Origin: Stanieria sp. NIES-3757
GTDB lineage: Bacteria > Cyanobacteriota > Cyanobacteriia > Cyanobacteriales > Xenococcaceae
DNA: 64,000 nucleotides
Reading direction: 5' to 3'
NCBI GenBank assembly: GCA_002355455.1
Contig: AP017375.1
Coordinates: 2,356,001-2,420,000 of the forward strand
A program made the translations under genes and the position numbers. The notes below the pieces were generated by a model. It saw only the letters and a program-made list of their open reading frames with translations, was not told where the DNA came from and searched no databases. Of this stretch, positions 1 through 64,000 are shown one piece after another; position 1 is the stretch's first letter; every line of letters begins with the position of its first letter.

Positions 1-1078
1 AGAAGCCTGTGCTTTTCTCAATCAACAAGTAGCCGAATTAGAAGCACAAGCTCACGGGCGCAGTCGAAATTTAGATAATGAGAATGATTGGTATTTTGGG
101 GTACATCAGGAAATGATGGCAGCCCGAAAACAACAACCAATTGCAGGGGCGCAATGGACAGGAATTGTTAGTACCATTGCTTGTGAAATGCTTACTCATG
201 GTTTAGTTGAGGGGGTAGTTTGTGTCCAAAATACCGAGGAAGATCGCTTTCAGCCGAAGCCAATAATTGCCACAACTCCTGAAGAAATTTTAGCAGCGAG
301 GGTCAATAAACCAACTCTTTCTCCTAACCTATCGGTTCTTGAACAAATTGAACAGTCAGGGATGAAGCGGTTGTTAGTGATTGGGGTAGGCTGTCAAATT
401 CAAGCTTTGCGGGTAGTAGAGAAAGAATTAGGGTTAGAAAAACTCTACGTTTTAGGTACTCCTTGTGTGGATAATGTCAGTCGTGAGGGGTTACAAAAAT
501 TTTTAGAAACAACTAGTAAATCGCCCGATACCGTAGTTCACTACGAGTTTATGCAAGATTTTCGCGTTCACTTCAAGCATGAAGACGGTTCAGTTGAAAA
601 AGTACCGTTTTTTGGCTTAAAAACCAATCAATTAAAAGATGTCTTTGCACCTTCTTGCATGAGTTGTTTTGATTATGTTAATTCTTTGGCAGATTTAGTT
701 GTGGGTTATATGGGCGCGCCTTTTGGTTGGCAATGGATTGTGGTTCGCAACCAAACAGGTAAAGAAATGCTGGAGTTAGTTCAAGATCAATTAGATACTC
801 AACCAGTTATGTCACACGGCGATCGCAAACAAGCCGTACAACAAAGTATCCCTGCCTATGATAAAGCGGTAACTCTCCCGATGTGGGCAGCTAAAATGAT
901 GGGTGTAGTGATTGAAAAAATTGGCCCGAAAGGTTTAGAATACGCCCGATTTTCGATTGATTCTCATTTTACTCGCAATTATCTTTATGTAAAACGCAAT
1001 CATCCCGAAAAATTAGATGCTCATGTTCCTGAATATGCTAAACGGATTGTGGGGCAGTATCAATTACCAAAATCTTGA
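1..1078 (+). CDS. bciB: BciB-type divinyl chlorophyllide 8-vinyl reductase (5' partial)
   Basis: This is the C-terminal part of an FrhB-type (coenzyme F420 hydrogenase beta subunit) protein. The frame is open from base 2, so the gene starts before the window; the first in-frame ATG at 113 is internal. Visible features are GVGCQIQAL, GTPCVDNVSREG and a cluster CMSCFDY followed by ADLVVGYMGAP, the Cys/Gly pattern of the FrhB family that binds iron-sulfur clusters and flavin. The cyanobacterial member (Slr1923 in Synechocystis) reduces the 8-vinyl group of divinyl chlorophyll intermediates using reduced ferredoxin. The related 7-hydroxymethyl chlorophyll a reductase is the main alternative. The N-terminal cysteines cannot be checked because they lie outside the window. 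Confidence 0.85.
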   Translation, partial: EACAFLNQQVAELEAQAHGRSRNLDNENDWYFGVHQEMMAARKQQPIAGAQWTGIVSTIACEMLTHGLVEGVVCVQNTEEDRFQPKPIIATTPEEILAARVNKPTLSPNLSVLEQIEQSGMKRLLVIGVGCQIQALRVVEKELGLEKLYVLGTPCVDNVSREGLQKFLETTSKSPDTVVHYEFMQDFRVHFKHEDGSVEKVPFFGLKTNQLKDVFAPSCMSCFDYVNSLADLVVGYMGAPFGWQWIVVRNQTGKEMLELVQDQLDTQPVMSHGDRKQAVQQSIPAYDKAVTLPMWAAKMMGVVIEKIGPKGLEYARFSIDSHFTRNYLYVKRNHPEKLDAHVPEYAKRIVGQYQLPKS

Positions 1079-1158
1079 GCGTTTTTTTAATTAATAGAAA
1101 GATTTCCAAATTTTGAATTTGGATTGAAAAAATAACAACTACTAAAGTCTAGTTAATT

Positions 1159-1204
1159 AGTGTTATTCTGAACTATTTATTCAGTATGACACTGTTTTTT
1201 TTTT
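1159..1204 (+). terminator. Intrinsic terminator after bciB
   Basis: A 14-bp stem with one G-U pair and one mismatch (arms 1159-1172 and 1180-1193, loop CTATTTA) is followed by a run of ten T at 1195-1204. It lies 80 bases after the bciB stop, in the correct orientation. Confidence 0.8.
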
Positions 1205-1272
1205 ACAGTAATTTAGCCTGACTTACTTAAACCCTTGAGCAAAGATTTTAACAAGGTGCAAGCTGATACCAA

Positions 1273-1360
1273 TTCTCAAAAGTAACTGGAGACTTAGTTG
1301 AGTTAAATTTTTGATATATCTTTATTTTAGGCTTTTTATCTATCTAGCGACTTTTGAGAA
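1273..1360. repeat. MITE-like inverted repeat
   Basis: The 11-mer TTCTCAAAAGT (1273-1283) is perfectly complementary to ACTTTTGAGAA (1350-1360). The 66 bases between them have no coding potential. The size and the paired ends suit a small non-autonomous element, but no target-site duplication could be confirmed. Confidence 0.45.
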
Positions 1361-1573
1361 ACGATATGAAATTTAGTGGTGGGCGTTTTAGTTTAAATAA
1401 ACTTATAATCGTGGTTGCTTTACAAACAAAGAGCGACCAGCTTAAATTAAGTGTATTTTATTTTGAGTGCAACGAAAGAGTTAAACAAGAGCTAAATTAT
1501 TTAAATTTTAATTATTTTTAAGTTTTATTCTCAAAAAAACTCGAATTTTTAACCAGGAATTTTCTTTTAATTC

Positions 1574-4201
1574 ATGCAGCTAAATATTAAGAAGCGTTTG
1601 ATTTTATTACTTGCTTTAGCTTCGATTGGTTTATTAGCTAGTTTATTGGGAACTAATCTTCGCATACTTGCTCAAACACCACCAAGTCACGAAAACAGTC
1701 AACTAGCAACAAATGCTTCACAGACATCTACTATAGAACAACAAGGTAGAAATTTATATATCCAAGGTCAATGGATTAGAGCGATCGCTCTTTGGCAACA
1801 AGCTGTTCGTAGTTATGCTAGTCAAGGAGATTTAATCAGTCAGGGAAGAGTTTTGACTAATCTGGCTCTTGCTTATCAGCAATTAGGAAACTGGCAACAA
1901 GCACAGCAAAGTATTAAGAGTAGTTTTAAATTATTAGACCAAATTTCGGGTAATTCAGAGGCAAAACAGCATTTAACTGCCCAAATTTTTAATAATCAAG
2001 GTATCTTACAACTAGAACAAGGTCAAGCGGAAGACGCGATCGCTTCTTGGCAGCAAGCTACAGAAGTTTATCAGCAACTAAATGATCGAGAAGGAGTAAT
2101 TCGTGCCACGATCAATCAAGCTAGTGCTTTTAAAGCTTTGGGTTTATATCGTCGTGCTGCCAAAACTTTAGAGTTAGCTAATCAAAATTTAGTCGAACAA
2201 CCAGCTTCTTTAGTTAAAGCGGTGAGTTTAAGAAGTTATGGGGATATTCTGCGTTTAGTAGGCGATCTTCCCAAAGCAAAAGAAGCGGTAACAGAAAGTT
2301 TAACTATTGCCACTCAATTGAAATCTTTAGATGACGAAGCTAAAGCTAAATTGAGTTTGGGTAATATTTTGTGGGCAAATGACAAATATCAAGAAGCTTT
2401 GGAATATTACCAACAAGGATTACTTACTTGTCAAGCAAGTTTTGTTTGTGCCAATAGTAATTTACCTCTACAAATTAACTTGGCCCAATTTAATTTATTA
2501 TTGGATACGCAATTTTGGCAAAGATCTCAAGAATTAATTCCAGAAATTCAAGCTAGTCTAGCTAATTTGTCTTTGAGTCAAACTAATATTTATCAGCAAA
2601 TTAGTTTTGTTAACAGCATCATTAAACTCAGGCAAAAAGCCCAACAAGAAGGTCTAAATTTAAGTAATATTCCTAGTTGGCAAGAAATTAGTCAAATACT
2701 TAAGCTTGCCATCGAAAAATCTCAACATTTAGGCTTATCAAGAGCAGAATCCTATGCAGTAGGTTTACTCGGTCAAATAGCAGAACTTCAGCAACAATGG
2801 TTTGAAGCAGAAAATTTAAGCAAACAAGCATTAATGATTGCTCAGACAATCAATGCACCAGAGATTAGTTATCTTTGGGAATGGCAATTGGGTAGGATAC
2901 TCCAAGCACAAGGAGATCGCAAAGGCGCAATTGGTTTTTATGCTCAAGCATTAGACTTGCTCAAATCTCTTAGTCAAGATTTAGTGGCGATCGATCCAGA
3001 TATTCAATATTCTTTTCGATCAAGTGTCGAACCAGTTTATCGAGGTTTAGTCAGTTTATTATTAGAATCTCAACCTCAAACACAACTTACTCAAACTAAT
3101 TTAATTCAAGCTAGAGACACGATTGAATCACTTCAAGTAGCTGAATTACATAATTTTTTCCGTGAAGCTTGCTTAGACGCTCAACCAGTTAACATAGACC
3201 AAGTAGATCCTAAATCGGCAGTAATCTATCCAATTATTTTACGCGATCGCTTGGAAGTAATTGTTAGTATTCCTCGACAACCTCTTTATCATTTCTCAAC
3301 CAAAATCCCTCAACCAGAGTTGGAAAAAGTAATTGAAACAATGCGTCAAACCATTGTGATCCGTAGTCGAAGAGATTTTTATTCTCCTGCGCAACAACTT
3401 TATAATTGGTTAATTCGTCCAGCTTTACCCCAATTAGTCAAACATCAAATCAAAACCATTGTCTTTGTTCCCGACGGGACTCTACGAAATATTCCCATGT
3501 CTGCTTTGTTTGATGGAAAACAATATCTCGTCGAACAATATGATGTTGCCTTAACTCCAGGTTTACAACTGTTAGCACCTCGTCCTCTTCAACAAATTAA
3601 CCTCAAAACTCTAGCTGCTGGATTAACTCAACAAAGACAAGGTTTTGCTGCTTTAGAATATGTCAATTTAGAATTAAAAGAAATTAAAAATCAAATCAAA
3701 ACAACTGTTTTGTTAGATGAAAACTTTACCGAACAAACTCTACAACAACAAATCAAGTTTTCTAACTATCCTGTAGTTCATATTGCTACCCACGGACAGT
3801 TTAGTTCCACACTCGATGAAACATTTCTGCTTGCTTGGGATACTCGGATTAATATTGGTAAATTAGACCAGATTCTGCAAACTAGAAGTCCTTCTCAACA
3901 ACAAGCGATCGAATTATTAGTACTGAGTGCTTGTGAAACCGCTATTGGTGATAAATGGGCAGCTTTAGGATTAGCAGGTATGGCAGTTCGTGCTGGTGCA
4001 AGAAGTACCCTCGCTACTCTTTGGTCAGTTAACGATCGCTCATCTGCCGAATTAATGGGTCAATTTTATCAAAAATTAGCTAAGAGAAACATTACTAAAG
4101 CTGAAGCTGTCAGACAAGCTCAATTAGCTTTAATTAATAATCCTGCTTACAAACATCCTTTTTATTGGTCGCCTTATATTTTAGTTGGGAATTGGCTTTA
4201 A
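1574..4201 (+). CDS. Exported TPR-CHAT (caspase-like) protein
   Basis: This 875-residue protein begins with a signal peptide or membrane anchor (residues 1-34, hydrophobic core followed by a LAQ cleavage-like site). TPR-type helical repeats fill about residues 50-470, and a C-terminal CHAT domain fills about 560-875. The CHAT catalytic pair is visible: the second His of HIATHG (His740) and the Cys of LSACET (Cys787). The end PFYWSPYILVGNW is typical of the family. CHAT proteins are caspase-clan cysteine proteases or degenerate relatives. Here both catalytic residues are kept, so peptidase activity is plausible, probably in the periplasm. The substrate is unknown. A small exported coiled-coil gene follows 206 bases downstream and may be a partner. 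Confidence 0.85.
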   Translation: MQLNIKKRLILLLALASIGLLASLLGTNLRILAQTPPSHENSQLATNASQTSTIEQQGRNLYIQGQWIRAIALWQQAVRSYASQGDLISQGRVLTNLALAYQQLGNWQQAQQSIKSSFKLLDQISGNSEAKQHLTAQIFNNQGILQLEQGQAEDAIASWQQATEVYQQLNDREGVIRATINQASAFKALGLYRRAAKTLELANQNLVEQPASLVKAVSLRSYGDILRLVGDLPKAKEAVTESLTIATQLKSLDDEAKAKLSLGNILWANDKYQEALEYYQQGLLTCQASFVCANSNLPLQINLAQFNLLLDTQFWQRSQELIPEIQASLANLSLSQTNIYQQISFVNSIIKLRQKAQQEGLNLSNIPSWQEISQILKLAIEKSQHLGLSRAESYAVGLLGQIAELQQQWFEAENLSKQALMIAQTINAPEISYLWEWQLGRILQAQGDRKGAIGFYAQALDLLKSLSQDLVAIDPDIQYSFRSSVEPVYRGLVSLLLESQPQTQLTQTNLIQARDTIESLQVAELHNFFREACLDAQPVNIDQVDPKSAVIYPIILRDRLEVIVSIPRQPLYHFSTKIPQPELEKVIETMRQTIVIRSRRDFYSPAQQLYNWLIRPALPQLVKHQIKTIVFVPDGTLRNIPMSALFDGKQYLVEQYDVALTPGLQLLAPRPLQQINLKTLAAGLTQQRQGFAALEYVNLELKEIKNQIKTTVLLDENFTEQTLQQQIKFSNYPVVHIATHGQFSSTLDETFLLAWDTRINIGKLDQILQTRSPSQQQAIELLVLSACETAIGDKWAALGLAGMAVRAGARSTLATLWSVNDRSSAELMGQFYQKLAKRNITKAEAVRQAQLALINNPAYKHPFYWSPYILVGNWL

Positions 4202-4236
4202 CAGTTACCAGTTACCAGTTACCAGTTACCAGTTAT
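4202..4236. repeat. Heptamer tandem repeat (STRR), five copies
   Basis: Four perfect copies of CAGTTAC and a fifth ending in T follow directly after the CHAT stop codon. Short tandem heptamers of this kind (STRR) are widespread in cyanobacterial intergenic DNA. A partial relative with the same GTTACCA words occurs near 57871. Confidence 0.85.
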
Positions 4237-4407
4237 CAACTACGATAAGTTTGGCGTTATAGTCACAAAATTTCTAGCTTTTCTTAGATAAATAAGCTAC
4301 ACCTAATAATAGTTCATAAGTTCTAGCGTCAAGTTTAGCTAAGGACAAAATAATTCACTTGGAAGCAAAGAGAGAAATAAAAAAATTATCCCCATTGTTT
4401 AAATCCA

Positions 4408-4806
4408 ATGAACATCAAATTTGTTTTTATTTGGTTGTTAATCATTGCAATTTCTCTTGGTATTAATTTATCTCATCATCAAAAACTTTTAGCTCAATCA
4501 AGCACTGAATTTAGTGGAGAAATTAGTAGTTTAAGAAGTAGAATTAGTCGTTTAGAAAGTGAAGTCCGTCGTCTTAGTCAAAGAAACTTTTCAGGCGATC
4601 GCACTTATCCTCAACCAAGACAAGATTCTCTTGGCAATATAGATTCTTTACCTCCTATTTCTAATCCTCCGAGTGTTAATGGTCAGTCTATCGGCAGAAG
4701 CGATCCAATGTTTGAAAGATTAGCTACTTTATTGATTGAATTAAAAGAAGATGTTAGAAGTTTAGACCAACGATTAACTAAAGTCGAACAGCAAATCAAT
4801 AATTAA
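4408..4806 (+). CDS. Small exported coiled-coil protein
   Basis: I do not recognise this 132-residue protein. It starts with a signal peptide (residues 1-30, hydrophobic core, LLAQS cleavage-like site that resembles the one in the upstream CHAT protein). A heptad-rich helix follows at about 36-62 (LRSRISRLESEVRRLSQR), then a Pro/Ser/Asn-rich linker, and a second amphipathic helix at about 100-130. Expected location is the periplasm or the outer face of a membrane. Its shared orientation and similar export signal suggest a working link to the CHAT gene. That is inference only. Confidence 0.65.
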   Translation: MNIKFVFIWLLIIAISLGINLSHHQKLLAQSSTEFSGEISSLRSRISRLESEVRRLSQRNFSGDRTYPQPRQDSLGNIDSLPPISNPPSVNGQSIGRSDPMFERLATLLIELKEDVRSLDQRLTKVEQQINN

Positions 4807-4830
4807 TAAAAAAAAGCCTGGTTTAACCAG
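4807..4830 (-). terminator. Terminator of ndhB
   Basis: The palindrome CTGGTTTAACCAG (4818-4830) is followed, on the minus strand, by GC and an unbroken T run (complement of 4807-4815). It lies 36 bases beyond the ndhB stop and directly after the stop of the coiled-coil gene, between two convergent genes. Confidence 0.8.
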
Positions 4831-4865
4831 ACTTCTTAAAGTATTTTGCTTAATTTAACTATTAA

Positions 4866-6443
4866 TCACTTATTGAAAACAGTATCCAAAGTAGAAACTT
4901 TAATTTGATCTTGTGGTAATTCTTGAGTTAAAAAAGTAGATTGTAAAATTGGCGTACTGGTAACAGAATCATTAGCCAAAGTAAACAAGGGGTTAGACAA
5001 AATTCCTGCAAGGGAAGTGGCAATTACTGATACAATCAAGCTCACTTGTAGAGGACGCATTCCTGGAATATTCCAACGAATTACAGGATAATTTTGGACT
5101 GCCTCAGACATTTCATGAGGTTCTTTAACCACCATCATTTTGACTACCCGAATGTAGTAATAGATAGAAATTACAGTGGTAACTAAACCAAGCAAGACTA
5201 AACCGTAAATACCGGCTTGCCAACCAGCCCAGAATAAATAAATTTTACCGAAGAAACCAGCTAAAGGAGGAATACCGCCAAGAGAAAGCAAGCAAATACT
5301 CAAACAAAGAGTTAATAAAGGGTCTTTTTGGTATAAACCAGCATATTCACTAATTTGATCAGTACCAGTGCGAAGGGAGAACAGAATCACACAAGTAAAC
5401 GCACCTAAGTTCATAAACAGGTAGATCAACAGGTAAAAGATCATACTGGCATAACCTGCATCAGTACCTGCAATCAAACCAATCATGACAAACCCTGCTT
5501 GAGCAATTGAAGAATATGCTAGCATCCGTTTCATACTGGTTTGTGCTAAGGCTACCACATTGCCTAGGATCATACTAAAGATTGCTAAAGCAGTGAAAAT
5601 AAAGTGCCATTGTTCAGTCACAGGCGCAAACGCCGTTACTAACAAACGAATTGCTAAAGCAAAACCAGCAGCTTTAGAACCTACTGATAAGAAAGCAACT
5701 ACAGGAGTAGGAGAACCTTCGTAAACATCAGGAGTCCATTGATGGAAAGGTACGGCAGAAATTTTGAAAGCAATACCAGCAATCACAAATACTAAAGCGA
5801 TCGCAAGTCCTAAAGATTGACTACCATTGGCATCAGTAATAGCTGTAGCGATCGCATTGAGATTAGTTTCTCCTCCTGACAAACCATACAAAAGCGATAC
5901 CCCGTAGAGGAAAATAGCGGAAGAAGAAGCCCCAATTAACAAGTATTTTAAGGCTGCTTCATTGGAACGAGGGTCACGCTTCATATAACCAGTCATGAGA
6001 TAAGAAGAAATACTCAGCATCTCTAGGGAAATGAAAACCATGACTAATTCGTTTGCCCCAGAAAGAAACATTCCTCCCAAAGTTGCCGTTAACAGAATGC
6101 CAATAAATTCGGCTAAAGAAGTCCCAGATTGTTGGACGTAGCGAATTGACATTGGGATAGTGACAAGGGTAGAAAGGGCGACAATCGCACGAAAAATAAT
6201 GCTCAGGTTATCGCTACTAAATGCCCCTAAAAAAGAATTGGGATCGGGGGTATCCCATTGAAGATAAAGTGCCACAATTGCAGCGAGTAATCCCGCCATT
6301 GCCACGTAAGGCAACCCACGAGAAAAACTACGTCCGAGAATTAAATCTCCAACTAAAATGACCATCAGGGTAACAATTACTATGCCTTCGGGCAAAATTG
6401 TCCCTGCGTTAAGTTGAGTAGCAATAGTACTAGAAAAATCCAT
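4866..6443 (-). CDS. ndhB: NAD(P)H-quinone oxidoreductase subunit 2 (NdhB)
   Basis: This 525-residue polytopic membrane protein is the core proton-pumping subunit NdhB of the thylakoid NDH-1 complex, which takes electrons from ferredoxin in cyclic flow, respiration and CO2 uptake. About 14 hydrophobic segments are visible. The antiporter-type core carries [30 protein letters not shown] and [19 protein letters not shown], all hallmarks of NdhB. Full length matches the family. It stands alone, as ndhB often does in cyanobacteria, and is divergent from topA across a 272-base spacer with an inverted repeat. Confidence 0.97.
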
Positions 6444-6541
6444 AGGTTGTCGTTATGGTAAGAAAGATAGCTGGTAAGCAAATCGTTAAAAACCTTTACA
6501 GAGGATTGTAACGTGTTAGGTAACTTACTCTTGACAAAACC

Positions 6542-6581
6542 AGTACTTCTTATCTACAGATAGAGATAAGAAAGTAGTGCT
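6542..6581. repeat. Imperfect inverted repeat between ndhB and topA
   Basis: AGTACTTCTTATCT on the left pairs with AGATAAGAAAGTAGTGCT on the right after small bulges. No T run follows on either strand, so it does not look like a terminator. Its place between two divergent start codons makes a regulatory or mRNA-leader role possible. Confidence 0.4.
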
Positions 6582-6715
6582 AATTGTTGAATATAGTTAA
6601 GTTAAATCCAAGTTAAGCAAGGATGTTTTTTAAACAAACGACTATAACTGTAAATTAAGGCATCAATCTTTATCTAAACAAACTTCTGTTATTTTACTGC
6701 GTTAAGTTAGTTTCT

Positions 6716-9340
6716 ATGTCAACTCTGGTTATTGTTGAATCTCCTACTAAAGCTCGTACAATTCGCAACTACCTTCCTTCTAGTTATCAGGTAGAAGCAT
6801 CGATGGGTCATGTCCGCGATTTACCGTCATCTGCCGATGAAATTCCTCCTGAATGCAAAGATCGACCATGGGCGAATTTAGGAGTCAATGTAGAAGATCA
6901 ATTTCAACCGATTTATGTGATTCCTAAAAGCAAAAAGAAGATTGTCCAAGAACTAAAAAACGCACTTAAACAAGCAGAAGAATTAATCTTGGCAACAGAT
7001 GAAGATAGGGAAGGCGAAAGTATTAGCTGGCATTTGTTGGAATTACTCAAGCCTAAAGTACCTGTCAAGCGGATGGTTTTTCATGAAATTACTCGTGAAG
7101 CGATTCAACAGGCTTTAAAAAATTGTCGTGAAGTCGATCAAGATTTGGTTCATGCCCAAGAAACCCGTCGCATCTTAGATCGTTTGTACGGTTATACCCT
7201 TTCTCCTCTGTTGTGGAAAAAAATTAAACGAGGTTTATCGGCTGGTCGAGTTCAGTCTGTAGCCGTACGGTTGTTGGTCGAACGGGAAAGAGAACGTCGT
7301 GCTTTTCAATCAGGAGATTATTGGGATTTAAAAGCGATTTTAGAACAGGAAAAAAGTCCATTTGAAGCCAAATTAATCGGCTTGGCAGGGAAAAAATTAG
7401 CTACAGGAAGTGATTTTGACCCGAATACAGGCAGAATTACCGCAGGAAGAGATGTAGTCTTACTCAACGAAGCCGAAGCTAACGCTCTCAAAGAAAGATT
7501 AATTGATAAAACTTGGACAGTTAGTAAAACTGAGGAAAAAGCTACCAAACGCAATCCAGCCCCTCCTTTTACTACTTCAACTCTCCAACAAGAGGCTAAC
7601 CGTAAACTGGGTATTTCGGCAAGAGAAACGATGAGTGTGGCACAAAAACTCTACGAACAGGGCTACATTACCTATATGCGGACTGATTCTGTCCATCTTT
7701 CCGATCAAGCGATCGCTGCTGCTCGCAATTGTGTCGAACAGATGTATGGCAAAGAATATCTTAGTCCTAAACCTCGTCAATACAGTACTAAAAGTAAATC
7801 TGCCCAAGAAGCCCACGAAGCTATTCGTCCTGCTGGTAGTAGTTTTCGGACTCCCCAAGAAACAGGATTGTCGGGTAGAGAATTTGCTCTCTACGATTTG
7901 ATTTGGAAACGAACAGTAGCTAGTCAAATGGCAGAAGCAAGATTGACTCAAATTACCGTCAATATCGATGTGGAAGATGCCGTATTTCGTTCTTCAGGTA
8001 AAAGAATTGACTTCCCTGGTTTTTTCCGTGCTTATGTGGAAGGTTCGGATGACCCCGAAGCAGCATTAGAAAATCAAGAAGTGATCTTACCGCCCCTTAA
8101 AAAAGGCGATCGCCCTAATTGTAAAGACTTAGAAGCGATTGGTCACGAAACCCAACCACCAGCTAGATATACAGAAGCCTCTTTAGTCAAAACTCTAGAA
8201 AGTGAAGGTGTGGGTAGACCTAGTACTTACGCTAGCATCATCGGGACAATTATTGACCGTGGTTACGTCCAGATGCGGAATAAAGCCTTAATCCCAACTT
8301 TTACCGCTTTTGCCGTTACCAGTCTGTTGGAACAGCATTTTCCCGATCTAGTCGATTCGAGTTTTACTTCTAAAATGGAACAAACTCTAGACGAAATTGC
8401 TACAGGTGAAGCCCAATGGATACCTTACTTGAAAAAATTCTATTCGGGACAAGAAGGCTTAGAAACACAAGTCCAGGCTGGAGAAAAGGAAATAGATCCA
8501 GCTTCTGCTAAAAGTATTCAACTCGAAAATTTAGATGCGACAGTCCGTATTGGTAAATATGGCCCATATATCGAAGTAACTAATGGGGATGAGGTCGTTA
8601 AAACCTCAATTCCTCTAGATTTAACCCCGGCCGATTTAAGTCCCGAACAAATTGAATCTTTAATTCGCCAAAAAATTGAAGGTCCTGATAAGGTTGGCTT
8701 ACATCCTGAAACAGGCGAACCAATTTTCTTGCTGACTGGGCCCTATGGGCCTTATGTCCAATTAGGAGAAAAAACAGAAGAAAATTCTAAACCCAAACAA
8801 GTTTCTTTGCCTAAAGGTGTGACCGCCGATGACGTTAACGTTGAAATGGCAGTAGGTTTATTATCTTTACCCAGAATGTTAGGAGTCCACCCCGAAACGG
8901 GAGGAAATATTAAGGCTAGTTTGGGTCGCTTCGGACCTTATGTAGTTCACGAATACAAAGACGAAGTAGAGAAAAAAGCGAAAAAAGACTATCGTTCTCT
9001 TAAAGCAGAGGATGATGTTTTAAATGTAAGTTTTGAACGGGCAATGGAACTGCTGGCGCAACCCAAACGTTCTCGTAGTGGTGGCAGTACCAAAAAACCC
9101 CTCAAGGAACTAGGCGCACATCCTGAAGATAAAGAACCAGTTAATGTTTACAAAGGCCCTTATGGGGATTACATCAAACACGGGAAGGTTAATGTTGGTC
9201 TTCCTGAGGGGGAAACAGTAGAAAGTATTACTTTGGAAACAGCAGTAAAATTGCTGGCAGATAAAGCTGGTACTAAAAAAACTAAAACTGCTACTAAATC
9301 TACTACTAAAAAGAAAACCACCAAAAAGAAAGCAACTTAA
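6716..9340 (+). CDS. topA: DNA topoisomerase I
   Basis: This 874-residue type IA topoisomerase relaxes negative supercoils through a 5'-phosphotyrosine intermediate. The N-terminal Toprim domain starts [12 protein letters not shown] and has ATDEDREGE as its acidic metal-binding motif. The catalytic Tyr is in ITYMRTDS (Tyr320). The strand-passage core runs to about residue 580 ([12 protein letters not shown]). In place of zinc fingers, the C-terminus has repeated Toprim-C modules with G-P-Y/F-G-P-Y signatures (near 620, 675, 740 and 815) and a Lys/Thr-rich basic tail, as is usual in cyanobacterial TopA. Several antisense open frames inside it are shadows. Confidence 0.97.
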
Positions 9341-9352
9341 TTTTTGTTCATC

Positions 9353-9388
9353 AAAAGTAGGAAAGTATCCAGGTATTTCCCTACTTTT
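9353..9388 (+). terminator. Probable terminator of topA
   Basis: AAAAGTAGG-AAA pairs with TTT-CCCTACTTTT with one bulged base, giving a stable hairpin 12 bases after the topA stop. Its 3' arm ends in a T-rich stretch. Confidence 0.65.
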
Positions 9389-9453
9389 CTGACACCAAAT
9401 TGAATTATAACTAGGCATATTTAAGTTGATAGCGATCGCTTTAAAATTGGGCA

Positions 9454-9835
9454 ATGTCTGAAGAAGGTTATCAAGTAATCGAAACTAAAAATGAAGAACA
9501 ATGTTTGGCAGAATAGACTCGTCTGCAACCAAATATGATTTTATTGGATGCGATGATGCCAGATCTGGATGGTTTGACTTGTTGCGATCTCCTGATTCAG
9601 GCAAAAAGAAATCATAACTATTGAAGATTTGAGTCAAACTAATTTACCAGCAACAGCGATCGCACAGTTGTCGGAGTTAAACACTAGGGCTTTGTTGATT
9701 GCACCTGTAATTAACCAAAATCAAGTCAAAAGATGGCTTTGTCTTCATTATGCTAAAACTGAAGCTCAAATCTCTGAAATGACCAAAGAGCGTTTGTCTG
9801 ATTTGGCAAAACTGATTGCCCTTACTCTCAATTAA
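9454..9835 (+). pseudogene. Decayed response-regulator / GAF-domain gene
   Basis: From the ATG at 9454 the frame reads a receiver-like stretch (SEEGYQVIETKN, then MILLDAMMPDLDG, with the phospho-acceptor Asp context) but is cut by TAG at 9514 and TGA at 9622. A shift near 9601-9606 moves reading into a second frame that continues without a stop to 9835. That part reads like the end of a GAF domain (TNLPATAIAQL, NTRALLIAPVI, then a helical tail). The joined product would lack the conserved N-terminal acidic pair and most of the GAF core. I infer a remnant of a two-component or GAF-sensor gene that lost internal sequence. No function is expected. Confidence 0.7.
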
Positions 9836-9922
9836 AAAATATTTATTTTGCATTACTGTCGAGTTTTCCGATACTCTCTAAATTAATGGTGGTTTATTAA
9901 ATTAGTATTAATCAGCAAAATT

Positions 9923-11650
9923 ATGTCTCCAAATTCAGCCAAAGACGTTCAAGTTCTTCCTATTGCTGCTAATACCAAAGTAATGCGATCGCGTACTTGG
10001 GAGAGATTGAAGTTTGAAATTGAATACGCCCTCCAAAAAGGAACTACTGCCAATTCGTATTTGATTGAAGGAGACAAAACAGCTTTAATCGATCCACCAG
10101 GAGAATCTTTTACGGAGATTTTTTTGGCTGCGCTGAGAGACAGAATCGCTCTCAGCCAACTTGATTATTTGATTTTAGGGCATCTTAATCCTAACCGTAG
10201 TGCTACCATCAAAGCCTTATTAGAGGTTGCACCTCAACTGAAGATAGTTTGTTCTAATCCAGGCGCAATTTCTTTACGCAAAATTCTTCCCGAAACAGAA
10301 TTAAACCTTACTGTGATCAAAGGAGAAGAAACCCTCGATTTAGGAAAAGGTCATCATTTAGAATTCTTACCTACTCCGAATCCTCGTTATCCCGATCAAC
10401 TTTGTACTTACGATCCGCAAACCCAAGTTTTATATACCGATAAATTATTTGGGGCGCACGTTTGTGGCGAACAAGTTTTTGATGAAGGTTGGACAGTTTA
10501 CAATGAAGACCGTCGTTACTACTTTGATTGTTTGATGGCTCCCCATGCTCGTCAAATCGAAGCAGCATTGGATAAAATTGCGGTAAAAAATGCCAGAATT
10601 TACGCTACAGGTCATGGCCCTTTAGTTCGCTACAGTTTGACTGAATTAACTTTAGATTATCGAACCTGGCTCAAAAACCAAAGCGAGCGCGAGGTAACGG
10701 TGGCTTTGATTTATGCTTCCGCCTATGGGAACACCGCTACGATTGCCCAGGCTTTAGCGAGAGGAATTACCAAAGCAGGGGTAGGTGTAGAATCAATTAA
10801 TGCTGAAGTTGCCGAACCAGACGAAATTAAAGCAGTACTAACCAAAGCTTCAGGAATAATTGTCGGTTCACCTACCTTGGGCGGACACGCACCAACCCAA
10901 ATTCAAACGGCTTTAGGCATCATTTTAGCTAATACTGATAAAACTAAATTAGTCGGTGTCTTTGGTTCGTTTGGTTGGAGTGGAGAAGCGATTGATTTAT
11001 TAGAAAGTAAATTCCGTAATGCTGGTTATAATTTTGGTTTTGAACCAATTCGGGTTAAATTTAAACCAACAGATCTCATCCTCAAAACCTGTGAAGAAAC
11101 AGGCACAGATTTCGCTCAAGCACTGAAAAAATCTCAAAAAGTCCGTAAAGGAAAACAAGGAACAATTACTTCTGAGAGCGATCGCACTGAACAAGCCATG
11201 GGTAGAATTGTTGGTTCTCTTTGTCTTGTGACAACCAAATTTAATGAGTTAAAAGGAGCGATGTTGGCTTCTTGGGTATCTCAAGCTACGTTTAATCCTC
11301 CTGGAATTACAGTAGCCGTAGCCAAAGAAAGAGCGATCGAATCTTTATTGCATTTAGATAGTAATTTTGTTTTAAATATTCTGCAAGAAGGTAAGCATTT
11401 AGGTTTAATGAAACATTTTCTCAAACCTTTTGCCCCAGGAGAAGATCGTTTTATTGGAGTTGCAACTGAAGAAGCAGAAAATGGCTGTCCTATTCTAACT
11501 GATGCTTTAGCTTATGTAGAATGCCAGATCAAGAGTCGACTAGAATGTGGAGATCATTGGGTAATCTATGCCACGGCAACTCAAGGTAAACTACTAAAAT
11601 CTGAAGGCATTACTGCGGTTCACCATCGCAAATCTGGCAGCCATTATTAG
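9923..11650 (+). CDS. flv1: C-type flavodiiron protein, Flv1-like
   Basis: This 575-residue protein has the three modules of cyanobacterial class C flavodiiron proteins: a metallo-beta-lactamase-like domain (about 30-250), a flavodoxin domain (about 255-400, YASAYGNTATIAQ phosphate loop) and an NAD(P)H:flavin reductase-like domain (about 420-575, starting near GRIVGSLCLVTT). The diiron ligand set is non-canonical: HLNPNR replaces the usual HxExDH, and TDKLFG lacks the usual Asp position. This places it with the Flv1/Flv2 type, which pairs with a canonical Flv3/Flv4 in photoreducing O2 after photosystem I. No flv4-sll0218 operon is present, so Flv1 is preferred over Flv2. The partner subunit is not in the window. 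Confidence 0.85.
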   Translation: MSPNSAKDVQVLPIAANTKVMRSRTWERLKFEIEYALQKGTTANSYLIEGDKTALIDPPGESFTEIFLAALRDRIALSQLDYLILGHLNPNRSATIKALLEVAPQLKIVCSNPGAISLRKILPETELNLTVIKGEETLDLGKGHHLEFLPTPNPRYPDQLCTYDPQTQVLYTDKLFGAHVCGEQVFDEGWTVYNEDRRYYFDCLMAPHARQIEAALDKIAVKNARIYATGHGPLVRYSLTELTLDYRTWLKNQSEREVTVALIYASAYGNTATIAQALARGITKAGVGVESINAEVAEPDEIKAVLTKASGIIVGSPTLGGHAPTQIQTALGIILANTDKTKLVGVFGSFGWSGEAIDLLESKFRNAGYNFGFEPIRVKFKPTDLILKTCEETGTDFAQALKKSQKVRKGKQGTITSESDRTEQAMGRIVGSLCLVTTKFNELKGAMLASWVSQATFNPPGITVAVAKERAIESLLHLDSNFVLNILQEGKHLGLMKHFLKPFAPGEDRFIGVATEEAENGCPILTDALAYVECQIKSRLECGDHWVIYATATQGKLLKSEGITAVHHRKSGSHY

Positions 11651-11701
11651 ATCTAGTTACCCGTGAAGAATTATAAGGGATGAATAATTAATAATTAACC
11701 A

Positions 11702-12499
11702 TCAGCCATCAACAATATTTTTGGCTTGTTTGGTGTCTGGCATGAGCGGATTAGCTGCCTGACAACTTCTTTTATTAAAATTACACTTATAAACTGCTGG
11801 TTTTTGCCAAGAAAGAGGAATTTCTAATAAATCTCTAGTGCCAGTTATTCCCTGACCGAGAAATAGCAGTAAAGCTAAACAATTGAGAAGAATATGGACG
11901 TAACGCCAGCGATTGGCACGATCTTTGTAAATATCTTCAACAATTGCTAAAGAAAAAATCATTAATAAAGAAACCGCAATCCCATAATAATAATGCGACC
12001 AATACCACTCATTACCTAATCGATATACTCCATCTTGACTACCCAAAATAATTAAACCCATGCCACTGAGAGTGGCGAAAATTCCTCGCCATAAAGATTG
12101 TCTAGCACGATAAAGCAAGACCAAGGCAGCTATGGTAGCAATAAACATAAGAATAATTAGAATCAGTTGAACAGTGTCTAGATTACCTTTGGTTTGCTGT
12201 TCCAAAAAACCACCAGAACCAAACACCACCGAATAAGCTAAAGCAATTAAAGTAACTCCTACTACTGCACCAGTCAACCAGCGTCCCATTTGAACGTGTT
12301 CTCTACCGACTACAGGAGGAATTTTACTTTTATCACCTGCTGCGATTTGTAATCTACGTTGACGAGTTTGCCAAGCAAAATTAGCTACTATACCAATTAA
12401 AGGGAACACAAAAGCAACGGCGATCGCAGGATGAATTAAAGCAGCCAAATCTTCACTTTTGAGATAAGTAAAGGCAAACAAACTGATTAAAGTAATCAT
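11702..12499 (-). CDS. DUF4079 family membrane protein
   Basis: This 265-residue membrane protein has about seven hydrophobic segments, with HPAIAVAFVFPLIG near the N-terminus and a conserved GREHVQMGRWLTGAV segment near 65. This pattern matches the DUF4079 family, common in cyanobacteria and plastids and of unknown function. The gene ends 51 bases from the convergent flavodiiron gene. The last ~35 residues (with CNFNKRSCQAANPLMPD) are polar and Cys-containing. An electron-transfer-linked role is sometimes guessed for the family, but nothing here shows it. Confidence 0.8.
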   Translation of the reverse strand: MITLISLFAFTYLKSEDLAALIHPAIAVAFVFPLIGIVANFAWQTRQRRLQIAAGDKSKIPPVVGREHVQMGRWLTGAVVGVTLIALAYSVVFGSGGFLEQQTKGNLDTVQLILIILMFIATIAALVLLYRARQSLWRGIFATLSGMGLIILGSQDGVYRLGNEWYWSHYYYGIAVSLLMIFSLAIVEDIYKDRANRWRYVHILLNCLALLLFLGQGITGTRDLLEIPLSWQKPAVYKCNFNKRSCQAANPLMPDTKQAKNIVDG

Positions 12500-12880
12500 A
12501 AAAATCGCCCTAATTCCTTTGATTTTTTAAATATCTTTTCAGGATAAAACACAATTATTAAAGCAGGCTTAATTTTTCCTCAGTACAAGATAACTATGAT
12601 TCTGACAATATTTTCCTATTTGTCTACATCTAATTTACAGGAAGGCTTGAGATGTGATTAACCTTAAAGATTAAAAGAGAAAATAAACTTTAGAGATACA
12701 AACAAGAGTAATTAGATATAATTTACAAATTTATAAAATTCCTGTAAGATATCGTCCCAAACAAGCTAAAAATCCCAAAGATCTGATACTATTTTTGGCA
12801 GTGTTCAAGCAAAAATAATCATTATTTTAATTATTATAGGAAAATTTTATTTACATCGAAGTTTTAGGATTGGCAGCAAA
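12500..12880. other. Intergenic gap, nothing recognised
   Basis: This 381-base AT-rich spacer lies between two divergent genes. I see no small gene, no strong hairpin with a T run and no RNA signature. It presumably holds both promoters. Confidence 0.5.
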
Positions 12881-14218
12881 TTGTCTCGATTTGTTTTCAA
12901 TCCACAAACTTATTTCTCTACATTTTCTGCTTGGATTAATTTACAACATCCTCAATTCAAATCTTACCTAAGCGGAATTTTACTTTTACTAGGTGCGTCT
13001 TTAATTATTCCTTTCGGAGATTTTCGCCAAGTAAATGCAGTACCTAGATTTTGGGTTGGTATTGGAGTAATGAGTTTAGGTTTCATCTGCTCATGGCGAC
13101 TTGCTTATTTACAGAAGTGGTGGTTTTGGACAATCGTAATTGTGACACGTCTGTTACTACTATTTATGTATCCAGGAGATGAGATTTGGCGGTATCTCTG
13201 GGAAGGCTATCTCCAAACACAAAATTTTAATCCTTATGATTTTGCTCCCAATGCCAATGAATTAATCCCTTATCATACTGAATGGTGGTCATTAATTAAA
13301 CATAAGTATAGTGCAGCAATTTATTTTCCCCTAGCACAATTAGGTTTTAACTTATTAGCAACTATTTATCTTGATGTCATTACTTTTAAAATCGCTTTTG
13401 TCTTAGCTGATTTATTAGTTTGTTGCTTATTAACTAGAAAATTTGCTCAACTTAAAACAACTCTTTATGCTTGGAATCCTCTGGTAATTTATGCTTTTGC
13501 TGGTGGAGGATACTACGATAGTTGGTTTATTTTACCTTTGGTAATTGCTTGGTTGATTTTTGACTATACTCGTTATGCTTGGCGATGGTTAGGAAGTGCT
13601 TTACTCTTGGGTATTAGTCTTGCTATCAAATGGATTTCTTTACCAATTTTAGGTTTTGTCGCTTGGAAAGCTTGGCAGAAACTTAATTTAAAACAAGTAA
13701 TAGCTATTCTAATTTATGGTTTTTTGCCTTTAATTTTTACTACAGTTGATTTTTGTAGCTCTAGTTCTTGTTCCCTCATTCCTACTACTTCTATTTCGAT
13801 TTTGTCTGGACGCAGTGCTGATTTGTTGCCGTACATTTTAGATAAAATTGGGCAACCATTTTTAAAAACTAAGTCAATTGTGATGATTGCTTTGGGATGT
13901 GTAGGAATTTGGTTATTGTGGAAAAAAAAGACTTTTCGACAATTTGCAGAAGGTTATTTATTTACATTACTAATATTTTCTCCACTGATTCATAGTTGGT
14001 ATTTTACCTGGATCATTCCTTTTGCTGTCCCTACTCAAAATTTAGGAGTGCGTTTAGTGAGTATTTCTGCTTTTATTTATTTTGTTTTACCTTATCGTCA
14101 AGCTTTAGGCGATCGCAACTGGCAATTAAATGAAGTTGAAACTTTTTGGCTATGGTTTCCTTTTGTCATGGGTTATGGCTGGAGTCTGTGGCGAGAAAGA
14201 AAAAAAAATCAAGTTTGA
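12881..14218 (+). CDS. GT-C fold membrane glycosyltransferase (GT87/DUF2029-like)
   Basis: The gene starts at a TTG; AGGAT at 12866-12870 is a plausible ribosome site and no nearby ATG exists. The 445-residue product has about ten to twelve hydrophobic segments. The first loop carries GDEIWRYLWEGYLQTQNFNPY, the acidic D/E loop motif and Tyr-rich follow-up seen in GT-C mannosyltransferase-like enzymes that use polyprenyl-phosphate sugars. Later YAWNPLVIYAFAGGGYYDSW and PLIHSWYFTW are also typical. It probably adds a sugar to a lipid or envelope polymer on the periplasmic face. Substrate and acceptor cannot be named. It stands alone, with no glycan cluster around it. Confidence 0.75.
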   Translation: MSRFVFNPQTYFSTFSAWINLQHPQFKSYLSGILLLLGASLIIPFGDFRQVNAVPRFWVGIGVMSLGFICSWRLAYLQKWWFWTIVIVTRLLLLFMYPGDEIWRYLWEGYLQTQNFNPYDFAPNANELIPYHTEWWSLIKHKYSAAIYFPLAQLGFNLLATIYLDVITFKIAFVLADLLVCCLLTRKFAQLKTTLYAWNPLVIYAFAGGGYYDSWFILPLVIAWLIFDYTRYAWRWLGSALLLGISLAIKWISLPILGFVAWKAWQKLNLKQVIAILIYGFLPLIFTTVDFCSSSSCSLIPTTSISILSGRSADLLPYILDKIGQPFLKTKSIVMIALGCVGIWLLWKKKTFRQFAEGYLFTLLIFSPLIHSWYFTWIIPFAVPTQNLGVRLVSISAFIYFVLPYRQALGDRNWQLNEVETFWLWFPFVMGYGWSLWRERKKNQV

Positions 14219-14343
14219 TGGCAAAAAAAGTTTAATTTTGAATGTGCATAAACCGATCGATACTTGCGTAATGAATAAATGAAGACAGCAATTACTGCTT
14301 CATCAAAAGAGGTCTAGAAATTAATTATTATTGTGAGGTTATT

Positions 14344-14742
14344 ATGAAATTCAGATTTGTTTCTCTCAGCCTATTATCTTTTTCAGCTTTATTACCCTTC
14401 ACTCCTTCCTTTACCCCTGCTGCTAAAGCTTGCCTAGTTTACGATGTGAATACTCAAGTTGCCATTCACGGTTCCAAAACTCCCGCTCAACAAGAGAATA
14501 ATGTTACTACAGGTAGTGATGATAATTGTTTTAACAACGTTGTCGGTGGTACCAATACTCAAGTTGGTATTGGTGGGGGTGAAGTACAACAAAGTCGTGA
14601 TGCCGAATATTTTGTTGGTGGTGGCAATCAAAACAATACTGGTTTAACTACTCCTACAATTACCGTTACTCCTTCAACTCAAGTAGATGTTTACAGTCCC
14701 GCTCACGATCCTAATTTTCTCAAGAGTGTTACTGGTCAATAA
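14344..14742 (+). CDS. Small secreted Asn/Gly/Thr-rich protein
   Basis: I do not recognise this 132-residue protein. Residues 1-29 are a clear signal peptide with a PAAKA-type cleavage site. The mature part is rich in Asn, Gly, Thr and Val. It holds a loose internal repeat (NTQVAIHGS near 36, NTQVGIGGG near 71, STQVDVYSP near 112) and two Cys residues (Cys30 and Cys62) that could form a disulfide. A TGAGGT stretch 5-10 bases before the ATG is the likely ribosome site. An extracellular or envelope-bound beta-rich protein is plausible. Confidence 0.65.
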   Translation: MKFRFVSLSLLSFSALLPFTPSFTPAAKACLVYDVNTQVAIHGSKTPAQQENNVTTGSDDNCFNNVVGGTNTQVGIGGGEVQQSRDAEYFVGGGNQNNTGLTTPTITVTPSTQVDVYSPAHDPNFLKSVTGQ

Positions 14743-14795
14743 CGATAATCGAAAGTCTGAGATAATTTTATTTAAGAAAATTAAACAATAATCAT

Positions 14796-14834
14796 CAGGC
14801 TCGCTATGCGCCTCGGCTATGTCGAGATCACTTT
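14796..14834. repeat. GC-rich dispersed repeat fragment
   Basis: A short GC-rich stretch (GGCTCGCTATGCGCCTCGGC, then a GTCGAGATCAC end) stands out in AT-rich DNA. It shares words with the palindromic element inside dnaX (CTCGGCGAGATCGC). It is probably a decayed copy of the same repeat family. Confidence 0.4.
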
Positions 14835-14901
14835 CAAACTAGTCACTAAATTTATCTTTAAATTTAAGCTTTATCAAAATATATATTTAAAACAAAAACG
14901 A

Positions 14902-14938
14902 AGAGGACATCAATCGACTAAATATCAGATTGTCCTCT
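14902..14938 (-). terminator. Terminator of the M20 amidohydrolase gene
   Basis: AGAGGACA and TGTCCTCT form a perfect 8-bp stem around a 21-base loop. On the minus strand it is followed by TCGTTTTTGTTTT. It begins 8 bases after the amidohydrolase stop codon. Confidence 0.75.
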
Positions 14939-14945
14939 TTTAGTT

Positions 14946-16163
14946 TTAATTGGGAGATAAAAATTGTTCAACACAACGAACAAACATCTCTACTCCCATT
15001 GCTAAAGCAGTTTCATCAAAGTCAAAGCGTGGATGATGATGAGGATAAGCTAAACCTTTTTCAGGATTTGCTGCACCGACAAAAAAGTAACAACCTGGAA
15101 CTTCTTTTAAAAAGAAAGACATATCTTCCCCTCCCATCGTTTGACATTCAGGGACTACTCCTAGAGGAGTTTCGACAACTTTAGTTGCTACCGAACGAAC
15201 CAACTCAGCCATAGCTGTATCGTTAATGACTGGGGGATAAAGTTGCCAATAATCCAATTCATATTTAGCTCCATGACTTTGGCAGACACCAGCAATAATT
15301 TCTTCAATCCGTTGTTGAATTTTTTGTTCTAAGGCAGGATTAAAATAACGTACCGTACCACTCAGACGAGCAGTATCAGCAATCACATTTAAAGCCGTAC
15401 CTGCATGAAGTTCGCCTACTGTTACTACTGCTGAATCAAGAGGGTTAATATTACGGGCAACAATGGTTTGTAAGGCATTGACAATTTGTGCGCTCACTAC
15501 AATTGAATCAATGGTTTGATCGGGCATTGCACCATGTCCACCTTTGCCTAAAATCGTACAACGAAAACATTCTACTGCTGCCATTAAGGCTCCGCTACGG
15601 ACTCCTACTGTACCAAGGGGCAAATTATTCCAAAGATGTAAACCAATGATTGCATCGACATCAGGATTCTTCAAAACTCCTGCTTCAATCATCGGTTTAG
15701 CTCCACCTGGTCCCTCTTCAGCAGGTTGAAAAATAATTTTGACTGTACCTTGAAAATCTTGACGATGTTGAGTAAGGTAATAAGCTGTTCCGAGAGCGAT
15801 CGCAATGTGTCCATCATGTCCACAAGCGTGCATTTTGCCTGGATGTTGGGAACGATAAGCTACTTCATTAGCTTCTTGAATCGGTAAAGCGTCCAGATCT
15901 GCTCGAATCCCTAAAACTTTTCCAGGATAATCGCTCTTAATCGTAGCTACTATACCAGTTTGAGCTATTCCTGTTTGATATTCGATCCCCCATTCGTGTA
16001 ATTTTTGGGTAATAAACTCTGCTGTTAGATGTTCTTGAAATGCTAATTCTGGTTTTTGATGAATTGTGCGTCGCCATTCAATCAATTGCGCTTGTAAAGA
16101 CCGAATTTCTAAACGAATTTGTTCTAAATTAACCGAATAAGAGCGGGGAAGACTAAAAACCAT
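14946..16163 (-). CDS. M20-family metallo-amidohydrolase (N-acyl-amino-acid hydrolase type)
   Basis: This 405-residue protein belongs to the M20D group, which hydrolyses N-acyl or conjugated amino acids (hippurate, N-acetyl amino acids, IAA-amino acids). It has HACGHDGH at 112-119, AEEGPGGAKPMIEAG with the catalytic Glu pair, GLHLWNNLPLG, a lid/dimerisation domain with GKGGHGAMPD, and a C-terminal metal ligand region MGGEDMSFF...HHHPRFDFDE. The length is normal for the family. It is probably a cytosolic dimeric metalloenzyme. The exact acyl-amino-acid substrate cannot be read from sequence. Confidence 0.9.
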   Translation of the reverse strand: MVFSLPRSYSVNLEQIRLEIRSLQAQLIEWRRTIHQKPELAFQEHLTAEFITQKLHEWGIEYQTGIAQTGIVATIKSDYPGKVLGIRADLDALPIQEANEVAYRSQHPGKMHACGHDGHIAIALGTAYYLTQHRQDFQGTVKIIFQPAEEGPGGAKPMIEAGVLKNPDVDAIIGLHLWNNLPLGTVGVRSGALMAAVECFRCTILGKGGHGAMPDQTIDSIVVSAQIVNALQTIVARNINPLDSAVVTVGELHAGTALNVIADTARLSGTVRYFNPALEQKIQQRIEEIIAGVCQSHGAKYELDYWQLYPPVINDTAMAELVRSVATKVVETPLGVVPECQTMGGEDMSFFLKEVPGCYFFVGAANPEKGLAYPHHHPRFDFDETALAMGVEMFVRCVEQFLSPN

Positions 16164-16424
16164 TTGTGTTAACTAATCTTGAATATTATTTTTAGCTATT
16201 AAGATAACTCAGCAGAATGGGTGGAAAAATTACGCTATTGTGCCGATGAAATTAAAAATGTCTATTAAATAAGATCGAGCTAGATCGTTCAAGCATTTCT
16301 ATTAAGAAGGCAAGTTTTCTAGTTTCTTTATAACTGAAGTCACTGAGTATTTGTTAGTCTAACTCTTCTTGCGGAAGTTATCAATTCATGAACAACCACT
16401 TAATCTTCATAACTTGAGTAAATT

Positions 16425-17621
16425 ATGTCAGTTATAGCTGGTGATTTTTCCAAAATTTTGGTAATTACTAATGAAATAGAAATACGTCAAAATTTTGAAC
16501 AAATTTTATCTCAATCTTATGAATTATTATTTGCTAGCAGTGAAGATATTGGCTTAGAATTAATTCGCTCAGATTGCCCTGATTTAGTTATTCTTGCTTT
16601 AACAAATATTGAAATAAATAATATTGTTCTTTTTAGCAATTTAAGCAGCCAACCTGAAACCGCTATCATTCCCGTAATTGTTTTGACCACAATTGCCGAG
16701 CCTCAACAATGGCGATTAGTCATGGAAATGGGTGCAGATGATGTTCTTTTTTTTCCTTTTACTGAAAAAGAATTACTCAACGCGATCGCGATTAGGCTAG
16801 CTAAACAAACTGCTTATTTAGCTTATACGCAACAAGAATTAGGAAAACTAAGAGAAAATATTATTAAATTTTTACCCCATGAAATGCGGACTGCTTTGAC
16901 AGGAATTTTAGCAGCTTCAGACTTACTAATTAATCAAGGCTCTTCTCTTAATTGGTCGATTATTAGAGAAATGCTAACCTGTATTAATTCATCAAGCCAC
17001 AGATTATTAAGATTAATAGATAACTTTTTACTTTATGCTGAATTAAAAGCTCTTGAAAATAATCCTCAAATTATTCGGCTTTATTCACTTCATCAGACCA
17101 ATTTAGTCAAAGAAACAATTAAAGAGATCGCGATAAAATCGGCTCAAAAATATTATCGTGAAGATAGTTTAGTTTTGGATTTGCAAGATGCCTGTTTACA
17201 AATTAGTGAAACCAATCTTACCAAATTAATTGAAGAATTAATTGATAATGCTTGTAAGTTTTCATCAGAGCAAACTCCAATTAATGTTAACTCTCAAATT
17301 TGTGACAATCAATTTATTTTAACTATTAAAGATTATGGACGAGGTTTGACACCCAAACAAATTGCTTCTCTTGATATGGGAATACAATTTGAACGTAACT
17401 ATTATGAACAACAAGGATTTGGTTTAGGTCTGGCAATAGTTAAACAAATTACTCAAATATATAACATAAAACTAAAAATAAAAAGTGTACCTACGCAAAC
17501 AACAATAGTCAGTTTAATAATTCCCTTAGCTGAGACGAAAAAACAATTAACTCTTAACAAAAAAACTCATATTTCTAATTGCTTTTCTCGTCCAACGATA
17601 AATATTAATTACTCTTTTTAG
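16425..17621 (+). CDS. Histidine kinase with degenerate N-terminal receiver
   Basis: This 398-residue protein has a receiver-like fold at about 10-128 followed by a HisKA/HATPase kinase core. The phospho-accepting His is His152 in FLPHEMRTALTG. The N-box is LIDNACKFS and the G-boxes are DYGRGLT and GFGLGLAIV. The receiver lacks the normal acidic pair (ITNEIEI instead of a VDD-type start). It also lacks the acceptor Asp (LVILALT where ILLDI-type motifs are usual) and the conserved Lys (FFPFT instead of KPF). It is therefore a pseudo-receiver that should sense something without being phosphorylated. No membrane segment is present. Its last 17 bases overlap the convergent kinase gene. Confidence 0.85.
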   Translation: MSVIAGDFSKILVITNEIEIRQNFEQILSQSYELLFASSEDIGLELIRSDCPDLVILALTNIEINNIVLFSNLSSQPETAIIPVIVLTTIAEPQQWRLVMEMGADDVLFFPFTEKELLNAIAIRLAKQTAYLAYTQQELGKLRENIIKFLPHEMRTALTGILAASDLLINQGSSLNWSIIREMLTCINSSSHRLLRLIDNFLLYAELKALENNPQIIRLYSLHQTNLVKETIKEIAIKSAQKYYREDSLVLDLQDACLQISETNLTKLIEELIDNACKFSSEQTPINVNSQICDNQFILTIKDYGRGLTPKQIASLDMGIQFERNYYEQQGFGLGLAIVKQITQIYNIKLKIKSVPTQTTIVSLIIPLAETKKQLTLNKKTHISNCFSRPTININYSF

Positions 17622-18921
17622 TTATTTCTGAGTGAGAATAAGATTTGACAGGTACAAAATTTTTCAAAGGTAAAGTAAAGTAAAAAGTAGAACCTTTTGT
17701 TAACTCTGATTCTACCCAAATTTTCCCTCCGTAACGCTCCACTATTTTTTGACAAATAGCTAAACCAATTCCTGTTCCAGGATACTTTTCTTGAGTATGT
17801 AATCTTTGAAAAACTTGAAAAATCTCTTGATGATATTGAGATTCGATTCCAATCCCATTATCTTGAACCGATATTAGCCATTGTTGTTTTACTAATTTAG
17901 TATCAATTACAATTTCAGGTTGAGCTTGACTACAAAATTTCAAACCATTAGTAATTAAATTTTGAAATAGTTGATGAATCTCTGTTGGGTTAACTTGAAC
18001 TATAGGTAAATTTTTGATTGTGATTATTGCATTATTTGTTTCAATTGTTTCTTGTAAATCTTGAATAACTTGTTGCACAATTTCTTTAAGATCGATAGAT
18101 ATCCAAGTTTGCTCATTTTTACCTGCTCGACAATAAAGCAATAAATCCTGAATCAACGCCTGCATTCTGGTAGCTCCATCAGTAATATATTTAATATATT
18201 GATGCGCTTCCTCAGTTAATTTATTTTGATACTCCTGAGCCAGTAAATCAGCAAACATATTCACTGAACGTAAAGGAGCTTGTAAATCATGAGAAACAAT
18301 ATAAGCAAATTGTTCTAATTCTTGATTTGAGTGAATCAATTCAGTATTAATTGTTTCTAATTTTTGTTTTGCTTGAACTAATTCAGTAGTTCTTTCTAAA
18401 ACTTTTGATTCTAATTCGTAGTTAACTTTTTCGAGAATTTGTTGAGACTGCTTAAGCTTTGATTCTGTACCTTGTCGAATTAAAATTTCGTTTTTAAGTT
18501 CTTTATTTTGTTCTTGTAACTGTTGTCTGATCTTTTTTAAAGTGAGATGAGTTTTGATTCTAACAATTAATTCATCTTCCTCTATTGGTTTAGTTATATA
18601 ATCAATTCCCCCAGTATTAAACCCTTTAACTTTATAATCTTTATCAGTCAAAGCGGTCATAAAAATAATGGGAATATCTTGAGTCTTTTTATTATTTTTT
18701 AATTTACGACAAACTTCTAACCCGTCAATTCCGGGCATTAAAATATCCAATAAAATTAAGTCTGGCTCTGCATATTCTGCTTGAGCTAAAGCACTAATCC
18801 CATCTTGAGTAACTATGACAGTAAAACCATTAGATTGGAGAATTGACTGTAATTTTTGTAAATTACTTAATGTATCATCAACAACTAAAATAACATCAGC
18901 ACGAATAGTATCTTCAGCCAT
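17605..18921 (-). CDS. Response regulator-histidine kinase hybrid
   Basis: This 438-residue soluble protein starts with an intact receiver domain (acidic pair in VVDDT, Asp59 in LILLDILMPG, Lys111 in ITKPIEED). A coiled coil at about 130-200 leads to a HisKA domain with His211 (IVSHDLQAPLRSV) and a HATPase domain (NLITNGLKF, DNGIGI, GTGIGLAIC). Input through an N-terminal receiver means it probably relays a signal from another kinase. The bacteriophytochrome-type HDLQ(A/E)P(L) H-box groups it with phytochrome-like kinases. It is convergent and overlapping with the pseudo-receiver kinase, which suggests a shared history or a working pair. Confidence 0.9.
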   Translation of the reverse strand: MAEDTIRADVILVVDDTLSNLQKLQSILQSNGFTVIVTQDGISALAQAEYAEPDLILLDILMPGIDGLEVCRKLKNNKKTQDIPIIFMTALTDKDYKVKGFNTGGIDYITKPIEEDELIVRIKTHLTLKKIRQQLQEQNKELKNEILIRQGTESKLKQSQQILEKVNYELESKVLERTTELVQAKQKLETINTELIHSNQELEQFAYIVSHDLQAPLRSVNMFADLLAQEYQNKLTEEAHQYIKYITDGATRMQALIQDLLLYCRAGKNEQTWISIDLKEIVQQVIQDLQETIETNNAIITIKNLPIVQVNPTEIHQLFQNLITNGLKFCSQAQPEIVIDTKLVKQQWLISVQDNGIGIESQYHQEIFQVFQRLHTQEKYPGTGIGLAICQKIVERYGGKIWVESELTKGSTFYFTLPLKNFVPVKSYSHSEITKKSN

Positions 18922-19357
18922 TAGTAATTTATCTGTTATCTACTCGATGAATATAATAAATACCTCAAATTCTTTTAACTTAAGTTTTAATTTTTGGTTA
19001 ATAAGTTTAATATTTTAAATACTATAATTAAGCAAGATTAGTTGTTAAAAATTAACTAACTATCAACTAAATATTTTTTTTTATTCCGCATAACAGTAGT
19101 AAATATTTTGTTTCTTAGTCTAATCAAAAACTGACTAACTCGTCTCAGTTATTTTACGGAACTTGTTTGTTAAAAAATTAAATTTTTATATTAATAAATC
19201 TTGTTTCAGTATTAATACTGTATCTAAGAATAAATCTTGGTCAAAGGATAAGAGCTTCAAAAAATAATCTTGATTTTACCTAGTTCTCAACTGTTAGAAA
19301 AATAGAAAATTTTGGGCATTATTTAACTGTCGTTGCTTCATCAAAAGAATTACTAAA
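18922..19357. other. Intergenic gap, nothing recognised
   Basis: This 436-base gap of about 75% A+T lies between two divergent genes. No coding frame, hairpin terminator or repeat was recognised. It should carry the promoters for the hybrid kinase and the ABC ATPase. Confidence 0.5.
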
Positions 19358-20338
19358 ATGTATTCTGCTGCTGATTTACCAACTGAACCTATTAAAGTAA
19401 ATGCTGTGCCAGTGGTACAAACTTGGAATCTTGGTAAAGTTTACCGCACTGGTTTTTGGCTTAATCAAAAAATTGAGTCTCTTAAAGATTGTTCTTTAAC
19501 AGTATATCAAGGAGAAACTTTTGGCTTATTAGGCCCTAATGGAGCTGGAAAAACAACTTTATTAAAAACTCTTTTAGGAATTGTACGTCCTACTTCAGGA
19601 AAAGCAATTTTATTAGGTCATCCAATTGGTAATCTCAACGTCAAACAAAAAGTTGGTTATTTACCTGAAAATGCCTATATTTACGATTATCTTACTGCTT
19701 GGGAATTTTTAGAATTTATTGCTGGATTGTTTAATCTTCCTCAACCATTAAAACGTAAAAGAATTACTGAATTGTTAGATTTAGTAGGATTAGCTAAGTC
19801 TACTGCTTTGAAGAAAAAACTGAGACAATATTCTAAAGGAATGCTGCAAAGAGTAGGAATGGCTCAAGCTTTGATTAACGATCCCGAAATTGTTTTTCTA
19901 GATGAACCAATGTCAGGACTCGATCCCATGGGTCGTTATCGAATGAGAGAAATTATTTTGTCTTTAAAACAACAAGGAAAAACTATCTTTTTTAATTCCC
20001 ATATTTTAGCTGATGTCGAACAGATTTGCGATCGCATTGCTTTACTTGCTTTAGGTGAATTAATTTGCCAAGGTTCTTTGAGTGAATTATTAGGAGATGG
20101 CAATGCTTATCAAGTTATTGTTAAAGGAGGAAACTCAGAAACCTTAACTCCTTGGCTAACTAACTTAAGTTGGGAAAATAATTGTTGGCACGGTCAACTA
20201 ATCGGCGAACTAGATCAATTTTTAACTCATCTCAAACAGTTCGATCTTCAGTTGATCAGTCTACATCTGGCTCGTCCTTCTCTTGAAGAATTTTTTATCC
20301 AGCAACTTAGAGAAAGAGGTATTGAGTTTAGCCGTTAA
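19358..20338 (+). CDS. ABC transporter ATP-binding protein (ABC-2 / GldA type)
   Basis: This 326-residue ATPase has Walker A GPNGAGKTT (59-67), the Q-loop region LPENAYIYDYLTAWEFL, signature YSKGMLQRVGMAQAL, Walker B IVFLDEP and the switch His in FFNSHIL. The C-terminal ~85 residues form a DUF4162-like tail. This design is typical of ABC-2 export systems (NatA, GldA, antibiotic or polysaccharide exporters). No permease gene adjoins it in the window, so the transported substrate is unknown and the membrane partner must be encoded elsewhere. Confidence 0.9.
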   Translation: MYSAADLPTEPIKVNAVPVVQTWNLGKVYRTGFWLNQKIESLKDCSLTVYQGETFGLLGPNGAGKTTLLKTLLGIVRPTSGKAILLGHPIGNLNVKQKVGYLPENAYIYDYLTAWEFLEFIAGLFNLPQPLKRKRITELLDLVGLAKSTALKKKLRQYSKGMLQRVGMAQALINDPEIVFLDEPMSGLDPMGRYRMREIILSLKQQGKTIFFNSHILADVEQICDRIALLALGELICQGSLSELLGDGNAYQVIVKGGNSETLTPWLTNLSWENNCWHGQLIGELDQFLTHLKQFDLQLISLHLARPSLEEFFIQQLRERGIEFSR

Positions 20339-20501
20339 TTTTTAAGTTAATTAGACTTGGATGCATTTTTATCGCTCTAAAAGACATCCATTCTAATTAT
20401 CAATTCGTACAAGTAAGATTAGCTCTGTAATTATAAATAACTAATTAAATAGCCTACTATCAGTAGAGTAATTAAGTTTTGAAAACGCAAATTTTGCCTA
20501 G

Positions 20502-20873
20502 CTATTTATAAACAATTTCTAGAGAATTTAGATCGGTTTGATGATTGTGAATTTTAGAGTCTGATGGAGAGATTTGATATTTAACTAAATCAGCTAAATC
20601 TTGTAATTGATTAATTGCTTCTGCCCCTTCAAGTTTCATTAATTCTCGGTCATCGCGCATTTCTGTCCAAGTAATACCATAATCAGAAACCAGAAAGCGA
20701 ATGAGATGGTTATCTCCTAAGCTAACCATAAATGATGCGCTATTCATCTGACTTCCGCAGGTATAGCAAGAAGCCAAATAACCTTTTTTTTCTAACACAA
20801 TCGCTAGGGCTTGTAAATTCATTACCAAGTCCCGAACAAATCGACGGTGTTGTTGTGCCAGTCTAATAAACAC
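20502..20873 (-). CDS. Conserved-looking hypothetical protein with CxxC
   Basis: I do not recognise this 123-residue protein. It has no membrane segment or signal peptide. Residues 1-35 are helical and basic. A CYTCG motif sits near 37-41, and an alpha/beta stretch follows (SASFMVSLGDNHLIRFLVSDYGITW). The last 20 residues look disordered. Cys pairs of this spacing can bind metal or form a redox disulfide, but one pair alone is weak evidence. It is convergent with the ABC ATPase gene across 163 bases. Confidence 0.6.
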   Translation of the reverse strand: MFIRLAQQHRRFVRDLVMNLQALAIVLEKKGYLASCYTCGSQMNSASFMVSLGDNHLIRFLVSDYGITWTEMRDDRELMKLEGAEAINQLQDLADLVKYQISPSDSKIHNHQTDLNSLEIVYK

Positions 20874-21421
20874 TTTTTTCCTCCTAACACCAATCCTATT
20901 TTAATACTTTTAATATTTTTTTAATATTTATTTCTTTGATAGACAATATTAATCCTCTTAAACTGTGTTAATCTTAATAAATCTTGACAAAATTAGCAAT
21001 AAATTTTAATTAGACGCAATCTAGTCTTTGAGGAAAAGCATTTAAAGATATTTATTTTTTATTATCTCTCATTTAAATTTGATGAACTGTTATTTATAAT
21101 GCAGAAAGTCTAAAAAATGTCAAGATTAAATAATGATTAATTTTACTCAAATATAAATTTTTTCTTAAATTTAAAGGTGTTGCTTAGAAAATTCTCCACC
21201 AATCAAGCAAAAATATCTGTAGCTGGCATTCCTAAATTCTGATTTTGAGTTTGCGTTATATTAAGATGCTGAGTAAATTTTTAATTCTTTAATTAAATTT
21301 CAACTTCCATTCGGGTAAATGCCACAATTTGAATAAATCTTAAGCCTTTAAACTATCTTTTAAATCTGAGGAGTAAAGTAAAGCTCAGTACTTACGTTCT
21401 CTGATAGACAGGAATAAAACA
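20874..21421. other. Long gap upstream of the universal stress gene
   Basis: This 548-base gap of more than 70% A+T holds no coding frame. A TTGACA at 20984-20989 could be a -35 box, but no good -10 box follows at the usual spacing. A long 5' leader for the stress protein gene is possible. I see no known riboswitch. Confidence 0.45.
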
Positions 21422-21814
21422 ATGTTTAACACTATCTTATTTCCCATCGATCGCAGTCGTGAAGCTCGTGAAGCAGCAGAAACAGTAGCTAATCTAGTCA
21501 AAACATATAATAGTCGTTTAGTGCTGCTATCAGTAGTTGAAAATACACCAGAAAGCAAGATGGATTCGGAAGCAGAGGTAGCGAAAATACTTCAAGCTGC
21601 TCAAGCTTTATTTGCTGAAAAAGGAATTGAAACAGAAGTTATTGAAAGAGAAGGAATGGCATCTTTTACAATTTGTGATGTGGCTGATGAAATTGATGCC
21701 AATTTAATTATTATGGGTTGTCGAGGATTAGGCTTAACTAATGAAGGTGCTACTGAAAGCGTAACAATTCGAGTAATTAATCTTTCGCCATGTCCAGTCT
21801 TAATAGTGCCTTAA
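21422..21814 (+). CDS. Universal stress protein (UspA family)
   Basis: This 130-residue single-domain Usp protein has the start TILFPIDRSREA and the end VINLSPCPVLIVP. Its nucleotide loop reads MGCRGLGLTNEGATESVT, which keeps G-x2-G but has Glu-Ser where ATP-binding members usually show Gly-Ser/Thr after nine residues. Related cyanobacterial stress proteins share this variant. It is probably a cytosolic dimer. ATP binding is plausible but less certain than in the canonical subgroup. Confidence 0.9.
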   Translation: MFNTILFPIDRSREAREAAETVANLVKTYNSRLVLLSVVENTPESKMDSEAEVAKILQAAQALFAEKGIETEVIEREGMASFTICDVADEIDANLIIMGCRGLGLTNEGATESVTIRVINLSPCPVLIVP

Positions 21815-21926
21815 TAACTACTTAGATTGACTTTAAGAACAAAGAGTTTCTTCAGTTTTGACGGAAGCTCTCTATCTATGTGGTCTAATTTTGGTACTAA
21901 GTAGTCTTATTTAAAGCGATCGCATT

Positions 21927-23093
21927 ATGACTAATTCTCCTTCTCAACCTCCCCAGCCTTCAGAAGGATCTTCTCCCTCAAGAAAGAAAATTCTCAATTC
22001 TGATGAATTAGTTGCTATTATTGTTGCTTTTGGTACGATTGGAATAATTTTATTTTTGTCTTTAAATGCGGGTAAAGATAGATGGGGATTGAAAAATTGG
22101 CAGCAATGGTTGACTGCTTTTCAATTAACTAATGAAACAACAGAAAGTACTTTTAACAAAACTCAACCCAATCAAACAGAATCAGCAACAACCGCTCCAA
22201 CTAACCAAAATACTACTTTAAAACCAAAAACTTCTGATTCAGAAGAATCCCTTAGAGATAATAATCAACTTTTACTAGAACAAGCTCCACAATTATCACC
22301 TTCTCAACGACCAACTGTTATTCTTGCACCGATTATTATTAATCCGCCAAAACCCTCAACTAAACTAGGAACTCCTAAACCTCGACCAAATTTACAACAA
22401 ACTCCTTCAACTGCCCAACCACCTGCTATTAAACCTGAAACAACCAAACCATCTCCTTCGACTACTATTCCTAAAGCGGAAGAATCTATTCCTGCTATTA
22501 TCTTTCTTGATGTAGCTCAAAATTATTGGGCGAGTCCATTTATTTATCAATTAAAAAAACAAGGGTTAATTTCTGGTTCGTCTGAAGATACTTTTGAACC
22601 AGAGCAACCCATTACCAGAGCAGGAATAGCGGAATTAATTAGTCAAACTTTTAATCAACCTCCTACTTTTGGTACCAAACAATTTAAAGACGTTACTGCT
22701 AACACAGAAGCTGCTGTTGCAATTAATCAAGCGGTAGGTAGAGGTTTTATGAAAGGTTATTCCAATGGGGAATTTCGTCCTCAAGAAGAAATTTCTCGTT
22801 ATCAAGTTTTAGTAGCTTTAGCTACTGGGTTAAATCTACAACCAAGCCAAGAGCCAACTACAATACTCCAATCTTTTAGTGATGCCAATGAATTGCCAAA
22901 TTGGGCAGTTAATCAAGTAGCAGCAGCGATAGAAGCAGGTTTATTAGTCAATCCTCCTACCTATCAACGTCAATCCCTTTATCCCAATCAAACAGCTACT
23001 CGTGCTGAAGTAGCAGCCATGATTCATCAAGCATTAGTAAAATCTGGTAAATTGCCAGCGATTTCTTCAGAATATATAGTTACAACTCCGTAA
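21927..23093 (+). CDS. SLH-domain protein with N-terminal membrane anchor
   Basis: This 388-residue protein has a disordered start of about 30 residues and one membrane helix at about 31-49 (LVAIIVAFGTIGIILFLSL). A Thr/Pro/Asn-rich linker runs to about 190, followed by three S-layer-homology repeats. The repeats begin near FLDVAQNYWASPFIYQL, FKDVTANTEAAVAINQAV and FSDANELPNWAVNQVAAA, and each carries the expected ITR/ISR/ATRAE-type ending. SLH domains bind peptidoglycan-linked polymers, so the protein probably bridges the inner membrane and the cell wall. It lacks the porin barrel found in other cyanobacterial SLH proteins. Confidence 0.85.
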   Translation: MTNSPSQPPQPSEGSSPSRKKILNSDELVAIIVAFGTIGIILFLSLNAGKDRWGLKNWQQWLTAFQLTNETTESTFNKTQPNQTESATTAPTNQNTTLKPKTSDSEESLRDNNQLLLEQAPQLSPSQRPTVILAPIIINPPKPSTKLGTPKPRPNLQQTPSTAQPPAIKPETTKPSPSTTIPKAEESIPAIIFLDVAQNYWASPFIYQLKKQGLISGSSEDTFEPEQPITRAGIAELISQTFNQPPTFGTKQFKDVTANTEAAVAINQAVGRGFMKGYSNGEFRPQEEISRYQVLVALATGLNLQPSQEPTTILQSFSDANELPNWAVNQVAAAIEAGLLVNPPTYQRQSLYPNQTATRAEVAAMIHQALVKSGKLPAISSEYIVTTP

Positions 23094-23271
23094 ACTAAAT
23101 TTTGGTCATAAGTAGTTGGACAAAATTAAATTCATAGGCTGAGGTAGGGAATAGGAAACAGAGAAAAGAGAACAGAAATACAAAATGTGTAATTAATCCT
23201 GTCTATGTACTTAACAAAAGTTATTTAATCGATTTATCGAAAATTAGCCAAAAAAATTAATTAGGAAACTA

Positions 23272-24066
23272 ATGAAACAATCAATCGTTCAAGTAGACGC
23301 TTTTACTGTTGAACCTTTTCATGGAAATCCTGCTGCTGTTTGTGTCTTAACTCAACCTCAATCAGCCCAATGGATGCAGTCAGTAGCTCAAGAAATGAAT
23401 TTGTCAGAGACTGCATTTTTAACACCACAAGCAGATGGTTATCATCTACGCTGGTTTACACCAACAACGGAAGTACCGCTTTGTGGACATGCTACTTTAG
23501 CTAGCGCGCACGTTTTATGGACAGAAGGATATTTAAGTAAAGAGAAAACTGCTCGTTTTCATACCTTGAGCGGTTTATTAACTGCTAGTTGGAAAGATAA
23601 TTGGATTGAGCTAAATTTTCCTGTTAATCACTCTGAAATTACCACTCCTCCTCCAGAATTAGAACAAGCTTTAGGCGTACCAATCAAAACAACTCTGATT
23701 AATTCTTTGGGTTATTTAGTTGAGTTGGAATCAGCCGATTTAGTAAAAAATTTGCAACCAAATTTTACCTTACTTAAAACCTTATCTCCTGGTAATGCAA
23801 TTGTTACTAGTGTGGCTCAATCAGATTCAGAGTACGATTTTATTTCCCGTTTTTTTGCTCCAGGTTTAGGAATTGATGAAGATCCCGTTACTGGTGCTGC
23901 CCATTGTTGTCTTGCTCCGTTTTGGCGCGACTGTTTGCAAAAAGATGAATTTGTTGCCTATCAAGCTTCTAGTCGTGGTGGTGTCGTTAAAGTTCGTTAT
24001 GCTGGTGATGAACGTGTGTATTTAAGTGGACAAGCCATTACAGTAATGCGTGGAGAATTACAGTAG
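23272..24066 (+). CDS. PhzF-family isomerase/epimerase-like protein
   Basis: This 264-residue protein shows the PhzF start VDAFTVEPFHGNPAAVC, the catalytic Glu in NLSETAFL, the LRWFTPTTEVPLCGHATLAS strand-loop and the second-half SRFFAPGLGIDEDPVTGAAH. PhzF enzymes are two-domain isomerases. Only a few have known substrates (phenazine precursor, allothreonine), and no phenazine genes are near, so a general metabolic epimerase or isomerase is more likely. The GGAAAC stretch just before the ATG gives a reasonable ribosome site. Confidence 0.88.
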   Translation: MKQSIVQVDAFTVEPFHGNPAAVCVLTQPQSAQWMQSVAQEMNLSETAFLTPQADGYHLRWFTPTTEVPLCGHATLASAHVLWTEGYLSKEKTARFHTLSGLLTASWKDNWIELNFPVNHSEITTPPPELEQALGVPIKTTLINSLGYLVELESADLVKNLQPNFTLLKTLSPGNAIVTSVAQSDSEYDFISRFFAPGLGIDEDPVTGAAHCCLAPFWRDCLQKDEFVAYQASSRGGVVKVRYAGDERVYLSGQAITVMRGELQ

Positions 24067-24086
24067 GGGCAATTCATGAATTGCCC
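24067..24086. repeat. Perfect 20-bp palindrome
   Basis: GGGCAATTCATGAATTGCCC is its own reverse complement. It lies between the PhzF-like and split dnaE genes and has the GTAGGGGC-type lead-in shared by other dispersed palindromes in this window (43055, 34437). Confidence 0.85.
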
Positions 24087-24116
24087 GAACATTAGTTATC
24101 GATTGTAATTAAATTT

Positions 24117-25469
24117 ATGGTAAAAATTGTCAGTCGCAAATCTTTAGGCAAACAACCTGTCTATGACATTGGTGTAATTCAAGACCACAACTTTTTGTTA
24201 AGCAATGGATTGGTTGCTGCCAACTGTTTCAACAAATCTCACTCCACTGCTTACGCCTACGTTACTTATCAAACAGCTTATCTAAAAGCCAATTATCCCG
24301 TAGAATATATGACCGCACTACTAACTGCTAGTAGTGGCGATCGCGACAAAGTAGAAAAATATCGAGAAAATTGTCAAAGAATGGGGATCGAAGTCGAACC
24401 CCCCGATATTAATCGTTCTGAAGAAGACTTTACTCCTCAAAAAAACAAAATTTTATTTGGATTATCTGCGGTTAAAAATTTAGGACAAGGAGCAATTGAA
24501 AATATTCTTCAGGCTAGAGCCGAAGCAGGAGGAAAATTTAATTCTTTAGCAGATTTTTGCGAAAGAGTTGATCTAAGAGTGGTTAATCGTCGCGCTTTAG
24601 AAACTTTAATTTATTGTGGGGCTTTTGACAAAATAGATCCAAATCGTAAACACTTAATTAATGATTTAGAAGTCGTTATTCCTTGGGCGCAAAGTAGAGC
24701 TAAAGAAAAAGAAATCGGTCAAATGAATTTATTTGACTTGATGAGTAATATTTCTAAAACTGATAATAATAATAACGGTTCTACTTTTGAACAAGCACCT
24801 CGTACACCAAAGGTAGAAGATTTTCCCTTACAAGAAAAACTCAAACTTGAAAAAGAACACTTAGGTTTTTACGTTTCCGATCATCCTCTTAAAGCAATCC
24901 AAAAATCAACTCAAATTTTATCTCCAATCAATCTCAATCAATTATCAGAACAAAAATCTCGACAGAAGATTTGTGCAGTAGTAATGCTCAATGCAGTCAA
25001 AACAATTATTACTCAAAAAGGTACTCCGATGGCTTTTGTGCAAATGGAGGATGTTACTGGAGAAGCTGAGGGTACGGTTTTTTCTGATACGTACGAGAAA
25101 ATCGAATCATTACTCAAGGAAAATTACCATCTAATTGTGTGGGGAAAAGCACAGGCACGCAATGATAAGCATCAATTAATTATTGAAGATGCTGAATTAG
25201 TAGAAAAAATCAAAATAATTACTTTAGAAATTACTCCTCAGCAAGCACTAGATCAATCTGTTATTAATCGATTAAAAGGAATTCTTCAGGAGCATTCAGG
25301 AGAAACTCATAAATTCAAAATTCCAGTTATAGTAATAATTAATCATAACAATCAACGTCAGTTTATTCGCCTCGGACAAAAATTTTGGGTTCAAGAAGAA
25401 TATGGAGCTATGATTTCTTTAAAAAATGCGGGTTTTTCTGTTTCCAATCAACCTTTAGTTTCTAGTTAA
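24117..25469 (+). CDS. dnaE: DNA polymerase III alpha, C-terminal half with split-intein IntC
   Basis: The first 36 residues are the C-terminal fragment of the split DnaE intein: block F around VYDIGVIQDHNFLL and block G ending NGLVAAN, with splice-site Asn36 and Cys37 as the first extein residue (CFNKSHSTAYAYVTYQTAYL). Residues 37-450 are the DnaE C-extein, including PHP-distal and OB-fold parts (CAVVMLNAVKTIITQKGTPMAFVQMED). In cyanobacteria the N-half is encoded far away and the two precursors are ligated by protein trans-splicing. No N-half is in this window. The gene's length and start match the known cyanobacterial dnaE-C genes. Confidence 0.97.
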   Translation: MVKIVSRKSLGKQPVYDIGVIQDHNFLLSNGLVAANCFNKSHSTAYAYVTYQTAYLKANYPVEYMTALLTASSGDRDKVEKYRENCQRMGIEVEPPDINRSEEDFTPQKNKILFGLSAVKNLGQGAIENILQARAEAGGKFNSLADFCERVDLRVVNRRALETLIYCGAFDKIDPNRKHLINDLEVVIPWAQSRAKEKEIGQMNLFDLMSNISKTDNNNNGSTFEQAPRTPKVEDFPLQEKLKLEKEHLGFYVSDHPLKAIQKSTQILSPINLNQLSEQKSRQKICAVVMLNAVKTIITQKGTPMAFVQMEDVTGEAEGTVFSDTYEKIESLLKENYHLIVWGKAQARNDKHQLIIEDAELVEKIKIITLEITPQQALDQSVINRLKGILQEHSGETHKFKIPVIVIINHNNQRQFIRLGQKFWVQEEYGAMISLKNAGFSVSNQPLVSS

Positions 25470-25758
25470 AATCAACCGTAAAATAACCTTAAGTTTAAGT
25501 AGAGTGGTTTAACAATCTTATCTAAGTAACTTTTGTGATTCAATATTTTTACTGATGCCACTTTATCATTTAATTTGATTCACTTTTATTAGAGAATAAA
25601 TTAAAAAAAAAATCTCTAGGATTTTTTGTTTAGCCTCGGTCAGTATAAAACTCTATTGAAATTCTTATATTTAATATTAAGTAGCTGGTTGATTCATAGA
25701 GCCAAAACAGTAATAAAAAACTTTTTCAGCTAACTAATGATGAAATATTCTAAGTTAC

Positions 25759-26295
25759 ATGATGCAGACATCTATTAAATCAATGTCAAAGCCAAAACCT
25801 CAGCTTACTCTTATAAAATTCGATCAAGCAAATTTACTGGAAGGTAGACACATTTTAATTGTGGAGACTTCAGAATCAAAACGAGCAGTAGTTCTCAATG
25901 CAAGTGTTTTTGTAATTGGACGACATCCTCAAAGTTCTTTGGTATTAACAGACAATATGGTATCTCGATGTCATGCTACTATTGCTTGGCTTCAATACGA
26001 AAAATCACCTCAGCAAATTCATCGTTCATATTGGATTATTGATGGGAAAGGTAAACAGAGAAGAAGTCGCAATGGTATCTTAGTTAATGGCAATAAAACT
26101 TCGCTACATCGTCTCACATCTGGAGATTTAGTTGAGATTGGACAAACTATTAAAATTACATACAACTATATTCCTTACAATACCGAAACTCACGAATTTT
26201 TAGAATACTGCGAAGTTGAAAAACCTCAGCAAAAAACCAAAAACAAGAATCTTAGCTATAAAGATACTATTATTTTAAATTCAGACGAAATTTAA
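25759..26295 (+). CDS. FHA-domain protein
   Basis: This 178-residue protein is mostly one forkhead-associated domain at about 38-140, with FVIGRHPQSSLVLTDNMVSRCHATI and a late NGILVNGNKTSLHRLTSGDLVEIG. The Arg of GRHP, the Ser of VSRCHA and the NG..VNG loop are the residues that hold phosphothreonine in the family. The tail is basic, Gln/Lys-rich and probably flexible. It should act as a phosphopeptide-binding adaptor for Ser/Thr kinase signalling. No kinase gene is adjacent. Confidence 0.88.
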   Translation: MMQTSIKSMSKPKPQLTLIKFDQANLLEGRHILIVETSESKRAVVLNASVFVIGRHPQSSLVLTDNMVSRCHATIAWLQYEKSPQQIHRSYWIIDGKGKQRRSRNGILVNGNKTSLHRLTSGDLVEIGQTIKITYNYIPYNTETHEFLEYCEVEKPQQKTKNKNLSYKDTIILNSDEI

Positions 26296-26314
26296 CCTGA
26301 TTTGTCCAGATTGA

Positions 26315-28621
26315 TCAGAAGGGAATATCGTCATCATCTTCATAGTCATTTAAATCAGGACGATCGCCTGTAAGTTTAAGATGATCTTTTAAGGGATGAT
26401 TTATTATTTTTGTGCGATCTATTAACTCTGATGAGGAATTACTTTGATACTCAGGAGTGATAATTGTGGTTTCTTCTTCATCTTTTGTTTCAGAATCGTA
26501 ATCAGACAAGACTGCAATTTCTCCTTCAAAATTTTTGATAAAAATGTCGATCGCTTTTTGAAAATCTGCTTCAGAGTTAAAATTATTTTGCTGTAGAACA
26601 GCCTGATCTTCTGGTAAATTTTCGGAAGGGGATCTTTCAATCGCGTTATGATTTGAATTGGGCAGAAAACTAGTAAACTGCTTTAAATGCTCGCGATCTA
26701 AATCAGTTTTCGATTCTTTGGGAAGAGAAGCTGCATCATTAAAATGCTCGCTTTTTGGTTCAGCAATTGCAATTGTTTGCGGTAACTGGGGTGAAACTGT
26801 AACTGTGGAAGAAATAGTTGGTTCTGGATCACTAGAGTGTAACTCAACTTCGCGATCGCGACCGAAGGGAGTGAACCCCTCGCTCCGCTGCTCGTCTTCG
26901 GCGAGATCGCTTTGAGAATTTTCTGTTAAGAATTCTTTTGAATTATGATCTAGCTTTTTTTTTTCTGCTTTGTTTAAGGGATTGACTTCAAAATGAACCT
27001 TCATTTTTCTTTGACAAACTTTAGAAAAAGCAGATTCGATATTAGATACCTTATTTTGAAGTAGTTTTGACAAAGAACTAGAACTAATCGCGATCGCAAC
27101 TACTGAAGCTTCAATCTTAATTAAATAACATTGTTGAATTAATAAAGCTTGAGTAGTTGGCGGCTGAATTAATTGAATAGCTTGTAGCCAAATCTTTTGA
27201 GAGTCTTCTGTATGATTAACCCGATCTTCTTCAACTAGATTGGTAGTTGGAGGTTCACTCTTTTCTGGAGAAGAAATTTGATTATTTTCTTGTGTGATAG
27301 AGGCAGCCGTAGTTGATTCTTGAGGCAGTGTTTGAGAAATTGAAATTGTATTATTAGCTGCGGATGAAACTTCTTGCGGTAAAGCAACTGATTGAGTTTT
27401 TGTTTGATTGACAGAATTTTCTCGATCCCTATTTACTAGAACTTTCTCAGTTACAGAAGCAGATTGAATTACCTTAGCAATTGGTAAAGAATCATTACTT
27501 ACACGAGCATTGTCACTTAGTTCAACAGTTTGTGAACTTTGTAATAACCCCAACAAAATTATTTCCAACCATAAACGAGGTTGAGTAGTATGTTTTAATT
27601 GACTTTCTCCTTCCTTAAGCTGCTGTTGACCCCGTAAAATTAAATTAATTTCCCAATTTTTCGCTTCTTGAATTAATTTTTGCCAAGTAGTCTCCGTTAC
27701 TGCTACTAAATCTGAACGATGAGCAGCAGTTTTAGCAATTAATAAATTAAGGTAAAAACCAGCCAAATTTTGTAAGACAATAATTGGCTCTCTTCCTCGG
27801 TCTAATAAATTACGGCATTTTTGTAAAATTTGTTCGGGATTGTTTTCCCTAATTGCTTGCAATAAAGCCAATAAATCTTGTTCGGGAACTGCACCTACTA
27901 AATCCCAAATCTTTTCAACGGTAATAGTTTCAGGCAGTAAACTTAATTGATCCAACAAACTCTCAGCATCTCTTAATCCACCATTTGCAATTTGAGCAAC
28001 TAAAATGAGAGCATCTTCAGTAATATCTATTGCTTCTTCCCTCGCAATATAGCGAAGATGAGCTACCATTTCCTCTAAAGGAATGCGACGATAATCAAAC
28101 CTCTGACAACGGGAAATAATAGTTGATAAAACCCTCTGGGGATCCGTTGTCGCTAAAATAAAAATGACATTACGAGGTGGTTCTTCTAAAGTCTTTAACA
28201 GCGCATTAAAAGCTGCGGTACTGAGCATGTGACACTCGTCGATCACATAAACCTTATAACGACACTGAACAGGAGCAAACTGAGCGCGCTCAATAACTTC
28301 GCGGATATTGTCTACTCCCGTATTACTGGCAGCATCTATTTCGATTACATCTAAAGCTGTTCCGTGCGCGATCGCACAACAAACTTCACATTTTCCACAA
28401 GGATTAGGTGTAGGGCGATCGCTATTAAGGCAATTGAGAGATTTAGCTAAAATACGCGCACTAGAAGTTTTACCTGTTCCCCTCGGACCAGTAAACAAAT
28501 AAGCAGGTGCGATTTTTTTCTGATTAATCGCATTAATTAAAGTATGCGCGATCGCACTTTGTCCGACTAAGTCAGCAAATTTTTGCGGTCGATATTTATG
28601 ATGAAGAGGTTCATAAGCCAT
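26315..28621 (-). CDS. dnaX: DNA polymerase III subunits gamma/tau
   Basis: This 768-residue clamp-loader ATPase starts YRPQKFADLVGQ. It has Walker A GPRGTGKTSSARI, a four-Cys zinc site (CLNSDRPTPNPCGKCEVC), Walker B VIDECHML and the SRC motif ISRCQRF. Domain III follows to about residue 365. The rest is a long acidic, low-complexity tail ending DYEDDDDIPF. No intein interrupts the Walker A region. A GC-rich palindromic repeat is embedded in the tail-coding region at 26852-26910 without breaking the frame. The gene is divergent from the TPR gene, 129 bases apart. Confidence 0.95.
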   Translation of the reverse strand: MAYEPLHHKYRPQKFADLVGQSAIAHTLINAINQKKIAPAYLFTGPRGTGKTSSARILAKSLNCLNSDRPTPNPCGKCEVCCAIAHGTALDVIEIDAASNTGVDNIREVIERAQFAPVQCRYKVYVIDECHMLSTAAFNALLKTLEEPPRNVIFILATTDPQRVLSTIISRCQRFDYRRIPLEEMVAHLRYIAREEAIDITEDALILVAQIANGGLRDAESLLDQLSLLPETITVEKIWDLVGAVPEQDLLALLQAIRENNPEQILQKCRNLLDRGREPIIVLQNLAGFYLNLLIAKTAAHRSDLVAVTETTWQKLIQEAKNWEINLILRGQQQLKEGESQLKHTTQPRLWLEIILLGLLQSSQTVELSDNARVSNDSLPIAKVIQSASVTEKVLVNRDRENSVNQTKTQSVALPQEVSSAANNTISISQTLPQESTTAASITQENNQISSPEKSEPPTTNLVEEDRVNHTEDSQKIWLQAIQLIQPPTTQALLIQQCYLIKIEASVVAIAISSSSLSKLLQNKVSNIESAFSKVCQRKMKVHFEVNPLNKAEKKKLDHNSKEFLTENSQSDLAEDEQRSEGFTPFGRDREVELHSSDPEPTISSTVTVSPQLPQTIAIAEPKSEHFNDAASLPKESKTDLDREHLKQFTSFLPNSNHNAIERSPSENLPEDQAVLQQNNFNSEADFQKAIDIFIKNFEGEIAVLSDYDSETKDEEETTIITPEYQSNSSSELIDRTKIINHPLKDHLKLTGDRPDLNDYEDDDDIPF
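26852..26910. repeat. GC-rich inverted repeat inside dnaX
   Basis: The ends GCGATCGCGACCGAAG (26852-26867) and CTTCGGCGAGATCGC (26896-26910) are imperfect inverted repeats. The 59-base element is far richer in G+C than the gene around it. It is read in frame as part of the flexible tail (peptide about SDLAEDEQRSEGFTPFGRDR). Intergenic GC-rich relatives lie near 14796 and 51160. Confidence 0.75.
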
Positions 28622-28750
28622 AGTAGATGTAAAACTCAGTATTTATTGTCTGGGTAGTACAAAATTAAGCCTGTACAATTAAGCAAGATAAATTAGGCTA
28701 AATCTATCTTGCCATTTTCAGCCAGTATTTTTGAACTAAGGAATTGAGTT

Positions 28751-30127
28751 ATGCTTAGGCGGATTAAGCAACAATCAAATCAACAGCCAAATTCTGATTC
28801 TGCTCAAGCTAGTCCAGACTCTAATATTAACGAGACCGTTACTTTATCTGATGCAGATTATGAATTTTTATTTGAACAACTTTTAGAAGGAGTTGCTCAT
28901 GGTTGGCATCAAGGCAGAATTGCTAAATTTTTTCAACAATTAGAGGAACGAGGTAAGCCGGAAGGTTGGATTGCTTGGTTAGAAAGATTTGGTCAAAAAA
29001 CCTCTCTGGTAGCCACACCTTCAATGCAGCAGTTAGGTGCGAGAATGATTCGTTTAGGCGAATTAACTCAATCTACACCTAGTGTCCGACAAATTGGTGC
29101 TGTTGCCAATCGAATTGGTCGACAACTATTTTATGGGACTAATGGCGATCTGATTTGGGAATATGATGGCCCAGACTTACAATTAGTTCAGATTACACCG
29201 ATTGAAGATCAAGAAGCTTTCTCCGCATCAAATCAGGTTCTCATGAAAGAGAATTATCTTGATGGAGAAATCTCTAGCTTTTCTAAAGAAAGTGTTGTAG
29301 AAACAGAAACTAAAAATCCTCAATATTTAGAAAATTTTTCTGATTCATCAACAATCGACCAAACTGTCACAATTTTTACAGAAGAAAATTTTGAGCTTGC
29401 TGCTAAATTAGATGAGGATGTTCAAGAATTCTCTTCTTCTGGGAATATTTCTGCTTCAACCCCAACCCATTCAGAAGATGAGGTCACTAATCTAACTTGG
29501 GAAACAAATACTAGCTTTTTAGCAGAAGACAACCAACTATCTCAAAGAATTTCTCAACAACCTGAGCTTATTGATAGCGATCCCCAGACTATAACTAACT
29601 CGGTGATTGATGAAATTAATTTGAGCGATCCTCAATTAGACACTCAATCTACCCTAGAGTTGGTAGAAGGTTGGTTCAATTTGGGTCTAAAACAAGCTAC
29701 TGCGGGAGATTTTGATGGAGCAGTAATTAGTTGGGAAAAAGCCTTAGAAATCAATCCTAATTTATCAGCAGCTTGGCATAATCGAGGAAGTGCATTAGGA
29801 CGTTTAGGAAAATATTCGGAAGCTATAGAATCTTTCGATCAAGCATTAGTTATTGACCCCAATAATTATCAAGCTTGGAATGATCGCGGTCATGCTCTTT
29901 ATCAATTACAAAAATGGGAAGAAGCTGTGGCAAGTTGGGATAAAGCAATTGAAATCCTACCTGGAGATTACCAATTTTGGTACAATCGCGGTTGTGCTTT
30001 AGAAAAATTACAACGTTCTGAGGAGTCTATTGCTAGTTATGAAAAAGCTTTAGAAATTAAGCCCGATTTTCAAGAAGCTCATTCAAGGTATATTAACTTA
30101 TTGACGGATAACCCTAATATAAATTAG
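28751..30127 (+). CDS. TPR protein with conserved cyanobacterial N-terminal domain
   Basis: Of 458 residues, the first ~150 form a helical domain of unknown role (DYEFLFEQLLEGVAHGWHQGRIAKFFQQLEER). The middle ~140 residues are acidic, Ser/Thr-rich and probably disordered. The last ~150 hold about four tetratricopeptide repeats (ISWEKALEINPNLSAAWHNRGSALGRLGKYSEAIESFDQAL and so on). TPRs of this kind mediate protein binding. There is no signal peptide or membrane helix. The partner is unknown. Confidence 0.8.
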   Translation: MLRRIKQQSNQQPNSDSAQASPDSNINETVTLSDADYEFLFEQLLEGVAHGWHQGRIAKFFQQLEERGKPEGWIAWLERFGQKTSLVATPSMQQLGARMIRLGELTQSTPSVRQIGAVANRIGRQLFYGTNGDLIWEYDGPDLQLVQITPIEDQEAFSASNQVLMKENYLDGEISSFSKESVVETETKNPQYLENFSDSSTIDQTVTIFTEENFELAAKLDEDVQEFSSSGNISASTPTHSEDEVTNLTWETNTSFLAEDNQLSQRISQQPELIDSDPQTITNSVIDEINLSDPQLDTQSTLELVEGWFNLGLKQATAGDFDGAVISWEKALEINPNLSAAWHNRGSALGRLGKYSEAIESFDQALVIDPNNYQAWNDRGHALYQLQKWEEAVASWDKAIEILPGDYQFWYNRGCALEKLQRSEESIASYEKALEIKPDFQEAHSRYINLLTDNPNIN

Positions 30128-30224
30128 CTAAGATGACGGTAACACATTAATATAGATTGGCTAACAATCAAAAAGATAGTTTATCTTAAAGACTAAATCA
30201 AAAATTATTAGGTTTTTACTCGCT

Positions 30225-30500
30225 ATGATGGAATTATCTAACAATACAACCGAAGAATTGAGAGTCCCCAGTGAAGAAAGAGTTACTCAATTAAGAAATC
30301 TCATTGATACCCTCAGAATTGCTGATGAAATCGCCAGCAAAGGCTATCTTATAAGTAGCTCTGAATTAGCCGATCTCATGGATATTAATGCTAGTGCAGT
30401 CACTAGCCGAGGAGACCACTGGTCTTGGCGTAACTGGGTTGTTTCTAGGGTCAGAAGAGAAGGAAATCAAATTCTTTGGCAACTAGAGCGGGTTGATTAA
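30225..30500 (+). CDS. Small winged-helix-like conserved protein
   Basis: This 91-residue soluble protein has a segment SELADLMDINASAVTSRGDHWSWRNWVVSRVRREG that resembles a helix-turn-helix followed by a wing. The fold is a guess from pattern only. It sits 17 bases before a GNAT gene and in line with ruvX, so the three are probably co-transcribed. It may be a small DNA- or RNA-binding regulator. I do not recognise a named family. Confidence 0.65.
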   Translation: MMELSNNTTEELRVPSEERVTQLRNLIDTLRIADEIASKGYLISSSELADLMDINASAVTSRGDHWSWRNWVVSRVRREGNQILWQLERVD

Positions 30501-30517
30501 CCATTTAAGTAAGAAAC

Positions 30518-31822
30518 ATGACTTTATCTGTACCTGAAACATCTAAACCAATTATTCGTCCTCTGCAATACCGCGACTTAGAGGCGATCGATGCTTTAAT
30601 TCTTCAATCTGGTGAGGCTGAAACTTACAGACGGTTAGTAACTATTGAATTAGGAAAACAACCAATTCATTCTTGGTACAGACTCAGAAAATTTTTCAGC
30701 TTTATTCCTCATCCTTCTCAAAAAGGATTGCGGATCTATGTGGCAGAACGAGGAGTTCCTACTCAGGGGTCGCGGTCGCAACAAATTCTTGGTTTAATTC
30801 AGGTATCGTCTTTTAATAACACTCGGAGTACTTGGCGAGTAGAGAGAATTTTACTTAATACCAATGCTTCTGAATTAGAATTGTTGAGCGAGCAAAAAGA
30901 AGTAGCTTCTCAATTAGTACGCTATTGCTTAGAAAATATTTGGGAAGCTCGCACCTGGATTTTGGAAGTTGATATCAACGAGAAACATAATCTAGCACTT
31001 TATCGAGAAAACGGTTTTCAACCTTTGGCACAAATGACTTATTGGGAAATTAAGCCTGAACTATTTTCCCAACTAGCCGAATCTAACGCCGATTTACCCA
31101 CGCTTTTACCTGTTAGTAATGCTGATGCTCAACTACTCTATCAGTTAGATTGCATTGCAATGCCACCTCTACTTCGTCAAGTTTTTGATCGCCATATTCA
31201 AGACTTTAAAACTAACTTGTGGGAAGGCACGATCGCAAAACTTAAACAATGGATCGAACATAGCGAGATTGCGAGAAGATATGTCTTTGAATCGCAGCGT
31301 AAAGTGGCAATTGGACATTTTCAATTAGAGTTATCTAAAAATGGTTCTCGCTCTCATCAAGCCAAACTCATAGTTCATCCTGCTTATACCTGGCTTTATC
31401 CCAAATTAATTAGTCAAATGGTTCAAATGGCTCAAGGATGTCCTCCTCAATCTTTAGAACTAGCTTCAGCAGACTATCAACCCGAAAGAGAAGAATATCT
31501 CAACAAGTTGGGAGCAACACCGATTGCTAATACTTTACTGATGTCAAGATCAGTCTGGCACAAAATTAAAGAAAGTAAACCTTTAGAAGGTTTGCAGTTA
31601 TCAGAAGTGCTTCAAGGACTCAAGCCAGCAAGAACACCAATTCCCTCGAGGATTTCTTGGTTCAAATCGAATTTACTTCATCTCAATCACACTGATACTA
31701 ATCAAGCTGCTTCCTTTAATCAGTCGATTCAACCTCCTAGTTCCTCTGAATCTGCTTCTCCTCAAGAAGAAACACCAGCTAATGAATCTTCTAAATCTCC
31801 TAATAATGGTCATCATGCTTAG
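30518..31822 (+). CDS. GNAT-family N-acetyltransferase, two-domain
   Basis: This 434-residue protein begins with a GNAT domain (about 12-180). It contains IIRPLQYRDLEAIDALILQSGEAE, a central strand WRVERILLN, and WILEVDINEKHNLALYRENGFQPLAQMTYW, the usual end of the acetyl-CoA fold. A second, weaker GNAT-like half covers about 195-350. The last ~60 residues are Ser/Pro-rich and disordered. The substrate is unknown. It lies between the small wHTH-like gene and ruvX (21 bases upstream of ruvX), in a probable operon. Confidence 0.75.
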   Translation: MTLSVPETSKPIIRPLQYRDLEAIDALILQSGEAETYRRLVTIELGKQPIHSWYRLRKFFSFIPHPSQKGLRIYVAERGVPTQGSRSQQILGLIQVSSFNNTRSTWRVERILLNTNASELELLSEQKEVASQLVRYCLENIWEARTWILEVDINEKHNLALYRENGFQPLAQMTYWEIKPELFSQLAESNADLPTLLPVSNADAQLLYQLDCIAMPPLLRQVFDRHIQDFKTNLWEGTIAKLKQWIEHSEIARRYVFESQRKVAIGHFQLELSKNGSRSHQAKLIVHPAYTWLYPKLISQMVQMAQGCPPQSLELASADYQPEREEYLNKLGATPIANTLLMSRSVWHKIKESKPLEGLQLSEVLQGLKPARTPIPSRISWFKSNLLHLNHTDTNQAASFNQSIQPPSSSESASPQEETPANESSKSPNNGHHA

Positions 31823-31843
31823 GTTGCCAATCTTGAGTTTGTC

Positions 31844-32269
31844 ATGAAGAGAATTTTAGCTTTAGGTTTGGATGTCGGACAAAAGCGTTTAGGAGTAGCA
31901 GGTTGTGATGGTACTGGTTTGATTGCTACCGCTATAACTACAATTAAACGGAGTTCTTTTCAACAAGATGTAGCTAAACTCAAGGCAATTGTTTTAGAAA
32001 GACAAGTAGAAGTCTTGGTAGTGGGATTGCCTTATTCGATGGATGGCAGTATTGGTTTTCAAGCTAAACAGGTACAGAAATTCACCCAGAGAATTAGTCA
32101 AGCTTTACAATTGCCAGTCGAATATGTAGATGAGCGTCTTACTTCTGTGGAAGCCGAAGCACAACTAAAAACCCAGAAACGTTTTTCTCTGACTCAAAAA
32201 GAATTAATCGATGCTCAAGCAGCAGCAATTATTTTGCAACAGTGGTTAGATGAACGTCGTCAGAATTAA
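31844..32269 (+). CDS. ruvX: Putative pre-16S rRNA nuclease / Holliday-junction resolvase RuvX
   Basis: This 141-residue YqgF/RuvX protein has an RNase H-like fold. The first acidic residue is in LGLDVGQKRLGVA, the middle strand is VEVLVVGLPYSMDGS, and the end is VEYVDERLTSVEAE and DAQAAAIILQQWL. Family members process the 5' end of pre-16S rRNA (YqgF) and can act on Holliday junctions. Length is normal. The stop is one base from the end of the convergent hydrolase-like gene. Confidence 0.93.
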   Translation: MKRILALGLDVGQKRLGVAGCDGTGLIATAITTIKRSSFQQDVAKLKAIVLERQVEVLVVGLPYSMDGSIGFQAKQVQKFTQRISQALQLPVEYVDERLTSVEAEAQLKTQKRFSLTQKELIDAQAAAIILQQWLDERRQN

Positions 32270-32270
32270 T

Positions 32271-32813
32271 TTAAATCTCATCATATTTTTGCAATAAATT
32301 CAGCACAAAATCAGCAGCAGTACAACGAATTTTTGTTCCAGATTTGTTTAACCACCATCCCCAAGTTTGATGGGGAGAGTTCCAAATAGTTAAATGTTCT
32401 ACTTCTGGTTGGCTGTAAAAACTTTCTCTGCTTCTTCCTAATAATTCCAAACTCCAATGAGTAAAATAATCGTGGCTAAGTCGATAAATTGGAAAATTTG
32501 CGATTAAGGGAACTCCCCATCCATCGATAGCAATTAAAGCTTTTATTTTTCCTCCTTTTGATTGCCAATTTTTAGCAGCACCAATACTTCCAACTACTCC
32601 AGCACTAAAAGAAATAAAGAATAAATCATTATTTTGGTCAATCTTTTGTGTTAAAAACTTCTCAAGATGAACAGGAGAATAAACAGGTATTTGTGGATAA
32701 GTAATAACTAAAATATCTGCTGCTAAAAATTTCTGATTAATAATATTCAAATTATTAAGAAAATTGTCAGTTAAATCTGGATTATGGATGCCAGAACAAA
32801 CAATAATTGTCAT
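32271..32813 (-). CDS. Alpha/beta-hydrolase-like conserved protein
   Basis: This 180-residue protein has an alpha/beta-hydrolase layout: a first strand TIIVCSGIHNP, a nucleophile-elbow-like FISFSAGVVGS (Ser in S-x-S-A-G) and a late His in NSPHQTWGWW. It is shorter than most hydrolases. Only a weak match to the catalytic triad is visible, so enzyme activity is uncertain. It is convergent with ruvX with a single base between the two stops, so their 3' ends are tightly packed. Confidence 0.6.
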   Translation of the reverse strand: MTIIVCSGIHNPDLTDNFLNNLNIINQKFLAADILVITYPQIPVYSPVHLEKFLTQKIDQNNDLFFISFSAGVVGSIGAAKNWQSKGGKIKALIAIDGWGVPLIANFPIYRLSHDYFTHWSLELLGRSRESFYSQPEVEHLTIWNSPHQTWGWWLNKSGTKIRCTAADFVLNLLQKYDEI

Positions 32814-33129
32814 CTGTAATTCTCATGGTATGAAATATTTTAATGTTTGCTACTATGTAGAGTTTTTTTTTTAGCTTTTAGCTATTAGTGGTAATCAAAA
32901 ACTTGTACGTCATCAATATAACCAAAAGCGATCGCTATAGGCAATTTTAAATCTAATCTGTCTCTTCAATAAAAATTTAATGATCGCCTTTCCAAATTAA
33001 TTATTCAATTGAAAAAAAACTTTACAAGTTATTTTTTTAGTATTTTTTAACCCTATGCCCAGGAAGGGGATGCTAGTTTAAAACTAAGACTGGCTTATAA
33101 AAGCTGATTATCCCCTAAAAAAGATAAAT
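32814..33129. other. Leader region of the chelatase gene
   Basis: This 316-base AT-rich gap holds a HIP1 site near 32929 and, at its 3' end, a hairpin-forming leader (33066-33115) directly before the chelatase start codon. No coding frame with support was seen. Confidence 0.5.
33066..33115 (+). promoter_or_regulatory. Structured 5' leader before the chelatase gene
   Basis: GGGGAT (33066-33071) pairs with ATCCCC (33110-33115). Inside, GCTAGT pairs with ACTGGC, allowing one G-U, and a further AGTTT/AAACT pairing can form. The whole hairpin ends 14 bases before the ATG at 33130, so it could affect translation. It matches no riboswitch consensus I know. Confidence 0.4.
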
Positions 33130-34281
33130 ATGATAACAACTCCTGACCAAAAAAATCATCTATCTGTAGCACAACATAATGAAAATCATGCTGCTGGTAA
33201 AGGCGATCGCGTTGCAGTATTATTGATGGGATATGGTGAAGTAGAAAGTTATGAAGATTTTGCCAACTATAACGAACAGGCTTTAAATTTATTAACAGCA
33301 AAATTCGCTCCCGTACCTAGCTGGATTTATCCACCTTTGGCTAAATTATTAGCTTTATTTGATTTACATGAATGGAGTCATCAACACAATAATTTTATTT
33401 CTCCCCATAACCAAATTTTTGAACAACAAAGATTAGGCATCGAAGAGCAATTACAGCAAACTTGGGGAGAAAAAGTTAAAGTTTTTAAAGCTTTTAATTT
33501 TTGTGCGCCTTTCCTTCCTCACCAAGTTTTACAACAAATAAAAGAAGAAGGATTCGACAAATTATTAATTTATCCTTTGTTAGTAGTTGATTCAATTTTT
33601 ACGAGTGGAATTGCTGTAGAACAAGTTAATAAAGCCATTTCACAATTAACTTCAGGGGAAAAACATTGGCTCAAAAATCTTCGTTACATACCATCTTTTT
33701 ATAACCAACCAGACTACATTAAATTGTTAGCAGGAATGGTAGAAGAAAAAATTCAAACCGAATTAATTCAAGCCCATTTACCTTCGCAAATCGGCATTAT
33801 TTTGATGAATCATGGTTGTCCTCATAAAGCGAAAGGATTCACTTCGGGAATAGATGAAAGTCAGGCTTTATATGAATCAGTTAGAGAAGAATTAATTTAT
33901 AAATATCCTCTCATTTCAGTTGGTTGGCTTAATCACGACACACCTTTAATTGAGTGGACTCAACCTAATGTCGAATTAGCAGCTAAAAATTTAATTGAAT
34001 TGGGAGCAAGCGCAATTATCATGATGCCGATTGGGTTTGCTACAGAAAACCATGAAACTCTTTTAGATGTAGATCATATTATTCATCATCTACAACATCG
34101 TAAGGGTTCACAAATAACTTTTGTACAAATGCCTTGTGTTAATGACAATCAGACCTTTTTAGAAATGGCAGCAGCTTGGGCAAATCCCCAAATTGAAGCA
34201 TTATTATCCGAACAGGGAGTAACAATTAATCCTCAATTAGCCATAACTCAAGCACATCATCACCACCATCATCATCATTAA
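33130..34281 (+). CDS. Ferrochelatase-family protein with C-terminal His8 tail
   Basis: This 383-residue protein has the two half-domains of class II chelatases. The first starts RVAVLLMGYGEVES. The second carries the active-site His228 (ILMNHGCPHKAKG) and catalytic Glu309 (FATENHETLLDVD). The C-terminal end is eight consecutive His residues (376-383), coded by a CAT/CAC mix, so it is a natural metal-binding tail. It lacks the chlorophyll-binding CAB helix found at the end of the housekeeping cyanobacterial ferrochelatase. The metal (Fe, Co or Ni) and the tetrapyrrole are unknown. No other tetrapyrrole gene is adjacent. Confidence 0.8.
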   Translation: MITTPDQKNHLSVAQHNENHAAGKGDRVAVLLMGYGEVESYEDFANYNEQALNLLTAKFAPVPSWIYPPLAKLLALFDLHEWSHQHNNFISPHNQIFEQQRLGIEEQLQQTWGEKVKVFKAFNFCAPFLPHQVLQQIKEEGFDKLLIYPLLVVDSIFTSGIAVEQVNKAISQLTSGEKHWLKNLRYIPSFYNQPDYIKLLAGMVEEKIQTELIQAHLPSQIGIILMNHGCPHKAKGFTSGIDESQALYESVREELIYKYPLISVGWLNHDTPLIEWTQPNVELAAKNLIELGASAIIMMPIGFATENHETLLDVDHIIHHLQHRKGSQITFVQMPCVNDNQTFLEMAAAWANPQIEALLSEQGVTINPQLAITQAHHHHHHHH

Positions 34282-34336
34282 ACTGCTTGCCTGATCTTAT
34301 CATTGCCTATCTTTGAATTAGAACATAAATTGCGGG

Positions 34337-34450
34337 GCAGTAGGGAACGGGGCGTATAAAGAAGGGGTCGTCGCCTGAACCAAGTTCAGGCGTTTATGAA
34401 CCCCGTCCTCGAACTTGGTTCGAGGGACAGCCCCTCTAATTCATGAATTA
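34337..34450. repeat. Composite nested palindromic repeat
   Basis: Several inverted repeats sit in one ~115-base block: GCCTGAAC-CAA-GTTCAGGC (34373-34391), CCTCGAAC-TTG-GTTCGAGG (34407-34425) and the perfect palindrome TAATTCATGAATTA (34437-34450). The cores of the first two are reverse complements of each other, so a larger fold is possible. It is far richer in G+C than its surroundings and separates the chelatase gene from a convergent glycosyltransferase gene. Confidence 0.75.
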
Positions 34451-34482
34451 TCCCTAACTCTTCAGACTAAGAACCAATCAAT

Positions 34483-35628
34483 TTAAACTAATGCTTGTGC
34501 TTGGATACTGTCGACTAGTTGTTGAAGATATTTTTCGCGGTCTAACATGGCAGGAGTAGGTTCAAGTTGAAAAGCAGTTAAGATTTCTTGCCAACGATAA
34601 ACCCAATCGTGTTTTTGTAGAGAATTAATTACACTATCTCGACTGATGCGAATTAATCTTTCTGGCTGTGTATCTAATTCAGTAATAATATTATCAATAT
34701 CACTAGTGTTAAGGTCGATTTCAATTACACTATCAGACCAACCAAAATATTTTTCAAATGTAGCGGTTTTTGGCGGAATACCCAACATTACTGTTCCTGC
34801 TGCCGCACTTTCAAAAAAACGATAGCCGATTTCTTGATTACCACCTGTTTCTTCAGGACGATTAAATTTAGCATAAGTACAAATAGTATATCGACTTCTT
34901 TTTAAAAGATTAGCTAGTAAACGACGATGATCTTGATGATTTTCGACTTCTAGCTGTAGTTTTTTGGCAGTATCGTAATAATAAAAAAAGTTTTTCTTAG
35001 TAGTTAAATCTAATAAAGTTTGATGAATAGTTGGGACGCGACGACCTACATAACAAACATCAAGACTACGGTGTGGTAGGAAAGGATAGGGAGAAAATAA
35101 AACCGTGTCTACTCCTGGTGCCAGATAACTACAAGGAATATTAATGAGTTGAGATAATGGTTTTACCGTATGCTGAACACCGAGAAAAATGCGATCGCAA
35201 TATTGAAATGGTTCTTGTAGCAATCGCCAATTATCAAGTTCGGGTTCCCAAAGTTCACCGATATAACAAGCTACATATTTACATTTGTCTCGCCAGTTTT
35301 TGATTGAATCAAGTAAATAAATTTGCCAAGGATTATCTAAAACTGCAAATAACAAATCATATTCTTGATCCAAAGTATATTGATGGGGAAAAGGGCTAAT
35401 TTTGGTAGCCAAAGAGTCAGATTTAGTTGCATATTTGATAATTCGGTGCAGTTTACGAGAAAAAGCATATTCGTTACTAGGAACAAACAGATCTACTCGG
35501 TCAAAATCAGCAATCAAATCTTCAAATTCGTACAAGCAACAATTGGCAGCTTGATATCTTAATCCTCTTTGTGAAAACAGCAATATTCGAGATGACTGTT
35601 TAACATCACTATTCAACTTGGTTAACAT
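34483..35628 (-). CDS. CgeB-like glycosyltransferase
   Basis: This 381-residue protein resembles family-1 (GT-B) glycosyltransferases of the CgeB/spore-maturation type. The C-terminal half holds YVGRRVP, then EIGYRFFESAAAGTVMLGIPP (the E-x-x-A-x-G motif that binds the nucleotide sugar) and a final FEKYFGWSDSVIEID region. The N-terminal half has an alternating alpha/beta pattern with no membrane segment. It should transfer a sugar to an envelope or secreted acceptor, but no donor or acceptor can be named and no glycan cluster adjoins it. Confidence 0.8.
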   Translation of the reverse strand: MLTKLNSDVKQSSRILLFSQRGLRYQAANCCLYEFEDLIADFDRVDLFVPSNEYAFSRKLHRIIKYATKSDSLATKISPFPHQYTLDQEYDLLFAVLDNPWQIYLLDSIKNWRDKCKYVACYIGELWEPELDNWRLLQEPFQYCDRIFLGVQHTVKPLSQLINIPCSYLAPGVDTVLFSPYPFLPHRSLDVCYVGRRVPTIHQTLLDLTTKKNFFYYYDTAKKLQLEVENHQDHRRLLANLLKRSRYTICTYAKFNRPEETGGNQEIGYRFFESAAAGTVMLGIPPKTATFEKYFGWSDSVIEIDLNTSDIDNIITELDTQPERLIRISRDSVINSLQKHDWVYRWQEILTAFQLEPTPAMLDREKYLQQLVDSIQAQALV

Positions 35629-35760
35629 AGTTAACGAATATAATTTGTAAGTAGATCTGCTCGGGGTTAATAATTATAGATTAGGAGATCTTAGATCATT
35701 GATGGAATTGAGCAAAGATCATTGATATTTCCTCTTAATTTGAATTAAAAACAAATCAAA

Positions 35761-36912
35761 CTAACGGTTGATTTGAGACAGATTAGCCTGTTGATAGTAG
35801 TGTGAGAGGATTTGAGCATATTTAATACCTTGTTTGGCAAGATAGTAAGCTCCCCATTGACTCAATCCTAAACCGTGACCGAAGCCTCTGCCATCAATTC
35901 GGAAGCTACTACCATCACCTGTAACACGGAATAAAGTGCTACGTAAATCTAAAACTTTACGTAATTCGGTACCACTGACTACGGTTGTTCCGCGATCGCC
36001 AATGACTTTCATGTTAACAACTCTACCATAAGGAGTCGTTTCTTCGGGAACCATTGTTTTAATCTTACCAACTCCTCCAACCAGACTAGTCATTTCTTGC
36101 TCTGAGATGACTTTATTCCACTGAAACACTGGAGATTGTTGATCGTAGTCCACTACTGCTCGGAGATAGGGAAGAGGAGAAGTCCAGATATCTTCAACGT
36201 TTTCGGTATGACCGCCAGAAGAAGAATGGAAAGCTGCTAAAATCACTTTGCCATTATAGGTCATCACTTGCCCTGCTGTACCGTTAACTGCCTGATGAGT
36301 AGTAGTATATTCGGTATCTAATCCTTTATAAACCTGAGTGCCTATAGTAGTATCAAGGTCGTAAAGACTACTTCTTTCCGTAGAACTTTTGTAAAGAGCA
36401 TAGGAACGAGCAGCTACAGCTTGAGCTTTAAGAGCTTCTAGCGGCCAAGTTGCCACTGCCTCTGCACCTACAACACTATATAAATATTGTTCTAAATCGA
36501 CGTAATTAATGGCAGTGAGAGTATCTCCTTGACGCACTAAATGAGTCCGTCCCCGATACCAGCGATCGCCAATCCAAACTAAACCATCTTTTTGACTTGG
36601 TTCAATGATGATTTCCCCTGCATTAAGACGATCTATCGCAATCCCATTTCCTTGAGGTTGTGCAGCCAAAGCAGCCATTGGGTTTAGCTCACCAATCGGT
36701 TTGCCTGAACCGTCTCTGACGATGGCAGTAGTAGAACTACCTACTTTAAGATCGGCGACATTTTTTTTGATTGCGACTCTCAATTCAAGTGCTTGACTAG
36801 GAGCTATCAAACCAATCCAAATCAAAGCAGATAACCACCAATGTTGTTTTTGATTTAGGATTAATTGCTTGAACAAGCATTTGATTAGGGTTGAGTAATT
36901 TTGCCGACTCAT
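35761..36912 (-). CDS. SpoIID/LytB-domain protein
   Basis: From the ATG at 36912 the product is 383 residues, with a signal-anchor near residues 24-42 (WWLSALIWIGLIAPSQA). The frame is open further upstream to a TTG at 36978 and ATG at 36975, so the true start is unsure. The SpoIID core is clear: DTLTAINYVDLEQYLYSVVGAEA, AQAVAARSYAL, AFHSSSGGHTENVEDIW and GRGFGHGLGLSQWGAY. SpoIID proteins are lytic transglycosylases that cut peptidoglycan glycan strands; cyanobacterial homologues probably act in wall remodelling. It is divergent from rnz. Confidence 0.88.
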   Translation of the reverse strand: MSRQNYSTLIKCLFKQLILNQKQHWWLSALIWIGLIAPSQALELRVAIKKNVADLKVGSSTTAIVRDGSGKPIGELNPMAALAAQPQGNGIAIDRLNAGEIIIEPSQKDGLVWIGDRWYRGRTHLVRQGDTLTAINYVDLEQYLYSVVGAEAVATWPLEALKAQAVAARSYALYKSSTERSSLYDLDTTIGTQVYKGLDTEYTTTHQAVNGTAGQVMTYNGKVILAAFHSSSGGHTENVEDIWTSPLPYLRAVVDYDQQSPVFQWNKVISEQEMTSLVGGVGKIKTMVPEETTPYGRVVNMKVIGDRGTTVVSGTELRKVLDLRSTLFRVTGDGSSFRIDGRGFGHGLGLSQWGAYYLAKQGIKYAQILSHYYQQANLSQINR

Positions 36913-37122
36913 GGAATAGTTATTTCTCCCTAAATTGCAATGAAATAAATTTAAACAAAATATTACTCTATCCATCAAATCAATTCACCAGTGTTGACTA
37001 TCTAAACTTAAAACGTCATCCGAAAATATTCGGTAAATCAAGCAAAAATAAATACTGCTAAGATGTTTTATTAGACCACCAAGTCAGATTCATCGATTGC
37101 AATAAATTAAGAAAAAAACGCT

Positions 37123-38085
37123 GTGGAAATTACTTTTTTGGGAACAAGTTCTGGAGTACCCACCAGAGCGCGCAATGTATCTAGTGTGGCTTTACGCTTA
37201 CCCCAAAGAGCGGAAGTTTGGTTATTTGACTGTGGTGAAGGAACACAACATCAACTTTTACGCAGCGAGATCAAAACTTCTCAGATTCGACGCATTTTTA
37301 TTACCCATATGCACGGCGATCATATTTTTGGTTTAATGGGCTTAATTGCTAGTTGTGGATTAGCAGGAAATGCTCAAAATATCGAAATTTTTGGACCGGC
37401 TGGTTTGGAAGATTATTTAAAAGCTTGCAGTAAATATTCTTATATAAATTTTGGCTCGCGTTTACAGATATATACTGTTCAACCTGGTTTGGTTTATGAA
37501 GATGAAGAATTTAACGTTAGTTGTACTTTATTAAAACATCGCGTTCCAGCTTATGGTTATCGTATTACGGAAAAAGATCGTCCTGGTAGATTTGATGTAG
37601 AAAAAGCCAAAGCACTTGAGATTCCTCCTGGTCCTATTTATGGGAAACTTAAGCAAGGAGAAACAGTTACTCTTGCTGATGGTCGTAAGATTAATGGCAA
37701 AGAACTTTGTGGAGAACCTGAAATCGGGCGCAAAGTAGTTTATTGTACTGATACGGTATTTTGTGACGCAGCAGTAGAGTTGGCAACCGACGCAGATGTT
37801 TTAATTCACGAAGCTACTTTTGCTCATCAAGATGCAGAAATGGCTTTTGAAAGATTACATTCTACTTCTACTATGGCTGCTCAAGTTGCTCTTTTGGCAG
37901 GAGTTAAGCAGTTAATTATGACTCATTTTAGTCCTCGTTATGCTCCTGGTAATAATTTACAGTTGGATGATTTGAAGCAAGAAGCTAGAGCAATTTTTCC
38001 CAATACTAAATTGGCGTATGATTTTTTTACTTACGAAGTCCCGAGAAGAAGATTTGCATCGCAAAGTTTGAAGTTAGCGAGTTAA
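37123..38085 (+). CDS. rnz: Ribonuclease Z (tRNA 3' endonuclease)
   Basis: This 320-residue metallo-beta-lactamase-fold nuclease removes the 3' trailer from tRNA precursors. It starts at GTG with the family opening MEITFLGTSSGVPT. Zinc ligands are THMHGDH at 61-67. Later come KHRVPAYGYR, the Asp in YCTDTVF, the HST motif (ERLHSTSTMAA) and the final His in MTHFSPRY. The length fits the short bacterial form with its flexible arm around GKLKQGETVTLADG. Confidence 0.95.
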   Translation: MEITFLGTSSGVPTRARNVSSVALRLPQRAEVWLFDCGEGTQHQLLRSEIKTSQIRRIFITHMHGDHIFGLMGLIASCGLAGNAQNIEIFGPAGLEDYLKACSKYSYINFGSRLQIYTVQPGLVYEDEEFNVSCTLLKHRVPAYGYRITEKDRPGRFDVEKAKALEIPPGPIYGKLKQGETVTLADGRKINGKELCGEPEIGRKVVYCTDTVFCDAAVELATDADVLIHEATFAHQDAEMAFERLHSTSTMAAQVALLAGVKQLIMTHFSPRYAPGNNLQLDDLKQEARAIFPNTKLAYDFFTYEVPRRRFASQSLKLAS

Positions 38086-38091
38086 CCGAAG

Positions 38092-38171
38092 GGGAAGGGG
38101 CGTTTCGCGCTTCCTGAAGGGTGCGAAGCAACGCCCGTACAGTTACCATTAGAGACGTAACATGTTACGTC
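38092..38171. repeat. GC-rich repeat with an 18-bp palindrome
   Basis: A GC-rich stretch from about 38092 carries GAAGGGGAAGGGGCG and a partly complementary ACGCCCG. It is followed by the perfect palindrome GACGTAACATGTTACGTC (38154-38171). Similar palindromes are dispersed in cyanobacterial intergenic DNA. It lies between rnz and the next gene on the same strand. Confidence 0.7.
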
Positions 38172-38279
38172 CATACACCAGTTATCGGCGTTCCTACCTG
38201 CTTGGTGAAAAAAAGATAAGATCGAAACGAAAGCTTTATCGATCGCTCAAAAGATCTTAATTCTGAATTACTAATTTTT

Positions 38280-39578
38280 ATGACTCCCAATCCACAGATT
38301 GTTAAGTCAGTTGAACAACTTAATTACCGCGTTACGGTAGGTGATGTTGCATCTTTAGCTGGTTTAGATGTTAATTTAGCGCAACAAGGATTATTGGCTT
38401 TAGCGACTGATGCGGGGGGACATCTCCAAGTAGCTGAGTCAGGCGAGATAGCTTATTTATTTCCCCGCAATTTTCGGACTATTTTACGTAATAAGTATTG
38501 GAAACTGAGATTTCAGCAGTGGTGGGAACAAGTTTGGCGAGTTTTATTTTATATAATTCGTATTTCCTTTGGGATTGTTTTGATCGCTTCAATTTTATTA
38601 ATGCTAGTTGCGATCGCAGTAATTATAATTTCGATTAGTTCTAGTCGCGATGATAATGATAGCGGAGGAGGAGATAGTTATGGCGGTGGTGGCTATTTTT
38701 TCCTACCTCGCTTTTGGATTGGTCCCGATTTGTTCTGGTTTTTCGATCCTGATTATAATTATCGCCGTCGTCAGCGCAGACAAAATACTGCTAATTACCA
38801 AATGAATTTTTTGGAAGCGGTGTTTTCTTTTCTCTTTGGCGATGGTAATCCTAATGTAGACTTAGAAGAGAAACGTTATGCCAGCATCGGACAGGTAATT
38901 CGTAACCATGGTGGTGCAGTGGTAGCGGAACAAATTGCTCCTTATTTAGATCGAGTTGATGCTGATGAGGACTATATGTTGCCAATTTTGAGCCGTTTTA
39001 ATGGTTATCCTGAAGTGTCTCCTCAAGGAGAAATTATTTATTACTTCCCTGAGTTACAAGTTACAGCTACTGAAAGAAAACCCCAACCTATTTCAGCTTA
39101 TTTAAAAGAAAAGTTATGGCGTTTTACTCAAGCTTCTAGCGGACAGGTAATGCTTTCGATCGGTTTGGGTACGGTTAATTTAGTGTTGGCTTTGGTATTG
39201 GGTTCTTTACTGCGAGATGGTACTATTGCAGCACAATTAGGGGGAGTAGTTGCTTTTGCTGGTTCGATTTATTGGTTATTGTTAGGTTATGGGGTTGCTT
39301 TTTTAACTATTCCTTTAATTCGTTATTTTTGGATTCAAAGACGCAATCAAAAGATCGAAAATCGTAATCAAGCACGTCAACAAAAAGCCGAATTCTTATT
39401 AGCAGCAGATCGAAAGTTACAACAAAAAATACTGTTTGCTAGTCAATTTGCCAAACAAGAAGTTATTAGCGATCGCGATCTTACTTACACTACTGAAACT
39501 GATTTATTAGATCAAAATCTGCTTAATAGTGACAAAATTGATCAAGAATGGCAAAAAAGATTAGAATCAGATTCTTAA
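38280..39578 (+). CDS. Conserved membrane protein with duplicated wHTH-like modules
   Basis: This 432-residue protein starts with a winged-helix-like module (about 10-70, VTVGDVASLAGLDVNLAQQGLLALA, then AESGEIAYLFP). A membrane segment at about 90-120 and a Gly/Tyr/Arg-rich stretch follow. A second copy of the module lies at about 200-265 (IAPYLDRVDADEDYMLPILSRFNG, then PQGEIIYYFPELQ), and two more membrane helices sit near 300-355. The layout resembles a protein family shared by cyanobacteria and plant plastids (Arabidopsis At5g03900-like) of unsettled function. The repeat is visible by eye: both copies end in E-I-x-Y-x-F-P. Confidence 0.65.
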   Translation: MTPNPQIVKSVEQLNYRVTVGDVASLAGLDVNLAQQGLLALATDAGGHLQVAESGEIAYLFPRNFRTILRNKYWKLRFQQWWEQVWRVLFYIIRISFGIVLIASILLMLVAIAVIIISISSSRDDNDSGGGDSYGGGGYFFLPRFWIGPDLFWFFDPDYNYRRRQRRQNTANYQMNFLEAVFSFLFGDGNPNVDLEEKRYASIGQVIRNHGGAVVAEQIAPYLDRVDADEDYMLPILSRFNGYPEVSPQGEIIYYFPELQVTATERKPQPISAYLKEKLWRFTQASSGQVMLSIGLGTVNLVLALVLGSLLRDGTIAAQLGGVVAFAGSIYWLLLGYGVAFLTIPLIRYFWIQRRNQKIENRNQARQQKAEFLLAADRKLQQKILFASQFAKQEVISDRDLTYTTETDLLDQNLLNSDKIDQEWQKRLESDS

Positions 39579-39582
39579 AAAT

Positions 39583-40662
39583 TTATCGGACTGGTGCTTT
39601 TAAAATATTGACTGGAACTATGACCACTTCTAATTCCACCGGCTTTTGAAGTTCTCGAGCTAAAAAATCTCTGACCAATTCAATTTGATTTTGAGTAATT
39701 GAATCTTCATCAGCTGCAATTTGCATTGTGATATCGAGCCGATTGGAAAAAGATTGGATTTTTAGGGAATTTATATCCGAATTAGCAAAAGTTAAAGTTT
39801 GATTTCTAACTAATTGACTAACCTTACTACGAACGTTTTCTTGAATCAGTAATTCTCTTAGAGAAATACTAAGAGGTAAACCTAATATACTCAATACAAA
39901 GATGGAAAAAAATAATCCTTTTTTAGCTCTCTTAAGATTGCCATAAGATTGAAATAAAAATACTAAACTACCACTGAAAATAATACCAACTAGGTTGGTA
40001 GCAAACAATAAAAATGCTCCTAATGACAATGTTTTTTGAGCAAAAGCTAAACCGATTCCCACTACACTTAAAGGTGGAACTAAAGCAACGGCGATCGCCA
40101 CTCCTGGTAAAGCATCAGCAATACTGCGTCGAGAGTTAGCAAAAGCACCAGCAGCACCAGCAGCTAAAGCAATACCCAAATCTAATAAAGTAGGATTTGT
40201 GCGAGAGAGAATTTCGGGACTAACTGTTCTCAACCCGACAATCATGGTAGTTAACCAAGCAGTGACAATGGTAAGAATTATTCCTGTAGATAAAGTTAAA
40301 ATTGAACGTCTTAATAATCGTCGATTACTAACTGTAGCTGAATAAGCAATCCCCAAAATTGGACCCATTAAAGGCGCAATAATCATCGCTCCAATAATAA
40401 CGGCTACACTATCCGCTAATAAAGCTAATGTGGCAATTACGCTAGAGAGTCCCAACATAAAATGAAAACTAAAAGAAGGGACAGAAATTCGCCACAAAGA
40501 ACGATTTAAACTAGCAATAGGCATGGGTTTTTCTTGAAGCCAATGCCAATCACCACTTTGACTATGCCAAAACTTTTTAATACTTGTAATGTGAGGCGAA
40601 ATATGGGTTTTAGCTAATAGTTTGATTTGATAAAAATAATTAAAATTAATTTTTAATAGCAT
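39583..40662 (-). CDS. DUF389 family membrane protein
   Basis: This 359-residue protein has the DUF389 (TIGR00341) membrane core. It contains SVIATLALLADSVAVIIGAMIIAPLMGPILGIAYS, two further helices with TNPTLLDLGIALAAGAAGAFA and ALPGVAIAVALVPPLSVVGIGLA, and a C-terminal soluble ~90 residues. About six membrane helices are visible. Function is unknown; the repeated G-A-x-x-I-A-P motifs suggest a channel or transporter-like pore. It is convergent with the previous gene and divergent from htpG. Confidence 0.88.
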   Translation of the reverse strand: MLLKINFNYFYQIKLLAKTHISPHITSIKKFWHSQSGDWHWLQEKPMPIASLNRSLWRISVPSFSFHFMLGLSSVIATLALLADSVAVIIGAMIIAPLMGPILGIAYSATVSNRRLLRRSILTLSTGIILTIVTAWLTTMIVGLRTVSPEILSRTNPTLLDLGIALAAGAAGAFANSRRSIADALPGVAIAVALVPPLSVVGIGLAFAQKTLSLGAFLLFATNLVGIIFSGSLVFLFQSYGNLKRAKKGLFFSIFVLSILGLPLSISLRELLIQENVRSKVSQLVRNQTLTFANSDINSLKIQSFSNRLDITMQIAADEDSITQNQIELVRDFLARELQKPVELEVVIVPVNILKAPVR

Positions 40663-40960
40663 ACATAATTATTAAACAGAATTATTAGTTAAGTAAACAA
40701 CCTGGTAATTAATCAAAAAATCTATCTAATGATATATCTCTTCTCTATCACAAGTGGGATTACTTTTGGTTGCATTAGCTTATCAACCATGACGTTAAAC
40801 TGTACCTCATTAATGGGAAACAGCGATATTTTCGTTTAATCTTTTCTGAAAATTATGGCAGGTAGGGAAATCCACATCAGTTTTGGCGTATAATCCCAAA
40901 GTCGTTTTCAAAAAATGATGAGTCAAAATCAATAAATAAAACCTTAGACAGATAAAACCT

Positions 40961-42937
40961 ATGGCAGTACTTGAAAAAGGCAATATTACGATCCATACCG
41001 AGAATATCTTCCCCATTATTAAAAAGTCTCTCTATACCGATCACGAAATCTTTTTAAGGGAACTAATCTCGAACTCTGTCGATGCTATCTCCAAGCTAAA
41101 AATGGCATCCTTAGCAGGAGAAGTAAAAGGCGAAATTGAAGAACCAGAAATTATTATTAGATTAGACCAAGGCAAACGAACTCTTTCTGTTTCTGATAAT
41201 GGCATTGGCATGACTGCCGATGAAGTAAAAAAATATATTAATCAAGTAGCTTTTTCTAGTGCCGAAGATTTTATTACCAAATATGAAAAAAGTGCTAATG
41301 ATCTAATTGGTCATTTTGGTTTAGGTTTCTACTCTTCCTTTATGGTGGCTCAAAAAGTAGAAATCGATACCCTCTCCTACAAAGAAGGTGCGGAAGCGGT
41401 ACATTGGAGTTGTGATGGTTCACCAGAATTTGAATTATCCCAAGGCGAACGCACTACCGTTGGAACTACGATTACTCTGACTCTGCAAGAAGAAGAAAAA
41501 GAATATGTTGAAGTAGCCAGAGTTAGACAGTTAATCAAAACTTACTGTGATTTCATACCCGTTAAAATTAAACTGGACGGGGAACAAATTAATAAACAAA
41601 AAGCACTTTGGAAAGAATCGCCTCAAAATTTAAGTGACGAAGATTATTTAGAATTTTATCGTTACCTTTATCCTTTCCAAGAAGATCCTTTACTCTGGAT
41701 TCATCTCAATACAGATTATCCTTTTCTTCTCAATGGGATTCTTTATTTCCCTAAACTGAAACCTGATGTAGACTTTTCCAAAGGACAGATCAAACTCTTC
41801 TGTAACCAAGTCTTTGTTAGCGATCATTGTGAAGAAATTATTCCAGAATTTTTAATGCCTCTGCGGGGTGTAATTGATAGTCCCGATATTCCTCTCAACG
41901 TTTCTCGCAGTGCTTTAACTAATGATCGCACTGTTCGACGTATTGCTGACTTTATTGCTAAAAAGATTGGCGATCGCTTAAAATCTCTTTACAATGAAAA
42001 CCGTGATGAATATATTCGTTGTTGGGAAGATGTAGGAACTTTTGTTAAATACGGTTCTCTTAAAAATGATAAATTTAAACAGCAAGTTGAAGATTTAATT
42101 GTCTACCGTACTACCTATCAACCTACTCCAGCTACCACAGAAACTCCCCAGGTGGAAGTACAAAAAGAATCTGGTGATGCGTGGCAAGAAGTAAGTACAG
42201 GAGAAAGCAAAACTACTTCTACTCAACCCTATACCACTCTCAAAGAATATCTCGATCGCAATCAAGCAAAACAAGAAAAGCGCGTCTTCTACTGTAGCGA
42301 TCCGTCAACTCAAGGAACTTATGTAGAACTTTATAAAAAACAAGGGTTAGAAGTTCTTTTCTTAGATTCCTTCATCGATACTAATTATTTCATTCCTTTC
42401 TTAGAAAGAGAATATTCCGACGTTCAATTCTCCCGTGTTGACTCCGAACTAGATCAAACTCTAGTTGAAGATGATAAAGCACAGGAAATTGTTGACCCCA
42501 AAACCAACAAAACTCGGAACGAAGTAATCAAAGAAATCTTTGAGAAGGCACTCAATAAACCTAGAGTCAATATCAAAACTCAAGCAATTAAATCCGACGA
42601 TCCTCAAGGTACACCACCAGCAATGGTATTGTTACCCGAAGCGATGCGGAGACTCCAAGAAATGACTGCCTTAATGCAAGATCGCAGTATGGGTTTTCCT
42701 GAAGATCATGTTTTGCTAATCAATACTAGCCATCCTTTGATCCAAAATATCCTTGAACTCAACCAAGGTGCAATTATTCAAGGTAGTGGAGAATCTCCCA
42801 CCGCAGAAATGGTTAATCTGATGTGTCAACACGTTTATGACTTGGCATTAATGGCACAAAAAGCTTTTGATGCAGAAGGAATGAAAGCTTTTGTGGAACG
42901 TTCCAATCAAGTTTTAACCAAATTAACCCAAAAATAA
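40961..42937 (+). CDS. htpG: Chaperone protein HtpG (Hsp90)
   Basis: This 658-residue bacterial Hsp90 has the GHKL ATPase domain first (ELISNSVDAISKL, SDNGIGMTADEV, LIGHFGLGFYSSF). The middle domain contains WIHLNTDYPFLLNGILYFP and RGVIDSPDIPLNVSRSALTNDRTVRR. A C-terminal dimerisation domain ends the protein. Length is normal, and no cysteine-rich or organelle extension is seen. In cyanobacteria HtpG supports heat, light and oxidative stress tolerance and interacts with tetrapyrrole and phycobilisome proteins. No CIRCE operator (TTAGCACTC-N9-GAGTGCTAA) was found in the 298-base upstream gap. Confidence 0.97.
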   Translation: MAVLEKGNITIHTENIFPIIKKSLYTDHEIFLRELISNSVDAISKLKMASLAGEVKGEIEEPEIIIRLDQGKRTLSVSDNGIGMTADEVKKYINQVAFSSAEDFITKYEKSANDLIGHFGLGFYSSFMVAQKVEIDTLSYKEGAEAVHWSCDGSPEFELSQGERTTVGTTITLTLQEEEKEYVEVARVRQLIKTYCDFIPVKIKLDGEQINKQKALWKESPQNLSDEDYLEFYRYLYPFQEDPLLWIHLNTDYPFLLNGILYFPKLKPDVDFSKGQIKLFCNQVFVSDHCEEIIPEFLMPLRGVIDSPDIPLNVSRSALTNDRTVRRIADFIAKKIGDRLKSLYNENRDEYIRCWEDVGTFVKYGSLKNDKFKQQVEDLIVYRTTYQPTPATTETPQVEVQKESGDAWQEVSTGESKTTSTQPYTTLKEYLDRNQAKQEKRVFYCSDPSTQGTYVELYKKQGLEVLFLDSFIDTNYFIPFLEREYSDVQFSRVDSELDQTLVEDDKAQEIVDPKTNKTRNEVIKEIFEKALNKPRVNIKTQAIKSDDPQGTPPAMVLLPEAMRRLQEMTALMQDRSMGFPEDHVLLINTSHPLIQNILELNQGAIIQGSGESPTAEMVNLMCQHVYDLALMAQKAFDAEGMKAFVERSNQVLTKLTQK

Positions 42938-42967
42938 GGTTTTTTTGCTTCAATTAATTGAATTAAT

Positions 42968-42996
42968 GCCCATAGCTATAAGTTGTGGGCTATTTT
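42968..42996 (+). terminator. Terminator of htpG
   Basis: GCCCATAGCT pairs with AGTTGTGGGC around an ATA loop (a 10-bp stem with two G-U pairs), followed by TATTTT. It lies 30 bases after the htpG stop. Confidence 0.75.
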
Positions 42997-43054
42997 GATC
43001 TTGATTAATTATTATTAACCCTAACTCAATCTATAGACACAATAACCCTGTAAA

Positions 43055-43072
43055 GGCGATTCGCGAATCGCC
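43055..43072. repeat. Perfect 18-bp palindrome
   Basis: GGCGATTCGCGAATCGCC is its own reverse complement and is followed by CCTAC. It is the clearest copy of the GGCGATTCGC repeat family that also appears near 51155 and 59760. Confidence 0.85.
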
Positions 43073-43146
43073 CCTACGATCAATGTAATGTCCTAATCTT
43101 TCTTTGTACTGCTATAAAATACTGTAGGTAAATCTATAGCGATCGC

Positions 43147-43572
43147 TTATGATACCTCAATCAAACTAATTGCTTTGGCTGTAATAGAATCGCGATCAAT
43201 TAACTTTTGTAGTTGTTCTCGACTATAGCTACCACCAGAAGCTTCTAGAGAGGCTTTTTCTACAGCAAGGTCGAAAACTTCTTCAATCATCTCAACTACT
43301 TCTGCTTTTTTGGCATAGTAGCCACCAGCTTTTCGACGTTTATTTATTTTATTAATTTGAAAAACAGAATTATTAATTGAGTGTCGCCAAGAATTTGTTA
43401 ATTTACCTTCACCTTGTTCTTTAATTAATTGGGTTAGTAAAATAAGTAAATAGCTAGATATTTTATTTAGTTTATCTTCCAGAGACATTTCTTCTAGTTC
43501 ATCAACAATTTGTAAGGCTTTTTGATAGTCTTGTGCTTCAATATATTTGCGCAATTTAAGTAATTCGTACAT
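43147..43572 (-). CDS. DUF29-like small protein
   Basis: This 141-residue protein is highly helical and has no membrane segment. The middle (LVDELEEMSLEDKLNKISSYLLILLTQLIKEQ, then SWRHSINNSVFQINKINK) matches the E-x-x-x-M...L-x-x-L-L-x-H-L-L and S-W-x-x-x-I patterns of the DUF29 family, which is expanded in cyanobacteria and of unknown function. The C-terminal third, with KKAEVVEMIEEVFDLAVEKA, is unusual for the family. DUF29 genes often lie in mobile or accessory regions. Confidence 0.6.
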   Translation of the reverse strand: MYELLKLRKYIEAQDYQKALQIVDELEEMSLEDKLNKISSYLLILLTQLIKEQGEGKLTNSWRHSINNSVFQINKINKRRKAGGYYAKKAEVVEMIEEVFDLAVEKASLEASGGSYSREQLQKLIDRDSITAKAISLIEVS

Positions 43573-43828
43573 AATTTTTTTAGCGAGATAAAACTTGATT
43601 TGATTTAATTTGAGCCTAAGTTAAAAAGTAGAAAAAAGTCAAAAAGAACAATACTAAATTTTGCTTCTGAACAAAAGTAAAAAATGTTTTTAGTTGGGAG
43701 ACGGAGACTAGAGGAAGTGAAGATTGATGTGTAGCATTTTTTTCTAATTCATATTAATAATCTGAATTAGCTAGCTTAAAGCGATCGCATATAAGAAATT
43801 TTTTCTCTTTGAAAGAATTAGCATTCTA

Positions 43829-44977
43829 TTAATTTAATGGATGATAATTGGTAAAAAGAGTTAAATAAAGATCATATCGATAAAGACGATTGCGCTGCCA
43901 ACCTGTAATTTCATTAAGTAAACCTAATTGTTCCAATTGTTTAACGGTTTTATTAGCAGTTCCATAGGAACATTGTAAATACTCTTCTACCAAGGGAATA
44001 TTAATCATTGGTTTTTCAAATAATAAGTCTAGCAAACGCAATCCATAGCCACTATTGTTAATTTGTTTACCAATTAATTCTCGATGTTGTTCCCGTAAAT
44101 TAAGAATAGATCGAGCCGTAGTAGTTGCCGATTCACTAACTTCCCAAATTCCTTTGAGAAAAAACTTTAACCATCCTTCCCAATTACCATCAGTGCGTAC
44201 TGCCATTAATCTGTCATAGTATTCGGCACGATGAAACTTAAGATAATGACTAAGATATAGTAAAGGTTTTTGTAAAATTTCTCTTTGGCAAAGTAAAAAG
44301 GTAATTAGTAACCTTCCAACACGCCCATTTCCATCTAAAAAGGGATGAATTGTTTCAAATTGGGCATGGGCTAAACCACAGTGAATTAAAGCAGGAAAAG
44401 AATTGCGATCATGTAAAAATTTTTCTAGATTATCAAGAGCCTTGTGCATTTCCAAAACAGGTGGTGGAATAAACGTTGCTGTAGCTAAAGTGCAACCTGG
44501 AGAACCTATCCAATTTTGAGTTTTACGAAATTCTCCTGGAGTGCGATCGCTTCCTCTAACCCCATCGAGTAATTTAGCATGAATTTCTCTAATCAAGCGT
44601 AGACACAAAGGTAACTCTTGAAGACGTTCTAAGCCATATTGCAACGCATGAACATAGTTAACTACTTCTTCGACATCTTTAGGGCGTTCTTGTCCTTTAG
44701 CATCGATTTCATACTGTAGTACATCTTCAAGTGTGCTTTGAGTACCTTCTATTTGAGAACTAAGTACGGCTTCTTGACGAACATACATAGCAACAAACAA
44801 ATCGGGATTGGGCAAAATAGATGTAGCTCCATCTAATCTTCCTAGTGAACGATCTGCTTGAGAAAGTAAACGGGTAAGCTCTACATCCATTTTAATTGGA
44901 GGGTTTGGTGGTAATGGTGCAGGAATAAAAGCGCTGTAGCCTTCAAGCTGTTTTACTAATTGACCAGATCGCATCAT
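43829..44977 (-). CDS. Fic-family protein (AMPylator-type), self-inhibited class II
   Basis: This 382-residue protein has an N-terminal Fic_N region and the Fic core motif HPFLDGNGRVGR at 211-222 (catalytic His211). Fic enzymes move AMP or other nucleotide parts onto proteins. Upstream, SSQIEG at 73-78 matches the (S/T)xxxE(G/N) inhibitory helix, here in class II arrangement, whose Glu77 would block ATP binding. A C-terminal winged-helix segment of about 65 residues (EKPMINIPLVEEYLQCSYGTANKTVKQLEQLGLLNE) could give DNA binding or autoregulation. No adjacent antitoxin gene is needed in this class. Confidence 0.9.
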   Translation of the reverse strand: MMRSGQLVKQLEGYSAFIPAPLPPNPPIKMDVELTRLLSQADRSLGRLDGATSILPNPDLFVAMYVRQEAVLSSQIEGTQSTLEDVLQYEIDAKGQERPKDVEEVVNYVHALQYGLERLQELPLCLRLIREIHAKLLDGVRGSDRTPGEFRKTQNWIGSPGCTLATATFIPPPVLEMHKALDNLEKFLHDRNSFPALIHCGLAHAQFETIHPFLDGNGRVGRLLITFLLCQREILQKPLLYLSHYLKFHRAEYYDRLMAVRTDGNWEGWLKFFLKGIWEVSESATTTARSILNLREQHRELIGKQINNSGYGLRLLDLLFEKPMINIPLVEEYLQCSYGTANKTVKQLEQLGLLNEITGWQRNRLYRYDLYLTLFTNYHPLN

Positions 44978-45236
44978 AAGATTAGATGGATAGTTATTTT
45001 ATTTCACTGCTATGAAATAAGATTGAGAATATTAAATCTTATTTTACATATATGCTATTTTTTGAAATAACATTTGTCAATTATGTATGAATTAGAGCCA
45101 GCCCTCAAAATTTATGAAAATTTCCCTAGGAAAAGATTTACCAATAATTAGCAATTGCGGATGCGCCTCTGCTGCCGACATGAAATTACCTCAAACAAAT
45201 TAATCTCCAATTTAATGCAATGTTACGAGCAACAAT

Positions 45237-46724
45237 CTAAGAACTTCTGCCGACGTGAATATCTCTAACCCTGACAGGAACGCAGCCATGAGTCATTTGG
45301 GCAATTTGCATCGGTTCGCCTTTGCCACACATATTAGTGCCACATTGTTCCCATTCCGAAGCTGGCGCGATCGCGTCAATACTATTCCAAAAGTCGGTAG
45401 TCATGCTGTGGTAGGTGACATTTTTTAACATCCCGACGATTTTGCCTTTCTCTATTTTCCAGAAAGCATCACCACCGAATTGAAAGTTACGTCGTTGTTG
45501 ATCGATGGAATAACTACCAATGCCATCAATTAAAATTCCTGATTCGGTATCGGCGATCATTTCTGCTAAAGTAGCAGTGTGACTATCGCGAGGTTTTCCT
45601 GGTTCTAAACCTAAATTGGGAATTCTGACCATCGGCACACTAGACCAACTATCTGCATAAGCACTACCATTACTACTACCACGTCCCAAGCGATAAGCCG
45701 TTTCTCTGTCAGTTAGGTAATCATTGAGAATGCCATCTTTGACTACATACCATTGTTGTGCTGGTACACCTTCATCATCATAAGCCATCGTAGCGCGTCC
45801 GTTTGCTTGGGTGCGGTCGGCAACAAAATTGACCCAAGGCGCAGCATATTGTAGCTTGCCTAATTGATCGGTAGTAGCAAAGCTAGTCCCTGCAAAATTA
45901 GCTTCATAACCGTAAACACGGTCTAATTCGGTCGGATGTCCTACTGATTCATGAATAGTTAAAAAGAGATTAGTTGGTTTTAAAATTAGAGTGGTACGGG
46001 TGTCCGCCGTCAATTCTGGGGCATGAACTTTTGCGATCGCTTCTTGGGCAACTCGATCCACATTACCTAATAAATCTTCCTTATCTATATGTTCGTAACC
46101 TATATTGAGGGGAGGGCGTTCATAATTACGTCCTTGGGCATCACCAGCAGCAATCGCAGTACAACAAAAACCAGGATAACTACGATAGATAGTTTGTTCG
46201 ATTAAAGAACCCTCTGTGGAGGCGAAAATTTTATCTTCTTTGGTAAAACGCAGAAAAGAGTAGGCTTTTTTGATTCCTTGGTCGCTATACTTTAACAAGC
46301 GATCGTTAATAGTTAATAATAACTCTGCTTTTTCTGCAATGGAAATCTCAAAAGGATCGAGAGCGATCGGGGTGGTATATTGGTCTTGATAAGCTGCCAC
46401 TGGAACTAATCTAACTGGTTCTTGTTGAGTTAAATGACTTCCACGGGCGATTTCTACAGCCAAATCAACAATTCTCCTAATTTCTTCAGGACTTTGACGA
46501 GGAGAGGCAGCAAACCCCCAAGAACCATTTAATAAAACTCGCACCCCAAACCCCGAACTAACATCGTCAGCTAGATTACGAAGTGAACGATCTCTAGCTG
46601 TCAAGCTTTGATGACGATAACTACCAATTCTAATCTCGCCATATTCGCAACCATGTTGATGAATTAAATCTATTGCTAATGTTGCTAATTCTTTGGTTGT
46701 TTTTTTTTGAGGAGTTTGTATCAT
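45237..46724 (-). CDS. tldD: TldD/PmbA-family metalloprotease (TldD-like)
   Basis: This 495-residue protein is the TldD side of the TldD/TldE (PmbA) protease pair. The zinc motif HESVGH (258-263) is the HExxxH of TldD. The catalytic-side segments DEGVPAQQWYVVKDGIL and GGDAFWKIEKGKIVGML also match. The family trims unfolded peptides and processes some modified peptides in the cytoplasm. The partner TldE is not in the window; cyanobacteria often keep the two genes apart or in duplicate. Start and length fit the family. Confidence 0.93.
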   Translation of the reverse strand: MIQTPQKKTTKELATLAIDLIHQHGCEYGEIRIGSYRHQSLTARDRSLRNLADDVSSGFGVRVLLNGSWGFAASPRQSPEEIRRIVDLAVEIARGSHLTQQEPVRLVPVAAYQDQYTTPIALDPFEISIAEKAELLLTINDRLLKYSDQGIKKAYSFLRFTKEDKIFASTEGSLIEQTIYRSYPGFCCTAIAAGDAQGRNYERPPLNIGYEHIDKEDLLGNVDRVAQEAIAKVHAPELTADTRTTLILKPTNLFLTIHESVGHPTELDRVYGYEANFAGTSFATTDQLGKLQYAAPWVNFVADRTQANGRATMAYDDEGVPAQQWYVVKDGILNDYLTDRETAYRLGRGSSNGSAYADSWSSVPMVRIPNLGLEPGKPRDSHTATLAEMIADTESGILIDGIGSYSIDQQRRNFQFGGDAFWKIEKGKIVGMLKNVTYHSMTTDFWNSIDAIAPASEWEQCGTNMCGKGEPMQIAQMTHGCVPVRVRDIHVGRSS

Positions 46725-46902
46725 TTAAAACTTTAGATATACATTCATTAATCTCTTTTATGGTAACAACTTGTCACTTAGTGTTTGATTATTAAATTTT
46801 GTTAAAAAAAACATAAATTTGCATCGATCAAGCAGAGTGAGAAATAAGAAGTGTTTCTGATTTAGCTAATCAATTTTTTTAAGGTGGGCAAAATTTTCTC
46901 AA

Positions 46903-47841
46903 ATGACAGGTTTTGAGAGTGATCAATTTTCTAGTAGTGACGAGCTACTCAAACAACTTCTTTTTGAGTTACACAACTCAAAAAAATTTTTTGTTCAACA
47001 GCAATTAATAATTGCTAGAATGGTCGAATTAATATTGAGATCTCGTCCAATTTGTCGTCCATTTAACGGAAATTTATGGGGAATTTATCAAGAAATTCAC
47101 GACCAAGCAAAACAACAAATCTTTCAACTTATAACTCAAAATGAATTACGATTTTCTCCAAGAAAAGTTAACATTAATGTTTGGAAAAATAATTTACAAA
47201 AACAGGCATTTAAAGCAATATTAACTGATAACAACTTAAAAAAACTAGGATTAGAAGCACAAAAAGCACCTCCTCAAAGCGAGTTAAGAAGCTATGCTTT
47301 AACCGAACTAATTAGAGCAATTCAGTTATCACAGCGATTATGTCGACCTTATCAAGGAAGTTTTACTCCCCAATTTTACCAATTACTTTATGAAGAAGCA
47401 GTCATAATTACTTTTACTTATGTATGTTTACGTATAGATCTTTATGATCCACAAAGAGGCAAAGGCAAGTTCATGAATTGGGTCAATTTTCGTTTAGAAA
47501 AAGCGATTATTGAATGCCGTCGTAAATTTAATCATTGGCAAAATAAAGAAATACCAACTTTAACGGATTTAGAAACTATTAATCAGCCAGAAGTATCACC
47601 ATTATTATCAGAATTACTATATAGATATATTGAAGAAGACGCTAATCAAGTTTTTAGTCAAATACATATTAGAAATCGACCCGATGCTAATTTTAGAGCG
47701 ATCGCATTAGCTAAATTCAATGGATATAGTTGGGAAGAAATCGCAGAAAATTTTCAGCTATCAGTTTCAACCTTAAGTAGTTTCTATCAACGTTCCTGCC
47801 AAAAACTTGCCCCTTTATTAAAAAAAGAATTACAAAGTTGA
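46903..47841 (+). CDS. Divergent sigma-70-like protein
   Basis: This 312-residue protein carries weak sigma-factor features. A region 2-like helix appears near 175-215 (YDPQRGKGKFMNWVNFRLEKAIIECRRKF). A region 4-like helix-turn-helix lies near 265-305 (AIALAKFNGYSWEEIAENFQLSVSTLSSFYQRSCQKLAP). The first ~120 residues are not sigma-like. Genes of this kind sit directly upstream of DUF1822 genes in many cyanobacteria, as here (19 bases apart). A transcription factor that controls its own locus is plausible. True sigma activity is uncertain because regions 2.3-2.4 are not well conserved. Confidence 0.7.
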   Translation: MTGFESDQFSSSDELLKQLLFELHNSKKFFVQQQLIIARMVELILRSRPICRPFNGNLWGIYQEIHDQAKQQIFQLITQNELRFSPRKVNINVWKNNLQKQAFKAILTDNNLKKLGLEAQKAPPQSELRSYALTELIRAIQLSQRLCRPYQGSFTPQFYQLLYEEAVIITFTYVCLRIDLYDPQRGKGKFMNWVNFRLEKAIIECRRKFNHWQNKEIPTLTDLETINQPEVSPLLSELLYRYIEEDANQVFSQIHIRNRPDANFRAIALAKFNGYSWEEIAENFQLSVSTLSSFYQRSCQKLAPLLKKELQS

Positions 47842-47860
47842 ACTAAATTGGATTTAGAAG

Positions 47861-48877
47861 ATGTTAAAGATGATGACAGATTCGTTGAAGAAGACAATTC
47901 CTTTGTCTGTAACTGCTCATAGTTACGCAGAACAGTTTAGTCGCTATCAATCAAATTCTCAAAAAGCTAAGCAAGTTTATTTAAATACTTTGGCAGTTTA
48001 TGCAGTAAACAATTATTTAAATTATTTGGGCTGGGAAACTAATCTAGAAACTAGTGATAGTTGGAATCCTTTGCTCCAAAGTTTAATGAATATAGCTGAT
48101 TTAGATTTAGTTAATTATGGTAAAGTAGAATGCCTTTTTGTCTTACGGGATCAGGATTGGGTTGAAATTCCTGCTGAAGTTAGTTCAGATAGAATTAGCT
48201 ACATCATCTTACAATTCGACCAATCTCTTAGACAAGCAACTTTCTTAGGATTTGTCACGGAAGTCCCAAGTAATCGACTAGCCTTAAATCAATTACAATC
48301 TCTTGATTGTTTACCCGATCATTTGAGCCAACTTAAACGAGTTAATCATTCAAAAAAACTATCTTCTTCAAACATTGTACCTAAGCATCAACCTAACACA
48401 ACTCAACCAATTAAGTTGGGTAAATGGTTAGAAGGAAGATTGGAAAATGGTTGGCAACCTTTAGAAGAGTTATTAATACCGACAAAAGTTATAGCTTTTA
48501 GAAGTATAGAGCAACTTAAACCACAAAAAGAACATCTTTTATCAGGAGTTAGTCGTTTTAAAATTTTAGAGTTAAATCTATCCGTTGATAAGGATAATGA
48601 GTTGCAAAAAATTTCTCTTGCTCTGATTTTAAATATCAGTCCCCTCCCCAACAGAGAAAAAGATATTTCTGTAAAAATTTATCCTGTTAATCATCATACT
48701 TATCTTCCTCAAGGACTCGAATTTTTGGTATTAAATGAACAAGAAATTCCGATGATGCAAATACAAGCTTATCAAACTGAAACAATCGAATTTCGTTTTA
48801 CTGGAGATGAAGGAGAATTTTTCAGTATTAAAGCATCTTTACATAATTGCGATCGCATAGAAACTTTTGTGATCTAA
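47861..48877 (+). CDS. DUF1822 family protein
   Basis: This 338-residue protein has the DUF1822 N-terminal pattern (LAVYAVNNYLNYLGWETNLETSDSW) and VEIPAEVSSDRISYIILQFD. The second half is a beta-rich domain (LGKWLEGRLENGWQPLEELL, then ISLALILNISPLPNREKDISVKIYP, and FFSIKASLHNCDRIETF at the end). DUF1822 is found almost only in cyanobacteria. It usually follows a sigma-like gene and is often followed by CHASE2 and CHAT/TPR genes. Here the last two are missing next to it. Function is unknown. Confidence 0.85.
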   Translation: MLKMMTDSLKKTIPLSVTAHSYAEQFSRYQSNSQKAKQVYLNTLAVYAVNNYLNYLGWETNLETSDSWNPLLQSLMNIADLDLVNYGKVECLFVLRDQDWVEIPAEVSSDRISYIILQFDQSLRQATFLGFVTEVPSNRLALNQLQSLDCLPDHLSQLKRVNHSKKLSSSNIVPKHQPNTTQPIKLGKWLEGRLENGWQPLEELLIPTKVIAFRSIEQLKPQKEHLLSGVSRFKILELNLSVDKDNELQKISLALILNISPLPNREKDISVKIYPVNHHTYLPQGLEFLVLNEQEIPMMQIQAYQTETIEFRFTGDEGEFFSIKASLHNCDRIETFVI

Positions 48878-48964
48878 AATGCCAACCTGATTGACCTCTG
48901 ACCAGCATTCAATACTTAATATTTTGTAATATATTTTCTAGAGAGACTTTAACTACTAGATAAT

Positions 48965-49609
48965 ATGCTGCTGCGACCAGAACAAAGAGCCAAATTAGAC
49001 GAAACCAGCGATCGCGATTTTTATGCCTTTCCTCGTTTTGTAACTCATGTTGACGAAGGATTTATCGATCAATTAATTACTCTTTATCGCGAACGACTTC
49101 AACCTCAAACTCGCATCCTCGATCTAATGAGTAGTTGGGTATCCCACCTTCCCGAAGAGATGGAATTTGCCCATGTTGAAGGTCATGGGATGAATGAAGA
49201 AGAATTAGCTAAAAATCCCCAACTAAATCATTATTTTATTCAAAATTTAAATCAAAATCCCCAATTACCCCTTGCCGATGCAGATTTTGATGCTGTACTG
49301 ATTACGGTTTCCGTACAGTATTTACAATATCCGGAAGCTATTTTTAGCGAGATTAACCGTATTCTCAAACCAGGTGGCATTAGTATTGTCAGTTTTTCTA
49401 ATCGTATGTTTTATCAAAAAGCGATCGCAGCTTGGCGAGATGGAACAGAAAGCAGTCGGGTAGAATTAGTCAAACAATACTTTCAGTCTGTGCCTGGTTT
49501 TTCTTCCCCAGAAGTCATTGTCCGTCAATCTCCTGTTCCTACCATGTTAAGAATGTTGGGATTAGTGGGTGGCGATCCTTTTTATGCAGTAATCGCTAGA
49601 AAAAAATAA
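48965..49609 (+). CDS. SAM-dependent methyltransferase (class I)
   Basis: This 214-residue protein has a methyltransferase fold with the SAM site at ILDLMSSWVSHLPEEM and a core pair LPLADADFDAVLITVSVQYLQYPEAIFSEINRILKPGG. It has no membrane or signal segment. The substrate cannot be told from sequence. It is convergent with the hydrolase gene, 8 bases between stops. Confidence 0.85.
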   Translation: MLLRPEQRAKLDETSDRDFYAFPRFVTHVDEGFIDQLITLYRERLQPQTRILDLMSSWVSHLPEEMEFAHVEGHGMNEEELAKNPQLNHYFIQNLNQNPQLPLADADFDAVLITVSVQYLQYPEAIFSEINRILKPGGISIVSFSNRMFYQKAIAAWRDGTESSRVELVKQYFQSVPGFSSPEVIVRQSPVPTMLRMLGLVGGDPFYAVIARKK

Positions 49610-49617
49610 GCCGAAGT

Positions 49618-50595
49618 TTATTTGCGAGCGGAAAATTTAATTAAAGGATGGGCAGAGTTAAGCAACTGTTCTAAAGTTCGCTCTGTTCGATTGCGAACGT
49701 GAGTATCAATAAAAAGACTAACAACTTCAGCAATCAAAGCGCGAATTTCTACTTCTGGTTGGGTAGCAGGAAAGTCGAGAAAAATTCTACCTTCAGTCGA
49801 GTCACAAGGATAAGCTAGAGAAAAATGATTAGCTCCTTCTATCAATATTAAATAGCGATCATCTCGCGTTTCCGAAATAGCACGATCAAATGTACTGACA
49901 ATTGGAGTAGTAGCATCTTCATAGGTAATCCCATAACGCTGACTGCTGCTACTAATTACTCCATCACAAGTTCCTCCCATTAGCAGTAAAGGAATTGAAT
50001 TTGATAAAGGCAAAACTTCCCCTGGTTGGTAACCAAAGTTAAGCCCGCCAAGAGTATGGGCAGCATAAGCAAAACCTGCTACTACTTGAGGAAAATAATC
50101 AGGATTGGCATTTTCAATTGCGACCCTTCCTCCTGCTGAATGTCCGCCCAAAACAATCTTTTCTAGATCGAGTTTGCCTGCTAAAATTCCTTCTGTTTGT
50201 AAATACTCTAATTCTTGCAACAGTGTTGGTAAAGCAGAAGCAGTAGGTTTAGTTCCATAGATTTCTGGTTTCCAAGCTGTCAAATCAATTCCAGGCGTGA
50301 GACTAACCATTCCAGGTAAATCCTCTGCAATCCAGTTAAAAATTATGACTACCAAGCCTCTTGCTGCCAGTTTAACGGCTAACCATTGGTAGATTTCTGC
50401 GCCACAGTTAAATCCACTGAAGAATATAACAACTGGGAAAGGAGCTTGTTGTTCATCGGCAGGTACAATTCCTAAGTTACTTTCCAATTCACTTCCCGAC
50501 ATTTTAGCTGGATAGATAACTTTGAAATGAATCGTATCGTATGGAGGTTGGGCATTTTCAACTTTAGCTGCACGATAAAAAGCACGAACAGTCAT
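49618..50595 (-). CDS. Alpha/beta hydrolase, dienelactone-hydrolase / chlorophyllase-like
   Basis: This 325-residue protein has a clear hydrolase core: the oxyanion stretch FFSGFNCGAEIYQWLA, the nucleophile Ser in GGHSAGGRVAIENA, an Asp in the LLLMGGTCDG region and a late His in GANHFSLAY. This order resembles the PAF-acetylhydrolase/chlorophyllase-type families. Chlorophyllase activity is often guessed for such cyanobacterial genes but is not shown. No signal peptide is visible, so it is probably cytosolic. Confidence 0.8.
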   Translation of the reverse strand: MTVRAFYRAAKVENAQPPYDTIHFKVIYPAKMSGSELESNLGIVPADEQQAPFPVVIFFSGFNCGAEIYQWLAVKLAARGLVVIIFNWIAEDLPGMVSLTPGIDLTAWKPEIYGTKPTASALPTLLQELEYLQTEGILAGKLDLEKIVLGGHSAGGRVAIENANPDYFPQVVAGFAYAAHTLGGLNFGYQPGEVLPLSNSIPLLLMGGTCDGVISSSSQRYGITYEDATTPIVSTFDRAISETRDDRYLILIEGANHFSLAYPCDSTEGRIFLDFPATQPEVEIRALIAEVVSLFIDTHVRNRTERTLEQLLNSAHPLIKFSARK

Positions 50596-50632
50596 CTTTC
50601 TAAAACCGAGTTTGATTGATTTACCTCAATTT

Positions 50633-50697
50633 AACGAAAAATTCCCACTAAAGCGAATAGAAAAGCTTAGAGGTGGGAGAGTGAATCTAGTTATTTT
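50633..50697. repeat. 65-bp direct repeat, copy A
   Basis: This copy is nearly identical to 51301-51365, with about four base differences. It holds an imperfect hairpin (TCCCAC with GTGGGA around a ~24-base loop). On the minus strand the hairpin is followed by a T-rich tail, so it looks like a terminator in that direction. The two copies flank the small coiled-coil gene. Confidence 0.85.
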
Positions 50698-50719
50698 TCT
50701 AGGTCAAAGACATAAAATA

Positions 50720-50758
50720 AAAAAGGAAACCCTCTTACTTCAAAGCATCAGGTTTCCT
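50720..50758 (-). terminator. Minus-strand terminator-like hairpin
   Basis: AGGAAACC (50724-50731) pairs with GGTTTCCT (50751-50758) around a 19-base loop. Read on the minus strand it ends GGGTTTCCTTTTTT, a good intrinsic terminator. No minus-strand gene ends here, so it may stop read-through from parA or belong to the repeat island. Confidence 0.55.
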
Positions 50759-50791
50759 CAATTCATTAAAATTCTTGACTTAATTATAGCA

Positions 50792-51151
50792 ATGACCACA
50801 ACATCTAATCCAGATATTCAACAACTCAAAGAATTTATCAAAGATGGTTTTAACCAATTAGAGCAAAAAATCGATAATAAGTTTAACGAATTAGACAAGA
50901 AAATTGATAATAAATTTAATGAACTAGATAAGAAAATCGATCATGTTCAATCCGAGCTTAAGCAGGAAATTGCTGAAGTAAGAGGTGATCTTAAAGTGAT
51001 TGATGCCAAACAAAAAAATGTTGAAACTGCTGTCCAGAAAATACCAGAAATAACCGAGAAATTCGGCGAGTTAAAAAACTGGCGACAAATTGCATTTATG
51101 ATCATCGCTGCGGTAGTTGGTTGGTTTGCTAGAAGTGGGCGGGGCTTATAA
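50792..51151 (+). CDS. Coiled-coil protein with C-terminal membrane helix
   Basis: I choose the ATG at 50792 (119 residues). The frame is open back to 50612, but those bases are repeat DNA and a terminator. Residues 12-75 form a heptad-rich helix with near-exact tandem units (FNELDKKIDNK twice). A short helix and one membrane segment at about 100-113 (IAFMIIAAVVGWFA) follow. It is probably a membrane-tethered coiled coil with its N-terminus in the cytoplasm. No known family was recognised. It sits between two copies of a 65-bp direct repeat, so it may travel with that element. Confidence 0.6.
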   Translation: MTTTSNPDIQQLKEFIKDGFNQLEQKIDNKFNELDKKIDNKFNELDKKIDHVQSELKQEIAEVRGDLKVIDAKQKNVETAVQKIPEITEKFGELKNWRQIAFMIIAAVVGWFARSGRGL

Positions 51152-51154
51152 AAT

Positions 51155-51262
51155 GGCGAATCGAATTCGCCCTTCCCGAAGGGCGACCGAAGGTCGGACA
51201 GCCCCTCAAAGATGTGATTAAAATGCGTGCCACGAAGCGGATCTCTTTGAGATCGCTTTTCT
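51155..51262. repeat. Repeat cluster between the coiled-coil and parA genes
   Basis: GGCGAAT-CGA-ATTCGCC (51155-51171) is an inverted repeat directly after the coiled-coil stop. It is followed by CCCTTCCCGAAGGG-like and GACC-GAA-GGTC short stems, and near 51250 by a GAGATCGCTTTT end. The block shares words with the repeats at 14796, 26852, 43055 and 59760. Confidence 0.7.
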
Positions 51263-51300
51263 CAACAATCTCAACAGAGATCAATAATTGAGGTTAATGT

Positions 51301-51365
51301 AACGAAAAACTCCCACTAAAGCGAATAGAAAAGCTTAGAGGTGGGAGAGTAAATCTAGTAATTTT
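51301..51365. repeat. 65-bp direct repeat, copy B
   Basis: This is copy B of the repeat at 50633-50697. Its stem is perfect here (CTCCCAC with GTGGGAG). Its minus-strand reading ends GTGGGAGTTTTT, 3 bases beyond the parA stop, so it can also act as the parA terminator. Confidence 0.85.
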
Positions 51366-51367
51366 GA

Positions 51368-51970
51368 TTAAGGCAGAATTTCCTTACCAACTGCGCGATA
51401 TTTAGACCATCCCAAATGCGATCGCGGATCGGGAAAATCTTTGACAATCACACCACGACTGGGAGATCTTTCAAAAGCAACTAAGCGTGGTATATCTGCT
51501 TTAAACAAAGGTAGTTGACTTTCTTCTAGAAATTTTCTAGCTTCTCTGCCATTGATTGTACGAGAATCTACCTGAGTCAACAGAACTTTGTAATTGATCT
51601 TTAATGGTTCTAGTAATTCAACTGCTTTGAGTGTGGTATCTAGATCGAGGTGATTAGGAGTAGTTGGCAGAATCAATAGATCGCATCCCCTAGCCAAGTC
51701 TTCTAACTCTTCTGGTTCTGGTCTAGCTTGAGTATCTATTACTATATGAGTATATTTGGTAATTAATCCTGTAGAACCAGCTTGAGAAGCTACATAAAAA
51801 GGTAATTTATCCTCCTTTGACCAAACTAAAGCAGATCTATTTTTATCTGCATCAATTAATAGGGTGGGTGCTAGGGTTTGAAAATAAGCAGCTAAGTGAA
51901 TCGCTGTAGTAGTTTTACCTACCCCTCCCTTTAAAGCTGTAATCGCAATAATCATCGGCTGCTGACCCAA
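51368..51970 (-). CDS. Orphan ParA/Soj-type ATPase
   Basis: This 200-residue P-loop ATPase has the deviant Walker A KGGVGKT (14-20) and the Walker A' DAD motif in LLIDADKNRSALVW. The next switch is IVIDTQARPE. It is the short form without an N-terminal DNA-binding extension, as in many plasmid ParA and MinD-like positioning proteins. The Lys in KGG is present, so ATP-driven dimerisation is expected. No ParB or McdB gene is adjacent. The start may instead be the ATG at 51955. It lies in the repeat island, which suggests past movement. Confidence 0.85.
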   Translation of the reverse strand: MGQQPMIIAITALKGGVGKTTTAIHLAAYFQTLAPTLLIDADKNRSALVWSKEDKLPFYVASQAGSTGLITKYTHIVIDTQARPEPEELEDLARGCDLLILPTTPNHLDLDTTLKAVELLEPLKINYKVLLTQVDSRTINGREARKFLEESQLPLFKADIPRLVAFERSPSRGVIVKDFPDPRSHLGWSKYRAVGKEILP

Positions 51971-52043
51971 TATTTGGTAGTAGTAGTTTACCTGTAAGAA
52001 TGTTCGAGTTGACCAATAAATGTTGTCATCACGTAAAATATCT

Positions 52044-52078
52044 GTTACATTTATTTACATAAGTTAATAAAGTATAAG
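52044..52078 (+). promoter_or_regulatory. HLR1 (RpaB) operator and -10 box of the PsrR1-like RNA
   Basis: GTTACATT-TA-TTTACATA (52044-52061) matches the HLR1 consensus (G/T)TTACA(T/A)(T/A)-N2-(G/T)TTACA(T/A)(T/A) at every defined base. TATAAG at 52073-52078 is a likely -10 box. The operator covers the -35 region, the arrangement in which RpaB represses in low light and releases in high light. Confidence 0.75.
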
Positions 52079-52084
52079 AACAAA

Positions 52085-52211
52085 TATCTTTACTTGTTAT
52101 TTCAACCTTAAGCTCTCTTGCTGATAGCAAGACTATATGGTAGCTTTGGTATCTCGCGTCAACATTGATTTCTCCTGAATTGTGCCTCGGTGAGTTCCGA
52201 GGTTTTTTTTT
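52085..52211 (+). ncRNA. psrR1: PsrR1-like photosynthesis regulatory small RNA
   Basis: A gene-free ~127-base unit starts about 7 bases after a -10 box under a perfect HLR1 element. It ends in a strong terminator (CCTCGG at 52185-52190, CCGAGG at 52197-52202, then nine T). Its single-stranded part before the terminator carries TTTCTCCTGAAT, an anti-Shine-Dalgarno-like word. Length (about 130 nt), position of the pyrimidine-rich word and HLR1 control agree with PsrR1 of Synechocystis. That RNA is induced by high light and represses psaL, phycobilisome and chlorophyll-synthesis mRNAs. The exact start is inferred from the -10 box. Confidence 0.7.
52185..52211 (+). terminator. Terminator of the PsrR1-like RNA
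   Basis: CCTCGG and CCGAGG form a 6-bp stem around a TGAGTT loop, followed by nine T at 52203-52211. It overlaps the last codon of the convergent MBL-fold gene by two bases. Confidence 0.85.
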
Positions 52212-52992
52212 ATTTAGAATTAAGAACTCGAACTACAGTTCCCTCTGGGGGTAAATCCGTCGGTTTAATGGCAATACTATCAGTATTTAGCTTACTTACT
52301 GCTAATTCTTTAGTTAAGGCTAAGAATTCATCTACTGCAACCAAATCGCAATTTTTTTTATCAGCAGCAGCCGTTAGATATTGAGTAGGAATCACCACTT
52401 TGGGTTTTAAAACTCCAACTGCTTCTTTAGCTTCTTGAGGGTTATAAGCTTTTTCTCCACCACCGACAGGAACAAACAAAACATCGGGTTTACCCATCAA
52501 AATTTTATTTTCTAAACTAATCGGGGCTGCTGCACCACCTAAATGTAAAAGATTGACTCCACTTTGAGTCCAACGCCAAGCAATATTATTACCGAAACGT
52601 CTACCGCCTTCGCGGTCGTGAGGAATACTAATTCCTTGAAATTTTAGACCACTAATTTGATAATCTCCTGGTTCAGTTAAAATTCTAGGATTACCTGGAA
52701 GATTTTCGACCGCCCCTTCATCTAGTAAAAAACTGCTTACTAAAACTAAATCTGCTTCTACTTTAGGAACAGAATAACCTGCGGTACAACCAAGGGGACG
52801 GAAAGGATTAACTAAAACTCTTAAACCATTACCAGTAAATAAAAAGCAAGTATGTCCTAAAAATTTGATTGTTACCGCCTCACTAGTAGTTTGAGCGGTC
52901 GAACCTTGCCAAGATGAAGCCAAAATTGCCCCACAACTTGTTAGTAGAGTAGCTCCACCATAGCGCATTAACTGTCGCCGTTTCATAGTCAT
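52210..52992 (-). CDS. MBL-fold protein with Tat-like signal, degenerate active site
   Basis: This 260-residue protein starts with a twin-arginine-like signal (MKRRQLMRYGGATLLTSCGAIL). A metallo-beta-lactamase-like fold related to the UPF0173 (YtkL-type) group follows: IKFLGHTCFLFTGNGLRVLVNPF, then VEADLVLVSS, VDVLFVPVGG-like KPDVLFVPVGGGE and KPKVVIPTQYL. The normal THxHxDH metal motif is replaced by VSSFLLDEG. It may be a periplasmic or thylakoid-lumen structural or binding protein, not a hydrolase. It lies between the sRNA and trpG. Confidence 0.75.
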   Translation of the reverse strand: MTMKRRQLMRYGGATLLTSCGAILASSWQGSTAQTTSEAVTIKFLGHTCFLFTGNGLRVLVNPFRPLGCTAGYSVPKVEADLVLVSSFLLDEGAVENLPGNPRILTEPGDYQISGLKFQGISIPHDREGGRRFGNNIAWRWTQSGVNLLHLGGAAAPISLENKILMGKPDVLFVPVGGGEKAYNPQEAKEAVGVLKPKVVIPTQYLTAAADKKNCDLVAVDEFLALTKELAVSKLNTDSIAIKPTDLPPEGTVVRVLNSK

Positions 52993-53028
52993 TGTCTCTG
53001 ATAATTTGGGTATCTGTAACTATTAAGC

Positions 53029-53100
53029 ATTACGTAGTTAATCCCATCACAAGAATTTGCAGTCGCGCTATTGTGACAGCAATTTGGTTAGATACGTAAT
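53029..53100. repeat. Imperfect inverted repeat upstream of the MBL-fold gene
   Basis: ATTACGTA (53029-53036) and TACGTAAT (53093-53100) are perfect complements. Partial complementarity (TCACAA with TTGTGA) continues inward. The ~72-base unit fills the gap between trpG and the MBL-fold gene on the same strand. It could be a small mobile repeat or a strong mRNA hairpin. Confidence 0.5.
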
Positions 53101-53108
53101 CTTGATAG

Positions 53109-53705
53109 TTATTTGCGCTTGAGAGATTTTAAAAAATTACCTAATAGCTGTTTGCCAGAATTAGTTAAAATGCTCTCTGGATGAAATTGGACTCCTTCGA
53201 TATGAGGATAGTTCCGATGGCGGACACCCATAATTGTGCCATCTTCTACCCAAGCAGTAATCTCCAAAGTTTCAGGAATACTTTCCTTCTCAATAACTAA
53301 ACTATGATAACGGGTAGCTGTAAAAGGTGATTTTAAACCAGCAAATACCCCTGTGTTGTGATGATGAATTTCTGAGGTTTTGCCGTGCATTAAAATCGGG
53401 GCTGAAACAATTTTGCCACCAAATACTTGACCAATACTTTGATGTCCTAGACAAACTCCCAAAATTGGTAATTTTGCTCCTAATTTTTCGATCAGTTGAA
53501 GCGAAATGCCTGCATCTTCAGGACGACCGGGACCTGGAGATATTACGATTCCATCAGGATTTAAAGCAATAATTTTCTCTATGTCAATTTGGTCATTGCG
53601 ATAAACTTGAATATCAGCAGCTACGGGAAAATCTCTGCCTAATTCGCCAAGATATTGAACTAAATTATAAGTAAAACTATCGTAATTATCAATAACTATA
53701 ATCAA
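53109..53705 (-). CDS. trpG: Anthranilate / aminodeoxychorismate synthase glutamine amidotransferase
   Basis: This 198-residue class I glutamine amidotransferase starts IIVIDNYDSFTYNLVQYLGELG. The catalytic Cys is in GVCLGHQSIGQ, and His/Glu are in EGVQFHPESILT. It supplies ammonia for anthranilate (tryptophan) or 4-amino-4-deoxychorismate (folate) synthesis and is often shared by both pathways, so pabA is an equal name. It ends the probable operon phytol-kinase-like, DUF3285, ybeY, dgkA, trpG. Confidence 0.92.
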   Translation of the reverse strand: MIIVIDNYDSFTYNLVQYLGELGRDFPVAADIQVYRNDQIDIEKIIALNPDGIVISPGPGRPEDAGISLQLIEKLGAKLPILGVCLGHQSIGQVFGGKIVSAPILMHGKTSEIHHHNTGVFAGLKSPFTATRYHSLVIEKESIPETLEITAWVEDGTIMGVRHRNYPHIEGVQFHPESILTNSGKQLLGNFLKSLKRK

Positions 53706-53718
53706 ATCTAATTCTCCT

Positions 53719-54153
53719 TCAGGAAATTGAGAGAATCAATCTCAATAGAGGGGGAAGCAAGATAAAACTTGCTACTAGGACGGCTGCGATCGCAGAGATA
53801 AACACAGCACCAGCAGCACAATCTTTAGCAATTTTAGCTAGTTCGTGGTAAGTTTGCTTAACTGTTAGATCTACAACTGATTCGATCGCCGTGTTTAGTA
53901 ATTCTAATACCATTACGCTGGCACAAGTAAGGGCAATTACAGACATTTCGACAGCCGTTATTTGTAGAAAAAGACCCAAGCTAATTGCCAGAGTCCCGAT
54001 GATTGTATGAATCCGAAAATTTCTTTGAGTTAGAAAGGCGTAGCAGACACCTGCGATCGCATATTTAAAGCTTAAGAAAAGATTGGGAGCTACTTGCCAC
54101 GCGAGATTACGGAGGTCTTTGGGTTGAGAAGTCGAAACAATAGTTTTGGTCAT
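53719..54153 (-). CDS. dgkA: Diacylglycerol / undecaprenol kinase family protein
   Basis: From the ATG at 54153 the product is 144 residues. The open frame extends to a TTG at 54183, but the ATG is preferred. The DgkA core has three membrane helices. It shows FKYAIAGVCYAFLTQRNFRIHTIIG near the N-terminus and the conserved LELLNTAIESVVDLTV with its Glu/Asn active-site face, then AKDCAAGAVFISAIAAVLVASFILL. Gram-positive-type members phosphorylate undecaprenol. The gene lies 13 bases upstream of trpG and 171 bases downstream of ybeY. Confidence 0.88.
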   Translation of the reverse strand: MTKTIVSTSQPKDLRNLAWQVAPNLFLSFKYAIAGVCYAFLTQRNFRIHTIIGTLAISLGLFLQITAVEMSVIALTCASVMVLELLNTAIESVVDLTVKQTYHELAKIAKDCAAGAVFISAIAAVLVASFILLPPLLRLILSIS

Positions 54154-54324
54154 AAAAAGATATTTTGGATTGGACAGAGACAAAGCTAGCTTTTAGCTAT
54201 CGATCAATTAAGTTATTTTTAATTAAGAAGTTTAATATATCTTTACCTAACCTGGTAGTATTTGTAATTTTAACTCAGTATATTTTGATAATATGTTCAA
54301 AAAAAACAGCTTATGCACTGAATT

Positions 54325-54822
54325 TTATTGAATAATCCCGACGGATTTCAGTAATTTTGCCTGTTCATTCAGCATTTTTTCTAAACTTTGTTCATCAGGA
54401 TGATCCCAACCCAACAGGTGTAGCAAACCATGGGAAGCTAAAGTAGCTAGTTCAATCGTTAGAGAATGTCCTTGAGATTGAGCTTGTTTGAGAGCGGTAT
54501 CAACCGAGATCACAATATCACCTAGATATAGAGGCTCGTTAAGTTCAACCAGTTTGGGTAAATCAACTTCTAAAGCAGCAAAAGCAAGAACGTCTGTTGG
54601 TCGATCTTTTTGTCGATATTGTTGATTAAGCTCATGGATTTCGCGATCGCCAGTAAAACGAAGACTTAGTTCATAACTATTAGCAGGAGGAAGGGTTGAC
54701 TCTAGTTGCTTTAACCAAGCTTGAACCCATTGTTCCCAAGTAAGATCGAGATTGTTTAATTCCTGACCTTCAAAACTATATTCAACATAAGTTTCTACAC
54801 TAAAATCGGTTTGAGGAATCAT
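54325..54822 (-). CDS. ybeY: Endoribonuclease YbeY (16S rRNA maturation)
   Basis: This 165-residue UPF0054 metalloprotein has the zinc motif H-x3-H-x5-H in HGLLHLLGWDH. The lead-in TDVLAFAALEVDLP and YLGDIVISVDTA also fit. YbeY is needed for 16S rRNA 3'-end processing and 70S ribosome quality control. The gene starts 4 bases after the DUF3285 stop, so the two are translationally linked. Confidence 0.94.
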   Translation of the reverse strand: MIPQTDFSVETYVEYSFEGQELNNLDLTWEQWVQAWLKQLESTLPPANSYELSLRFTGDREIHELNQQYRQKDRPTDVLAFAALEVDLPKLVELNEPLYLGDIVISVDTALKQAQSQGHSLTIELATLASHGLLHLLGWDHPDEQSLEKMLNEQAKLLKSVGIIQ

Positions 54823-54826
54823 GCAA

Positions 54827-55003
54827 TTAAGGCTTAGTTAAATAAGAAAGACCAATTAACAACGTAATCAAGCCAAAGGTAGTCAGAAAAAAGTGTTTTA
54901 AAGAAGTACCTCGTTTACGTACCATATTACGCATAGCTAATTTAACATAGCTATCTTGTGGTTCTGGGGGTTGATTCGGTTCTGTAGAAGAGGGATTTGT
55001 CAT
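54827..55003 (-). CDS. DUF3285 small membrane protein
   Basis: This gene of 58 codons is easily missed because of its size. Read on the minus strand from the ATG at 55003, it gives a Pro-rich polar start, the conserved stretch YVKLAMRNMVRKRGTSLKHF and one C-terminal membrane helix (TTFGLITLLIGLSYLT). This matches the cyanobacterial DUF3285 family as I remember it. The stop is 4 bases before ybeY on the same strand, and such pairing is common in cyanobacteria. Function is unknown; a small thylakoid- or plasma-membrane protein is expected. Confidence 0.85.
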   Translation of the reverse strand: MTNPSSTEPNQPPEPQDSYVKLAMRNMVRKRGTSLKHFFLTTFGLITLLIGLSYLTKP

Positions 55004-55050
55004 GAGATTAAGCTGAATAATTTAGATTGTTGATGATCAAACGATAATTT

Positions 55051-55746
55051 TTAAGAGACAGTTAAAATATGAATGCACCAAAAGCATAACATTGCGCTCG
55101 ATAAAGGAACAGTAAGGTTGTCAATACCCCATTTGGAAAGAGTTTCAAGACTAGCAGCCCCTACAGCTACCAACAAAGAAATTAACCACGTCTGCCAACA
55201 ATTTCCTTGAACAAACAACAGGATAATACTAGTGACTAGATAACTAAATCCAACCATAGTTAGAGAACCTTCCCAACTTTTGGTAATTCCTAATAATTGA
55301 TAAGTATGTTTTCCGTAGCGTTGACCAATAATGGCTGCCATCCCATCACCCCAAGCCATTACTAAAATGCCAACCGCAGTATACTGAGGATGGTCTTGCC
55401 AAAAAACAGCAGCTAAAATACCAATACTAACAGCATAAAATAGAGTTCCCAAGCTTTTTCTACCTACACTATTAATACTAGGCAAAATTGGCGTAACATA
55501 AGAAATTATAGCAATAATTGCTGCAATTATAGCAGCCCCAATAATTACCCATCTAGAAAGATTGAGCCACCAAGCTAATAAAATGACATTACCGCTACCG
55601 ATATGAACAACTTTTCTAGTAAGTTCGGGGTCATCATTAATAAAACGGTTTAATCCTTCAGCTACAGTAACTAAAATTCCTAGATAAAGGAAAATAATAA
55701 TCAGGGGATACCAAAGAGAGGAAATTGATTCGCCTAAATAATTCAT
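55051..55746 (-). CDS. Phytol / polyprenol kinase-like membrane protein
   Basis: This 231-residue protein with about seven membrane helices has RKVVHIGSGNVILLAWW and the CTP-dependent kinase core MAWGDGMAAIIGQRYGKH and TKSWEGSLTM. These are features of the VTE5 (phytol kinase, Slr1652) and dolichol/diacylglycerol kinase family. In photosynthetic cells VTE5 salvages phytol from chlorophyll breakdown for tocopherol synthesis. A phytol kinase is therefore the best guess, though polyprenol kinases share the fold. It heads a probable operon with DUF3285 and ybeY. Confidence 0.82.
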   Translation of the reverse strand: MNYLGESISSLWYPLIIIFLYLGILVTVAEGLNRFINDDPELTRKVVHIGSGNVILLAWWLNLSRWVIIGAAIIAAIIAIISYVTPILPSINSVGRKSLGTLFYAVSIGILAAVFWQDHPQYTAVGILVMAWGDGMAAIIGQRYGKHTYQLLGITKSWEGSLTMVGFSYLVTSIILLFVQGNCWQTWLISLLVAVGAASLETLSKWGIDNLTVPLSSAMLCFWCIHILTVS

Positions 55747-55830
55747 TTATCAACTGTTAATGCTGGTTTATTATTTATTGTCGATGTTTGACTGTTGATT
55801 GCTTTAATTTATTTGATTTTGGTAACTTTG

Positions 55831-56073
55831 ATGCTTAAAACTGCTTTACTTTGGTTAATTAAAATTTATCGTAGTTTGATCTCGCCTTTATTTCCCCCTA
55901 GTTGTCGCTTTCAACCTACTTGTTCTCAATACGCTTTAGAAGCGGTGGAAAAATTTGGCGTGTGGCGCGGTAGCTGGTTAGCAATTAAAAGAATTTCTCG
56001 TTGTCATCCTTTACATCCTGGTGGTTACGATCCTGTTCCTGCTTCGGAACGGCAAGAGCAAGAAAAATTGTAG
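55831..56073 (+). CDS. yidD: Membrane protein insertion efficiency factor YidD
   Basis: From the ATG at 55831 the product is 80 residues. The frame is open back to a TTG at 55795 but the added residues are not family-like. YidD hallmarks are [26 protein letters not shown] and the Cys-rich end [17 protein letters not shown]. It helps YidC insert membrane proteins and often sits next to rnpA/yidC; here it stands alone. Confidence 0.93.
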
Positions 56074-56762
56074 ATTGAGAATAATACCCTTGTCGCTGAT
56101 TCGGATATTCTTGAAGTCTTTTGTTCTAAATTTGGTTTACAAGCAGATAAATGTGATTCTGCCTAGTACGTGTTCTAATCTCTCTATTTTCTTTTCTACT
56201 CTAAATATAACTATTGAGGCGGAAGTTTGTATCATCCGTTGGTCTTGGCTTCTCTGTTTGTTCTCGATTTATTTTTAATCTGGGTTTAAGTTTTGAATCA
56301 TTCAACAATTAACAAACACTAATGGCTGTTTGGTAAGGAAGTCTAGATTATTCCCTCTTCTCGAAGTTCAAAATTTTATGTTCGATTCGTCAATAAAAAA
56401 AAATTTCTACTTGTTACTGATTGAGACTGCATAAAAAAAGTTTTTCTAATGTACTAATAAATCAAATAAAAAAATATTGAATTTATTTAATATAAAAATA
56501 AAAACTATTAATTTATTTATTTAATATTTTTTGAGCATTTTTATCAGCTTACGTGTTTTGCACGTAAGTTTTTTTTGTTTTTAAGTTATTTTCTTTTAAA
56601 AAAAAGTGATACTAAAAATATTTTTGATTACGATACTTTTTGATATTTTTTGATATTGTTGGTATTTCAAAAACAATTTAAATTTATAAATAACAAAAGG
56701 ATTATTTTTCTTCAAACAAAAAACAAGTAATTTTGCAACTAATTTAATCAGAGGTAATAACA
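56074..56762. other. Long AT-rich gap before the DAHP synthase gene
   Basis: This 689-base gap has no supported gene; an open frame overlapping yidD is a shadow. Bases 56455-56530 are nearly pure A/T. A strong intrinsic terminator lies at 56548-56576, ending whatever is transcribed before it. The last ~185 bases should hold the promoter or leader of the DAHP synthase gene and the operon after it. Confidence 0.6.
56548..56576 (+). terminator. Strong intrinsic terminator 187 bases before the DAHP synthase start
   Basis: CTTACGTG and CACGTAAG form a perfect 8-bp stem around a TTTTG loop, followed by eight T. It is 475 bases past yidD, so it either ends an unseen small RNA or serves as a leader attenuator for the biosynthetic genes. 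Confidence 0.8.
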
Positions 56763-57863
56763 ATGATTATTGTAATGAAACCTGGAACTTCCCTTAAAGA
56801 AATCGATCGCATTAACCAAGAATTAGCTCGTCCTAATCTTAAAACTGAAACTAGTTTGGGCAAACATAAAGTAGTTATTGGTTTAGTAGGAGATACTAAT
56901 CATTTAAATACTGAACAAATTCAAGCAATTAGCCCTTGCATTGAAACTGTTTTAGAAATCAAAAAACCCTTCAAAAGAGCAAGTTTAGAATTCCGTCATG
57001 GAGAATATAGTGAGGTTATTGTATCTACTCCTAATGGTGAGGTTGTTTTTGGTAAAAATGCTCCTTTAGTTAATGTCGCTGGTCCTTGTTCGGTAGAAAG
57101 CGAACAAATGATCGTAGATACAGCTTTTCAACTGAAAGCAGCAGGGGCGCAGTTTCTTAGAGGAGGCGCATACAAACCCCGAACTTCTCCTTATGATTTC
57201 CAAGGTCATGCCGAACTTGCTTTAGAATGGTTAGCTACTGCCCGTCAAGAGACTGGTTTGGGTGTCATTACCGAAGTTATGGATGCTGCTGAACTTGATG
57301 TTATTGCAGAAGTTGCCGATGTCATTCAAGTTGGTGCGAGAAATATGCAAAACTTCTCTCTACTTAAAAAAGTAGGGGCAAAAGGAAAACCCGTTTTACT
57401 CAAACGTGGTATGTCTGCAACTATTCAAGAATGGTTGATGGCAGCAGAGTATATCTTAACAGCAGGTAATCCTAACGTTATTCTCTGCGAACGCGGAATT
57501 CGTACTTTTGACAAACAGTATACTCGTAACACTTTCGATATTTCTGTCATCCCAGTTTTAAGAGAATTAACTCATTTACCAATTATGCTCGATCCCAGTC
57601 ATGCTACTGGTAAATCTCAATACGTTGCGTCCATGGCATTAGCTGCGATCGCAGCAGGAACAGATTCTCTGATGATTGAAGTTCATCCTAACCCTGCTAA
57701 AGCTCTTTCTGATGGTTCTCAGTCTCTCACTCCCGAACAATTTTATCTTTTAACTGAAGAGATGAAAGTAATGGCGATGGCAGTCGGTCGTCCTTGGAAA
57801 CCTGCTTGCGAATCGATGTTTTGTAGTCTTACTCCCTATAAGCAATTTGCTGCGATCGCGTAA
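56763..57863 (+). CDS. aroF: 3-Deoxy-7-phosphoheptulonate (DAHP) synthase, type I-beta
   Basis: This 366-residue enzyme joins phosphoenolpyruvate and erythrose-4-phosphate, the first step of the shikimate pathway. An N-terminal ferredoxin-like domain (about 1-70, [16 protein letters not shown]) as in the Thermotoga enzyme can give feedback control by aromatic amino acids. The barrel holds [10 protein letters not shown] (metal-binding Cys), [52 protein letters not shown] and [10 protein letters not shown]. It heads a run of biosynthetic genes and probably feeds precursor to them. It may be a second DAHP synthase; whether another exists cannot be judged from this window. Confidence 0.93.
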
Positions 57864-57950
57864 TTCAATAATCAGTTATCAGTGACCAGTTACCAAAATG
57901 GGTCTTATACTTTTGACTTTTGACAACCTCGATTTTTTTCCAATAAAAAG

Positions 57951-57975
57951 GCTAATGAGATACCAACTCATTAGC
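57951..57975 (+). promoter_or_regulatory. Hairpin in the leader of the ammonia-lyase gene
   Basis: GCTAATGAG (57951-57959) and CTCATTAGC (57967-57975) form a perfect 9-bp stem around ATACCAA, 31 bases before the ATG at 58007. A six-T run follows 15 bases later, so it could be a weak terminator, a stabilising structure or an operator. Confidence 0.5.
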
Positions 57976-58006
57976 TACTCTACAAACATTTTTTCTCGAA
58001 TTAACC

Positions 58007-59704
58007 ATGATTATAGCATCTCGAAATCAAACCCAACCTCAAACTTTTACTGACAAATTCCCTCATAGTTCTTCAGGTTCAGTTGTAATTGTCGGTGAAA
58101 AGCCTTTAACAATCACAGAAGTTGCTCAAGTTGCCCGTTATGGTGCAAAGGCACTCCTAACTACCAAAGAAGAAGTTTTGCAAAAAGTTAACTCCTCTTG
58201 TGAATGGGTAGCTGAAGCAGTCGCATCGGGCGAACCTATTTATGGAGTAACTAGCGGTTTTGGTGGTATGGCAAACGTTGTCATTACGCCTGACTTAGCT
58301 AAAGAATTGCAAAATAACTTGATGCGCTATCACAAAGTTGGTGCGGGACAGAAATTGTCTTTAGCTGATGTGCGTGCGGGAATGCTACTCAGGGCAAATT
58401 CTCACCTTCATGGTGCATCGGGCATTCGTTTAGAACTAATTCAACGCATCGAAACTTTTTTAAATGCTGGTGTTACTCCCCATGTTAGAGAATTCGGTTC
58501 GATTGGGGCGAGTGGAGATTTAACTCCTTTGGCTTATATTACTGGGGCGTTAGTTGGGCTGAACGATTACTATACCGTTGACTTTAACGGGGAAGAAATG
58601 ACTGCGCCTGAAGCGTTGAAACTTTTGGGATTAGAACCTTTAGAATTATTGCCGAAAGAAGGTTTAGCCATGATGAACGGTACAGCAGTGATGACTGGTA
58701 TTGCTGCTAACTGCGTCTACGATGCCCAAAATCTGCTTGCCTTATCTTTAGGGGCGCACGCTTTAGCTTTACAAGGTTTGAACGCAACTAATCAATCCTT
58801 CCATCCTTTTATTCATCAGTGTAAACCTCATCCTGGTCAAATTTGGTCAGCACAACAAATGCTCAATTTGATCGAAGGTTCTGCTTTAATTCGGGATGAA
58901 TTAGATGGTTCTCATGACTATCGAGGCGAACAACCCATTCAAGATCGTTATTCACTGCGTTGCCTACCTCAATATACAGGGCCGATCGCAGATGGAATTA
59001 GCGAAATTGCCAAACAAATTGAAATCGAAATTAATTCTGTCACTGATAACCCCTTAATCGATGTTGCAGGTAATGCCAGTTACCACGGCGGTAATTTCTT
59101 AGGGCAGTATATCGGCACAGGAATGGATAACCTTCGTTACTACATGGGTTTGTTGGCGAAGCATTTAGATGTTCAAATTGCCATGCTAACCATGCCAGAG
59201 TTTAACAACGGTTTACCTGCTTCTTTAGTTGGTAATAGCGATCGCCCTGTCAATATGGGACTCAAAGGGCTACAAATTACAGGGAACTCGATCATGCCCT
59301 TGTTGACATTTTACGGCAACTCCCTCACCGATCGCTTTCCCACTCACGCCGAACAATTCAACCAAAACATCAACTCTCAAGGATTTGGTTCGGCTAACTT
59401 AACTCGGCGTTCGATTGAAATTTTCCAACAATATATGGCGATCGCGCTAATGTTTGGCGTTCAATCTGTTGACTTGCGGGCGAAGAAAATTGCCAATCAT
59501 TACGATGCTTCTCAATGTCTTTCTCCTGCCAGTTGTCAGTTGTATTTAGCCATTAAAGAAGTAGTCGGCAAAACACCCTCCGAAGAACGTCCCTATATTT
59601 GGAACGACAACGAACAAGCTTTAGACGAACACATCTCCCTAATTGCTGCCGATCTTACTGCTGGTGGACGAATTGTTCAGGCAATTTCATCAGTTATCAA
59701 TTAA
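58007..59704 (+). CDS. MIO-type aromatic amino-acid ammonia-lyase / aminomutase
   Basis: This 565-residue protein is closely similar in pattern to Anabaena phenylalanine ammonia-lyase (AvPAL). It has the catalytic Tyr79 in GEPIYGVTSGFGG, the self-cyclising ASG triad at 168-170 (GSIGASGDLTPLAYI) that forms the MIO cofactor, LPKEGLAMMNGTAVMTG, SLRCLPQYTGP and SVTDNPL. The selectivity pair is Tyr108-His109 (NLMRYHKVGAG) where PAL has Phe-Leu, bacterial TAL His-Leu and histidase Ser-His. It is therefore not a plain PAL. Substrates could be Tyr, Phe or a related amino acid, and an aminomutase reaction (beta-amino acid product) is possible. It sits between DAHP synthase and a CoA-ligase gene. Confidence 0.88.
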   Translation: MIIASRNQTQPQTFTDKFPHSSSGSVVIVGEKPLTITEVAQVARYGAKALLTTKEEVLQKVNSSCEWVAEAVASGEPIYGVTSGFGGMANVVITPDLAKELQNNLMRYHKVGAGQKLSLADVRAGMLLRANSHLHGASGIRLELIQRIETFLNAGVTPHVREFGSIGASGDLTPLAYITGALVGLNDYYTVDFNGEEMTAPEALKLLGLEPLELLPKEGLAMMNGTAVMTGIAANCVYDAQNLLALSLGAHALALQGLNATNQSFHPFIHQCKPHPGQIWSAQQMLNLIEGSALIRDELDGSHDYRGEQPIQDRYSLRCLPQYTGPIADGISEIAKQIEIEINSVTDNPLIDVAGNASYHGGNFLGQYIGTGMDNLRYYMGLLAKHLDVQIAMLTMPEFNNGLPASLVGNSDRPVNMGLKGLQITGNSIMPLLTFYGNSLTDRFPTHAEQFNQNINSQGFGSANLTRRSIEIFQQYMAIALMFGVQSVDLRAKKIANHYDASQCLSPASCQLYLAIKEVVGKTPSEERPYIWNDNEQALDEHISLIAADLTAGGRIVQAISSVIN

Positions 59705-59749
59705 TTTTCCTTTGGCGAATGCCCTTTGCCTTTACGCCTTCTGCCTTCT

Positions 59750-59802
59750 TACCGTAAGGGCGATTCGCTGCACCTTCGGAGACGCGAATCGATCGCCCCT
59801 AC
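59750..59802. repeat. Palindromic repeat between ammonia-lyase and ligase genes
   Basis: GGGCGATTCGC and GCGAATCGATCGCCC form an inverted repeat around a CACCTTCGGAG-type centre. It belongs to the GGCGATTCGC family of this window (compare 43055-43072). It sits in the 133-base gap of the cluster and could form a hairpin in a shared mRNA. Confidence 0.7.
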
Positions 59803-59837
59803 ATTAACTTTTAACTTTTGCCTTTTGACTTTCCATC

Positions 59838-61346
59838 ATGAACATTACTTATCACATCGAACGTGCTAGTAAGCTTTTTCCTGACAAAACCGCCTTAATC
59901 TTTGAAGAAAAATCTTACACTTATCAAGAATTAGATCGATTAGCCAACCGCATGGCGAATGGTTTGACCAAACTAGGAGTAACAAAAGGCGATCGCGTTG
60001 CTCTTTTCCTCCCTAATATTCCTGAATTTATTATTTCCTATCTGGGTACTCTTAAACTAGGTGCGATCGCAGTTTCTCTAAATGTGATGCTAAAAAGCAG
60101 TGAAGTAAGTTTTATTCTCAACGACTGCACTGCCAAGGTTTTAGTTACTACCGAAGAATTAAGAGAACAAGTTATCAAACCCGATATTCCCCAACTGCAA
60201 ACTATTTTGCTTGCCGAACAACAAATCGGTAGAGGAATTAGTCTAGATTGGATTATTGCCAATGCTTCACCCGAGGCCGAAGCGATAGATTTAAATAAAA
60301 AAGATCCTGCTGCGATCGTCTATACCTCTGGAACGACTGGTTTTCCTAAAGGTGCGACACTTTCCCACGGCAATATTGTTTCCAATATGGCAGCCCAAAA
60401 TCACTGTTGTAATATGACCTCAGGCGATCGCTTGTTGCTTTATCTTCCCTTATTTCATTGCTTCGGACAAAATGCAGTTCTCAATGCAGGATTAAATGTC
60501 GGTGCAACCATTGTTTTGCAAAGAAGATTCAACCCCGAACAAGTTTTAGACGCGATCTTAACTGAAAAAATCACCATGTTTTTTGGTGTACCGACAGTAT
60601 TTATTACACTCTTAAATCTCAATCCTTCAATTTTGGCAAATGTGCGTTATTTTTTCTCTGCTGCTGCACCCATGCCAGTAGAAATCGCCCAAAAATGGCA
60701 GGAACAATACGGCATCGTCATCCATGAAGGTTACGGTTTAACTGAAACTTCTCCCTGTGCTTGTTACAACCACAATTCAAACTACAAATTTGGTTCAATT
60801 GGTACTCCCATTGACAACGTTGCCATGAAGATTGTCGATACGGAAGGCAAAGAATTACCCCCAGGAGAAATAGGTGAAATTGCCATCAAAGGATCTAACG
60901 TCATGTTGGGTTATTGGAATCGTCCCTTAGAAACTGCCAAAGTTTTGAAAAATGGTTGGTTTCACAGTGGTGATATCGGTTCGATGGATGAAGATGGTTA
61001 CTTTTATATTGTTGATCGCCTCAAAGACATGATCAATGTCTCTGGTTTTAAAGTCTATCCCGCCGAAGTAGAAAACGTTCTCTATCAACATCCAGCCGTT
61101 GCCGAAGCAGCAGTATATGGACTGCCCGATCCTTTTAAAGGCGAAACCGTCAACGCCAATATCGTTCTTAAAGACGGTTACACCATTACCGAAACCGAAA
61201 TTGCTGCTTTCTGTGCCGAGAAAATCGCCACCTACAAAGTACCTAAATGCTTTAAATTCGTCGATGCCATTCCCAAAAATGCCACAGGCAAAGTACTCAA
61301 AAGATTACTCAGTCAAAATCAAGCTGTTTTTTCCCAAACAGCATAA
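59838..61346 (+). CDS. Class I adenylate-forming ligase (4-coumarate- / fatty-acid-CoA ligase-like)
   Basis: This 502-residue enzyme has P-loop YTSGTTGFPKG (162-172), GYGLTETSP (298-306), the Asp of GWFHSGDIG, the hinge KDMINVSGFKVYPAEVE and the catalytic Lys485 in PKNATGKVLKRLL. It activates a carboxylate as the AMP ester and passes it to CoA or a carrier protein. Overall it resembles both fatty-acid CoA ligases and plant-type 4-coumarate CoA ligases. After an aromatic ammonia-lyase a cinnamate-type acid is a sensible substrate. Before an N-acyltransferase a fatty acid is equally so. No carrier protein or ketosynthase lies in the cluster. Confidence 0.9.
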   Translation: MNITYHIERASKLFPDKTALIFEEKSYTYQELDRLANRMANGLTKLGVTKGDRVALFLPNIPEFIISYLGTLKLGAIAVSLNVMLKSSEVSFILNDCTAKVLVTTEELREQVIKPDIPQLQTILLAEQQIGRGISLDWIIANASPEAEAIDLNKKDPAAIVYTSGTTGFPKGATLSHGNIVSNMAAQNHCCNMTSGDRLLLYLPLFHCFGQNAVLNAGLNVGATIVLQRRFNPEQVLDAILTEKITMFFGVPTVFITLLNLNPSILANVRYFFSAAAPMPVEIAQKWQEQYGIVIHEGYGLTETSPCACYNHNSNYKFGSIGTPIDNVAMKIVDTEGKELPPGEIGEIAIKGSNVMLGYWNRPLETAKVLKNGWFHSGDIGSMDEDGYFYIVDRLKDMINVSGFKVYPAEVENVLYQHPAVAEAAVYGLPDPFKGETVNANIVLKDGYTITETEIAAFCAEKIATYKVPKCFKFVDAIPKNATGKVLKRLLSQNQAVFSQTA

Positions 61347-61395
61347 TATTTCTTTTTCATTTTCATCAACCATTACCTAATAAGGGGCAAGAAAT

Positions 61396-62085
61396 ATGAG
61401 TTTAACTTTAATCAATCAAGATCGAGCAACTAAACGAGCTTGCATTCAATTTAAAATTGCCCAATCCGATCCAGAAATTTTTCAATGTCAATCTTTGATT
61501 TCTGAAGTTTATTACCAAAAAATGGGCATTACCTTTTCCCCATCTTATTTTGATATAGAAGCAAAAATTGAATTATATCCTCATCATTATTTGATGGGAC
61601 TAATTGATGGAGAAATCGCTGCCACGATGGGATTATACCTCCACAGTACTAATCCAGAAAGATATGGCAAGGTAACAGAGCAAGATATTAACAAACTTTT
61701 AGACGAAATTGGTATCGCCAACCAATATTCTGGCAAAAATATCCGAGAACTAAGTAAATTTGTAGTCAAAGATAAGTGGCGTAATCAAGGCATTGGCAAA
61801 TTATTGATGGGCGTAGCTCATTGTCAAGATTTTATTCATCTCAATGAAGAGCAACCTCATCTTTTGGTTAGTTGTGCTAATCGCTCAATTTTCAATTATT
61901 TCTCTGACTGCTTAGGTATTCATACTCACATCATTAAACCAGTTCCTCTCTATAAAATTCATGAATTTTATCGCTCTGGTAACGAACCGATGGAAAGTCG
62001 TCTGACAATTCCCGAACTAGATATTCCTAGTCATTGGTATCATCTCAAGCTTCCTATCGAGTTAGCTATTGGCGAGTCAATCTAA
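61396..62085 (+). CDS. GNAT acyltransferase resembling N-acyl amino acid synthases
   Basis: This 229-residue protein has the layout of the LuxI/FeeM-like branch of GNAT enzymes. The early part (FQCQSLISEVYYQKMGI) is where synthases of this group bind the acyl donor. FDIEAKIELYPHHYLMGLIDGEIAATMGLYLHS is a beta-rich core, and RELSKFVVKDKWRNQGIGKLLM contains the R-x-x-G-x-G acyl-CoA loop. The C-terminal part ends in a predicted lid region (HTHIIKPVPLYKIHEFYRS). N-acyl amino acid synthases join a long acyl group to an amino acid such as tyrosine. Acceptor and donor are not known here. AAGGGGCAAG before the ATG is a good ribosome site. Confidence 0.65.
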   Translation: MSLTLINQDRATKRACIQFKIAQSDPEIFQCQSLISEVYYQKMGITFSPSYFDIEAKIELYPHHYLMGLIDGEIAATMGLYLHSTNPERYGKVTEQDINKLLDEIGIANQYSGKNIRELSKFVVKDKWRNQGIGKLLMGVAHCQDFIHLNEEQPHLLVSCANRSIFNYFSDCLGIHTHIIKPVPLYKIHEFYRSGNEPMESRLTIPELDIPSHWYHLKLPIELAIGESI

Positions 62086-62114
62086 ATCTTAACTACATTA
62101 TTCAGGAGAAAAAA

Positions 62115-63764
62115 ATGGAAAACTTAGTTGATGCCTTACAAGCATTTCGGGATGTTTTAGGTACACAAAACGTTCTTAGCGACGAAGCCACAGTATCTGC
62201 TGCCGAAACAGGAACTTATTTTACCACTGAAAAAGTTTTAGCTGTAATTAAACCAGGCGATCGCAATGAAGTTCAAGCTTGTGTAAAAATTGCTAATCAA
62301 TATCAAGTAGCTATCTATCCGATTAGCACTGGTAAGAATTGGGGTTATGGCTCACGAGTTCCTACTCAAGATAGCTCTGTAATTATGGATTTGGGTAGGC
62401 TCAACCGTATTGTTGATTACAACGAAAAGCTAGCTTATGTAACCATAGAACCTGGAGTAACGCAGCGTCAATTATTTGACTTTTTGCAACAGCAAAACTC
62501 CAATTTATATTTAAGCGTAACTGGCAGCACTCCTGATTCTAGTTTGATTGGCAATATCTTGGAAAGAGGTGTTGCCAAAGGTCCTTTGGGAGATAGATTT
62601 AGCCATGTCTGCGCTCTAGAAGTAGTCTTGCCCACAGGAGAATGCATTCATACTGGATTGAGTCGTTTTGGTAATGCTAAGGCTGCAAAGGTTAACCGTT
62701 GGGGAGTTGGTCCTTATTTTGATGGCATTTTTACCCAGTCTAACCTTGGTATAGTTACCGAATTAACTATGTGGCTAATTCCCTATCCCCGCTATTTTCA
62801 GTCTTTTTTCTATGCAATTAATGATGATTCTCGTTTAGAAGCATTAGTCGATACTCTAAGAGAATTGAAGTTACAGGGACTACTCAAAAATAGTTTTGTG
62901 ATCTTTAATGACCATCGAATGCTTTCTACTAGGCAACAGTATCCTTGGCAAGAAACTAACGGCAAGACACCCCTACCAACCGAGTTAATGGCAAAACTAA
63001 GACAGCAATGGGGTGGTGGTGCATGGGTTGGAGAAGGAGCTTTATATTCCGTTAGTAGGGAACAGGGACGGATAGAACGCAAGTTGATTCAAAAAGCATT
63101 AAAGAACAAAGTCGATAAACTGATCTTCTTTGACCATAGTAAAGCCAGAATCACTGAATTGATTCAGCCTTTGGCGAAAAAATTGCTCAAAATCGACTTA
63201 AATGAAACTCTTGACGTTCTTTTTCGCAAGAATCCTCAACGGGGTGTGCCTACAGAAAAAACCATGCCGATGGTTTACTGGCGTAAGCAATCTCCTGTGC
63301 CATCTCATGCTCAGATGAACCCAGATCTAGATGGCTGTGGAGTTATCTGGTTAGCACCAAGTCTACCCTTTGATGGACAGCATACTAGAAAAGCCTTAAA
63401 CATTATCAAACAAATAGCCAAACAGTATCAGTTTGAACCTAATGTTGGGCTGCAATGCGTCACAGAAAGAAGCATCGATCTAACTGTAACTATTATGTAT
63501 GACAGAGAACTACCAGGGGAAGATCAACGCGCCCTTGGCTGCCACGACGAAATGTTCCAGAAATTGGCACTAGAAGGTTATATTCCCTATCGCTTAAGTA
63601 CTAGGGGGATGAAATTGCTTCCCTCGGCGCAAGATGATTACAGTCAATTACTACAACAAATTAAGGAAGCATTAGACCCTAACAATATACTTGCTCCTGG
63701 CAGGTATGATTTTCGCCAAGATTGGTCTGTTAACGAAGTCAGAAGTATGTGTTATGAAAAGTAA
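62115..63764 (+). CDS. VAO/PCMH-family FAD oxidoreductase (4-cresol dehydrogenase-like)
   Basis: The ATG at 62115 follows CAGGAG with ideal spacing, so it is preferred over the upstream open frame from 62034. The 549-residue product has the FAD-binding PP-loop IYPISTGKNWGYGSRVPTQ, very like p-cresol methylhydroxylase and vanillyl-alcohol oxidase. GVTQRQLFDFLQQ, SVTGSTPDSSLIGNILERG and the substrate-domain stretch CGVIWLAPSLPFDGQHTRKAL also match. These enzymes oxidise para-hydroxybenzyl-type carbons through a quinone methide, often with covalent FAD. A phenolic substrate is therefore likely, which fits an aromatic pathway. It overlaps the MATE gene by 11 bases. Confidence 0.85.
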   Translation: MENLVDALQAFRDVLGTQNVLSDEATVSAAETGTYFTTEKVLAVIKPGDRNEVQACVKIANQYQVAIYPISTGKNWGYGSRVPTQDSSVIMDLGRLNRIVDYNEKLAYVTIEPGVTQRQLFDFLQQQNSNLYLSVTGSTPDSSLIGNILERGVAKGPLGDRFSHVCALEVVLPTGECIHTGLSRFGNAKAAKVNRWGVGPYFDGIFTQSNLGIVTELTMWLIPYPRYFQSFFYAINDDSRLEALVDTLRELKLQGLLKNSFVIFNDHRMLSTRQQYPWQETNGKTPLPTELMAKLRQQWGGGAWVGEGALYSVSREQGRIERKLIQKALKNKVDKLIFFDHSKARITELIQPLAKKLLKIDLNETLDVLFRKNPQRGVPTEKTMPMVYWRKQSPVPSHAQMNPDLDGCGVIWLAPSLPFDGQHTRKALNIIKQIAKQYQFEPNVGLQCVTERSIDLTVTIMYDRELPGEDQRALGCHDEMFQKLALEGYIPYRLSTRGMKLLPSAQDDYSQLLQQIKEALDPNNILAPGRYDFRQDWSVNEVRSMCYEK

Positions 63765-64000
63765 CCCATCCCAAGCAATTGAACAAACTTTAACTACAGG
63801 TAGCGTTCGCTCTCATTTAATTCAATTGAGCGTACCCATGTTTTGGGGATTGTTAACTGTTGTAGCTTTAAGCCTGACTGATACTTATTTTGTTGCCCAA
63901 CTGGGAACTAAAGAGTTAGCAGCCATGAGTTTTATCTTTCCTATCTTTTCTACTTTTGCTTGTTTAGCAATGGGTTTGGGCAATGGGGCAGGTGCAGTTA
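63754..64000 (+). CDS. MATE-family efflux transporter (3' partial)
   Basis: The ATG at 63754 lies inside the last codons of the oxidase gene (11-base overlap), a sign of translational coupling. The 82 residues in the window begin with a polar stretch and then LSVPMFWGLLTVVALSLTDTYFVAQLGTKELAAMSF and a Gly-rich helix with MGLGNGAGA. This is the N-terminal pattern of NorM/MATE drug and metabolite exporters. The gene continues past the window end. In context it probably exports the cluster's product. Confidence 0.9.
   Translation, partial: MKSNPSQAIEQTLTTGSVRSHLIQLSVPMFWGLLTVVALSLTDTYFVAQLGTKELAAMSFIFPIFSTFACLAMGLGNGAGAV

Follow-up and report, generated by a model that had tools for sequence, protein, structure and literature searches.

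The window (the whole stretch of 64,000 nt of Stanieria sp. NIES-3757 DNA analysed here) contains, at 52058-52211 of its plus strand, what is confirmed as a free-standing PsrR1 gene predicted from sequence, with its own promoter and terminator. Taken singly, the locus is a further member of the known PsrR1 family. Its genome (G000; 5.46 Mb, cyanobacterial, congeneric with Stanieria cyanosphaera PCC 7437, G001) carries other copies behind psb34 or psb34-pgr5 genes, and the novel part would be this multi-copy PsrR1 family lying behind high-light-type psb34/pgr5 genes, an arrangement that we did not find described. It is highly probable, in our judgement, that the window holds a free-standing, RpaB-controlled PsrR1 gene whose RNA pairs with the starts of antenna genes and psaI, and that it is one of a five-copy family. 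What the sequences show is the family to which the RNA belongs, how promoter and HLR1 are arranged, the synteny and number of the copies, their linkage to genes, and complementarity to targets; the explanation would further involve binding of RpaB, induction by high light, a block of translation, and 3′-UTR copies that are cotranscribed and then released as small RNAs. The features concerned are:

51368-51970, minus strand: ParA-family ATPase gene, divergent, conserved as a neighbour, probably starting with the ATG at 51955
52023-52028, plus strand: -35 hexamer TTGTCA, 17-nt spacer to the -10, a spacing common to the family
52044-52061, plus strand: HLR1 (RpaB box) GTTACATTTATTTACATA, perfect, over the -10 (exact pattern match)
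52046-52051, plus strand: -10 hexamer TACATT, within the HLR1 and preceded by TG
52058-52211, plus strand: PsrR1 transcript of about 154 nt as predicted, from promoter geometry and analogy with SyR1 for the start and from the terminator for the end
52116-52132, plus strand: predicted 5′ stem-loop of 7 pairs (strand folding)
52129-52207, plus strand: PsrR1 family match (RF02701, 43.5 bits; model R1, 54.8 bits)
52159-52179, plus strand: conserved target-pairing core TCAACATTGATTTCTCCTGAA, complement of Shine-Dalgarno (SD) sequence and start codon (alignment)
52184-52211, plus strand: intrinsic terminator, stem at 52184-52203 and then a T run (hairpin and T-run scan)
52210-52992, minus strand: MBL-fold (Lactamase_B_3) gene, convergent (PF13483, 181 bits), mostly not conserved here

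The RF02701 (PsrR1) match was the only one above gathering in an Rfam covariance search of the 64 kb (E 8e-5, covering both strands and 4227 families), and its score is barely over the gathering threshold of 42; STnc480, DLEU2_4, and the other sub-threshold Rfam matches were far under theirs. Because the score lay so near the threshold, a second model (R1) was built from 91 PsrR1 sequences, all Rfam hits from other genomes, with both Stanieria genomes excluded. At the same interval it gave an E-value of 1.7e-11, the runner-up within the window scoring 16.2 bits. Since its training set consists of Rfam hits, R1 is not independent of RF02701, and gauges the fit to the PsrR1 family rather than the family itself. 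Among the 163 PsrR1 hits tallied below, both published SyR1 oligonucleotides (as printed in passages of PMC2662882) could be located at the PsrR1 hit in G125 and G142 only, which ties the comparison to an RNA verified by northern blot. An earlier sequence-only reading had proposed a PsrR1-like small RNA in a gene-free unit, to be checked with the Rfam PsrR1 model; the above-gathering hit bears this out.

The unit lies on the plus strand between the ParA-family and MBL-fold genes, both on the minus strand. That the transcript instead encodes a small protein is scarcely conceivable: the region does lie behind a promoter and holds one frame of 13 codons from ATG to stop, but this is the sole ATG-started frame in 52058-52211, and related copies keep the core while differing freely in how long their 5′ part is.

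The HLR1 pattern KTTACAWWNNKTTACAWW has a single exact match in the 64 kb, at 52044-52061 on the plus strand; shuffled windows averaged 0.03 exact matches, with one present in 3 of 100 shuffles. As a bare consensus, TTGTCA-N17-TACATT is at chance level (2 found in 51900-52400, 1.5 expected). Across the family the spacing is distinctive: among 134 PsrR1 loci with an HLR1-like site (at most 2 mismatches), TTGACA or TTTACA (at most 1 mismatch) stands exactly 17 nt before the TACAWW of the HLR1 in 71, while each other spacing from 8 to 26 accounts for 0-5. Further peaks at 27 (32 loci) and 30 (51) are taken to be neighbouring repeats. By eye, the SyR1 loci of G125 and G142 have a TTGACA-N17-TACTAT promoter, thus sharing the N17 spacing. 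According to passages of a 2026 review (PMC13421787), genes of the RpaB regulon that are repressed and then induced by high light have an HLR1 that overlaps the start region, between -38 and +23; the window HLR1 lies over the -10, inside this range, and was counted in favor of an RpaB-repressed PsrR1 gene. Its position fits repression by RpaB until high light.

Terminator-type hairpins were found once, against 0.3 expected, and the T run follows this hairpin on the plus strand only, so the terminator belongs to the PsrR1 unit and not to the MBL gene. Folding of the whole transcript was no better than that of shuffles (z -1.0 and -1.3). The exact HLR1, the -10 box (here joined by a -35 at 17 nt), the strong terminator, and the anti-SD-like word (TTTCTCCTGAAT, at 52169-52180) had all been named in the sequence-only reading and are all present.

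The core, CAACATTGATTTCTCCT, is complementary to a ribosome-binding site together with a start codon. Fifteen ORF-less copies (12 linked to parA, and three others) were aligned; by eye, the stretch TCAACATTGATTTCTCCTGAA is identical in 13 of them; one of the remaining two has two extra bases in the core and the other a substitution. The 5′ part varies widely in both length and sequence over the same alignment. Between the two Stanieria, 92 of 93 positions are identical over 52105-52197, compared with 176 of 201 third codon positions in ParA and 165 of 200 in the MBL gene; with an identity of about 94% at the ParA gene, the two genomes are so close that their agreement argues only weakly for selection.

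The neighborhood reaches further. Thirteen of the 27 family genomes (G000-G026), including that of the window, have an ORF-less PsrR1 with a divergent upstream ParA relative (70-100% identity). HLR1 at no more than 1 mismatch is found at nine of these 13 copies, the window copy included, and is missing at that threshold from the other four. The parA-linked PsrR1 locus is old. The MBL-fold gene that had been noted as adjoining is indeed there, but as conserved context it gives way to parA: an MBL relative lies downstream of just 3 of the 13 copies. Synteny with the MBL gene had been tried and rejected, since in none of 80 loci that surround MBL relatives did the PsrR1 model find a hit at E≤0.1; the Stanieria-only location that this result first suggested was overturned by the conservation of parA in 13 genomes.

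Candidate targets were sought genome-wide with the exact pattern AGGAGAN{0,2}TCAATG, the complement of the core, using the reversed pattern as control. G000 has 6 sites, against 4 for the control; one is the RNA gene itself, and of the 5 non-self sites four lie where psbL, psaI, cpeB, and a DUF2231 gene start (gene families confirmed), the fifth not being at a gene start. (The psaI start codon is 5 nt beyond the ATG of the pattern.) The S. cyanosphaera genome has 8 sites against 2 for the control; the same four genes are matched, and the other four sites are two PsrR1 copies, one plasmid ORF start, and one position inside a reading frame. The G000 count shows no clear excess over its control. 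The placement at starts is telling, within the limit that a pattern containing an SD sequence and an ATG favors start codons by design.

Duplexes of the core with start regions were scored as z-values against shuffled cores (ViennaRNA duplexfold, site accessibility not included), start codons being taken as the nearest in-frame ATG with an upstream SD-like word or, failing that, the nearest ATG, so that some may be wrong. For the window copy, the strongest values were those of two cpcB-like genes (-7.3 and -7.2; so called from their start, MLDAYTR), cpeB (-6.8), psaI (-6.4), and a further phycobiliprotein gene (-6.4), followed by the DUF2231 gene (-5.3) and psbL (-2.4). The 49 background genes of the window had a mean z of +0.25 and a lowest of -3.7. 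A set of fifteen, selected by gene family (12 for the phycobilisome, plus psaL, psaJ, and chlN), differed from this background with p = 4e-4; cpeB was scored apart from them because the pattern search had already found it. There were 16 phycobilisome-family matches, two without a locus, and L256 comes from the long ORF that L257 already represents, as a second piece of it; cpcA was not distinguished among the phycobiliprotein genes.

The targets listed for Synechocystis PsrR1 include psaL, psaJ, and chlN. None of these is predicted for the window copy (z 0.04, 0.8, and -0.85), nor are several phycobilisome genes. The repression of psaL expected by the sequence-only reading is thus not predicted here, and its expectation for phycobilisome genes holds in part, for several phycobiliprotein genes (the cpcB-like genes and cpeB) and not for several others. 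Of the leaders it had put forward for checking (psaL, cpc, and chlN), the cpcB-like ones fit and those of psaL and chlN do not, while psaI, the gene behind psaL, does.

In each of the two Stanieria genomes, the complement is found at the start codon of psbL and at that of the DUF2231 membrane-protein gene (L341 and L351 in G000; L350 and L348 in G001); both are possible new PsrR1 targets, as judged by complementarity.

The other four copies in the genome gave weaker contrasts (p 0.003 to 0.05) with partly different rankings: psaI ranks first for L002 (-4.5), and chlN reaches -1.9 and -2.1 for L002 and L263. These differences hint that the copies may divide the labor among them.

In the proposed mechanism, RpaB on the HLR1 over the -10 would block transcription of the window gene in low light; in high light it would leave, and the RNA of about 154 nt would be made. 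Its core, GCGUCAACAUUGAUUUCUCCUGAA, being the reverse complement of SD sequence, spacer, and AUG, would pair with the start regions of the mRNAs for cpeB, the two cpcB-like genes, the one further phycobiliprotein gene, psaI, and perhaps psbL, and this pairing would stop their translation. This would give cpeB, cpcB, and psaI as a testable set of targets, psaL being no fit in this lineage.

The element, described singly in the sequence-only reading, is one of five copies in the genome. Four were found by Rfam, at 60.3, 49.8, 43.5, and 33.1 bits (the last under gathering), and R1 adds a fifth, weak one (29.5 bits, E 0.004). The four other than the window copy lie behind psb34 or psb34-pgr5 genes, a search with NF033486 finding psb34 at all four; at two of the loci NCBIfam models gave 87.6 and 90.9 bits for Psb34 (ssl1498; NF033486) and 126 bits for PGR5 (ssr2016; NF049860). 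All four psb34 genes have a perfect HLR1 upstream. Psb34 is described as a photosystem II (PSII) assembly protein (PMC9458560); PGR5/ssr2016 is involved in cyclic electron flow and appears as an RpaB-controlled gene in a list in PMC12850537. By position, these four copies would be in the 3′ UTRs of HLR1-driven psb34 or psb34-pgr5 mRNAs, so that one high-light signal could yield proteins of PSII assembly and cyclic electron flow and also, out of the very transcripts that encode them, an antenna-silencing RNA.

The association of HLR1 with PsrR1 at psb34 extends beyond these loci. Over both Stanieria genomes, PsrR1 follows every one of the 8 psb34 genes that have a perfect HLR1 and none of the 4 full-length psb34 genes that lack it; on pSTA7437.02, PsrR1 also stands behind a truncated psb34 that lacks an HLR1, and five further NF033486 matches under the cut-off were not counted as psb34. 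Among 76 psb34 genes of 26 genomes (of 79 above the cut-off, 3 having been dropped for less than 160 nt upstream, and some of those kept having little downstream sequence), 27 have both HLR1 (at most 1 mismatch) and PsrR1, 9 HLR1 only, 6 PsrR1 only, and 34 neither (Fisher p 1.5e-7, ignoring relatedness, and with R1 training copies coming partly from the same genomes). In the orthologous psb34-linked pair L265/L268 there are many differences just behind psb34, while core and terminator agree except for one indel.

Elsewhere the ORF has been lost and the RNA has stayed. L159 (G016_C413) corresponds to L156 (G009_C121, of the same genus) minus the inside of psb34; at G049_C443, most of pgr5 is missing compared with another copy in the same genome; L020 (G003) has a stop within psb34, with PsrR1 at 59.8 bits; and L272, where PsrR1 scores 55.1 bits, has lost both its HLR1 and the psb34 start (N-terminus). 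The RNA can thus outlive the ORF, which suggests a possible route to a free-standing PsrR1 gene; the history may also have run the other way, from free gene to mRNA tail. For the window copy, derivation from a pgr5/psb34 unit is a possibility for which nothing convincing came out when its 5′ part was aligned to copies linked to those genes; the shared TTTACTTGTT is too short. It has no recognizable psb34/pgr5 remnant, and just upstream on the same strand there is no psb34, pgr5, or other fitting ORF.

These losses (G016_C413, G049_C443, L020, and L272) are comparable to what would have happened if the window locus were a decaying, functionless relic of an HLR1-psb34/pgr5-PsrR1 unit. We regard this as quite improbable: the parA-linked ORF-less copy has been kept in 13 genomes, with the HLR1 (at most 1 mismatch) in 9 of them and the core identical in 13 of the 15 aligned copies, and no psb34 or pgr5 ORF was found before the window copy.

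Over a set of 60 genomes, Rfam PsrR1 was detected at E≤0.001 in 27, including that of the window, 17 being over the cut-off; in a phylum-wide set, it was detected in 51 of 386, 47 being over the cut-off, and R1 at E≤1e-4 also finds 51 of 386. The tally covers 163 of 164 distinct places (the entry for G132 being inadvertently left out): 71 hits lie behind psb34, 9 behind psb34-pgr5, and 3 behind pgr5 (83 in total), 5 behind remnants, 47 are preceded by no ORF of this kind but by an HLR1-like site within 190 nt, and 28 by neither. Here “behind psb34” means a psb34-like ORF (phmmer E≤1e-3, with 7 representative proteins confirmed by NCBIfam) whose end lies at most 420 nt upstream, and in most cases no more than 40 nt; remnants, five in number, were labelled by hand, and L020 was counted as psb34. 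Weak R1 hits were left uncounted (L321, L329, L327, two beyond the first in L282, and an opposite-strand one in L020). A second large family with psb34-linked PsrR1 is Nostocaceae-like (G325).

RF02701 found nothing in 14 control genomes, among them Synechococcus elongatus. A 131-nt PsrR1 homologue is reported from that species (in a passage of PMC6091082), so that RF02701 seems to miss distant members. None of 6 position strings around three PsrR1 copies of G325 is printed as a transcription start site in the main text of a Nodularia dRNA-seq study (PMC3610870), where the tables consulted list the top 50 gene start sites and six ncRNAs.

The psb34-linked arrangement is also carried by plasmids. 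Among named plasmids (10 of 13 records), there were seven PsrR1 hits of 50.8-86.4 bits, each behind a gene of the ssl1498 (Psb34) family: on Stanieria pSTA7437.01 and.02 (NC_019749.1), and in Nostoc C057, MS1, and PCC 7524 and Tolypothrix PCC 7601 and 7910. The layout differs on pSTA7437.01, typed as conjugative in PLSDB, in that PsrR1 there follows psb34 together with a further small gene. Two Gloeothece plasmid loci scored 30-33 bits, and the same scan found no PsrR1 in Planktothrix. No Psb34 relative was found in viral contigs, leaving carriage by phage unsupported.

With 83 of 163 hits behind psb34 and/or pgr5, the motif could conceivably be mainly a cis element of high-light mRNAs, a terminator with an anti-SD sequence acting on the stability or translation of psb34/pgr5, with the free copies as by-products. 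We think this unlikely. Passages of PMC2662882 describe Synechocystis SyR1/PsrR1 as a separate RNA with no sign of cotranscription with the preceding gene; the predicted pairing of the window core with several antenna genes and psaI is far stronger than with background genes; and ORFs decay while the RNA stays. For the window copy, the trans-acting, RpaB-controlled RNA is preferred. A wider reading, which we find plausible without quite favoring it, is that PsrR1 is a movable 3′-end module of RpaB-controlled photoprotection mRNAs, multiplied, plasmid-borne, and freed by ORF loss, in the Stanieria family and the Nostocaceae-like one; the copies of such a module would come to share out antenna and photosystem I (PSI) targets.

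The closest known system is PsrR1/SyR1 itself (RF02701; Synechocystis sp. PCC 6803, fabF-hoxH spacer, about 130 nt), which has the core, the terminator, and the ORF-less state in common with the window copy; both are predicted to pair with phycobiliprotein and PSI gene starts. They differ in that the window HLR1 is perfect and over the -10, whereas the SyR1 loci have a 2-mismatch HLR1-like site starting at the -35, and in the core variant GCGTCAACATTGATTTCTCCTGAA, the parA neighborhood, the presence of five copies, and the prediction for psaL, psaJ, and chlN. A second comparison is with ApcZ, a 3′-end-derived small RNA of apcABC in Synechocystis that ends a photosynthesis mRNA; it is called the first 3′-end-derived small RNA of cyanobacteria in passages of the 2020 paper (PMC8136909). 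The four psb34-linked copies are alike in layout, and in layout only; the window copy shares no mRNA 3′ end, being free-standing with its own promoter, whereas the ApcZ promoter is inside apcC.

Passages on PsrR1 (e.g., in PMC2662882) treat it as a separately encoded high-light small RNA. Among the literature matches listed, none paired PsrR1 with psb34 or ssl1498, although a mention in Georg et al. (2014) is possible; among the best-ranked titles and abstracts, none was about multiple PsrR1 copies or a PsrR1 located in 3′ UTRs. Should the 3′-UTR copies be set free and function, a single mRNA would serve both to build up photoprotection and to silence the harvesting of light. Such a dual mRNA would exist in at least two cyanobacterial families and also be made from plasmids, and the route from mRNA tail to stand-alone small RNA gene, by ORF deletion with the RNA kept, would be visible.

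Some further features of individual loci may be mentioned. At L025 (G012:C236:16568 and 16763) there is a tandem PsrR1 pair, 195 nt from start to start, with no recognized psb34 or pgr5 ORF. The L004 copy (G000:C1:449796-452875), which is below the Rfam threshold at 33.1 bits, seems to carry an insert, rich in G+C and in part palindromic, that separates pgr5 from the PsrR1 core (about 1550-1650 of the locus). The psb34-PsrR1 units of L004, L280 (pSTA7437.02), and L279 (pSTA7437.01) all lie about 1.5 kb or less from a DOPA 4,5-dioxygenase gene (annotated on the plasmids, recognized by eye on the chromosome), and look as if they had moved together with it.
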